DNA from: a virus
Virus record (IMG/VR): IMGVR_UViG_3300042197_002506
Span: 1 to 34,338 of that record
DNA: 34,338 nt
Direction: 5' to 3' (one strand)
Part shown: positions 1 through 34,338 of the stretch, piece after piece
Layout: each line of letters begins with the position of its first letter
Position numbering within the stretch: the first letter of the stretch is position 1
The notes under the pieces: model-generated
Databases searched by the model: none
The model's input: only the letters and a program-made list of their open reading frames with translations
Told to the model about the DNA's origin: nothing
Program-made: the position numbers and the translations under genes

Positions 1-143
1 GGTCGCTCATAAAACTTGGTTAAAAGCAAATTTCGAACTGCTCCAATGATGGCTTGATCCTTTATCTTCTTTGAAACGTCTTTTGTTACGGGATGTTTAG
101 CGAAAGTAAGATCTAAATCAGAAAAAACCCTTTGCTCTGCCAT
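1..143 (-). CDS. 25: Baseplate wedge protein gp25, N-terminal part (runs off window)
   Basis: Only the first 47 codons are inside the window; the gene continues past base 1. The peptide starts MAEQRVFSDLDLTF and continues to KFYERP, which matches the start of the T4 gp25 / GPW_gp25 baseplate wedge family (FSDLDL near the N-terminus, then the 'aI..Sl.nLllT...eRpF' stretch). gp25 belongs to the wedge that joins sheath and baseplate in contractile tails. The start ATG is at 143, with a TATAAATA late promoter 26 bases upstream. It is the last visible gene of the minus-strand baseplate block. Family recognition is by eye on about 47 residues. Confidence 0.88.
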   Translation of the reverse strand, partial: MAEQRVFSDLDLTFAKHPVTKDVSKKIKDQAIIGAVRNLLLTKFYER

Positions 144-168
144 CTTTTTTCCTTATTCTTGGATAATT

Positions 169-176
169 TATTTATA
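169..176 (-). promoter_or_regulatory. T4-type late promoter (TATAAATA) for gp25
   Basis: On the minus strand the octamer TATAAATA lies 26 bases upstream of the gp25 start codon, in the 41-base gap after the 402-residue gene. This is the exact T4 late -10 element read by sigma gp55 with coactivator gp33, and gp33 is encoded in this window. No -35 element is expected for this class. Confidence 0.7.
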
Positions 177-184
177 TTATCGGT

Positions 185-1393
185 CTAACCAGGAACCAGA
201 TTAGGGTCGCCAGACAAATCTAAATTATCTGTCTCGATGCGAATCTTGGTTGGGAACCCAATTAACTTCAAGAATTTGCAAAAATCGAAAGAAATCCATT
301 GAACCAAGGCTCCAAGACCTATTGCATTAAAAAATGCAGTAACCTTACCCATCCAATCCAACAAAATCATCTTTGGACCATTAAAACTGAAATCGCGAAA
401 GGCTTGCATCATGCGGTAGATACGTTTCTCTAATGATTGGACAAAGTCAGTTATCTCTCCACCGATCATACTGAATACGTCAAACGTACCAATTATCGGT
501 AAACTGAAAGATAGGGCTTCAAATGCTTTTATGATAAACTCTTTAGCCGTCGTCAAAGCAATTTTAGTCACCTCGGCTATCTTTTTTGCCGCGTCGACTG
601 CACCTTGGTAGAGTTGTTTAGCGGCTTCAATGGTTCGATTTGCGACTTCTAGTGCTTCTTCTATGATTGCTCCTAAAATGCCTTCCATGTTTAAATCAAT
701 AAACAGAGGTAAGGCTGGAAGACCAAGTGTATCCCAAATAGTCTTAAATTTCTTTATCAACCCTGTAAAGGCACCAAACAATAATGTTAATAATCCGCCA
801 TTTAATTTGGCCATAATGTAATCAAGGATAACCTGCAACTTTAAAGTAGGTACATCAAAATCGAATAAACCACAAAATGCCTTATATGCATCTGGCAGAA
901 GTTTAAAGAAGTCGTCTATATTTTCGAGCACCTGTTCTTTAATTGACGCAAATATCTTAGCAGCGTTTCCTGAAAGCATAGCCAAAACATCAATAGATAA
1001 TCCAAGAACTGAGATCGTAAAGTTAATCGGCAATACCTTATCAATAATACTTAATAATTGATTTTGAAGAAACATGTGAAAATTTTGGATCAATGCTTGA
1101 ATTCTCTTTTCCCATTCAAACTGAGGAATATTTAAATCGCCGAATAAAGGATTTGGAATATCTGGTACAATAGCAGAGATAATTTCTATTATCTTTTCCA
1201 ATACCTCCGCGATACTTTGTGCCTGGTTATATAAAGCATCAACAACATCCTTACCAAACATTAATGCATATTTCCCAGCCAATACAATCAAATCAGCTGG
1301 CAATTGTGCTATCTTATTAAAGATGTTCGTCAAGTCAGCAATAGTTGGCAACTGAACTGCTGGACAAGGTAGTGTAAACGTTTGAGTGCTCAT
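185..1393 (-). CDS. Unrecognised baseplate-region protein, 402 aa, helical
   Basis: I do not recognise a family. The protein is rich in Ile, Leu, Ala and Phe, with long amphipathic helical stretches (for example residues 25-75 and 250-295) and repeated short proline-containing turns (PALPLF, PNPLFG, FSLPIIG). There is no signal peptide and no clear membrane span. Its start overlaps the gp5 stop by four bases (ATGA), so it is translationally coupled to gp5, and gp25 follows. This position argues for a virion or tail-assembly protein. It could be a hub or wedge accessory, or a tail-tip protein meeting the host membrane; the sequence does not decide. Confidence 0.85.
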   Translation of the reverse strand: MSTQTFTLPCPAVQLPTIADLTNIFNKIAQLPADLIVLAGKYALMFGKDVVDALYNQAQSIAEVLEKIIEIISAIVPDIPNPLFGDLNIPQFEWEKRIQALIQNFHMFLQNQLLSIIDKVLPINFTISVLGLSIDVLAMLSGNAAKIFASIKEQVLENIDDFFKLLPDAYKAFCGLFDFDVPTLKLQVILDYIMAKLNGGLLTLLFGAFTGLIKKFKTIWDTLGLPALPLFIDLNMEGILGAIIEEALEVANRTIEAAKQLYQGAVDAAKKIAEVTKIALTTAKEFIIKAFEALSFSLPIIGTFDVFSMIGGEITDFVQSLEKRIYRMMQAFRDFSFNGPKMILLDWMGKVTAFFNAIGLGALVQWISFDFCKFLKLIGFPTKIRIETDNLDLSGDPNLVPG

Positions 1394-3261
1394 GCTAGAT
1401 TTACGAAATATGGTTTAACGGATTTATGATTCATAAACGTCATATTTTTTGTAGGACCTGGTGCGCGTAATTCTTTCTTATAAGAAATATGAATCCAAGG
1501 CATACCTGTTCCGAAAGTCTTATATTCTAATAACAATTGATCGTGAGGAACATTATCACGGATCCAAAGAGCGATCTCATAATAGCCAGCCTTGGATACC
1601 CCAGGGAATTGAATATCCGCTGCTTGACCAATTTCATGCTGTGATTTACCAGCCTTACCGCCAGTTGGATAGCGATAAGCATTCGTCACGAGTGCGCTCG
1701 GATATTTTTCTTTAATTTTATCGAGGCAATTGACTGCTAATAGTTTAAGATTACATACAATCTCAGCCTTGCTTAATCCACGCTGTTCACGTAATGGATC
1801 ACCGCAAGGTGTCTTGCCAGTCAATTGACCCAAATTGAAACTCTTTGATAGTTGTAGATTATCTGGGAAGCTGGTTAGTTGATCAACTCCCTCACAATCT
1901 GTAGTTCCCTTCAAGTCTGGCGGAGGCGTTTCGTCCTTATCACCTTCAGTTGCATTGTTACCCTCATCAACTTGTTCTTGAGTATACACACCGCTATCAA
2001 TCTGCTCTTGAATATAATCTTCTAACCCTTCTTCACCAGCATCTAAGAAATACGATGCGCGATCAGCTGGTGTCTGCTCAATAAACGGATCAGCTGTAGT
2101 TGGATTTCCTCTGTCTGGTGGTGTAAGTCCTGTTTCTAGAGGTTGATCTGGAATATCAGAGGTTCCCTTGTTTATATTTACTATTGTCGAATCAACATCA
2201 AACGTACTGCCTGATTGAATACTAGTTTTATCACCAGAACCAATTAATAATTTTTCTCCAGCGGTTAAATTGAATTGTTCGCCTGAACCGATAGCGATAT
2301 TTTCAGCTACAGTAATATCTAAATTCTTAGCATCAATTTTTAAATCACCAGCAATTGCAAAGTTACTATCGCCCGATATTAATGCATTCAAATCATTTTC
2401 AGCTTGAAGATTCACATCTCCGACAACACGAATATTTGCATCTGACTCAATGGTAATATTAACTTTGCCTACGACATATAAGTGATCATCTGATAATACA
2501 ATTTTGTAATTGTTTTTAACGATCTTTTCGACTTTAGTTCCTGATGGGAAAATTTCTTGGAATGTTCCACTTCGATGTGCAATATGAACACGTTCGGCTT
2601 TTGGCGTATCGTCTAGTTCTAATGCATGACCTGATTCAGTCTCAAAAACTTTATTGTATGGATATTTTGCGTTATAGGCTGGAAATGGTTCGTCCCATGT
2701 TTGTTGATCCGCGCCCTCAATATTCTTAATGATACTTCTTCTTCGCAATGAAACCACAGTATCATCTACGCCTTCATTTCTTGCTAGTCGGCTATTAGTA
2801 GGTTCACCGATATATTCTGGATTTCTAGGAGCCGCATCTTTTTCTTCGATCTCTACGCCAGAACCATCGAAGGCATAACTAACCGCTGCTGGTTTTCTTG
2901 GAGAATCAGATAGCAATTCAGCTGATCTTTGATCAGTAAATCCTTCGCTTGTTGGATATTGAGTTACTGGCGAACCAGGCACTATACCCATCATAATTGG
3001 ATTTTGTGCAAATTTACCGTCTAAGAAAAATCCAAAAACATAATCACCTTCTTTTGGAGTTGAAAAGGTTTGATTATTAAGTGCGTGTATTGGTTGCGCC
3101 CAAGGCAAATCTTCTGATGGGATTTCTGAAAGACTTTTATCGTGAAAACCGAAACACCGCACTTGACAACGCCCAAGACCAAGCGGATCCTGGCGATTTT
3201 CTACAACGCCAATCCACCAGATAAATCCATCTAATCCAATAAAATCTTTGCGAAATTTCAT
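1390..3261 (-). CDS. 5: gp5-like baseplate central spike with C-terminal M15 peptidase
   Basis: The N-terminal ~110 residues form the gp5/VgrG OB-fold (IWWIGVVENRQDPLGLGRCQVR, PWAQPIH, EGDYVFGFFLDG). About residues 255-365 are short repeats of the beta-helix spike type (VVGKVNIT, VVGDVNLQ, IAGDLKID). About residues 465-610 form a peptidase M15 domain: the SQHEIGQAAD stretch carries the zinc ligands (SxHxxGxAxD) and WIHISY gives the second His. T4 gp5 instead has a lysozyme domain between OB-fold and helix; no lysozyme domain is seen here. The protein should pierce the outer membrane and cut peptide crosslinks of peptidoglycan rather than glycan strands. It overlaps gp27 upstream (ATGA) and the 402-aa gene downstream. 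Confidence 0.92.
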   Translation of the reverse strand: MKFRKDFIGLDGFIWWIGVVENRQDPLGLGRCQVRCFGFHDKSLSEIPSEDLPWAQPIHALNNQTFSTPKEGDYVFGFFLDGKFAQNPIMMGIVPGSPVTQYPTSEGFTDQRSAELLSDSPRKPAAVSYAFDGSGVEIEEKDAAPRNPEYIGEPTNSRLARNEGVDDTVVSLRRRSIIKNIEGADQQTWDEPFPAYNAKYPYNKVFETESGHALELDDTPKAERVHIAHRSGTFQEIFPSGTKVEKIVKNNYKIVLSDDHLYVVGKVNITIESDANIRVVGDVNLQAENDLNALISGDSNFAIAGDLKIDAKNLDITVAENIAIGSGEQFNLTAGEKLLIGSGDKTSIQSGSTFDVDSTIVNINKGTSDIPDQPLETGLTPPDRGNPTTADPFIEQTPADRASYFLDAGEEGLEDYIQEQIDSGVYTQEQVDEGNNATEGDKDETPPPDLKGTTDCEGVDQLTSFPDNLQLSKSFNLGQLTGKTPCGDPLREQRGLSKAEIVCNLKLLAVNCLDKIKEKYPSALVTNAYRYPTGGKAGKSQHEIGQAADIQFPGVSKAGYYEIALWIRDNVPHDQLLLEYKTFGTGMPWIHISYKKELRAPGPTKNMTFMNHKSVKPYFVNLA

Positions 3262-4526
3262 AATTTTTTAGCCAACTCGTATTTTGTACTCTTAATCGCG
3301 CCAGAGACAGAAGTCTTATTCGAATCTTTACATAGTTCTAGATAATTAATATAAACACTATCAATTATTCTATGACGAACCCCAGTAATTAAGTATTTGC
3401 CTGACTTCAACCCATCTTCCTCAGTTTTCGTTGGCGCATCAATTGGTTGAATAAATGGGAAATCAATTTCAATCGTAGATCCAGTTTTTAATTCTGGATC
3501 ACCAGGAATTTGAATATTCATTTGCATATTATTTAATAACGCAAATTGAGATGCGCGTTGTAATAACCAGTCATCAACCAACGCACCTTGGAACGTCGGG
3601 AAGTATCTTAGATAAGTTGATCCATCAGTCAAGGTTTCATTAAATCTATTTCTAGCATCATTGTAAGGAATAAACTTATTCAACTGATCAAAATTACCTT
3701 TGACTGAATCATAACGCAGCGTAGCATGTTCTTGACCTGTCAAATTCATAGCCAACATCTTTGATGAATAACCGCCAGTAGAAATAGTTTTCAAAATGTC
3801 ATAAATTTGTGGCATTTCTAATCTATCTGCTACAAACGTATTGTCTATTGAAGTATCTTTATCAGTCAATACATTTTTAGGATTTATTTGTAGTTTCTTT
3901 AATGGTTTGCTATCATACATACCTGCTAATGATTTGCAAACAAATCCACCTAGATTTTCATAAAAAAGAAATGCTGCTGACAGTTTTTTGTTCAACGCAA
4001 ATGAGGTGATCCAATTAATTGCTTCAAATGGTTTTAAATTTGGCACAATTAAATTTTGTTGAATAACCGTTTCTTCAATATCTAAAATCTTTTTCGTATC
4101 AACTCGTAATTGATTTTCTAAAATGTCTTTAATAATTTCGTGATTCTTCACGTTCTTATATGATTTAGAAATACGTTTTTGTTGATTAATAACAAATTCT
4201 TCTGAACAAAAATGAATCAAATACTCAAAAGAGTTTAAATTTCTAAATTTAACATTCGATATTTTGTATATTCTAAAATACTTTTCGATTGGCGGTAAAT
4301 CAGATTTTTGGAAACGAACCATTAGATACTCGTTCCCATGTAAATCATAATCGGTCAATATGTTGTTACCATCCCAAATATAAAGGTCACCCGATAAAAC
4401 GGTATTGAAAATACTTTCATAAAGATTAAAATCCTGCACCATAAATTTTATGTTGGTTGCAGAACCAGTTGAACTTATAAGTTCAACTGCTGTAATGTCA
4501 TAATTAAATGTATCACCAGCCGCCAT
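3258..4526 (-). CDS. 27: gp27-like baseplate hub protein
   Basis: At 422 residues this is close to T4 gp27 (about 390). It opens with a tail-tube-like domain (residues 10-110, including GDLYIWDGNNIL and the NEYLMVRFQ strand). A hub core follows, with FEAINWITSFALN (about residues 164-176) and LQRASQFALLNNMQMNIQIPGD (about 324-345), typical of gp27/gpD-type hub proteins that carry the spike. Its neighbours agree: it lies directly upstream of gp5 with a four-base overlap and directly after gp53. gp27 makes the trimeric adaptor between the tube and the gp5 spike. Identification is from motif and position. Confidence 0.85.
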   Translation of the reverse strand: MAAGDTFNYDITAVELISSTGSATNIKFMVQDFNLYESIFNTVLSGDLYIWDGNNILTDYDLHGNEYLMVRFQKSDLPPIEKYFRIYKISNVKFRNLNSFEYLIHFCSEEFVINQQKRISKSYKNVKNHEIIKDILENQLRVDTKKILDIEETVIQQNLIVPNLKPFEAINWITSFALNKKLSAAFLFYENLGGFVCKSLAGMYDSKPLKKLQINPKNVLTDKDTSIDNTFVADRLEMPQIYDILKTISTGGYSSKMLAMNLTGQEHATLRYDSVKGNFDQLNKFIPYNDARNRFNETLTDGSTYLRYFPTFQGALVDDWLLQRASQFALLNNMQMNIQIPGDPELKTGSTIEIDFPFIQPIDAPTKTEEDGLKSGKYLITGVRHRIIDSVYINYLELCKDSNKTSVSGAIKSTKYELAKKL

Positions 4527-4527
4527 A

Positions 4528-5412
4528 TTATATGTTTCTCATTAATCGTTTAAATTGTTGTTCTATTGTTTGAACATATTCAGGTTTTGGTAATTTGATT
4601 TTACGACGGGCTTCATTAGCATCAACTTCAAAATCATAATAACTCTTTGGACCAACAAACGTATCAATGTAAAGAATAGTGCCATCGACTAATTGCGTTG
4701 CAGTATTTGATGCACCCAGAGGTCTGCCTGCAACAGTACTGTTTTGATAATTGAAATCCAGGGTTGATACATTGTAATGAATTGTATTTTTAGTTTTGTC
4801 AAAACTATTATATCTTGTTTCTGTTACTGTATAGTAACTTGTTGTATTGATCGCCCAGTTATATCCATCATCATTCATTGTCATAGAAACAATATTATGA
4901 CTTTCGTTTGAAGTGACTCCCGTAATACTTTCACTATTTGCAATAGTTTGTGATGGAAACTTGATTTGTAATACTTTAGTTCCACTGTTGAATGCGGCAA
5001 CCTGTGCAGTCATAGATGCATCGTCTAAAGAATCACCTTGATATACAGTTTCATTTAAAATGTAATTTGACACATAAAGATCTGTATTCGCTAATTGTAG
5101 ATTTACTGAGGAATACTTCTTTATAATGTAATCGTTAAATTGTTGTTGTCCCATAACCCAATCATATTGTGGATCAACAATACCGTTGGCTAATAAAACA
5201 ATCCAATGTTTTTCTGGGTCTTTATACAATTTACTAGCAATATCTTCTGGACGTTCTCCATCCTTCACATCATAGTTGTAGTAGATATCTGAATTTAAAA
5301 GAACTTCTCTCAGAAAACGAACGTTCGAGAAAATATTTGTTACGGTTTTAAAATTCTTTATCCCTAAAGAAGTAGAATAAACTAATTTTGGAAACTCTTT
5401 GAAATATGGCAT
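4528..5412 (-). CDS. 53: Baseplate wedge protein gp53
   Basis: The N-terminal ~110 residues match the gp53 wedge family: a FPKLVYS start, a LysM-like segment (DIYYNYDVKDGERPEDIASK, then LYKDPEKHWIVLLAN) and DPQYDWVMGQQQFNDYI. The C-terminus (residues 250-294) has FEVDANEARRKIKLPKPEYV. The protein is about 100 residues longer than T4 gp53 because of an Asn/Thr/Ser-rich insert around residues 110-245 that I cannot assign. gp53 clamps adjacent wedges around the hub. It lies between gp48 and gp27, spaced by one or two bases. Confidence 0.88.
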   Translation of the reverse strand: MPYFKEFPKLVYSTSLGIKNFKTVTNIFSNVRFLREVLLNSDIYYNYDVKDGERPEDIASKLYKDPEKHWIVLLANGIVDPQYDWVMGQQQFNDYIIKKYSSVNLQLANTDLYVSNYILNETVYQGDSLDDASMTAQVAAFNSGTKVLQIKFPSQTIANSESITGVTSNESHNIVSMTMNDDGYNWAINTTSYYTVTETRYNSFDKTKNTIHYNVSTLDFNYQNSTVAGRPLGASNTATQLVDGTILYIDTFVGPKSYYDFEVDANEARRKIKLPKPEYVQTIEQQFKRLMRNI

Positions 5413-5414
5413 GT

Positions 5415-6512
5415 TTAGAATCCGCTATCAATGTCTTCTTTAGTAAGAACGATCGTTTCAGTGAAGGTAATTTGCATCGTAATTTCAACTGGTGTACCAT
5501 CAACGAAAGTTGAGTATTGACCAGCCGCAGCGTAGTTGACGTCAATATTTTCTAAAACACATTGAGCAATTCTTGGCAAATGCGTATTCTTTTCCGCACC
5601 AATATAAAACTCAATATCAAATTCAGATGGTGGTATGAAATAACGAGAAGCATTAGCCGCTGCGCCATATTCTGGTGAAGCATGAAAGCGAAGTGTCTTA
5701 ATAATAGATTCAACGGCTTCAGCTTCTTTTTGACTTCTAGGAGTAAATTTGAATGAGTAGATAAACTGTCTGTTCTTAGAACCCTTATAAAGAATTTCCA
5801 GTTGAGGGTTCATCGCATAACCTTCTCCAAACAAGGCTATGTCTTTAATACCATTTCCAAACATTCCGCTGGCTTCTGCTGCAGCGCCGCCAGTTTCACC
5901 AGCAGTAAATCCACCGCCACCAGGAACAACCGCACCAGCAACACCAACTGAGCCGAGGGCTTCCGTGACCGAAACTGGATCAAAATCGTGGCGATCAGTA
6001 AAAATTAAAGTTTCTGGCATATACAAACTGATATATGCAACAGGTTCTTTAACCGTTTTTCTCTCAAGGCTTTTACCAGAAATAGCAGCAAGACCAGTTG
6101 CTGCCGCCGCTGCTTTTCCTGCGCCGTTTACCACAGTTTCGGCAGCAGAACCACCTAATACACCAGCCGCTCCACTTACCAACTTTCCTATTCCAAGTGC
6201 AGCGCCACCTACAATTACATTATCAATTTCTTTTACTTTCGAAGCACCAGCCTTTTCATCATCAAAAGCGTTTGGTCCGAGGGTGCCTGTTTGAAATTTA
6301 GATATTCTTTGTTTATAGATATTGATACGCATCAAATGTTTGTAGATAGTATCAGTACCAAGATCTAAAGGATATCGGATATTCTGAATTGTGTTGGATG
6401 GATTTTCTAAATCGCGAAGTCGACCCTCTTGATCATCCATAGTACTGCCAGTTGTGACCGATGTACCAGGATTTCTTATCTCGAGAATTTGTTGTTGCTC
6501 AACTGTGGGCAT
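5415..6512 (-). CDS. 48: gp48-like baseplate/tail-tube cap protein
   Basis: At 365 residues it is almost the length of T4 gp48 (364). The IRYPLDLGTDTIYKHLMRINI stretch near residues 44-64 and the C-terminal half (LEILYKGSKNRQFIYSFKFT, SQKEAEAVESIIKTLRFHA, FIPPSEFDIEFYIG) are the tail-cap signature. The middle (about residues 100-215) is Ala/Gly-rich and probably a flexible or hydrophobic insert. gp48 sits on the hub and starts tail-tube growth together with gp54. This is the first gene of the minus-strand baseplate operon, diverging from gp4 across only 24 bases, so its promoter must lie inside gp4 or further away. Confidence 0.85.
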   Translation of the reverse strand: MPTVEQQQILEIRNPGTSVTTGSTMDDQEGRLRDLENPSNTIQNIRYPLDLGTDTIYKHLMRINIYKQRISKFQTGTLGPNAFDDEKAGASKVKEIDNVIVGGAALGIGKLVSGAAGVLGGSAAETVVNGAGKAAAAATGLAAISGKSLERKTVKEPVAYISLYMPETLIFTDRHDFDPVSVTEALGSVGVAGAVVPGGGGFTAGETGGAAAEASGMFGNGIKDIALFGEGYAMNPQLEILYKGSKNRQFIYSFKFTPRSQKEAEAVESIIKTLRFHASPEYGAAANASRYFIPPSEFDIEFYIGAEKNTHLPRIAQCVLENIDVNYAAAGQYSTFVDGTPVEITMQITFTETIVLTKEDIDSGF

Positions 6513-6536
6513 CTAAAAGGTTCCTAAATAAACGTT

Positions 6537-6983
6537 ATGAGAAAATCCTACAAGGGTAAATTCAGCCCAAAAAATGTCAATAAATATTTAGGTGATCCTA
6601 CGAACATAGTTTGGCGTTCGCTCTGGGAGCGTAGCGTTATGGTCCACCTAGATCTGAATACAAATGTAATAGGTTGGTCAAATGAGGAGATCGTCATACC
6701 TTATTTATCACCTGTGGATAACAGATGGCATCGATATTTTCCAGACTTTTTTGTTAGAGTAAAAAACAAAAACAATCAAATCGAGGCTATGGTAATAGAG
6801 GTCAAGCCGAAAGATCAAACCAAACCACCAGAAACACCTAAACGAATCACACCTCGGTATATTAATGAAGTCAAAACTTGGGGTGTAAACGAATCTAAAT
6901 GGAAGGCAGCGGAACAATATTGCCTAGATCGTAATTGGAAGTTCTTGGTCGTTACTGAGGATAACTTGTTTCCGAAGAAATAA
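6537..6983 (+). CDS. 4: Head completion nuclease gp4
   Basis: At 148 residues (T4 gp4 is about 150) it has the family pattern throughout: the Lys-rich start KGKFSPKNVNKYLGDPTNI, the core SLWERSVMVHLDLN, SNEEIVIPYLSPVDNRWHRYFPDF, the nuclease-like IEVKPK, and a C-terminal FLVVTEDNLF. The fold is that of TnsA/very-short-patch-type endonucleases; E of WER, D of PDF and the E-x-K of IEVKPK would be the acidic/Lys active-site set. gp4 acts at the head vertex after packaging, before tail joining. It overlaps the next gene by one base. Confidence 0.93.
   Translation: MRKSYKGKFSPKNVNKYLGDPTNIVWRSLWERSVMVHLDLNTNVIGWSNEEIVIPYLSPVDNRWHRYFPDFFVRVKNKNNQIEAMVIEVKPKDQTKPPETPKRITPRYINEVKTWGVNESKWKAAEQYCLDRNWKFLVVTEDNLFPKK
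6702..6709 (-). promoter_or_regulatory. Possible late promoter (GATAAATA) for gp48 operon
   Basis: Inside gp4, the minus strand carries GATAAATA, a one-base variant of the T4 late element, 190 bases upstream of the gp48 start. The gp48/gp4 intergenic gap is only 24 bases and shows no late element, so an internal promoter is needed somewhere. A single octamer in AT-rich coding sequence is weak evidence. Confidence 0.3.
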
Positions 6984-7531
6984 TGCCATCATTACTCGAC
7001 AAAATAGGTAAAGAACTCAGGGAAAAGGGTATTGAACCCCGCACCAGTGAGGTTCGTTCTTGGCTTATGGGTAAGATTTCCACATTAAAATTACCCGCAA
7101 ATCGCTCAAACGTTCTAAATGATCCTAGTCGAATAGCCGCCAAAGCCTTCGTCGGTAGAATGTATTTCTTTGGATACGACGCAAAACTAAAGGACATTCT
7201 CCCAGTTTGGGACAGATTCCCGCTAATGATACCCATGGAAATCTACTCAGATGGGTTTTTGGGCATGAATTTACACTATTTGGATCCAATGAACCGTCTA
7301 TTCTTATTGGATCGTTTGATGGATTTCTTAAATAATGATAAATACGATAATACGACCAAGTTTAATTTGTCGTATGATTTGTTATCTAAATCTCGACGTT
7401 ATGAAATATTCAGACCGTGCGTTAAACGATATTTGTTGAATCACATTACTTCGTCAATTATATACGTTGAGCCAGACCAATGGGAAACTGCATGTTTCCT
7501 ACCTGTGGCAAAGTTTGTTTATAGGAAATAA
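6983..7531 (+). CDS. Conserved T4-superfamily structural-region protein, 182 aa
   Basis: I recognise this as a type of protein found near gp4 in aquatic T4-like phages but cannot name its function with certainty. Visible blocks are a helical start (SLLDKIGKELREKG), a conserved centre VGRMYFFGYDAKLKDILPVW, FPLMIPMEIYSDGFLGMNLHYL, and a C-terminal block with YEIFRPCVKRYLLNHITSSI and EPDQWETACFLPVAKFVYRK. The compact Trp/Tyr/Pro-rich fold has no enzyme motif. The location between gp4 and a tail-tube-fold protein suggests head completion, DNA-end protection (a gp2-like role) or baseplate work. It starts on the last base of gp4, and two bases separate it from the next gene. Confidence 0.85.
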   Translation: MPSLLDKIGKELREKGIEPRTSEVRSWLMGKISTLKLPANRSNVLNDPSRIAAKAFVGRMYFFGYDAKLKDILPVWDRFPLMIPMEIYSDGFLGMNLHYLDPMNRLFLLDRLMDFLNNDKYDNTTKFNLSYDLLSKSRRYEIFRPCVKRYLLNHITSSIIYVEPDQWETACFLPVAKFVYRK

Positions 7532-7533
7532 AG

Positions 7534-8349
7534 ATGGCATCAGCTGAAGAAGAAATTGCACTTACTGGAACAAATCGTTTTAGTGTGAGTGCGTTTGTAT
7601 CAAGAATTAGTGGAAAGGGATTAGCCAGAACCAATCGCTTCCGCGTTATATTTGTTACTCCACCAATTACTGGTAACGCTGACGACTATCGTCAGATTAG
7701 TTTAAATTGCGAAGCCGCTGAATTGCCTGGCAGAGACTTAACAACTTCTGATGCCAGAATATATGGTCCAACCTTTAAGATGCCATATATGTCTAACTAC
7801 AATGATGTGTCATTTACCTTTTTGTGCGATGCCTCATTAGTTGAAAAGAGAGTATTTGATGAATGGATTGCTGCGATCAATCCACAAAACAGTTTTGATT
7901 TTGAGTATCGAGAATCATATGTTTCGAGAGTTATAATCGAACAACTTACTGATGATGAAGTTACCGCATACAGTTGCGAACTTATCGAAGCCTATCCTAT
8001 TCAAGTAAACGCAATGCCCGTAACTTGGGGCGATGATAACTTTCATCGCGTAACTGTTACCATGACATATCGCTATTGGTCTGAGACTGGTTCGCGCGAT
8101 GAACAAGAACAAGCGATAAGTTCAAGTCGAGATGCGGCTCAACAAGTAAGATCGGCTAAAGCGAATCAACAAAGATTACGCAATACTCAGGAAACAGTTC
8201 TTAGAAATAGAAATCGTGGAGTGCGTGATATTCCATTTCAAAAAGATATTCCACAACCGCAAGTTACGTTGGCGGAACCAAATCTATCTCCGCCAACCGT
8301 CGATTTAAAGAATACTATCACACCACCAAACATTAATCTTGGAGAATAA
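7534..8349 (+). CDS. Tail-tube-fold protein, probable gp54-like tube initiator
   Basis: Residues 20-190 follow the gp19/gp54-type tail-tube fold: RTNRFRVIFVTPP, AAELPGRDL, IYGPTFKMPY, NDVSFTFLCD, VFDEWIAAINP, and a strand-rich end SCELIEAYPIQVNAMPVTWG then FHRVTVTMTYRYW. The last ~75 residues are a Gln/Arg/Pro-rich tail not expected in the major tube protein. Because gp48 is encoded just across the divergent promoter region and hub proteins follow, I favour the gp54-like tube initiator; a major tube (gp19) paralogue is the alternative. The start ATG comes two bases after the previous stop. Confidence 0.75.
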   Translation: MASAEEEIALTGTNRFSVSAFVSRISGKGLARTNRFRVIFVTPPITGNADDYRQISLNCEAAELPGRDLTTSDARIYGPTFKMPYMSNYNDVSFTFLCDASLVEKRVFDEWIAAINPQNSFDFEYRESYVSRVIIEQLTDDEVTAYSCELIEAYPIQVNAMPVTWGDDNFHRVTVTMTYRYWSETGSRDEQEQAISSSRDAAQQVRSAKANQQRLRNTQETVLRNRNRGVRDIPFQKDIPQPQVTLAEPNLSPPTVDLKNTITPPNINLGE

Positions 8350-8366
8350 TTAAAGAGGATAATATT

Positions 8367-9089
8367 ATGGCTTTGCCTATGTTAGATTTGCCGACTTATA
8401 GTGTGTTTATACCTTCCCTCGATAAAGAGATTAAGTTCAGACCATTTATTGTTAAGGAAGAAAAGATATTACTTATTGCATTAGAATCTAATGATTTTAA
8501 TACAATTCTTAATTCTACTAAACAGGTTTTACAAAACTGTATTGTTACAGAAGGAGTTGATGTAGAAACGCTACCATTACATGAACTTGAGTTATTGTTC
8601 TTAAATTTAAGAGCACGTTCAATGGGCGAACAAGTTGAACTTGAATATATCTGCGAAAATGTTGTTGATGATAAAAAGTGTAAAGGGCAGGTTATGATTC
8701 AAATTGATTTGTTGAAGGCGGCATTAGAAATTAAACAAATTAAAACAACTATTCAGTTAACGGATACAGTTGGTATTAAATTAAAGTTTCCAACTATGGA
8801 CGTTTCTGAAATACTATCAAGCAAACGCACTGATATTGACTCTGCTATTGAATTGATTGAGAAATGCACAGAGTATTTGTTTGATTCTGAACAAGTTTAT
8901 AAACCATCAGAAATGGCTGATGGTGAGTTTAAAGAGTTCATTAGTAATTTGACACAACCGCAATTTTTAATATTGCAAGAGTTTTTTGACGATATACCCA
9001 AAGTTAAGTATGAGACAACTGCGTTGTGTAGAAAATGTAGAAAAGAACATAGGATTTACTTGGAGGGACTCCTAGATTTTTTCGAATAA
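8367..9089 (+). CDS. 26: gp26-type baseplate hub / tail assembly chaperone
   Basis: The protein matches the T4 baseplate family that includes gp26: PTYSVFIPSLDKEIKFRPF at the start, VKEEKILLIALES, LPLHELELLFLNLRARSMGE, and a C-terminus with QFLILQEFFDDIPKV. Two cysteine pairs (C-x8-C near residues 100-110 and CRKC near 225) suggest a zinc site. In contractile-tail phages this family occupies the tail-assembly-chaperone slot just before the tape-measure gene, and longer products are made by frameshifting. Here the last sense codons contain T TTT TTC, and the -1 frame is open into the next ORF. The start is supported by an AGAGGA ribosome site. Confidence 0.87.
   Translation: MALPMLDLPTYSVFIPSLDKEIKFRPFIVKEEKILLIALESNDFNTILNSTKQVLQNCIVTEGVDVETLPLHELELLFLNLRARSMGEQVELEYICENVVDDKKCKGQVMIQIDLLKAALEIKQIKTTIQLTDTVGIKLKFPTMDVSEILSSKRTDIDSAIELIEKCTEYLFDSEQVYKPSEMADGEFKEFISNLTQPQFLILQEFFDDIPKVKYETTALCRKCRKEHRIYLEGLLDFFE
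9077..9083 (+). promoter_or_regulatory. Probable -1 ribosomal frameshift site T TTT TTC
   Basis: In the gp26 frame the codons read GAT TTT TTC GAA TAA, so the heptamer T TTT TTC fits the X XXY YYZ rule exactly, two codons before the stop. After a -1 slip the ribosome reads CGA ATA AGC CTT and stays open to 9304, giving a 312-residue fusion. The site lies at the end of the chaperone gene and immediately before the probable tape-measure gene, the usual place for this event. Confidence 0.72.
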
Positions 9090-9106
9090 GCCTTCGTGAT
9101 GAAAAT

Positions 9107-9304
9107 TTGAGAAGTTATTTTTTGACAAACTTCTCTTTGATGCAGTACCATCATTATAGTTTGAGTGAAATTGAGTCAATGATGCCATGGGAACGAATGA
9201 CCTATGTTGCGTTAGTGAGTAAACACGTCAAAGAAGAAAATGAGCGTATCAGACAACAAAACGAAAAGGTTGCATCCGAAGGTAGAAAACGTAGGAAGAA
9301 ATGA
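9107..9304 (+). CDS. gp51-like C-terminal extension, probably made by -1 frameshift
   Basis: The listed start is a TTG without a ribosome site; the same frame is open back to 9077, where the slippery heptamer sits, so this is best read as the extension of gp26 (about 73 extra residues). It contains SLSEIESMMPWERMTYVALV followed by a charged helix KHVKEENERIRQQNEK and a Lys/Arg-rich end. The MPWER/Y...L pattern with a helical tail is typical of the second half of tail assembly chaperones and of gp51-like proteins in T4-like phages. An independent start at the ATG at 9140 is possible but also lacks a ribosome site. The stop overlaps the next start (ATGA). Confidence 0.75.
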   Translation: MRSYFLTNFSLMQYHHYSLSEIESMMPWERMTYVALVSKHVKEENERIRQQNEKVASEGRKRRKK

Positions 9305-10899
9305 TTAAAGCAGCTAAAAAAATTATTGGTGGGTTTGCTGAAGTACAGCAACTTCAAGCACGTTCACAAGGCATGGGTTTTATTGAGTCAAGAATTGCTC
9401 AACAACTCAACAGTGCAGCATTAGCCAAAGTTATAACTGGTGCGTTCGGTATCCAAGGTGTTTCTAAAGAAGATAAGAAACTCGCACGTCAAACTCTGAA
9501 GAAAAAATACAATGTTGACCCAGACGTTGAATCAGGGTTTGGAACTGGATTCGGTTTGGGTTCTCGTGGTGGAACTTCCTCAAAACGTGTTCTTAGAAAA
9601 ATAGAAGAACTCAAAAAATTGATTGTAGGTATGGCTGAATCAATGACTGCCATCACCAAAAAAACTGACGCAATTGGCGAACAGAACAATCAAATTCTAC
9701 AATCGCTACAAGGTCGCGTTCGTGAACAGGTTGGTCAAATTATGGGAGCTGCGCCCGTCGCCTCTGGTGGTGATGATTTACCATATGGAACAGAGAAAAG
9801 CGAAGGCGGGATTATCACAACAAAAGAAAATCTTAAAGAAGTTGTTCGCGAAGTTGTTGTAGAGAAACCAGTTACTGCTGAAGAAAGCAAAGACGAAACA
9901 CCATCAGATCAGCCATCAGAACGTTCTTCTGATAACACAGAACAAACAGCCCCGACTGCGATACCTAAAGCAGCTGCAGAAAAATCTTCAAGTATTTTTG
10001 AAAAAGGTATGGACATTGTTCGTAAGAAATATCCAATTCTCAGTGCTATTATGCCGAAAACGGGTGGTGAGTCGGGTGCAACACCATCTACCACAACGCC
10101 TCTATCTGAGGTAAAGGGTGACGTTGGTTCACTACAACCTGCACTTGAAGGTATTGCGGAAAAGAAACCAGTATCAAGTCAAATTGAACCTGATGAATTG
10201 CAGACATTATTAAAAGATGCACTTAAAGATGCATTTGAAGAAATTAAAAGCGAAAATCCAGAACTCTTTAAATCAGAAGATGGTGGCGGTGGTGGTTTGT
10301 TAGGAAGTATAGCAGGATCATTATTAGGTCGTGGTGTTGGATCGGCAGCTGGAAAAACTGCAGGGAAAACTGCAGCAAAAATTGGTGGCAAAGCGGTCGG
10401 CAAAGCAGTATTGAAATCTGCCTTAAAGAAAATTCCTATTGTTGGCGCAATTGCTGGATTAGGTTTTGCTGCATCAAGAGCAATGGCTGGTGATTGGACT
10501 GGCGCTGCGATGGAAGCAGGGTCTGGTTTAGCAGGAACGGTTCCTGGTATTGGAACAACTGCATCTGTTGGAATTGATGCAGCACTTGCCGCTCGTGACG
10601 CTGGCGTTATGGGTGGTAGCGTACCACCAAAACCAGAACCAGAGTTATCTACTGCTGTTCCTACAAGTAGTGGCGCAGAAATTATTGAAATGAATAGAAG
10701 AATACAATCAGGTGAAGTTTCAGTAAGATCGACACCGAACGGCACGCCGATTGTACAAAGAATCGTCAATAATAATATGATGCCGAAAAAAGAAAAGAAA
10801 GATAATATTGAAGTTGGAAATAAAGAAAGTACGTTTAATCGTTTACTTGCTCAAGATTTTGATCATCCATCGACGTACTCTAATTTCAATATGGGATAA
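9301..10899 (+). CDS. Probable tape-measure / hub protein (gp29 position)
   Basis: 532 residues directly after the chaperone pair, with an ATGA overlap. Residues 1-150 are helical and charged. Residues 150-330 are acidic/Pro/Ser-rich linker. Residues 330-440 are a Gly/Ala-rich hydrophobic stretch (LLGSIAGSLLGRGVGSAAG, KIPIVGAIAGLGFAASRAMA, GTVPGIGTTASVGIDAA) like the membrane-interacting segments of tape-measure proteins. Residues 480-532 are a polar C-terminus. The chaperone-then-tape-measure gene order supports a tail-length and DNA-injection role; T4 gp29 (about 590 residues) sets a tail of similar size. No enzyme motif was found. The family assignment is inferred from position and composition. 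Confidence 0.72.
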   Translation: MIKAAKKIIGGFAEVQQLQARSQGMGFIESRIAQQLNSAALAKVITGAFGIQGVSKEDKKLARQTLKKKYNVDPDVESGFGTGFGLGSRGGTSSKRVLRKIEELKKLIVGMAESMTAITKKTDAIGEQNNQILQSLQGRVREQVGQIMGAAPVASGGDDLPYGTEKSEGGIITTKENLKEVVREVVVEKPVTAEESKDETPSDQPSERSSDNTEQTAPTAIPKAAAEKSSSIFEKGMDIVRKKYPILSAIMPKTGGESGATPSTTTPLSEVKGDVGSLQPALEGIAEKKPVSSQIEPDELQTLLKDALKDAFEEIKSENPELFKSEDGGGGGLLGSIAGSLLGRGVGSAAGKTAGKTAAKIGGKAVGKAVLKSALKKIPIVGAIAGLGFAASRAMAGDWTGAAMEAGSGLAGTVPGIGTTASVGIDAALAARDAGVMGGSVPPKPEPELSTAVPTSSGAEIIEMNRRIQSGEVSVRSTPNGTPIVQRIVNNNMMPKKEKKDNIEVGNKESTFNRLLAQDFDHPSTYSNFNMG

Positions 10900-10923
10900 A
10901 AAAAGGGGGACCGAAGTCCCCCT
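10898..10923 (-). terminator. Rho-independent terminator after gp32 (UUCG loop)
   Basis: On the minus strand an 8-bp stem AGGGGGAC/GTCCCCCT closes a TTCG loop and is followed by seven T. It lies 29 bases beyond the gp32 stop and between convergent genes. Read on the plus strand it has no T-run, so it mainly serves the minus strand. The same hairpin recurs at 20134-20161. Confidence 0.88.
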
Positions 10924-10951
10924 GAAAACATCTACGGTTTTCTAAAGAAAA

Positions 10952-11851
10952 TTACTCAGCCGCCAGTTTCTCGAAGAACGCCATGTCATCATCTTCGACA
11001 GTGACGCTTTCTGCAGTAACAGTTTTCTTCGCAGCAGCAGATCTAATGACTGGAGCGCTCGCTTCTTCATCATCGATTCGCTTTGCTGTAGCAGCTGGAA
11101 CACCACCTGCCCCAAGCACCTTGCCCAACTTCGCCTTGAGTTCATCATAGGACTTGAAGTTTTCTGGCTTGAGAAAATCCTTTAGAGAATGTGCAGACTT
11201 CCAAACCTTTTCGATTTGAGCATCTTCACCATCAAACAAAGGAGCAGCGGTATCAAACTCTGACTTATCATAGTTACGATAACCTTCAACGTTGCGAATC
11301 TTGACCTTGAAGTTTGCACCCTTCCAGAAATCAAAAGGATTCAATGGCTTCTCATCTTCAAACTGAGGCTCAAGTTTTTCCTTAATCTTATCAAAGATCT
11401 TTTTACCAAACTTATAGAGGAAAACCTTACCTTCGTTCTGCGGACGCTTTGCGTCAGAGATCACAAGAACGTTTGCGATGTAGGTCAACTTGCGTTTCTG
11501 CTTACGAGCAATTTCCTTGTTGGCTTCGATGCCAGAATTCCAAAGAACTGTATTGTATTCAGAAACAGGATCAGCCTTACCAAGTGTAGTGAGAGAATTC
11601 TCGATGTACCAACCACCTGGACCTTGGAATCCGTGAGACCAAACTTGAACCCAAGGAAGACCATCTTCACCGTCGACTGCTGGTGTATCAAGGAATCGGA
11701 TAACTGCGTATCCATTACCAGCGGCATCAACTTCTGGTTGCCAAAAACGATCATCAACGTTCTTGCCACCACCATTACCTGCTGAAGATTGCTCAACTGC
11801 TTTCTTCAATTTGTCAAGGGACGAACCCTTCTTAAGATTAGATAGACTCAT
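10952..11851 (-). CDS. 32: gp32-type single-stranded DNA-binding protein
   Basis: 299 residues (T4 gp32: 301). The N-terminus has the basic cooperativity motif (LKKGSSLDKLKKAVEQ). The core contains RFWQPEVDAAGNGYAVIRFL, GPGGWYIENSLTTLGK and KLTYIANVLVISD. The C-terminus is acidic (VEDDDMAFFEKLAAE), the tail that recruits replication partners. The four zinc ligands of T4 gp32 (one His, three Cys) are not all kept: the protein has no cysteine. It acts at replication forks and in recombination. The start has GGAG about 10 bases upstream, and an early-type promoter lies at 11920-11948. The terminator at 10898 ends the unit. Confidence 0.97.
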   Translation of the reverse strand: MSLSNLKKGSSLDKLKKAVEQSSAGNGGGKNVDDRFWQPEVDAAGNGYAVIRFLDTPAVDGEDGLPWVQVWSHGFQGPGGWYIENSLTTLGKADPVSEYNTVLWNSGIEANKEIARKQKRKLTYIANVLVISDAKRPQNEGKVFLYKFGKKIFDKIKEKLEPQFEDEKPLNPFDFWKGANFKVKIRNVEGYRNYDKSEFDTAAPLFDGEDAQIEKVWKSAHSLKDFLKPENFKSYDELKAKLGKVLGAGGVPAATAKRIDDEEASAPVIRSAAAKKTVTAESVTVEDDDMAFFEKLAAE

Positions 11852-11916
11852 TTGTATTTACTCCGTATAGCGTTGTATAAATTGTATATCGACTTATCCA
11901 CTTTTTTCATTACCAT
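11848..11916 (-). CDS. Possible 22-codon leader ORF overlapping the gp32 start
   Basis: Just downstream of the gp32 promoter the minus strand has ATG GTA ATG AAA, open for 22 codons (MVMKKVDKSIYNLYNAIRSK, then YK), ending in a TGA that overlaps the gp32 ATG. The second ATG is three bases from the predicted transcription start. It could be a translated leader that couples to gp32, or chance. No ribosome site precedes it. Confidence 0.25.
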   Translation of the reverse strand: MVMKKVDKSIYNLYNAIRSKYK

Positions 11917-11919
11917 ACT

Positions 11920-11948
11920 ATTATATATCACAATTATCGCCAAGTAAA
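11920..11948 (-). promoter_or_regulatory. Early-type promoter for gp32
   Basis: Minus strand TTTACT (11943-11948), 17-base spacer, TATAAT (11920-11925). It sits in the last codons of gp59 and about 70 bases upstream of the gp32 start, allowing gp32 to be made separately from upstream genes. Confidence 0.8.
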
Positions 11949-12526
11949 GTTTGCTTTGTAAGCAATTTATACTTATCGACATTCACATTCAAGAATGATC
12001 CATACTTACGAATCTTTCTTGATACTTTTGGGTAGATGATATCATCAGAAATCTTCTTATCCCAAATTTTGATAAAGTCGAAGATGTTATTGAGGATAAC
12101 CATCGTCTCAATCGTTACATCTTTTTGGAGAAATGCAACTAACAACTTTGGAAATTGTCCATCTTCAACTTTAAATAAATTATTGAACGTTTCTTTTGTC
12201 GCAATCTTTTGTAGATCCTCGACATAAATCTTGCTCATAGAATCGGTGGTTCGTTTCCAGTTCCGATAAGTTTCTTCAGCCTCGTCTTCGAGCAAAGACT
12301 TGGTCCAATTATCATCACTGTGTACAAAATTAGCAACCAGAAATGGAACCATCTCATCGTCGCGATACTTCCTCGCAAGACGGTGAAATAAAAACTTGTC
12401 ACGGCGTTTTTGAAATGCATCTATCGACACTCTAGTTTTGCCATCATAATGAAAGAAGTTATAATTCTCTGAACCGAAATGCAACTTGATGGCTTGATAA
12501 GTGCAGTATAAGTCGTAACCATTCAC
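11921..12526 (-). CDS. 59: gp59-type replicative helicase loader
   Basis: 201 residues (T4 gp59: 217), all helical and basic. It starts with the family pattern GYDLYCTYQAIKLHF, then SENYNFFHYDGKTRVS and FQKRRDKFLFHRLARKY. The second half carries FPKLLVAFLQKDVTIETMVI and YPKVSRKIRKYGSFL. gp59 binds forked DNA and gp32 and loads the gp41 helicase. It is next to gp32, its partner, and its start overlaps the gp33 stop by four bases. The early promoter for gp32 is embedded in its 3' end. Confidence 0.93.
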   Translation of the reverse strand: MNGYDLYCTYQAIKLHFGSENYNFFHYDGKTRVSIDAFQKRRDKFLFHRLARKYRDDEMVPFLVANFVHSDDNWTKSLLEDEAEETYRNWKRTTDSMSKIYVEDLQKIATKETFNNLFKVEDGQFPKLLVAFLQKDVTIETMVILNNIFDFIKIWDKKISDDIIYPKVSRKIRKYGSFLNVNVDKYKLLTKQTLLGDNCDI

Positions 12527-12744
12527 AGCGGCAACCTACCTCCGCGTGGAAGAAACCGTAACTCCATTGCTTCGCCTTGAATAATACTCTTAAGAGAATC
12601 ATTAATCAATGTTGCTGCAACTTCAATCTCTAAATTGTTACGTTCACAATAAGTTGTTACTGCATCCATATGATCAATTTTTTCTAAGATTGCCATTTGC
12701 ATAATCATCATAGAGAAGTTATTTTTTTCTTCGCGCGTTGCCAT
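12523..12744 (-). CDS. 33: gp33-type late-transcription coactivator
   Basis: 74 residues from ATG at 12744 (MATREEKNNFSMMIMQMAIL), which begins four bases after the upstream stop. A longer frame from 12765 overlaps guaC and is less likely. The core MDAVTTYCERNNLEIEVAATLIN and the end AMELRFLPRGGRLPL match small gp33-like proteins of T4-like phages, shorter than T4 gp33 (112). gp33 bridges the sliding clamp and RNA polymerase to activate TATAAATA late promoters, several of which are present here. It overlaps gp59 by four bases. Confidence 0.8.
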   Translation of the reverse strand: MATREEKNNFSMMIMQMAILEKIDHMDAVTTYCERNNLEIEVAATLINDSLKSIIQGEAMELRFLPRGGRLPL

Positions 12745-12748
12745 TTTA

Positions 12749-13795
12749 TTAGATCTCATAAGCATTCAAGGAATTGTTTAATTGTTGAGTTACACGAACA
12801 AACGTTGTTCGCTTGCTCAACTCTTTCAATTCACTCGCTCCAACATAAGTACATGCCGAACGCAGACCACCTAGAATTTCTGATAGTGTTCTGCTTACCT
12901 CGCCACGATATGGGATTTTGACATGTTTGCCTTCACTGGCGCGATAACTTGCCACACCACCATTGTGTAAATCCATGGCTGACTTTGAACTCATACCATA
13001 AAAATCCACTAGTGATTTGCCTTCAACTGTATCAGTGTATCCTGGAGGCAACCCTTCTTTATGGCCAGCAAGCATTGATCCGAGCATCACAAAATCGGCA
13101 CCCGCAGCGAATGCTTTCGCAATGTCTCCAGGAACGGAACACCCTCCGTCCGCTATGATATGACCCTTGAGACCATGTGCAGCGTCAGCGCATTCAATAA
13201 TTGCACTCAACTGCGGGTAGCCGATGCCTGTCAGCTTGCGCGTGGTACACACAGAGCCAGGACCAATGCCAACTTTCACAACGTCAGCGCCTGCGAGAAT
13301 CAATTCCTCAGTCATCTCTGGCGTGACAACATTACCTGCCATCAATACAACATCTGGATATTCATAACGAAATCGTTTAATAAAATCAACAAACGTTTGC
13401 GTATATCCATTCGCAACATCGATACAAACTCTCATAGTTTGATTGAGAACAGTAGAGTTATAAACCTCATCAAACTTTTTTAAATCTGCATCAGAAATAC
13501 CTAATGAATAAACGCTGCTGTGCAATCTTAAGAAAAAATGATTTGTTAGTTCAAGTAGATTATAATGTTTGGTGACAGCAACTAAACACCTATGTTTATT
13601 CAGTTCCTCAGCCATCTCAAAAGTGCCAACACCATCCATGTTAGCAGCAATGATTGGAACGCCAGACCACTCGCCACCATGTTTAAATCTGAATGATCTT
13701 TCGAGTGTAACATCATTGCGAGAATGGAGAGTTGACCGTTTGGGCGTGATCAAAACATCTTTAAAATCTAACTTAACATCTTCAATAATTCTCAT
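12749..13795 (-). CDS. guaC: GMP reductase
   Basis: 348 residues, the length of bacterial GuaC, with near-continuous similarity to the E. coli enzyme: [20 protein letters not shown] at the start, the [16 protein letters not shown] loop, the active-site [11 protein letters not shown] (catalytic Cys about 183), the phosphate-binding [17 protein letters not shown], and [20 protein letters not shown]. GuaC reduces GMP to IMP with NADPH and ammonia release. IMP dehydrogenase is excluded by length, the lack of CBS domains and the GuaC-specific C-terminus. In a phage it would return host GMP to IMP and feed adenine nucleotide synthesis. It lies between gp33 and the SleB hydrolase in one tight operon. 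Confidence 0.96.
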
Positions 13796-13801
13796 AAAAC
13801 C

Positions 13802-14431
13802 TCAATGATAAAAAATATGCTGACCAATTTTCTTAATCATCCTTTTGCTTTCAGCCCAACTAGGATTAACATATACGGCATGAAAGTGTTTGGCACTACC
13901 TATTATACCGTATTCTTTTTTAGAAATCAAAATGTTTTCAGCAATTTTAACTGAGTCTTGCCACGCGTCACTGCTACGACGAACTTTATTTTTCCCTTCA
14001 CAGACCCAAGAGAACTGACACGTGCCTTTGATCTTTTGGTGAACAACACCGCAAACAGTTCTAGGATATTGTTTGCTCTTAACGCGATTCATGGTTACTT
14101 CGGCAACAGCAATCTTGCCAGCACGTGGTTCACCGCCTGCTTCGAAGTAGATGTTGCGAGCCAAGCATTCAACCTCTTTCATGACTGCTTGTTTCTTCTC
14201 ATAGGAAAGATTTAGAAACTCTACTTTGCGATTGAGAGTTTGAATTTCAGAATGTAGAAGCACGTTAGCATTTTGTTGTGCTTCAAGTTTGTTTTGCATA
14301 CGATCTACCATACTGAATGGTATGTATAGTGTGAAAAATATCAACGCAAAAAGCCCACCCCACATACAGAACAAACTATGGTTGCGATCAAAATATTTTT
14401 CTACATGATGTAATATATCTACTGCATTCAT
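13802..14431 (-). CDS. SleB-type cell wall hydrolase with N-terminal membrane anchor
   Basis: Residues 20-41 are a hydrophobic span (FCMWGGLFALIFFTLYIPFS), followed by a coiled-coil linker (about 45-85) with many Asn/Gln/Glu. Residues 88-209 form a hydrolase_2 (SleB) domain: ECLARNIYFEAGGEP with the catalytic Glu about residue 97, AVAEVTMNRVKSKQYP, CQFSWVCEGK, and AKHFHAVYVNPSW. The family cleaves the glycan strand of peptidoglycan. A signal-anchor plus hydrolase is the plan of a lysis enzyme that is held at the inner membrane. It lies just downstream of the tmRNA terminator and has a GGAG ribosome site. Confidence 0.9.
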   Translation of the reverse strand: MNAVDILHHVEKYFDRNHSLFCMWGGLFALIFFTLYIPFSMVDRMQNKLEAQQNANVLLHSEIQTLNRKVEFLNLSYEKKQAVMKEVECLARNIYFEAGGEPRAGKIAVAEVTMNRVKSKQYPRTVCGVVHQKIKGTCQFSWVCEGKNKVRRSSDAWQDSVKIAENILISKKEYGIIGSAKHFHAVYVNPSWAESKRMIKKIGQHIFYH

Positions 14432-14456
14432 GTTTAAGTCTCCATTATTGCAGTGG

Positions 14457-14488
14457 AAAGAAAAGGGTGGTGGTTCGCACCACCACCC
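14457..14488 (-). terminator. Terminator of the tmRNA gene
   Basis: On the minus strand a perfect 10-bp stem (GGGTGGTGGT/ACCACCACCC) with loop GCGA is followed by TTTTCTTT. It lies 51 bases after the tag stop codon and ends the permuted tmRNA transcript, ahead of the hydrolase gene. Confidence 0.9.
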
Positions 14489-14731
14489 CAGACTCGTTCT
14501 GTTACCAAGTGAGTCAAACTCTGTTACTCTTTACTACAATTAAGCAGCGAGAGGCAGATCGTAAACATCATCGTTTGCGTTTACTTTTTTTGCGCTGATT
14601 AAGTCAGTCGCCTCACTGGTAGCCTTTGGGTTATTACTTGCCCCGTCGAAGCCATTACTTCCCCGTCGATGGTGGAGAAGGTGGGAGTCGAACCCACGTC
14701 CGAAACACCTTTAGTCAAAGGTTTACTACCA
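14489..14731 (-). ncRNA. ssrA: tmRNA, circularly permuted (two-piece) gene
   Basis: Read on the minus strand, the acceptor half comes first: TTTCGGACGTGGGTTCGACT, then CCCACCTTCTCCACCA, with CCA encoded at 14670-14672. After a 5-base linker the coding half starts at 14664 with GGGGAAGTAATGGCTTCGAC and runs through the tag to the terminator. The halves pair as one tRNA-like domain: GGGGAAG (14658-14664) with CTTCTCC (14674-14680) gives 7 bp including G3-U70, the alanine identity pair. P2 also pairs: CAAAGG and CTACCA (14617-14628) with CCTTTG and TGGTAG (14716-14731). The T-arm is GTGGG/CCCAC. No second acceptor follows the tag, so the gene is permuted. Piece ends are approximate; processing by host RNases is inferred. 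Confidence 0.95.
14540..14578 (-). other. tmRNA tag reading frame ANDDVYDLPLAA
   Basis: The resume codon GCA (14576-14578) follows an A-rich stretch ending GTAAAC, as in bacterial tmRNAs. The frame reads ANDDVYDLPLAA and stops at TAA. The AND start and LAA-type end are those of degradation tags read by ClpXP-like proteases. The adaptor-binding and protease-binding ends are conserved; the middle (DVYDLP) is unfamiliar to me. Confidence 0.93.
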
Positions 14732-14890
14732 TTAATCAACTAGAAATTGTGGTTTGGCTTGTTCGTTCAATGATTTCTGCTGTTGGTCAAGATGAGCCTT
14801 GTATTGCTCATTTGTCATTGAATGGAGACCAACGCAATAGCCTGTTGGACTACGACCACAACCACATTTTACTTGTTTCACGTCAGACAT
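14732..14890 (-). CDS. 52-residue CDGSH-like cysteine protein
   Basis: A short gene with a strong ribosome site (AAAGGAG, 7 bases before ATG at 14890). The product starts MSDVKQVKCGCGRSPTGYCV and then GLHSMTNEQYKAHL; the rest is a charged helix ending in FLVD. Cys9-x-Cys11-x7-Cys19-x3-His23 resembles the CDGSH [2Fe-2S] pattern (C-x-C-x8-C-x3-H), one residue shorter and with VGLH for DGSH, so the cluster could be [2Fe-2S] or zinc. Its stop codon lies directly against the start of the tmRNA acceptor half (P2 strand at 14716-14731), so the two are probably co-transcribed. Function is unknown. Confidence 0.8.
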   Translation of the reverse strand: MSDVKQVKCGCGRSPTGYCVGLHSMTNEQYKAHLDQQQKSLNEQAKPQFLVD

Positions 14891-14927
14891 ATCCTACTCC
14901 TTTTGCAAAGGTAGTAATATTTAGGCG

Positions 14928-15176
14928 TTAGCCGTTCTTTGGCATTTCCATGCAACGTGAGAAGAGATAACGGCGTGCTGACTGCATCTCTCCGTTGGTT
15001 AAGAATCCATCACTGTTCTTATCAGCACGATCAAAGAGTGCCTTTGAAACTGTGCAGAAACGATTCACATCTTCAAAAGAAACTTTGCCATCCTTGTCAA
15101 AGTCATACTGTGCCACACGGTCTTGAGCCATTGCTGGCGCAGATAACATCATCAATCCAATGATTAGTTTTTTCAT
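14928..15176 (-). CDS. Secreted EF-hand calcium-binding protein
   Basis: 82 residues. Residues 1-17 are a signal peptide (KKLIIGLMMLSAPAMA) with likely cleavage after AMA. Two EF-hand loops follow: DFDKDGKVSFED (Asp at 1, 3, 5; Asp at 12) and DKNSDGFLTNGE (canonical, Glu at 12). The C-terminal part has two Cys in the mature protein (residues ~41 and 75) that could form a disulfide in the periplasm. Calcium binding is supported by the loops; the partner is unknown. It lies between the CDGSH-like gene and a peroxiredoxin. It could act in the infected-cell periplasm or on the envelope. Confidence 0.88.
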   Translation of the reverse strand: MKKLIIGLMMLSAPAMAQDRVAQYDFDKDGKVSFEDVNRFCTVSKALFDRADKNSDGFLTNGEMQSARRYLFSRCMEMPKNG

Positions 15177-15192
15177 TTAGTTACTTTTCCTA

Positions 15193-15768
15193 TTATAGAA
15201 CGTTAAGAGTTGCTTCACCAACCTGACGGTTGCACTGGCAAAGTTCACCTGTCTGCAATGCATCGAGAACACGAAGTGTCTCATCTGCATTACGACCAAC
15301 GTTGAGGTTGTTGACCGTAACGTGCTGAATCACGTTGCTTGGGTCAACAATAAAGGTTGCACGAAGTGCCGCACCAGCAGGTTGAAAGAACACACCAAGT
15401 TGATTTACGAGGCTCTTGTTCTCGTCATCATAGACACTCACATCGCGCTGCGTATCAGCGAAGAACCATGAAGTAGTCTTCTTGAGATCTTCGTGAGCAT
15501 TCTTCCATGCCAACTTACAGAATTCATTGTCAGTTGAACCAATCAAAAGAACCGCATCGCGATCAGCGAAGTCCTTGTTCAACTTGTCGTATGCCACGAT
15601 TTCGGTTGGGCAAACAAAAGTAAAATCCTTTGGATAGAATACAATGACCTTCCACTTGCCTTCAAAAGAAAGATCAGTAATCGTTTCGAAACCAGTTGCA
15701 GGGTCAAGCGCACCAGGCTTGACACCAGTAACACTAAACGGTGTTAACTTATCACCAACAGTTTTCAT
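15193..15768 (-). CDS. Peroxiredoxin (AhpC/TSA type)
   Basis: 191 residues from ATG at 15768, chosen because AAAGGAG lies 10 bases upstream; an earlier in-frame start at 15798 lacks such a site. The N-terminal thioredoxin fold has the active-site block FYPKDFTFVCPTEIVAYDKL with peroxidatic Cys53, and a conserved Arg at the RATFIVDP strand. Near the C-terminus the ELCQCNRQVGEATLNV segment supplies the resolving Cys (177 or 179), as in typical 2-Cys AhpC (E. coli 'GEVCP...GEATL'). It reduces hydrogen and organic peroxides using a host reductant; no AhpF or thioredoxin gene is seen nearby. It would protect the infected cell from oxidative damage. Confidence 0.95.
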   Translation of the reverse strand: MKTVGDKLTPFSVTGVKPGALDPATGFETITDLSFEGKWKVIVFYPKDFTFVCPTEIVAYDKLNKDFADRDAVLLIGSTDNEFCKLAWKNAHEDLKKTTSWFFADTQRDVSVYDDENKSLVNQLGVFFQPAGAALRATFIVDPSNVIQHVTVNNLNVGRNADETLRVLDALQTGELCQCNRQVGEATLNVL

Positions 15769-15873
15769 ATAACACACTCCTTTGTAAAAGAACAACAATA
15801 TATAGCACCCAAATCGTTACATTTGAGTTTCAGAAACATTAATTGATTAAATGGATTCGATAGATTCTAACTA

Positions 15874-16275
15874 TCAGTTATTGAGTCCGTCAAGGTAGGC
15901 TTGACGTTCGAGATCGCGTTGATGACGCTGCAATTTTTGTACGCAACCACGAATCCAATTGCGTGCTAAATTATAATTTTCCATATAGTGAATAGGAACT
16001 TCTTTAGAACAATAATATTCAAACCTTTGTCGACGATCCGTGTATGATTCATTATATGATAATCGATCGGCTGATCCAAGTATAGCCTCACCATTGCGGT
16101 AACCAATGATAGCACCGATTACAGTAGCAGCCTTACGACCGTCCCCGTCCCCGATAGTGCTTCCAAGTGCGCCCCCAGCAATTGCACCCAGGACTTGTTC
16201 CGTACTTTGTGCTTTTGCGCTGATGCTTACGGAGCCAATCAGGAGGGCGGCAGTTATAGCAAGAATACGTTTCAT
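15874..16275 (-). CDS. Exported glycine-zipper protein
   Basis: 133 residues. Residues 1-22 are a signal peptide (KRILAITAALLIGSVSISAKA). Residues 25-65 form a glycine-zipper 2TM motif (LGAIAGGALGSTIGDGDG and AATVIGAIIGYRNG) as in Rick_17kDa / outer membrane antigen proteins. Residues 70-133 are charged and helical with two Cys. It is probably a periplasmic or outer-membrane protein that inserts into membranes. Aquatic T4-like phages often carry such genes of unknown role; superinfection exclusion or lysis support are guesses. The early-type promoter at 16306 and an ATGAGGAAACTCAATG start region lie upstream. Confidence 0.85.
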   Translation of the reverse strand: MKRILAITAALLIGSVSISAKAQSTEQVLGAIAGGALGSTIGDGDGRKAATVIGAIIGYRNGEAILGSADRLSYNESYTDRRQRFEYYCSKEVPIHYMENYNLARNWIRGCVQKLQRHQRDLERQAYLDGLNN

Positions 16276-16303
16276 TGAGTTTCCTCATAATACCAGACAT
16301 AGT

Positions 16304-16999
16304 CTATTGTACTACATCTTCATCCAAAAGTAAAGTTTTTTCGTAATATTTGTCGATATACGTTTGTAACTCAGCCTTATATGCCGCAAGTTCATCACCT
16401 TCAGCATACATAGTTTGGCAAAAGTTTGCTGTATCAACACCAATTAGAATCACAACTCTATTTATTGGCAACCCAGTCATTTCAGTAAACATAGTAGCAT
16501 AAGCAGCGCCCTGCATAAAGTAGTTGCCAATATGTTCTTTCTTCTTTAATCGAATAGATGTTTTAAAGTCAATAACACAGAGTTCGCCCTTATACTCTGC
16601 AATACAATCCACCGTACCAGCCAAACGTAATTGATGGGAATATAAACGATCTTCAAGACAATGAATGTTGTTCACCTTTTCATCAATCTCTTTTTTCATT
16701 CTTACAAACAATGACTTAACATTAGGCATCATTTCTAATTGAGAGACGTCTTCATTATTCAAATACATTTCTAGTGCTTTGTGTACGCCTGTGCCACGCG
16801 TAGTAGCCTTTCTAGAAATTTCATTGGCTTTCGCTTCACCAACTTTTGCGCGCCACTCCATAAGAGATTCTTTCTTATAATCTGAAAGAACCGTAGTTAC
16901 TGACGCGTAACGATTGCCATTAGGGGCAACGTACATCCTAGAACCCAACACATTTTCTTGCTGAAGTTCTGGGAAGTTATGATCTATATGATTAAACAT
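16304..16999 (-). CDS. PD-(D/E)XK-type exonuclease (RecB/Cas4-like)
   Basis: 231 residues with the RecB-type nuclease order: GTGVHKALEMYL (His about 73, Glu about 77), LAGTVDCIAEYKGELCVIDF (Asp about 131 and Asp about 144), FKT (Lys about 146), and the QxxxY motif MQGAAYA (about 162-168). Similar proteins in cyanophages and other T4-like phages are annotated as exonucleases. No helicase domain and no four-Cys iron-sulfur cluster are seen, so it is not a Cas4. Recombination or host DNA recycling are likely roles. It lies three bases from PhoH. Confidence 0.88.
   Translation of the reverse strand: MFNHIDHNFPELQQENVLGSRMYVAPNGNRYASVTTVLSDYKKESLMEWRAKVGEAKANEISRKATTRGTGVHKALEMYLNNEDVSQLEMMPNVKSLFVRMKKEIDEKVNNIHCLEDRLYSHQLRLAGTVDCIAEYKGELCVIDFKTSIRLKKKEHIGNYFMQGAAYATMFTEMTGLPINRVVILIGVDTANFCQTMYAEGDELAAYKAELQTYIDKYYEKTLLLDEDVVQ
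16306..16334 (-). promoter_or_regulatory. Early-type promoter before the glycine-zipper gene
   Basis: Minus strand TTTACT (16329-16334), 17-base spacer, TACAAT (16306-16311), about 31 bases upstream of the start at 16275. It overlaps the last codons of the exonuclease gene. Confidence 0.72.
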
Positions 17000-17002
17000 A
17001 AA

Positions 17003-17776
17003 TTACTTTTTAATTCCCCATTCTGCTGACGCATGTTCTTCTCGTTCATACTTTTCGACCGCAATCAAAAAGTCTTTTACCAAACTTGAACGAACGATAT
17101 CTTCTGTGGTAAACTCAATATTAGTAAACGATTGCATCATTTTAGCAATCTCATGAAACTTCTTCATACCAGACTTGTCCTTGTTATTACGATACAAGTC
17201 TGTTTGCTTGTAGTCGCCGCAAAAAATAATCTTAGAACGGTATCCTACACGAGTCATTATAGTTAATAACTCTTCCCAAGTCAAGTTCTGGCATTCGTCA
17301 ACAATAATAACGGCATCATCAAAACTCATACCACGAATAAAACTTGTAGAGATAAATTCAATTCTTCCGCATTCTTTGAGTGCATCATACGCATCACGAC
17401 GACCAAATAATGTATGGCAAATTTGTATATAAGGTTGTTCGTAAAGACTCATCTTTTCTTCTACAGATCCTGGAGTGAATCCGAGATCTCGAGATTGTAC
17501 AGCGGAACGTACAATAACAACTCGATGAAACGAAGATGTTTTATCAAGCACTTCTTGAATGGCTTGATAGCAAGCAATGAATGTTTTACCTGTACCAGCA
17601 GATCCACATAACATTGTAAAGTAGTCGCCACGTTTATATGCTTCGAAGAACTTTGCTTGGTTTGATGTTAACGGTTCAAATTGTTTTAACTCGGCTGCTT
17701 TAATACGTTGAGGTTTTTTCTCAACCTGCCCTTCACTAAATTCAATAACAGTGTTTCCGTTTTTTTTCTTACTCAA
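17003..17776 (-). CDS. phoH: PhoH-like P-loop ATPase
   Basis: About 257 residues from a TTG at 17776 (MSKKKNGNTVIEFSEG), preferred because the longer frame from 17923 would overlap the upstream gene by 140 bases; an AGGAAG site sits just before the TTG. Residues 36-70 carry QAKFFEAYKRGDYFTMLCGS, then AGTGKT (Walker A). Further on come AVQSRDLGFTPG, FIRGMSFDDAVIIVDECQN (Walker B) and IIFCGDYKQTDL, the PhoH core. PhoH-like ATPases are common in aquatic phages; the biochemical role is unsettled (RNA-related in PhoH2). It is followed by the exonuclease. Confidence 0.93.
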   Translation of the reverse strand: MSKKKNGNTVIEFSEGQVEKKPQRIKAAELKQFEPLTSNQAKFFEAYKRGDYFTMLCGSAGTGKTFIACYQAIQEVLDKTSSFHRVVIVRSAVQSRDLGFTPGSVEEKMSLYEQPYIQICHTLFGRRDAYDALKECGRIEFISTSFIRGMSFDDAVIIVDECQNLTWEELLTIMTRVGYRSKIIFCGDYKQTDLYRNNKDKSGMKKFHEIAKMMQSFTNIEFTTEDIVRSSLVKDFLIAVEKYEREEHASAEWGIKK

Positions 17777-17783
17777 AACTTCC

Positions 17784-18113
17784 TCACTTCCCCCTTGCTT
17801 GGGCGGCTTGCTTTTTGCGATGCTTTTCGATAACTTGATCGGTCTTGATTCGTTTCGAATCTTTGCGAAGAACTTTATCGGCAAGTGGGCTTCTTGGATT
17901 CTGTTCTGCAATTTTATGCACAACTTCTTTCCAAGTATTATCCGTTTTCTTGCCAGCCATATCGCCTGTTCCCGAGTAACTGAACATTGGCGCGTCGCTA
18001 TAGTATCTTTCTAGATGAGGATTGTCTGCCTTAAATTGATCATAGGCAGATATAGACATTGCGTGTTCTTCGATTTCTTTAGTTTTTGTATTCACGAACT
18101 CATAAGTCGGCAT
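17784..18113 (-). CDS. Conserved T4-like phage protein, 109 aa (FmdB-like start)
   Basis: The start MPTYEFVNTKTKEIEEHAMS resembles the first strands of FmdB-type zinc-ribbon proteins, but the cysteines of that ribbon are absent. The middle holds AYDQFKADNPHLERYY and the end is a basic helix (DQVIEKHRKKQAAQARGK). Similar proteins occur near PhoH in aquatic T4-like phages. No function is known. It is three bases from the HAD gene upstream in the operon and seven bases before the PhoH start. Confidence 0.85.
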   Translation of the reverse strand: MPTYEFVNTKTKEIEEHAMSISAYDQFKADNPHLERYYSDAPMFSYSGTGDMAGKKTDNTWKEVVHKIAEQNPRSPLADKVLRKDSKRIKTDQVIEKHRKKQAAQARGK

Positions 18114-18116
18114 ATA

Positions 18117-18713
18117 TCAAACCTTTTTAAAATATCCATGGTACGCAAGGTACGCATTAAATTTTACTGTCGGGTATTCGCGCTTCAACGTTAAGAACAC
18201 TTCAAGATTTTTTGGATCGTCATCAAACAGATTGACTTCCTTAAACTTCCCTGTGTTTAGATATTGTTGAATGTATAGTTTCTTGGCATGAGCAGCGGGC
18301 ATTCCTAGATTACCTGCTCGGTGAACATGAATACTCTTCATATTCAATCCATACTTTTCAAATGTATTTAGGAATTTATGTGGATCATCAAAGTCTGAAC
18401 GAGCAGTCAACACGATAACCTTACTATTTGGCATTCTTGAATATGCCTGTAACGTTCTAGCAGCCTTATCAATTGCTCTTTGAATCGGAATAGATGTTTT
18501 GTTAAAGAGTTCGGCGCTCTTAAATTCTGAGAAGTCAAATTGCTCACCTGGCTTGAGTCTGTAAGTATTGAATTCTCTGTTAGAGAGAGAATTAACACGG
18601 CGTCCATCTTTCACAACGTGTACACGCGCCTTTGTCTGGAATAGGGTTTCATCAATATCCCAAACCGAAAGATTGCCTAGTTGTGATAATTGAAATTCAG
18701 AAAACTTCTTCAT
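18117..18713 (-). CDS. HAD-superfamily phosphatase-like protein
   Basis: 198 residues from ATG at 18713 (MKKFSEFQLSQLGNLSVWDI), four bases after the upstream stop; the longer frame from 18803 overlaps that gene. Motif I is WDIDETLF (nucleophile and acid Asp at residues 19 and 21). Motif II is VIVLTARSD, and motif IV is NLFDDDPKNLE. Residues 25-85 are a small cap. The layout is like that of phage polynucleotide-kinase 3'-phosphatase domains and swiss-army-knife HAD proteins, but there is no kinase domain. Substrate is unknown. Confidence 0.88.
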   Translation of the reverse strand: MKKFSEFQLSQLGNLSVWDIDETLFQTKARVHVVKDGRRVNSLSNREFNTYRLKPGEQFDFSEFKSAELFNKTSIPIQRAIDKAARTLQAYSRMPNSKVIVLTARSDFDDPHKFLNTFEKYGLNMKSIHVHRAGNLGMPAAHAKKLYIQQYLNTGKFKEVNLFDDDPKNLEVFLTLKREYPTVKFNAYLAYHGYFKKV

Positions 18714-18717
18714 TTCA

Positions 18718-19266
18718 TTATTTATACCAGTCTGGCGTACCCCTAACTTTCCAAGTAGCGAACCTTTTCTTATAGACTCGGTAATAGTTCCGATAAGCCT
18801 CAACGGACTTGTTTATAACCTTGACGTCATCGGGCATGGCTTGGGGCGGCTCATTAAAATAACCGTCTCTGGGGATGTTATTGGGAGCGAAACTTAGATT
18901 TTGAATTACAACCGAAGTTTTGTGCTGCTTGTCAGTCATTCCGCCATAACGATAGCGATACTCCTGACAGAGTTCAGACGCAAGATTCCAAAGCCATTGA
19001 TAGTGCGAAAGATCTTCGCGTGTCCAGATAGCAGAGGGGTGATTGATGTGCGATGCCTTGTATAGTATAGGCTCGCGATAATCATCCAACTTCCAGCGTT
19101 TGATATTACGACCATTCGCTGTCTTATCCAGATACAGATTACCGTCAAGAATACGATGTGCAGTCGACATTAATTGCGCGTATTCAATAATCATCTTAAC
19201 AACGTGTTTGTCTAGATGATATTGCGCGGCAGTTTTTGGATCGTTATCGAGATAAAAGATATTCAC
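18718..19266 (-). CDS. Conserved phage protein, 182 aa (possible DNA glycosylase-type)
   Basis: The start MNIFYLDNDPKTAAQYHLDK followed by HVVKMIIEYAQLMSTAHRIL, then HPSAIWTREDLSHYQWLWNL and EPPQAMPDDVKVINKSVEAY, is a conserved pattern in T4-like phages. Histidine-, Tyr- and Trp-rich helices suggest an enzyme, and I recall such proteins being linked to pyrimidine-dimer glycosylase families, but the sequence here gives no proof. Thirteen bases separate it from the gene downstream of the promoter side (19279). Confidence 0.8.
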   Translation of the reverse strand: MNIFYLDNDPKTAAQYHLDKHVVKMIIEYAQLMSTAHRILDGNLYLDKTANGRNIKRWKLDDYREPILYKASHINHPSAIWTREDLSHYQWLWNLASELCQEYRYRYGGMTDKQHKTSVVIQNLSFAPNNIPRDGYFNEPPQAMPDDVKVINKSVEAYRNYYRVYKKRFATWKVRGTPDWYK

Positions 19267-19278
19267 GATGAACTCCTA

Positions 19279-19530
19279 TTAGTTTAATCGTGAGACTTCT
19301 CCCACTTCAACAAACGATTTAATCTTATCTCGACTATCAGAGATAGAATCAATCATCATATTATAGTCTTCAGCGTTCATTGATGTTTTGTAAATCATAA
19401 ACGCAAGTTTGACCATTGACGCAGCACAGGCGTATGGATTGAATCCTTCGTCTGTAAATTTAGAAGTAAGATGTGCGTATGAGATTTCCATCGCCATCAA
19501 TTCTTCATCAGTCGTTTTGATAGTAGACAT
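19279..19530 (-). CDS. Unrecognised small helical protein, 83 aa
   Basis: Start ATG at 19530 (MSTIKTTDEELMAMEISYAH) is one base after the upstream stop and has GAGGA 9 bases ahead; the longer frame from 19554 overlaps that gene. The protein is helical and acidic, with NPYACAASMVKLAFMIYKTS in the middle and no enzyme motif. Its operon neighbours are a GIY-YIG-like protein and the 182-aa protein. Role unknown. Confidence 0.8.
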   Translation of the reverse strand: MSTIKTTDEELMAMEISYAHLTSKFTDEGFNPYACAASMVKLAFMIYKTSMNAEDYNMMIDSISDSRDKIKSFVEVGEVSRLN

Positions 19531-19531
19531 T

Positions 19532-20122
19532 TTATGATTCCTCATCAATTTCATCGAGGTGACGTTGGAAGATAATTTCTTTCACTTCGGCACGAATAAC
19601 TTTATGAAGTTCAATCTTCTCATCATCAGATAGATTCGAGAGACTTGAAATCATCTGCTCAAGTTTACCATCCTTACCAGCCGAAGCCTCGCGCCAGGAA
19701 AAATTAAATCCAAACTTTGATTGCATTTCTGCATGAAATGATTGCTCAAACTCAGTTAATCGTGCTGGGTCATCAACGTAAAAATACTTTACGACATAAC
19801 GATCGAGCGCAAACTTATCAAGACGATTACGAATGTAAACACCAGCGTTATGATAAGGGATATTGCTTTTAGAATTTACAGTCGCCTTGATATTCGATGT
19901 TCGCATTACAATATCTTTAGACTGACCGATATAACCATTCCTCTCACAAAGAAAGTTATTCTTTTCGATCTCTGCAACATCTGTATCAAGTGCTACAAGA
20001 TAAACGCCAACCTTACCGTCTTCAGACATCTTCGCCCATTTACCATTCTGGCTACCAGGCAAATCTCTCAACCGAATCCAATCAGACTGCTTGGATGAAA
20101 ATTTATTAATGAATGATGGCAT
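19532..20122 (-). CDS. GIY-YIG-like endonuclease-domain protein
   Basis: 196 residues. Residues 39-75 read GVYLVAL, then NGYIGQSKDIVMRTSNIK, which fits GVY...YIGQS-x-DI-x2-R, the core of the GIY-YIG nuclease fold. HNAGVYIRNRL (about 91-101) and the acidic helix LTEFEQSFHAEMQSKFGF (about 120-137) would supply the later His and the metal-binding Glu. The fold is extended by about 20 residues between the two core strands, so it is a divergent member. Free-standing GIY-YIG genes in T4-like phages can be homing or repair nucleases. There is a terminator just upstream (20134), so its promoter is not obvious. Confidence 0.72.
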   Translation of the reverse strand: MPSFINKFSSKQSDWIRLRDLPGSQNGKWAKMSEDGKVGVYLVALDTDVAEIEKNNFLCERNGYIGQSKDIVMRTSNIKATVNSKSNIPYHNAGVYIRNRLDKFALDRYVVKYFYVDDPARLTEFEQSFHAEMQSKFGFNFSWREASAGKDGKLEQMISSLSNLSDDEKIELHKVIRAEVKEIIFQRHLDEIDEES

Positions 20123-20133
20123 TTGTTACCTAT

Positions 20134-20161
20134 AAAAAAAGAGGGGGACCGAAGTCCCCCT
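20134..20161 (-). terminator. Rho-independent terminator (UUCG loop), copy 2
   Basis: Minus strand: stem GGGGGAC/GTCCCCC with TTCG loop, then CTCTTTTTTT. It follows the 142-aa gene (stop at 20175) by 14 bases and is the same hairpin as at 10898-10923. It should end the early unit that starts at 20637, leaving the GIY-YIG operon to read-through or an unseen promoter. Confidence 0.88.
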
Positions 20162-20174
20162 TGGAGAACGACAA

Positions 20175-20603
20175 TTAGATACCCAACTGTTCCTTCAGAT
20201 CAGCCAACTCTACGTCAGAAATTTCCTCGACGCCAAAGTCTTCGATCGCAGACTCATCAACTACCTTTGACTTGCGTGAAGCAGTCGTCTTGGTTTGTGT
20301 AACCGAAACCTTCGGAGCCTTGACTGCCTTCGCAGCCTTGACCTTCGCAGGCTTGCTCTTCGCAACCATACGAGGGGCAACGGTATCAGGGTTCAAGAGT
20401 TTATAACTCTTAACCTTACGACCATCACGCTCAGTCTCGATCTCGGCACCGAAGTCAAAGCGCATGGTGCAGATAAGAACCATAACACTGTTGCGCTTCT
20501 GACCAACAGCCTTTACAATATCTTCGAAGTCGACGTGCTTGCCGCTCTTCATAAGACCCCAAAGCGTCAGCATCGAAGCCGACGGATTAATCATTTTAGC
20601 CAT
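20175..20603 (-). CDS. Winged-helix-like basic protein, 142 aa
   Basis: Residues 1-75 look like a small winged helix (ASMLTLWGLMKSGKHVDFED, IVKAVGQKRNSVMVLICTMR and the wing ERDGRKVKSYKLL). Residues 80-112 are a Lys/Ala/Pro-rich linker (KPAKVKAAKAVKAPK), like histone-H1 tails. The last 25 residues are acidic. It is probably a DNA-binding or nucleoid-associated regulator. It has its own strong early promoter (20637), a TGAGG site near the start, and a terminator right after the stop, so it is a single-gene early unit. Confidence 0.85.
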   Translation of the reverse strand: MAKMINPSASMLTLWGLMKSGKHVDFEDIVKAVGQKRNSVMVLICTMRFDFGAEIETERDGRKVKSYKLLNPDTVAPRMVAKSKPAKVKAAKAVKAPKVSVTQTKTTASRKSKVVDESAIEDFGVEEISDVELADLKEQLGI

Positions 20604-20636
20604 AATAAAAAAACCTCAATAACAACGGACAATACA

Positions 20637-20665
20637 ATTATATAATAGCAATCGGCAAAAGTAAA
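20637..20665 (-). promoter_or_regulatory. Strong early-type promoter for the 142-aa regulator
   Basis: Minus strand TTTACT (20660-20665), 17-base spacer TTTGCCGATTGCTATTA, TATAAT (20637-20642). The -10 matches consensus exactly. The -35 directly abuts the hairpin at 20666-20691, so the terminator and promoter form one unit. Confidence 0.85.
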
Positions 20666-20691
20666 GTCGGGGGGGATATTTCCCCCCCGAC
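20666..20691 (-). terminator. GC hairpin terminator before the 20637 promoter
   Basis: A perfect 10-bp stem GTCGGGGGGG/CCCCCCCGAC with a six-base loop, followed on the minus strand by TTTACTTTT. The T-run is broken but rich. It lies 8 bases after the stop of the 120-aa gene and ends that unit; its downstream T-rich tail is also the next -35. Confidence 0.75.
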
Positions 20692-20699
20692 CCGCAATT

Positions 20700-21062
20700 T
20701 TACTTCAGACGCTCGATCTTAAGACCAGTCGCAGTACGACTGAACTTGAAGTCAGCATTGAAGAAATTACGAAGCGAATAACGAGCGCGAGCATAACGCG
20801 CACGGTGCTTACTCGGACTCAAACTTCGCGGACGCGAGAAATACTGAGCGCCACCGACAGGGATATTCATCAAATCCTTTCGGAAACTACGATCCCACAC
20901 TAACGTGCGATTCTCAGTCTCATCAGAATTTGTCAACTCATCAAAACTTACTTCTGAGACAAATTTACTTTTAGTCGCGAATACTCGCTCCAACACAATC
21001 TCACGAATCACTTCTTTCGTAATCGCACGCAAATCTACACTTTCAATATTCAAAGAACTCAT
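20700..21062 (-). CDS. Unrecognised basic protein, 120 aa
   Basis: Start ATG at 21062 (MSSLNIESVDLRAITKEVIR) is preferred; upstream GTG/ATG codons at 21074-21069 lie too close to the GGAG site shared with the previous gene. Residues 1-50 are helical. The middle has VGGAQYFSRPRSLSPSKHRA, Arg- and Ser-rich, then YARARYSLRNFFNAD. No known domain. The gene is early, in a chain of overlapping small genes, and ends at a strong terminator. Confidence 0.75.
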   Translation of the reverse strand: MSSLNIESVDLRAITKEVIREIVLERVFATKSKFVSEVSFDELTNSDETENRTLVWDRSFRKDLMNIPVGGAQYFSRPRSLSPSKHRARYARARYSLRNFFNADFKFSRTATGLKIERLK

Positions 21063-21070
21063 AACAATCA

Positions 21071-21355
21071 TCACTCCTTATCAAGAAAAAGCCAGGCAAG
21101 CAAATACCCAGCACCCAAAAAACCACCAGTCAAAGGTGCTACTAGCATAAAAGCCAATCTCAATTTCCAAGTAGGAAGTTCGCCCTTTAGACCTGATATC
21201 ACTCCACCCAATAAAGCAGGACCACCGATACAAAGGAAGCCACGCTTTCGTTTAATATCGGGCAATTCCTCTCTAATCATGTCTCCTAGAGACTGTTCCT
21301 CGTCTTCATGTTGTGGCTTTCCAATAATCGTACCTTTGAGGTCGTCTCTACTCAT
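21071..21355 (-). CDS. Small membrane protein, 94 aa
   Basis: Start ATG at 21355 (MSRDDLKGTIIGKPQHEDEE) overlaps the upstream stop (TGATG), so it is translationally coupled; the longer frame from 21418 would run inside the upstream gene. Residues 1-38 are charged and cytosolic. Residues ~41-57 and ~66-90 are hydrophobic Gly/Leu-rich spans (GGPALLGGVISG and FMLVAPLTGGFLGAGYLLAW). It ends in LDKE. Two-span inner membrane protein; role unknown. Confidence 0.75.
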   Translation of the reverse strand: MSRDDLKGTIIGKPQHEDEEQSLGDMIREELPDIKRKRGFLCIGGPALLGGVISGLKGELPTWKLRLAFMLVAPLTGGFLGAGYLLAWLFLDKE

Positions 21356-21561
21356 CAAGAATTCACACAATCTTGCTGAGCCTGTTCTCGCACGAGCCAC
21401 TCGCGCAGACGAGTCCATCGCACTCTTTTACCTTCAGCAATTCGACGAGACAACACTACGTCAACACGAACGATCGCATCAGCATGAGCAACCGCACCAG
21501 TCGAAACCAAAGTCTTGATATCGCTGACACTCGCCAGCGCAAGAGGATTTGCATTAGACAT
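21355..21561 (-). CDS. Unrecognised small protein, 68 aa
   Basis: ATG at 21561 with GGGAG 8 bases upstream. MSNANPLALASVSDIKTLVS then a helical Val/Ala/Arg-rich part (RVDVVLSRRIAEGKRVRWTR) and a C-terminus with Gln and Cys. No family recognised. It overlaps the upstream gene's end by 8 bases and the next start by one base, typical of compact phage early genes. Confidence 0.75.
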   Translation of the reverse strand: MSNANPLALASVSDIKTLVSTGAVAHADAIVRVDVVLSRRIAEGKRVRWTRLREWLVREQAQQDCVNS

Positions 21562-21766
21562 TATTCAATCTCCCATAAAGAGCATCTGAAACCTCTTCGC
21601 GAACCGCAGTGTCGCTGGCTTCCTCGAAACCTTTGACTCTGCTGAGTTTCTCCAACATCTGCATCACTACCATCCAAGAGATATCGATGCGATACGCAAC
21701 AGCGACGATCTCATGAACTGCGGCATTGCCTTCGTCTGTGAACATTCCGTAATATGGAGTATTCAT
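21554..21766 (-). CDS. Unrecognised small helical protein, 70 aa
   Basis: ATG at 21766 with GGTGGAGG 4 bases ahead. Two to three helices: NAAVHEIVAVAYRIDISWMV, VMQMLEKLSRVKGFEEA, TAVREEVSDALYGRLNN. No family recognised. Its start overlaps (TAATG) the stop of a reading frame that appears to be the shifted 3' end of the preceding coiled-coil gene. Confidence 0.78.
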   Translation of the reverse strand: MNTPYYGMFTDEGNAAVHEIVAVAYRIDISWMVVMQMLEKLSRVKGFEEASDTAVREEVSDALYGRLNNV

Positions 21767-21794
21767 TAGACCTCCACCAGACCAAGAGTCTTGT

Positions 21795-22124
21795 TCAATT
21801 CAGCAATCTGCTCAGCCGTGTAAACGACACCAGCGCTCGGCTTTGCTGATTCTTACGAACCTGCTTCGGCGAGATTGCCTTGAGTCGCATCTCAGCAAGA
21901 CGCTGCTCCATCGCGGCAATCTTCGCTGCACGCTTCTCCGCACGAGCAGCCGCACGCTCTTCGCGTTCAGCAGCACGCGCCGAACGATTCAACGCACGCT
22001 CAGCAGCCGCATCGATGCGAAAATTCGCAACCTTCACTCGCAGTTCCTTTACACGCTCAAGAGTGTCCTTGAGTTCCTGACGCGCATTCACCAGCGCGAC
22101 TTGGGTTTGACTTACTGTCTTCAT
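21795..22124 (-). CDS. Arg/Ala-rich coiled-coil protein with apparent 3' frameshift
   Basis: The first 90 residues are a continuous coiled coil (QVALVNARQELKDTLERVKE, AARAEKRAAKIAAMEQRLAE). After ISPKQVRKNQQ the frame turns into unlike sequence and stops at 21795. The -1 frame, closed upstream by a TAA at 21853-21855, then reads SAKPSAGVVYTAEQIAELNK and TLGLVEV, ending at 21766-21768 in a TAATG overlap with the next gene. This looks like the true C-terminus, cut off by a one-base shift. No slippery heptamer is seen in the 58-base overlap, so mutation or a sequence error is more likely than programmed shifting. It is paralogous to the 84-aa gene upstream. The ATG lies exactly at the predicted transcription start. 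Confidence 0.7.
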   Translation of the reverse strand: MKTVSQTQVALVNARQELKDTLERVKELRVKVANFRIDAAAERALNRSARAAEREERAAARAEKRAAKIAAMEQRLAEMRLKAISPKQVRKNQQSRALVSFTRLSRLLN

Positions 22125-22194
22125 ATTATCATTATCCTATATTTCGGCAAATTTGTAAAGCATAAAAACTTTAATAAAATCAATAACTTACGAA
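22123..22194 (-). repeat. Direct repeat copy A: gene end plus promoter
   Basis: This stretch and 22489-22560 share TTACGAA at the gene-end side, AATCAATAAC/AATCAATGAC, the GTAAA -35 core, CGGCAAA and the ATTATCATTATC -10 block at the same spacing. It spans the stop of the 84-aa gene to the start of the frameshifted gene. Confidence 0.8.
22131..22159 (-). promoter_or_regulatory. Early-type promoter, apparently leaderless
   Basis: Minus strand TTTACA (22154-22159), 17-base spacer, GATAAT (22131-22136), then six bases and the ATG at 22124. The transcription start would fall on the A of the start codon. It is one copy of the repeat shared with 22497-22525. Confidence 0.78.
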
Positions 22195-22442
22195 GCAGCC
22201 TTCAGAGCGAGGAGGCGAGCCTCCATCTTCGCGATCTGCTTCGCACGGCGCAGAGCACGAGCATCCTCGCGCGCGATTCGCGCATACTTACGCTCATCCG
22301 CGAGGATTTCCTGATGCATCTTGATGTTAAGACGCGCCTGATTCAACGCTCGGCGAATCCGCTGCTGGTCTTCGCGCAAACCTTTAATTACGTCGCGCTC
22401 TACTTGAACCATCTCGCGACGCTGTTTTAATGTGATACCCAT
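22188..22442 (-). CDS. Arg/Ala-rich coiled-coil protein, 84 aa
   Basis: ATG at 22442 behind AGGAAGG. The protein is one long charged helix (MVQVERDVIKGLREDQQRIR, ALNQARLNIKMHQEILADER, ALRRAKQIAKMEARLLALKA). The end is like the KIAAMEQRLAEM stretch of the next gene, and the promoters also match, so the two are tandem paralogues. No family recognised; an RNA-, DNA- or protein-binding helper is possible. Its mRNA has a ~55-base leader with a hairpin at 22464-22485. Confidence 0.8.
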   Translation of the reverse strand: MGITLKQRREMVQVERDVIKGLREDQQRIRRALNQARLNIKMHQEILADERKYARIAREDARALRRAKQIAKMEARLLALKAAS

Positions 22443-22463
22443 AAATCTATTCCTTCCTACTAG

Positions 22464-22485
22464 GTGGAGGGGGACATCCCCTCAC
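22464..22485 (-). promoter_or_regulatory. 5' leader hairpin of the 84-aa gene
   Basis: Minus strand GTGAGGGG and CCCCTCCAC can pair with one bulge around an ATGTC-containing loop. It lies between the promoter and the AGGAAGG ribosome site. It may protect the mRNA or hold a binding site; no family is recognised. Confidence 0.5.
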
Positions 22486-22488
22486 TCC

Positions 22489-22560
22489 ATATTATCATTA
22501 TCGCTTAAATTGCGGCAAAAGTAAACTGGAAAAAACCTAATGAAATCAATGACTTACGAA
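22489..22560 (-). repeat. Direct repeat copy B: promoter region
   Basis: Second copy of the promoter-bearing repeat (see 22123-22194). Here the downstream ATG at the predicted transcript start is followed at once by a stop (GAG TGA), and the gene starts later at 22442. Confidence 0.8.
22497..22525 (-). promoter_or_regulatory. Early-type promoter for the 84-aa gene
   Basis: Minus strand TTTACT (22520-22525), 17-base spacer starting TTTGCCGCAA, GATAAT (22497-22502). It shares TTTACTTTTGCCG with the promoter at 20637-20665. Confidence 0.82.
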
Positions 22561-22566
22561 TGGGTC

Positions 22567-22597
22567 TAAAACCGCTTGCAAGCCCATTGCAGCGGTC
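22567..22597 (-). terminator. Possible terminator after the QueF-like unit
   Basis: Minus strand: ACCGCTGCAA pairs with TTGCAAGCGGT (one bulged A) around a TGGGC loop, followed by TTTTAGA. It lies about 30 bases after the 22626 stop. The T-run is short, so this is a moderate call. Confidence 0.5.
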
Positions 22598-22625
22598 TTT
22601 CCTGGAAGGAGGGTTTGGTATAGGT

Positions 22626-22838
22626 TCAGGGATCTGTAGCCTTATAGACTATGTCCCACTGCTGCTGAATTGCAGTCTTGACAATAAAAGCATCTTGTTG
22701 AGGTGGATCAACTAGAATATGAACGCCATCTGGAGCAGCGCGGCAAATTCCAGCCAACGCATCATTTTGTTTTCTGTCAATCTTTATGATGTTGCCAGAG
22801 TTTATCTGTTCCACCAAGATGCCCCCAATCTGAATCAA
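22626..22838 (-). CDS. Unrecognised small protein downstream of QueF-like gene
   Basis: The frame from ATG 22838 would overlap the QueF-like gene by 62 bases; TTG or GTG codons at 22817/22814 are alternatives behind a GGGGG run. The clear part reads NDALAGICRAAPDGVHILVD, then PPQQDAFIVKTAIQQQWDIV. It resembles a small alpha/beta domain. No family recognised. Confidence is limited by the start and size. Confidence 0.55.
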   Translation of the reverse strand: MIQIGGILVEQINSGNIIKIDRKQNDALAGICRAAPDGVHILVDPPQQDAFIVKTAIQQQWDIVYKATDP

Positions 22839-23184
22839 CGGTCATCTTGGATGAGATGCCGCCACGTGGACGAAATTCAATTTCTAATCGAATACGATCT
22901 GGTTCATAAGCAGCCATCAAATGTTTATACATTACATCAAGGCATCTCTCATAACTAACAATCGTATCACGATATTGATACAAGTATTCTTTTAAACTTT
23001 TGAGTTCAATAGTTTTTTCTTTACCATAGAACCAAAGTGTAATGAATCCAAAATCTGGTTGATTGTGTACACCAAGAAATGTAAATTCAGGGATAGTGAT
23101 TCGCTGTTCGTAACCTTTTGCCGCATTAGGCAAACTCTTTAACGAAGAACCATCAATACTTTTCCAAAGTTTCTTTTCGCTCAT
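22777..23184 (-). CDS. QueF/FolE-fold protein lacking the catalytic cysteine
   Basis: 135 residues in the T-fold order of type I QueF (NADPH-dependent preQ0 reductase): PEFTFLGVHNQPDFGFITLW aligns with the family 'EFT-x-L-C-P-x2-x-QPDF', then ELKSLKEYLYQYRD matches the QueF motif E-x-KSLK-x-YL, YERC holds the substrate-binding Glu, and EFRPRGGIS follows. The active-site Cys is missing (L-G-V-H-N in place of L-C-P-x-x-G) while Asp44 of QPDF is kept, and the 'NH' after the QueF motif is changed to DT. So it is a homologue, but preQ0 reduction through a thioimide is not possible with a standard mechanism. It may bind a deazaguanine or pterin, or catalyse another step. Confidence 0.82.
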   Translation of the reverse strand: MSEKKLWKSIDGSSLKSLPNAAKGYEQRITIPEFTFLGVHNQPDFGFITLWFYGKEKTIELKSLKEYLYQYRDTIVSYERCLDVMYKHLMAAYEPDRIRLEIEFRPRGGISSKMTVDSDWGHLGGTDKLWQHHKD

Positions 23185-23200
23185 ATAATCACTTCTAAAA

Positions 23201-23276
23201 TGGTAGCGGAGGTTGGATTCGAACCAACGGAAACTGGATTATGAGTCCAGTGACTTGACCACTAGTCTACTCCGCA
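23201..23276 (-). tRNA. tRNA with CAU anticodon (Met or Ile2)
   Basis: Minus strand cloverleaf: acceptor GCGGAG/CTCCGC, D-stem GACT/AGTC, anticodon stem CTGGA/TCCAG with loop CTCATAA (anticodon CAT at 23241-23243), T-arm GTTGG-TTCGAAT-CCAAC, CCA encoded. No initiator features are obvious. Whether it is elongator Met or lysidine-modified Ile cannot be decided here. Confidence 0.93.
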
Positions 23277-23281
23277 GTTTT

Positions 23282-23401
23282 TTATTTAGTCTTTGTTTTC
23301 GGTGATTTACTTTTTCCGAAAATGCGCTCCCAGTTATCATCAAACTGTTTGCGCGGAACACTTAATGGACGTGGCTCACTTCCCTTTCCGCCAGTACTCA
23401 T
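23282..23401 (-). CDS. Small conserved phage protein, 39 aa
   Basis: MSTGGKGSEPRPLSVPRKQF then DDNWERIFGKSKSPKTK. The pattern S-x-GGKGS-x-PRP...F...W-x-x-IFG recurs as a tiny gene in many phages. The ATG overlaps the HNH stop (ATGA). The Lys-rich end runs to six bases from the CAU tRNA. Function unknown. Confidence 0.8.
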   Translation of the reverse strand: MSTGGKGSEPRPLSVPRKQFDDNWERIFGKSKSPKTKTK

Positions 23402-23970
23402 GCCGCATGCCTCCATACTCTAGAATTTTTAGGAATGCTTGCTTTTAGATATTCCATTTGGTCGACAAGCACTTTACGGTTCTTTAATAATATTCTCTCA
23501 TGTACAGTTGGAGCATAAGGAACATAAATCAAATGCATCTTTGCTTCTTCTGGTGTGCGATCACCTTTACGATGATTACATGGACGGCAAGCAGTGACGC
23601 AGTTTGTCCATTGGTTTGTACCACCACGAGACTTCGGATGAACGTGATCAATCGTCAACTGGCTTGTTGAAAACTCTTCTCCGCAATATGCGCAGATATG
23701 CCAGTCGCGAGCATAGAGAGTCATACGATCTGCAAATTTAGTTTGTTGATTATAGAACTTGTCGCCGAGCAATGGACCACTTACACCAATGATGCAAGAA
23801 ATATCAATGCGCGACTGCTCACCATGCTGATTGTGTCCACCAAGCATGGTCTTCATCTTTTCGCCTAATTCCCAGAGAACCTTATTCTTGGCATAGTAAC
23901 ATGCTGCCAGTTCAAAGTTGATCCAGTCTTTAGGCATTCCACCTTTATCTACAACTAATACTAAACTCAT
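23398..23970 (-). CDS. HNH endonuclease
   Basis: 190 residues. The C-terminal half carries the HNH core: CAYCGEEF, then LTIDHVHPKSRGGTNQWTNC with the catalytic His, VTACRPCNHRKGDRTPEEA with Asn/His and the second Cys pair (zinc). The end YVPYAPTVHERILLKN is typical of free-standing HNH proteins in bacteria and phages. The N-terminal 95 residues are unassigned. It may act in packaging, homing or host DNA cleavage. Confidence 0.93.
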   Translation of the reverse strand: MSLVLVVDKGGMPKDWINFELAACYYAKNKVLWELGEKMKTMLGGHNQHGEQSRIDISCIIGVSGPLLGDKFYNQQTKFADRMTLYARDWHICAYCGEEFSTSQLTIDHVHPKSRGGTNQWTNCVTACRPCNHRKGDRTPEEAKMHLIYVPYAPTVHERILLKNRKVLVDQMEYLKASIPKNSRVWRHAA

Positions 23971-23976
23971 AATGAT

Positions 23977-24825
23977 TTATTTATTTTCGTTTTCTTCAAC
24001 CGCACGCAATGATTGATATAAATCACTATTTCTAATTTCATCATTTATGTAAGTGGCTTCTGTTAGTAACCACAATGCACTTCCAACTTGGTCAGAAAAT
24101 GCAACCATTGCTGAGGTATCTTTTGGGAAACAAGAACCACCAAATCCTAACTTACCGTCAGGTCCTGGTACTTTCCAATGTGTTGGACCCAAACGACTGT
24201 CCAATTTTGCAACGTTTGCAACGTTTCCATATTCAACGCCAATCTTATCGCATAGAATTTTAAATTCGTTAGCAAAGATTACTTTCGTGGCTAAGAAGCA
24301 ATTTGCCAAATACTTGAACATCTCTGCTTCTTTAGTTGTCACACCCTTCATCAATGGCATGTAACCAACGCTTACAACATATTCATAATATACTGACCAG
24401 ACTTTCTCTGATGTGACTTCATCGTCAGTGCCAACTACAATTAATGGTTGGTATCGAAAGTCTTGAACGTAATTAGCCTCAGTTAAGAATTCTGGATTGA
24501 AGGCAATCTTTAATCTTGTTTCTTTTGAAAGATTCTCAGTTGTTCCAGGAGGAACCGTCGATTTAATTACTACGGTCGCTTGCGGATTTAAAATAGCAAT
24601 GTGCTTAACTATCCCTTCAACAACAGACGTATCACAAGAACCATCTTCGTTTGATGGTGTTGGAACGCAAACAAAGATTATATCAGAAAAATCAACAAAC
24701 GATTCAAACGTGTCGATTGTTCTTTTTTCCTCAACAACATCCCATACAGCAACTTCAAAACAATTCTTGAAGTTTTCATACATCGCTGTACCGACGTAGC
24801 CTTTACCGACAATTCCAATTTTCAT
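23977..24825 (-). CDS. Nucleotide-sugar dehydrogenase (UDP-glucose/GDP-mannose type), short
   Basis: 282 residues. N-terminal Rossmann motif GIVGKGYVGTAM (NAD), FVCVPTPSNEDGSCDTSVVE, IKSTVPPGTT, AFNPEFLTEANY, the central helix EAEMFKYLANCFLATKVIFA, and the catalytic Cys in FGGSCFPKDTSA (about 232). The C-terminal UDP-binding domain of full enzymes (about 390-450 aa) is missing. Such short forms are seen in aquatic phages. It would oxidise a UDP-sugar to a uronic acid; sugar genes downstream of the tRNA cluster (25171-28144) may supply or use the product. Two tRNA genes follow upstream of its start. Confidence 0.9.
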   Translation of the reverse strand: MKIGIVGKGYVGTAMYENFKNCFEVAVWDVVEEKRTIDTFESFVDFSDIIFVCVPTPSNEDGSCDTSVVEGIVKHIAILNPQATVVIKSTVPPGTTENLSKETRLKIAFNPEFLTEANYVQDFRYQPLIVVGTDDEVTSEKVWSVYYEYVVSVGYMPLMKGVTTKEAEMFKYLANCFLATKVIFANEFKILCDKIGVEYGNVANVAKLDSRLGPTHWKVPGPDGKLGFGGSCFPKDTSAMVAFSDQVGSALWLLTEATYINDEIRNSDLYQSLRAVEENENK

Positions 24826-24840
24826 AACACGCTCCTAATA

Positions 24841-24924
24841 TGGTGCCCAGAAGAGGACTCGAACCTCCATGCCTTTCGGCAGTGGCTTCTAAGACCACCG
24901 TGTATACCATTCCACCATCTGGGC
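24841..24924 (-). tRNA. tRNA-Leu (UAG)
   Basis: Minus strand type II tRNA: acceptor GCCCAGA/TCTGGGC, anticodon stem GTGGT with loop CTTAGAA (anticodon TAG), long variable arm TGCCGAAAGGCA, T-arm GGAGG-TTCGAGT-CCTCT, CCA encoded. It reads CUA/CUG-type leucine codons. It would boost decoding of AT-ended codons in this AT-rich phage. Confidence 0.94.
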
Positions 24925-24929
24925 AAAAT

Positions 24930-25055
24930 TTACCAATGATGTACTATATTTGCAATAATAGCAATGCAAGTAACAATCTCAAGTGCACGAATACACCACC
25001 AAATAATTGGTGAATGTTTTTCAAATACTCTTCCGAACGTTCTAACTTTTATCAT
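24930..25055 (-). CDS. Possible 41-residue membrane protein between tRNA genes
   Basis: ATG at 25055 opens right after the tRNA-Ser 3' end: MIKVRTFGRVFEKHSPIIWW, then a hydrophobic span CIRALEIVTCIAIIANIVHH. No ribosome site is visible, but the gap between two tRNAs is otherwise unexplained, and the single span with a basic N-terminus is sensible. It could be chance. Confidence 0.4.
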   Translation of the reverse strand: MIKVRTFGRVFEKHSPIIWWCIRALEIVTCIAIIANIVHHW

Positions 25056-25061
25056 AAATTC

Positions 25062-25151
25062 TGGCGGAAGTGGTAGGATTCGAACCTACGAGACCCGTAA
25101 AGATCTGCTTGTTTTCAAGACAAGTCTATTCAACCGCTCTAGCACACTTCC
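25062..25151 (-). tRNA. tRNA-Ser (UGA)
   Basis: Minus strand type II tRNA: acceptor GGAAGTG/CACTTCC, anticodon stem CTTGT/ACAAG with loop CTTGAAA (anticodon TGA), long variable arm (GATCTTTACGGGTC), T-arm GTAGG-TTCGAAT-CCTAC, CCA encoded. It begins about three bases after the predicted transcription start of the promoter at 25161-25189. Confidence 0.94.
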
Positions 25152-25160
25152 AATTTATCT

Positions 25161-25189
25161 ATTATAAACTTTATTCACGCAAAAGTAAA
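25161..25189 (-). promoter_or_regulatory. Early-type promoter for the tRNA/UGDH unit
   Basis: Minus strand TTTACT (25184-25189), 17-base spacer TTTGCGTGAATAAAGTT, TATAAT (25161-25166). Transcription should start near 25154, three bases before tRNA-Ser. Confidence 0.85.
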
Positions 25190-27045
25190 TCCCTTGCCAG
25201 CTGATAGTATTGCTGGCATTTTTCATCGTTATGTAGAGGGATTAAACTGAAGTATAAACTTGCGGTATACTTACGCAGATCCGCAATCGCAATTCCGTAT
25301 TCTGCGACTACCCATTTTTCAAACATAACAACTAAATCTGAGTTTACATTCAGCTGTACGTTATTTAGCACGAAATCATATCCAGTAAGACTTTGATAGA
25401 TCTTTGCGAGGTCATAAATTGCATCACCGCCAACTGTGAAACGATTGCCAATCTTACCGCGCATGTCTATAAGTTTGACGTTGTTTGTGTCGATCAGTAT
25501 GTTGGTGAATACAGGATCGCCGTGAATCATGCATATGTGTTTGTGTTCGTAACCGTCGACGAACTCCAGTATTTTTGCTAGTGTCTCTTTGCTCTTAAAA
25601 TATTTGGAATAATCGTACTCGCGATATCTATCAGTTATCTTCTTACGATTTTCAATTCTAACAAAATCTGGAGTTACGTCGACAGTTTTGATTGAGTGAA
25701 GGTGTTTAACAGCCTCTAGGAAGAATTTGAATTGAGTCTCAGATAAACAATTGTTAATTAGCATGTAACTAAAATTGATACCCTTGACTTTTTCAATTAT
25801 GATCTTCTCGTCGGTCTGCTCTAACAGTTTTGGAAAATATCTTGCAACCTCAGGATAATTTTTGATATTGTTGTAATAAAAACGTTCGCCTTCAATCTTA
25901 CCTGATTTGATAACAAGATTTTCCATTATCTCTACGTTATTAAACGCACGGCTCTTAATCGTGGAGTTGTAATAACCAGTCTGCTTTTCTAAATTAAAGT
26001 TGCAATTGAATGCAAGATCATCGATGTAATGATGAGCGTAAGGTTTACCAAAATGTAATTCATCATAAGGGATTTGAAAATTATCTAACTGATCTATAGT
26101 AATCTTACCGATGTCTCTAACCACGGCATTGATATTACCATGATGAGTTCGCATTCTTCTTGCGGTTGAGATAATAATATAATGTCCTAACTTTTTAAGA
26201 TGCTTCAAGTAACTGATATTCGCCTCGATTGGATCGCAGGTTGTATAGTTGCCTTCGACGCGAGGTTTAGTTACTAGAGTTCCATCTAAATCAAAACAAA
26301 ATCTTTCTGCTTTGGATTTATTATTCTCACAAAAGATTTTTAATTGTAATGGTGTGCCAACGCAATGGAAATTAGAAACGTCAATACCACTAATCTGAAT
26401 GTTGCGTTTTAACATCAGATTGTATACACCACTGATATATAGTTCGTTCTTCTGTGTCAGATTCTTTTCGATAAGTTCTTCACAGTATTGGTCTAATATT
26501 GCGCCACTCTCAAAACAATATACGCCACAGTTTGCGTTATCACTAATCTTTTGTTTCTCACGAATATCTTCGACCAACATAGTTGACGTGAGTTTGATAT
26601 AACTGTATATTGGATTGTCTTGCGTATCAAAGAAATAAAAGATCGCGTTCTTTGTTTTTGATTGAATATATCTCGTAATGATATCATCCAAGTAGAACGT
26701 ATCACAATCCATAACCATGATGTTTTTTGATAATGTTTCTTCATCCAGATCTTGAAGCGCAAGATGAACCGTCTCTGCGGCACCTCTTGTTGGTCGGCTC
26801 AGTGGAAAGAAAAGAAACTCGACTTTGTATCTTTCTCTCAGACGTGTCTGAAAATTAAAGTTATCAAGAACGTTTGTATAAGGAATAATAATCTTATCTA
26901 CGTTTGATAGATTTAGATTATCGAGAAGCCAGAAGATCATTGGCTTCCCTAAAACATTGATTAGAGGTTTCGGTAGAAGATAATTTTCTTCTTTGAACCG
27001 ATTTCCTAATCCATTAATTGGGATCAGTAGATTCGTTTTTTTCAT
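25171..27045 (-). CDS. Three-domain sugar enzyme: nucleotidyltransferase, HAD phosphatase, APH-type kinase
   Basis: 624 residues. Residues 1-235: NTP_transferase fold (PINGLGNRF, LPKPLINVLGKPMIFWLL, MVMDCDTFYLDD). Residues 247-350: HAD phosphatase (FCFDLDGTLV with Asp252/254; IIISTARRM; HHYIDDLAFN). Residues 375-624: phosphotransferase/choline-kinase fold (MIHGDPVFTNILID, about 506-519; KLIDMRGKIG, about 524-533). The likely path is phosphorylation, dephosphorylation and NDP-activation of a sugar or alcohol group for glycan or surface decoration. Such fusions are known in bacterial capsule gene clusters. The start overlaps the glycosyltransferase-like gene by 32 bases, so they are coupled. 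It shows no truncation. Confidence 0.9.
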   Translation of the reverse strand: MKKTNLLIPINGLGNRFKEENYLLPKPLINVLGKPMIFWLLDNLNLSNVDKIIIPYTNVLDNFNFQTRLRERYKVEFLFFPLSRPTRGAAETVHLALQDLDEETLSKNIMVMDCDTFYLDDIITRYIQSKTKNAIFYFFDTQDNPIYSYIKLTSTMLVEDIREKQKISDNANCGVYCFESGAILDQYCEELIEKNLTQKNELYISGVYNLMLKRNIQISGIDVSNFHCVGTPLQLKIFCENNKSKAERFCFDLDGTLVTKPRVEGNYTTCDPIEANISYLKHLKKLGHYIIISTARRMRTHHGNINAVVRDIGKITIDQLDNFQIPYDELHFGKPYAHHYIDDLAFNCNFNLEKQTGYYNSTIKSRAFNNVEIMENLVIKSGKIEGERFYYNNIKNYPEVARYFPKLLEQTDEKIIIEKVKGINFSYMLINNCLSETQFKFFLEAVKHLHSIKTVDVTPDFVRIENRKKITDRYREYDYSKYFKSKETLAKILEFVDGYEHKHICMIHGDPVFTNILIDTNNVKLIDMRGKIGNRFTVGGDAIYDLAKIYQSLTGYDFVLNNVQLNVNSDLVVMFEKWVVAEYGIAIADLRKYTASLYFSLIPLHNDEKCQQYYQLARDLLLRE

Positions 27046-28144
27046 ACTTTAAGTGATTTTTATACCAATCAATTGAAGGAATATCTTCTGGCTTATCTAC
27101 GCCATGATATTGTCCGAACATCCACATCGGCAATCTAGTTGATACAACAAACGCTGAATCACGATTATAGGCTTGCTCATCTGCGTTATAGTCTGGTGAA
27201 TAATCAATCTCTTGAATAAGGTCGCGCCAGAACAACGGAATATCAGATTCAAGCCAACGGTAATCAACGCCATCGGGTTTAGCAGTATACAAACCGCACT
27301 TTGCGTTTAATGTAACCCAACCAGGTTTTCTGTCTGTATATCCAAATCGTATTTTAAGATTCTTTTCAAAAAATCCATCTGGGATTACAAGTGGAGGGGC
27401 GATATTTGAAAGATACGACGACATCGTACCTTCTTTAGTGAAGTTTGCACCGAGGTGACTATAGCCATCATAATGGCGTACTAGTTCACGTGTTGGTGCA
27501 TAAAAGTTTGCATTCACGTTTACATAAAATCCATTCAGAGCATCGCTGCGACGTAATAACATACCGTCGAGTTGACTGCCCTCCCAGTAGTTTATAAATC
27601 TGATTCCTTTCATCAATTGAATTGAATCAAAATTATTATATGTAAACCTCACAAAATTGCCGCTTTGTGTGAGTTCACCTTTCATGTAGTGACTTAAACG
27701 GCACTGTTCTTGCCAATGACTATAGTACATAACAGCCAATGGGTCGGCGTCATTTTGAATTAGATCAATTGCTTCTTTTACCAAATCTAAATCATGATCA
27801 ATAAAAATATGATCATCATTTCCAGAATACCAAATTAGATCTGTTTCTTTGAAATGTTTACTACAAATTTCTCTCCATTGAAATGCGGCAATATTTCGAT
27901 GCCAATATAATTCACAATCAGGAAACAATTCATAAATGTAACTCTGTAGTTCTTCTTTGCGATCTTCAAACTCAGTACCAAGTTCAATGTAGAAAATTGA
28001 TTTTGTGATGACTGGCTTTAATGCAGAATAACTGGCAAGGCAATATTTGAATATGTCTACACGATCGTAGACAGGGAGCCAGTCGTGCCTATGGTACTTA
28101 CTGATGCCATCAGAAGTTACAATAATATTGAAAAATAAAATCAT
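27014..28144 (-). CDS. Glycosyltransferase-like protein, 376 aa
   Basis: The N-terminus ILFFNIIVTSDGI and the DLIWYSGNDDHIFIDHDLDL stretch (about residues 102-121) resemble the DxD region of GT-A glycosyltransferases. Later blocks YWEGSQLDGMLLRRSD and YDGYSHLGANF could make the acceptor site. Family assignment is tentative. It sits between a small unknown gene (ATGA overlap) and the three-domain sugar enzyme (32-base overlap), which supports a joint sugar-transfer role, perhaps on phage fibres or the host surface. Confidence 0.78.
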   Translation of the reverse strand: MILFFNIIVTSDGISKYHRHDWLPVYDRVDIFKYCLASYSALKPVITKSIFYIELGTEFEDRKEELQSYIYELFPDCELYWHRNIAAFQWREICSKHFKETDLIWYSGNDDHIFIDHDLDLVKEAIDLIQNDADPLAVMYYSHWQEQCRLSHYMKGELTQSGNFVRFTYNNFDSIQLMKGIRFINYWEGSQLDGMLLRRSDALNGFYVNVNANFYAPTRELVRHYDGYSHLGANFTKEGTMSSYLSNIAPPLVIPDGFFEKNLKIRFGYTDRKPGWVTLNAKCGLYTAKPDGVDYRWLESDIPLFWRDLIQEIDYSPDYNADEQAYNRDSAFVVSTRLPMWMFGQYHGVDKPEDIPSIDWYKNHLKYEKNESTDPN

Positions 28145-28446
28145 GATTTATTATATTCTTTTTTTATGAAAATGTCAAGCGCGTCAGCGAGTTTTGACAA
28201 ACGATGATGTTGACAACCAGCAATCTTTAGCATGTATAATTTTGTGTCATACAATGCAAATGAAAGCGAGCTGTAGTCAATGCCCTTTGTTCTGGCTTTG
28301 TTTAGAAGATCTCTGTATAGATTGGCACATTCATATGCGCCGTGAGGAATGCCAGATGACGAGGCACCCTTATTCTCAACAGCATCACAAAGCATTTCTA
28401 CATGCGGTTGTAAATCTTCAAATTTAAGGTTTTTCACTTCGCTCAT
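28141..28446 (-). CDS. Unrecognised small protein, 101 aa, apparently leaderless
   Basis: ATG at 28446 (MSEVKNLKFEDLQPHVEMLC) lies exactly six bases after the -10 box TATAAT (28453-28458), so the start codon would be the transcription start. A TTG start at 28464 would lie within the promoter and is not used. The helical protein includes GAYECANLYRDLLNKARTKG and CQHHRLSKLADALDIF. No family recognised. The glycosyltransferase-like gene overlaps its stop. Confidence 0.8.
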   Translation of the reverse strand: MSEVKNLKFEDLQPHVEMLCDAVENKGASSSGIPHGAYECANLYRDLLNKARTKGIDYSSLSFALYDTKLYMLKIAGCQHHRLSKLADALDIFIKKEYNKS

Positions 28447-28452
28447 ACATGT

Positions 28453-28481
28453 ATTATAGTTCAAATCACATCAATAGTAAA
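28453..28481 (-). promoter_or_regulatory. Early-type promoter, leaderless start
   Basis: Minus strand TTTACT (28476-28481), 17-base spacer, TATAAT (28453-28458), then ACATGT and ATG. It drives the 101-aa gene, the glycosyltransferase-like gene and the three-domain enzyme. Confidence 0.83.
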
Positions 28482-28505
28482 TTATTTATTAATCAAATTG
28501 GATAG

Positions 28506-29492
28506 TCAGGGTGTCTGCAGTGTTTCAATAGAAGCATATCCAGATGCTACGTTTGATGCAAGTTGTCTACATATGAAAGTAATTCTATACAATCCATGGA
28601 AAGATTCGTCACCCAACGTTGCAACTAATGTATCAGCTTCGTTGTTTAAAACGCCAAGACTGTACCATTGAGATCCAGTTACAGGAGTACCGCCAACAGC
28701 AGCACATGTAACTGCATTAGCCGTGGTTAAAGTGCTTCTACCGCGAACTGATCGAGTGGTTGCGAATTGATATTGAACATTTGCATTTGTTCCGCTCGAA
28801 TCGTCATATATAACTCTGAGCGATAATTGATTGCCAATAGTTGTTATAGAATTAGTGGCGCCAGATACACTAGAAAGTGTTGTTTCCGAACCGTTTGTAG
28901 TTGTTTTAATTGTGGCAACCGCAAACGCAGTTTTTTGAACGCTAGCATCGGCAAAAATTAAGTTGTTCGCTGCTAGATTGATAGCAGTCAATGTATTTGT
29001 ATCTGTGCGATATGATAAATCAACATCTGCTCTAACGATCTGTGCTGTTGTTCTATCTTCAACAAATGTTATGTAGTATGGTGTCGCAAGTCCATTAGTG
29101 TTTGTGATATCAACATTTGATGCTGTGCCTAATACTCCAGTTGCGCCTTGAACGCCTTGTGCGCCTTGTGCGCCTTGAACTCCATCTAAACCTTGAAAAC
29201 CTTGTGCGCCTTGCGTACCAATACCAGTTGCGCCTTGAGCACCTTGTGCGCCAACATCACCTTGTGAACCCTGTGCGCCTTGTGCGCCTTGAACCCCATC
29301 TAAACCTTGAAAACCTTGTGCACCCTGGAATCCCTGAGGACCTTGCGGTCCACCAGCAGGTCCTTGCGCGCCAACGGCACCTTGGAATCCTTGAGCACCA
29401 GTAGCACCCTGTACACCTTGATGCCCCTGAGGACCAACTACGGCATTGTCATAAACAATGATGCTTGAGTCATTTGTAATCTGAATACTCAT
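28506..29492 (-). CDS. Collagen-like tail fibre protein
   Basis: 328 residues. Residues 1-18 are a short head. Residues ~18-122 are nearly unbroken Gly-X-Y triplets (GPQGHQGVQGATGAQGFQ and QGLDGVQGAQGAQG, the latter block twice, 38 residues apart). A single GGPQG and GIGTQG break the register. Residues 125-328 form a globular beta-rich domain ending in SGYASIETLQTP. Collagen triplets in phage fibres make trimeric rods; the last domain may bind receptor. The start overlaps the 126-aa gene by four bases. Confidence 0.92.
   Translation of the reverse strand: MSIQITNDSSIIVYDNAVVGPQGHQGVQGATGAQGFQGAVGAQGPAGGPQGPQGFQGAQGFQGLDGVQGAQGAQGSQGDVGAQGAQGATGIGTQGAQGFQGLDGVQGAQGAQGVQGATGVLGTASNVDITNTNGLATPYYITFVEDRTTAQIVRADVDLSYRTDTNTLTAINLAANNLIFADASVQKTAFAVATIKTTTNGSETTLSSVSGATNSITTIGNQLSLRVIYDDSSGTNANVQYQFATTRSVRGRSTLTTANAVTCAAVGGTPVTGSQWYSLGVLNNEADTLVATLGDESFHGLYRITFICRQLASNVASGYASIETLQTP
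29161..29210. repeat. 50-bp direct repeat in the collagen region, copy 1
   Basis: GCGCCTTGTGCGCCTTGAAC then TCCATCTAAACCTTGAAAAC and CTTGTGCGCC; it recurs with two changes at 29275-29324, 114 bases on. It is a duplication of 38 codons inside the Gly-X-Y rod. Confidence 0.9.
29275..29324. repeat. 50-bp direct repeat in the collagen region, copy 2
   Basis: Second copy of the 29161-29210 repeat (two base changes), in frame. Slipped-strand exchange between copies would change rod length by 38 residues. Confidence 0.9.
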
Positions 29493-29869
29493 CGAGTGAC
29501 CTCTCCATAGACGTATACTTCGCCGTAGATTAATTTGGTTACATTATTTCCTGAATCTTTAAGATCTAGATCATACACATATTTGGTTCTTGGTGGGGTA
29601 TGATCATCGAACATATCAACTGGAATATTTGCAGTTCTTGCTGCTGAAAGTGCTAATGCGACATTCCCTGTGTTACCAGAAATTAGAATTTCGCCATTTG
29701 CGGTCGAAAGGGTTTCTGTTATCCCACCAGAGTAGTAACTTGGTCGAATTTGCATTAATGCTGTGCAATTTTCTAGATTTTTGGTATTACCACTTGCATC
29801 TTTGACTGTAATAGTCAATCCAAATGTGGCTCCTTGCCATATCTTTATGGTATATCTGTTTTCCAGCAT
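29489..29869 (-). CDS. Fibre-region beta-sandwich protein, paralogue A
   Basis: 126 residues from ATG at 29869. Strand-rich (IKIWQGATFGLTITVKDASG, LMQIRPSYYSGG, GNVALALSAARTANIP, YVYDLDLKDS). It shares the layout and key phrases (N-terminal 'QG-T', 'IR-SYYS', 'TGNV-(A/I)ALSAA-TANI', 'YVYD') with the plus-strand gene at 29964-30296. Probably a BppU/Ig-like baseplate or fibre attachment subunit. It is read from the minus late promoter at 29906. Confidence 0.82.
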   Translation of the reverse strand: MLENRYTIKIWQGATFGLTITVKDASGNTKNLENCTALMQIRPSYYSGGITETLSTANGEILISGNTGNVALALSAARTANIPVDMFDDHTPPRTKYVYDLDLKDSGNNVTKLIYGEVYVYGEVTR

Positions 29870-29905
29870 CTTGGGAACTCTTTTTGGGAAAAGTGGTAGT
29901 CCTAT

Positions 29906-29913
29906 TATTTATA
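29906..29913 (-). promoter_or_regulatory. Late promoter, minus half of a palindromic pair
   Basis: TATAAATA on the minus strand, overlapping the plus-strand TATAAATA at 29910-29917 within TATTTATAAATA. The 126-aa gene begins about 37 bases downstream. Confidence 0.8.
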
Positions 29914-29917
29914 AATA
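29910..29917 (+). promoter_or_regulatory. Late promoter, plus half of a palindromic pair
   Basis: TATAAATA on the plus strand. The start of paralogue B (29964) is 47 bases downstream, with AAGGA as ribosome site. It opens the plus-strand fibre operon. Confidence 0.82.
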
Positions 29918-29963
29918 CTTGAATAGAACCATTCCCCTTAATCCATACAGCAAGGATTTTTTC

Positions 29964-30296
29964 ATGCCTTATGCAGAATTAACAGTTGACCAAGGTACGA
30001 CGTATGAAAATAACCTGGATTTAGTGGCTGATGATGGTACTGCAATCAATGTTGCTGGGTACGTTTTCTCTGGGCAAATCAGAAAATCATACTATTCTAC
30101 TAAACCGACCGCTAATTTTGCCATTCAAATAATCAATGCGGCAACGGGCAATGTCAATATTGCACTCTCAGCCGCTACTACGGCAAATATCAAGGCTGGC
30201 AGATATGTTTATGACGTTAAGATGGTAGACAACTTCAGTCAAGTCACGCGTATCGTAGAAGGTATCATAACCATCACGCCTCAGGTAACTAAATAA
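29964..30296 (+). CDS. Fibre-region beta-sandwich protein, paralogue B
   Basis: 110 residues from ATG at 29964 behind AAGGA; a longer frame from 29763 runs through the promoter and is not used. ELTVDQGTTYENNLDLVADD, FSGQIRKSYYSTKPTA, TGNVNIALSAATTANIKAG and RYVYDVKMVDNFSQVTRIVE match paralogue A piece by piece. Probably a tail-fibre base or connector subunit. It overlaps the next start by one base. Confidence 0.85.
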   Translation: MPYAELTVDQGTTYENNLDLVADDGTAINVAGYVFSGQIRKSYYSTKPTANFAIQIINAATGNVNIALSAATTANIKAGRYVYDVKMVDNFSQVTRIVEGIITITPQVTK

Positions 30297-30529
30297 TGAG
30301 AGTTATTGTTAACAATAATAATCTACCAAATCGTGTTAATTTAACGAATACCAACCGAATTGGTAGAGTCACTTTTAACAAAGTTGCTCAATTTAATAAC
30401 ATGTCTCTTAGCAACTTGACCGACGTAGTGACAGCTGGACAGCAAGATGGCGACGTGCTAGTGTATAATTCTAACACAAATACTTATATTGTAAAAACGA
30501 TACCGTTCATCGACTGCGGTTTTTTTTAA
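30296..30529 (+). CDS. Small fibre-associated protein, 77 aa
   Basis: The start overlaps the previous stop (TAATG). After an Asn-rich head (VNNNNLPNRVNLTNTNRI) it carries MSLSNLTDVVTAGQQDGDVL then VYNSNTNTYIVKTI, the 'LSNLTDV...DGDVLVYNS' motif that recurs in T4-like fibre proteins. It likely acts as a fibre repeat or linker unit. A stop follows FIDCGFF. Confidence 0.82.
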   Translation: MRVIVNNNNLPNRVNLTNTNRIGRVTFNKVAQFNNMSLSNLTDVVTAGQQDGDVLVYNSNTNTYIVKTIPFIDCGFF

Positions 30530-30545
30530 TTCTAGGATATTCTGA

Positions 30546-32006
30546 ATGAGTACATTAGTCCAGATTAAACGCTCGTATGCGAATACAACGCCAGCGTCAC
30601 TACTCGAAGGCGAATTAGCGTATTCCTTTTTAAGCAATACGCTCTTTATCGGCGATACTGCCAACGTCTCTCTCAATATTGGTGGCAAATACTACACAGA
30701 TATGCTGGACAATCGTTCAGCTGCAAATATCGGCAGTACAATTGTTATCCGTGAAGCCAATGGCTCAGTTCAGTTCTCACAATTAGATATCCTTGTTTCT
30801 CCAACGGCAAATACTCACGTTGCTACGAAACAATACGTTGATGAAGCATTACAAGGTAACATTACTCTCGCTTCTTTAAATGATGTCGACATTGGCGCGC
30901 CATTTTCAAATCAAAACGCCAAACTTTTAATTGGCAACGCGGCTGGTTATTACGTCGGTACAACACTCACAGGCAATGTTTCGATTACCAATACTGGTAT
31001 CTTAACAATCGGTAGTAACCAAGTTCAAAATTGGATGTTGTCGCAAGATTCTGTCACTATCACTACTGGTGACGGTTTAATTGGCGGCAATACGGTATCG
31101 CTTGGTAATACAATTACACTTTCGATTGGTGCAGGCAATGTTCAAAATCATATGCTTGCCAATGCGGATATTACAGTTCTCGCAGGTACAGGTCTAGTTG
31201 GTGGTGGTCAAGTAACATTAGGTAACACAATCACAATTGATGTTGTTACTGGCGACGGTATGGCAAATACTGGCGACTACATTAATGTTGACTCGACGGT
31301 TGTTCGTACAGAAAGAAATCAAACTTTAAATGGTTTCTACACGTTCAGTAACACGACTACATTTAGTAATGGTATTACTGTAACTGGTAACGTAATTATC
31401 AATGGTAATACGACATTAATTAATGTTGCAACGTTGAATATTTCTGATCCGCTTCTATTCTTAGCATCAAACAATATCATCAGTGACACAATTGATATTG
31501 GCTTTATTGGAATTAAAAATACTGCGGGTATTCTATCACATACTGGTCTAGTACGTCATGCTCAAGATGGTATCTATTATCTCTTCGACAACCTGGCAGA
31601 TTCTGGGCATAATTCAAATAATGTTGTTGATGTTGCCAATTCAACTTATGCATTGTTGCGCGCTAATATTGATGCGCTCTCTGCGAATACACAAACGTTG
31701 GGTGTCGGACAAACACTTTATGTTGTTGGCAACACGTCTCTACAATCTAATCTATCAGTACAAGGTAACGTAACTGTTGGCGAAAACTTAACCGTCAACG
31801 GTTCAGCCAACTTTGGATCGCTCACACTCAGCGCTCCACTCCCAACAGGATCTGGTGGTACTGGTCTAGCGTCATTTGTTGCGAATGGTGTATTTTATGC
31901 AAATACATCTACAAATATATCTTTCGCAACAGGTACAGAAGGTCAAATCTTACAAATATTATCTGGAGTGCCAACATTCGCTATGGTTGATGGTGGCTCC
32001 TTCTAA
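30546..32006 (+). CDS. Tail fibre protein, 486 aa
   Basis: The first 50 residues (LVQIKRSYANTTPASLLEGE, LAYSFLSNTLFIGD) are the base-binding head shared with the 32490 fibre. Residues ~90-110 hold ATKQYVDEAL, common in phage fibres. The rest is Gly/Asn/Thr-rich short beta repeats (GNVSITNTGILTIGSNQVQN, LIGGNTVSLGNTITLSIG, LVGGGQVTLGNTITIDV). The C-terminus has GSGGTGLASFVANGVFYANT. It is a rod-like adhesin; receptor unknown. Confidence 0.88.
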   Translation: MSTLVQIKRSYANTTPASLLEGELAYSFLSNTLFIGDTANVSLNIGGKYYTDMLDNRSAANIGSTIVIREANGSVQFSQLDILVSPTANTHVATKQYVDEALQGNITLASLNDVDIGAPFSNQNAKLLIGNAAGYYVGTTLTGNVSITNTGILTIGSNQVQNWMLSQDSVTITTGDGLIGGNTVSLGNTITLSIGAGNVQNHMLANADITVLAGTGLVGGGQVTLGNTITIDVVTGDGMANTGDYINVDSTVVRTERNQTLNGFYTFSNTTTFSNGITVTGNVIINGNTTLINVATLNISDPLLFLASNNIISDTIDIGFIGIKNTAGILSHTGLVRHAQDGIYYLFDNLADSGHNSNNVVDVANSTYALLRANIDALSANTQTLGVGQTLYVVGNTSLQSNLSVQGNVTVGENLTVNGSANFGSLTLSAPLPTGSGGTGLASFVANGVFYANTSTNISFATGTEGQILQILSGVPTFAMVDGGSF

Positions 32007-32016
32007 GGAGTAAATT

Positions 32017-32490
32017 ATGAATGATAATCAAACTTTTGTTAATGCATATATCAGAGTTTTAAATGATACTATAAATGAGGCGATGAATAAGAACCTCATT
32101 ATGCAAGCGCAGCTTGAAGTAGGAAAACTGACAGCAGCACGTGTAGTTGAATTGGAAAATAAATTGAGGCAGCTTGAAGAACTTTCAACTGAGAATCATA
32201 ATCTTCGTAATCAACTTACTTCTCTTTCTTCTGATTTACAAGTTGCTGGTGAGCAGGTTTCAAGAAAAAACAATCACATAGAAACTTTCAAAAGAGAATT
32301 AATCGAATCACGTGGCGCAGTAAAACGTTTGACAAAAGAAGTTGAAACGTTAAATGAGCAAAATGTAGCATTAAACTTGCAAGTTGAAGAGCTGAACTCA
32401 AAGAAGCGAAAAAAGAAAGGTGCGGCAGAAGAGGCTCTCCAAGTTGAAAGGGAAGAAGTTACAATAATCTCGGTTAACGATACGTTTTAA
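32017..32490 (+). CDS. Coiled-coil protein between fibre genes, 157 aa
   Basis: ATG behind AAGGAGTAAATT. Residues 1-40 are helical, 40-130 a long coiled coil with heptads (LENKLRQLEELSTENHNLRN, KRLTKEVETLNEQNVALNLQ) and a KKRKKK patch near 130, then an acidic end. It could be a fibre-assembly helper or a structural spacer. It overlaps the next start by one base. Confidence 0.82.
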   Translation: MNDNQTFVNAYIRVLNDTINEAMNKNLIMQAQLEVGKLTAARVVELENKLRQLEELSTENHNLRNQLTSLSSDLQVAGEQVSRKNNHIETFKRELIESRGAVKRLTKEVETLNEQNVALNLQVEELNSKKRKKKGAAEEALQVEREEVTIISVNDTF

Positions 32491-34121
32491 TGTCGACAAC
32501 GATTCAGATTAAAAAATCAGGTACGCCTGGCAATGTGCCGTTAAGCACAGCGCTTGCTTTTGGCGAACTTGCTATTAACTATGCCGACGGTGTTCTTTGG
32601 TATAAGAACGCCAACGGCACAGTTACGCCACTCACGACTGGAGGTGGTGGTGGAAATGCGTTTAGTACAATCAGTGCTAACGGAACGTTGCTTCTTCCAG
32701 ATTCAAATACCAGTATTCTAACAATCAATGCAGGATCAGCGCTCGCTATTACTGCAAATGCTATTACTGATACTGTTGTATTTGGTGTCAAGACTAATGA
32801 CACGGTAACTTCAAATTCTACAGATGAAGTTGCTACTGCTAATATTTTAAGTTACGTTTATGGTGTTGCCAATCAGGCTTATTATTTGGCTAACACTGGT
32901 TTAACTGCAAATCTAACAGTTAAAGAAGTTTACACTAACAATGCGAACGTTGTAAATACGTTTACGAATATTAGTGTTCTACAATTTGACGCGGATTCTG
33001 ACTTTGCGGTTGTTGATGAAAGTAATAACACCGTAACGATTAAGATGAACTCTACGTTCAAGTACTGGCGTATGAATGGTGCGCCAGCTCTTGAAGCCGT
33101 TGGTCAAGATACTGTCAATTTTATAACTGATGGCAACGTAACTGTTGAAGCAAATAACGCCAACACACCATATAAAACAATTTCTTTTGCGATACCAGAA
33201 TTCGCAAATGTGTATAGCCAAGCCAATGCAGCATATACACAAGCCAATGCCGCCTATAATGCGGCTAATAACGCACAAGCAAATGTAACTGTTTACGCTA
33301 ACAGCGGCTCGGCAATTGCAACACAAAATATAAATTTCGTTAACACGAGTTCAGTAACTGTTTCTGTTGGCGCTGACGGTTCAAATGCGAACGTTTCGTT
33401 TTTTGTATCTCTTGGAAACGTCACCTCATCGTTTAGTTCAGATGTGTTTGTTGCTAATGCTTCTTGTACAATTTATCAGATTGCACAATCCACAGCAGAT
33501 CAAGATAGCGTATTCGTATTCTTAGATGGTGTTTCTCAAGTACCATCTGTTGATTATAGTGTAACAGGCAATACTATTACATTCTTGGCGCCACCAGATA
33601 ATCAAAGTATTATTGAAATTCGTACGATATCTGCTGCGCCAGCCGTTCCACCAAGCGATGCGATCTTCTCTGGCGTTACTGCATTAATTGCTACGGCTGA
33701 TGGATTAACATTTAGAAATGGCAGTTTTTCTGTTAACACAGATGCAATTTCTAGACAATATTTGGTGCGCGGTGTTACTACTGATGCAAATGAAACTGAA
33801 TTAAAGATTAGAGGAACTGATAGAATACCAGTAAACGCAAACTCAACCGTGTTTTATACAGCAGACATAGTTGGACGTAGAACAGATGCGACTGGTGAAT
33901 CATCAGGATTTCAATTAAAAGGTGTGGTAGATAATTTTAGCGGAACGGTTGCTGATGTTGGTAATCTTTATGAAGTTGTTGTAGCGAAAGATAGTGCGAA
34001 TGTTTCTGTTGATATGCGCGCAGATGATACCAATAATTCTATCAATATATATGTTACGGGTGAATCAGGTAAAACAATAAGATGGACTGCACTCGTAAGA
34101 ACAATTGAGGTTGCGCAATAA
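32490..34121 (+). CDS. Tail fibre protein, 543 aa
   Basis: Head IQIKKSGTPGNVPLSTALAF, GELAINYADGVLWYKNANG is the same module as in the 30546 fibre. Residues ~240-265 have AYTQANAAYNAANNAQAN repeats, helical in many fibres. Later come INFVNTSSVTVSVGADGSNA and VFLDGVSQVPSVDYSVTGNT (fibre-domain blocks). The last 150 residues are a compact domain with FQLKGVVDNFSGTVADVGNL. Distal end of a fibre; receptor unknown. The next gene overlaps its stop by one base. Confidence 0.88.
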   Translation: MSTTIQIKKSGTPGNVPLSTALAFGELAINYADGVLWYKNANGTVTPLTTGGGGGNAFSTISANGTLLLPDSNTSILTINAGSALAITANAITDTVVFGVKTNDTVTSNSTDEVATANILSYVYGVANQAYYLANTGLTANLTVKEVYTNNANVVNTFTNISVLQFDADSDFAVVDESNNTVTIKMNSTFKYWRMNGAPALEAVGQDTVNFITDGNVTVEANNANTPYKTISFAIPEFANVYSQANAAYTQANAAYNAANNAQANVTVYANSGSAIATQNINFVNTSSVTVSVGADGSNANVSFFVSLGNVTSSFSSDVFVANASCTIYQIAQSTADQDSVFVFLDGVSQVPSVDYSVTGNTITFLAPPDNQSIIEIRTISAAPAVPPSDAIFSGVTALIATADGLTFRNGSFSVNTDAISRQYLVRGVTTDANETELKIRGTDRIPVNANSTVFYTADIVGRRTDATGESSGFQLKGVVDNFSGTVADVGNLYEVVVAKDSANVSVDMRADDTNNSINIYVTGESGKTIRWTALVRTIEVAQ

Positions 34122-34338
34122 TGACAATTCGCGATAGAAGTGCGAATATATCAGGCACAGTATATGTTACAGATGCTGTTAATGTAGCAGGCGCAAACAT
34201 TACTGGGAATTTTATCATACTTTCTGGTAACACAGTACGAGTTTCTCAAAATGGTGGTTCAACTCTTTCTGGAAAATATCTCAACTTTGTAAACACAGCA
34301 AACGTGACAATTTCAGTTACAGATGCAGGTGATGGTAA
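34121..34338 (+). CDS. Fibre protein, 5' part (runs off window)
   Basis: 72 codons are visible: MTIRDRSANISGTVYVTDAV, then a beta-repeat part and GKYLNFVNTANVTISVTDAG. The last block repeats the NFVNTSSVTVSV-type element of the preceding fibre, so it is probably a further fibre subunit or chaperone-linked adhesin. The stop is outside the window. Confidence 0.8.
   Translation, partial: MTIRDRSANISGTVYVTDAVNVAGANITGNFIILSGNTVRVSQNGGSTLSGKYLNFVNTANVTISVTDAGDG

Follow-up and report, generated by a model that had tools for sequence, protein, structure and literature searches.

The window, as we call the whole stretch of 34,338 nt of viral DNA that was analysed, carries a complete circularly permuted tmRNA gene on its minus strand, at about positions 14462-14731. 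Its identity as a permuted tmRNA is secure. Our main reading, to which we assign a probability of roughly 0.87, is that the features described below point to a working two-piece tmRNA of the betaproteobacterial type that is kept by Kyanoviridae-like T4-type phages. ARAGORN reports a permuted tmRNA (tmRNA*) on the minus strand with the tag ANDDVYDLPLAA*. Furthermore, two Rfam covariance models match far above their cut-offs (47 bits for tmRNA_permuted and 84 bits for beta_tmRNA). RF04321 (tmRNA_permuted) matches at 14540-14730(-) with 146.2 bits (E 4e-29) and over the complete model (1-213), and RF01850 (beta_tmRNA) at 14462-14799(-) with 139.2 bits (E 1e-42), the best match of its clan. A first-pass annotation of the same DNA had proposed a permuted two-piece phage tmRNA at 14489-14731 and named these programs as a check. 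A permuted match was indeed obtained on the minus strand at the expected site. The locus was correctly placed, but its lower end has to be moved: the gene reaches slightly past 14489, as the beta_tmRNA model counts the 3' hairpin (to about 14462) as RNA. The acceptor half lies upstream of the tag-bearing half, as had been described, according to the sequence, ARAGORN and a scan for T-arm motifs. The T-arm motifs of the window are the tmRNA's own and those of three tRNAs, and no linear acceptor half was found downstream of the tag. The claim had been staked on this point and on the match of covariance models. The assignment to the betaproteobacterial type is based on the RF01850 score, with which the phylogenetic trees and the scores of a phage-clade model agree (see below).

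Table 1. Features of the tmRNA locus (positions refer to the window)
Feature	Position	Strand	Basis
CTAAATA, T4 late-promoter-like motif upstream of the transcription unit	14918-14924	-	Motif position in relatives; function inferred
52-aa ORF directly upstream, stop codon abutting the tmRNA	14732-14890	-	Sequence; no Pfam match
Acceptor half: P2 strands, T-arm, acceptor 3' strand, ACCA	14670-14731	-	Sequence, ARAGORN, Rfam, alignment
P2b strand GGTAG, acceptor half (partner 14618-14622)	14726-14730	-	Pairing across relatives
P2a strand TGTTTCG, acceptor half (partner 14639-14645)	14701-14707	-	Pairing across relatives
Intervening segment TCGAC, 5 nt, predicted to be removed	14665-14669	-	Sequence; 4-90 nt in relatives
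Coding half: acceptor 5' strand GGGGAAG, D-analogue, P2 strands, tag frame, 3' pairing elements, final hairpin	14464-14664	-	Sequence, Rfam
P2a strand CGGGGCA, coding half	14639-14645	-	Pairing across relatives
P2b strand CTACC, coding half	14618-14622	-	Pairing across relatives
Tag frame ANDDVYDLPLAA + TAA, resume codon GCA	14540-14578	-	ARAGORN; LAA end across relatives
Terminator-like hairpin (14489-14464), then T-rich tail	14457-14489	-	Hairpin scan; part of beta_tmRNA model
Endolysin (cell wall hydrolase, PF07486), directly downstream	13802-14431	-	Pfam

The acceptor half reads GGTAGTAAACC...GGACGTGGGTTCGACTCCCACCTTCTCCACCA and ends with CTTCTCC-ACCA at 14670, and the coding half opens with GGGGAAGTAATGGCTTCGACGGGGC... 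at 14664 (Table 1). Both helices that the first-pass annotation had placed between the halves can be recognized: the 7-bp acceptor stem with G3-U70 (GGGGAAG with CTTCTCC) is seen in the sequence, and the 12-bp P2 is composed of 5 bp (GGTAG/CTACC) and 7 bp (TGTTTCG/CGGGGCA). The terminator noted after the coding half was likewise detected. We compared these pairings among 43 distinct relatives. The acceptor stem pairs in 301/301 cells, P2a in 300 of 301 and P2b in 214 of 215; four different acceptor stems occur (GGGGAAG, GGGGATG, GGGGGTG and GGGGACG), each with a matching partner. In an alignment of 15 of the 43 relatives, 99.3% of the cells pair, ten pairs are changed on both sides, and G3-U70 is invariant (G-U in 15/15). 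None of 500 shuffles of this alignment reached the observed pairing and covariation, and sliding the partners by 1-3 columns reduced pairing to 44-59%. Since the pairs between the halves are kept and covary, the halves evolve as one molecule across the spacer. Altered T-loops (GGGTGCGA, GGGGTTTCAATACCCC) were also observed, in the phage tmRNAs of loci L115, L136 and L121-L123; stem pairing is kept in them.

The tag frame (GCA AAC GAT GAT GTT TAC GAT CTG CCT CTC GCT GCT TAA) contains an Ala resume codon, a stop codon and an AA end. Among the relatives, 11 different tags were found, all of which start with AN and end with LAA, and the LAA end is kept in 43/43 relatives despite seven codon spellings of the last four residues. 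The phage tags are variable and 12-14 aa long, whereas those of chromosomal betaproteobacterial tmRNAs are mostly ANDERFALAA. Because tag and structure are constrained, the RNA very likely takes part in trans-translation. Searches for SmpB were negative in the window and in 12 further phage records, either related or taken for comparison (62-221 kb, some of which may be fragments), with the controls being detected; SspB was likewise not found in the phages. The RNA should therefore need host SmpB. The RNA could instead act as a decoy or inhibitor of host trans-translation that binds SmpB and tags inefficiently, like the tmRNA of mycobacteriophage DS6A, which has only the tRNA domain. RNAs of this type do inhibit tmRNA (PMC11915505, PMC4131195), and the failure to detect SmpB in the phage would suit a decoy as well. 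But a decoy would not need the full tag frame, Ala resume codon, stop codon and LAA end, all of which are kept despite codon changes, and we regard this explanation as improbable.

For the working tmRNA that we favor, we infer the following course of processing, charging, SmpB use, timing and infection benefit. A single precursor would be transcribed, probably late with the lysis region, and would end at the terminator. Host RNase P would cut before 14664 and exonucleases would trim a few nucleotides after CCA, leaving two RNAs that stay paired through the acceptor stem and P2. Alanine would be attached by host AlaRS via G3-U70, and with host SmpB and EF-Tu the RNA would enter ribosomes stalled on truncated mRNA. 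ANDDVYDLPLAA would then be added and the ribosome released, and the LAA end would direct the tagged product to ClpXP. The phage could benefit by regaining ribosomes and amino acids at a time when many mRNAs are being truncated by RNases of the phage or the host. The role suggested in the first-pass annotation, rescue or tagging in the course of infection, would be in line with such a scheme.

With a spacer of only 5 nt, RNase P would have to cleave within a tight loop. The gene might be intact but its precursor uncut, given the spacer of 4-6 nt, and the RNA might have another role, for example as the structured end of a neighboring mRNA. The hairpin across the 5-nt spacer of the window folds stably, and the terminator ends the gene just before the endolysin, both of which would be compatible with this idea. 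However, chromosomal Rhodocyclaceae tmRNAs with the tag ANDERFALAA have 4-nt spacers, so that of the window is not abnormal, and the tag frame and G3-U70 are conserved. We therefore give an uncut precursor only a small chance, slightly below that of a decoy.

Within the phage clade, the segment has a length of 4-6, 36, 44, 51 or 62-90 nt, compared to 4-42 nt in the chromosomal betaproteobacterial genes sampled. The length differs even among near-identical tmRNAs (L004 has 4 nt, L141 has 76 nt and L157 has 90 nt). The long segments are predicted to fold into branched extensions of the acceptor helix. For one of them, that of L109, ARAGORN run with a relaxed threshold reports a tRNA-Leu, and Rfam gave only a weak partial match to tRNA-Sec (E 0.85). 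No clear second copy of the inserts was found elsewhere in the fetched loci. As a tentative and rather doubtful extension of these observations, the tmRNA of these phages may be a late gene of the lysis region, and the site between its halves may gain and lose short RNA modules that are structured and in one case resemble a tRNA. This would be harmless to the tmRNA because tRNA-processing enzymes would remove the modules anyway. The variable segment offers a natural series for how two-piece tmRNAs get cut. Further variation in segment length was seen in L101, L117, L120, L135 and L136; the segment of L109 lies at 2149-2236 of its locus.

The window represents part of a T4-type phage genome and encodes gp32, gp59, gp33, PhoH, tail tube, baseplate and tail proteins, and the relatives of its gp32 are found in marine Kyanoviridae, including Melnitz and HTVC008M. 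The gene order is PhoH, PDDEXK, several small genes, tmRNA, endolysin, a GMP-reductase-like gene, gp33 and gp59. A search with the endolysin yielded 80 IMG/VR loci, and the tmRNA is located upstream of the endolysin gene in nearly all loci with enough upstream sequence. Where ARAGORN detected none, the tmRNA is cut off by the end of the contig or is separated from the endolysin by a small ORF. Exactly one tmRNA copy was present in each of 12 records searched whole. The layout that was to be looked for in other T4-like phage contigs is thus shared by a large group, and the T4-type setting proposed for the gene holds. The argument from the rarity of phage tmRNAs is weaker than had been stated, since the gene is nearly universal in this phage group and two-piece tmRNAs of T4-like phages had already been published.

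We next consider the ancestry of the gene. In maximum-likelihood trees, the window falls within a phage-only clade with support of 100/99; as the bootstrap had not converged, these values are approximate. Among bacteria, betaproteobacterial permuted tmRNAs branch closest to this clade, with the deeper order being weak. The tmRNA of Melnitz is placed elsewhere, joined to an alpha-like bacterial sequence. A covariance model of the phage clade reached 116 bits in Burkholderiales but no more than 74 bits in the remaining Pseudomonadota sampled, a contrast that rests on how the genome samples were drawn. Among 150 Burkholderiales, RF04321 gave mostly weak cross-matches to standard tmRNAs and five matches above cut-off; one of these five (L210) has the standard form according to ARAGORN. 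As to a direct donor, no bacterial genome matched a strict DNA pattern of the window's acceptor stem, and BLASTN of the tmRNA against isolated phages gave only short tRNA-like matches and no closely similar tmRNA. The suggested origin in a host lineage with two-piece tmRNA agrees with the nearest bacterial branches. However, the phage clade contains no sequence from bacteria, so that the gene seems to be an old one, passed on vertically among the phages, rather than a recent pick-up. A functionless leftover of imprecise prophage excision from the host ssrA integration site is very improbable: ssrA often serves as an integration site, and incomplete copies of it are known from prophages (PMC9004378), but the gene is complete, lies among core genes of a T4-like phage, belongs to a phage-only clade with covariation, is near-universal in the group, and has its tag and pairings intact in relatives. 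Permuted tmRNA genes with unusual tags (e.g. ANADYYDQDEEVILRVA) were also encountered in Stenotrophomonas (L177, L184, L201) and in one Burkholderiales genome (G264; L236), possibly extra copies on mobile elements.

A tmRNA was reported in 402 of 18,146 phage genomes, with 133 unique structures of which 53 are two-piece; 50 of these 53 are marine or aquatic, and two-piece genes occur in T4-like aquatic phages (PMC9004378). In another study, 79 unique phage tmRNAs were tabulated and RF04321 was described (PMC11915505). Two-piece tmRNAs in T4-like phages are therefore already published, and the gene of the window adds to them. Newer are the beta type, the near-universal retention in a phage group, the late-promoter-like motif and a segment of 4 to about 90 nt. 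A literature search, with most subscription papers outside its scope, found no paper on this particular phage group.

The closest comparison is Melnitz (MZ577097; PMC9004378), a Kyanoviridae T4-like phage with a permuted tmRNA in the same PhoH-to-gp33 region. Its gene order is PhoH, PDDEXK nuclease, small ORFs, tmRNA, gp33 and gp59. In both phages the PhoH and PDDEXK genes are upstream and those for the late-transcription coactivator gp33 and for gp59 downstream, and SmpB was found in neither. Unlike Melnitz, the window has the endolysin and the GMP-reductase-like gene between tmRNA and gp33. Moreover, the tmRNA of Melnitz belongs to the alpha type, its intervening segment is 142 nt long and its 3' end carries a glutamine riboswitch, whereas that of the window is beta-type with a 5-nt segment; no glutamine riboswitch was found in the window. 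The occurrence of alpha and beta type in one genome region suggests independent capture or replacement in place, either of which would explain it, and the tmRNA type is perhaps matched to the host. Chromosomal betaproteobacterial two-piece tmRNAs (RF01850; Rhodocyclaceae, Taylorella) share the order of parts and, although they are the nearest branches, lie outside the phage sequences' own clade. The mycobacteriophages Bxz1, Wildcat and DS6A also carry a tmRNA (PMC4131195). However, these are not described as permuted in that paper, and the tmRNA of DS6A is little beyond the tRNA-like part. Retention in nearly every genome examined, together with a constrained tag, is stronger evidence that phages gain from a ribosome-rescue RNA of their own than single occurrences would be.

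The T4 late promoter core is TATAAATA. The similar motif [AC]TAAATA is located just upstream of the tmRNA unit in 37/39 relatives (background 0.034 per 260 nt); these 37 share kinship and so are not 37 independent events, while their upstream genes differ. In relatives without an intervening small ORF, the motif precedes the tmRNA by 13-20 nt; in the others, it directly precedes that ORF. The similarity to the T4 core makes it likely that the unit is transcribed late, together with the lysis region. Only the position upstream of the tmRNA unit is striking: the total count of [AC]TAAATA is not enriched in the window, nor is TATAAATA with one mismatch, and sigma-70-like promoters around the gene are no commoner than in shuffles. 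For Melnitz, early expression was proposed (PMC9004378). A CTAAATA motif was also seen a few bases upstream of the tRNA-Met gene at 23201-23289 (-) of the window.

Two observations concern the neighboring small ORFs. In the 52-aa ORF upstream of the tmRNA, the stretch CGCGRSPTGYCVGLH resembles a CDGSH-type iron-sulphur motif with altered spacing. In L138, L139, L129, L131 and L095, tmRNA and endolysin are separated by a small ORF, behind which the 3' hairpin region of the tmRNA recurs, as if an insertion had taken place by recombination at the tail.
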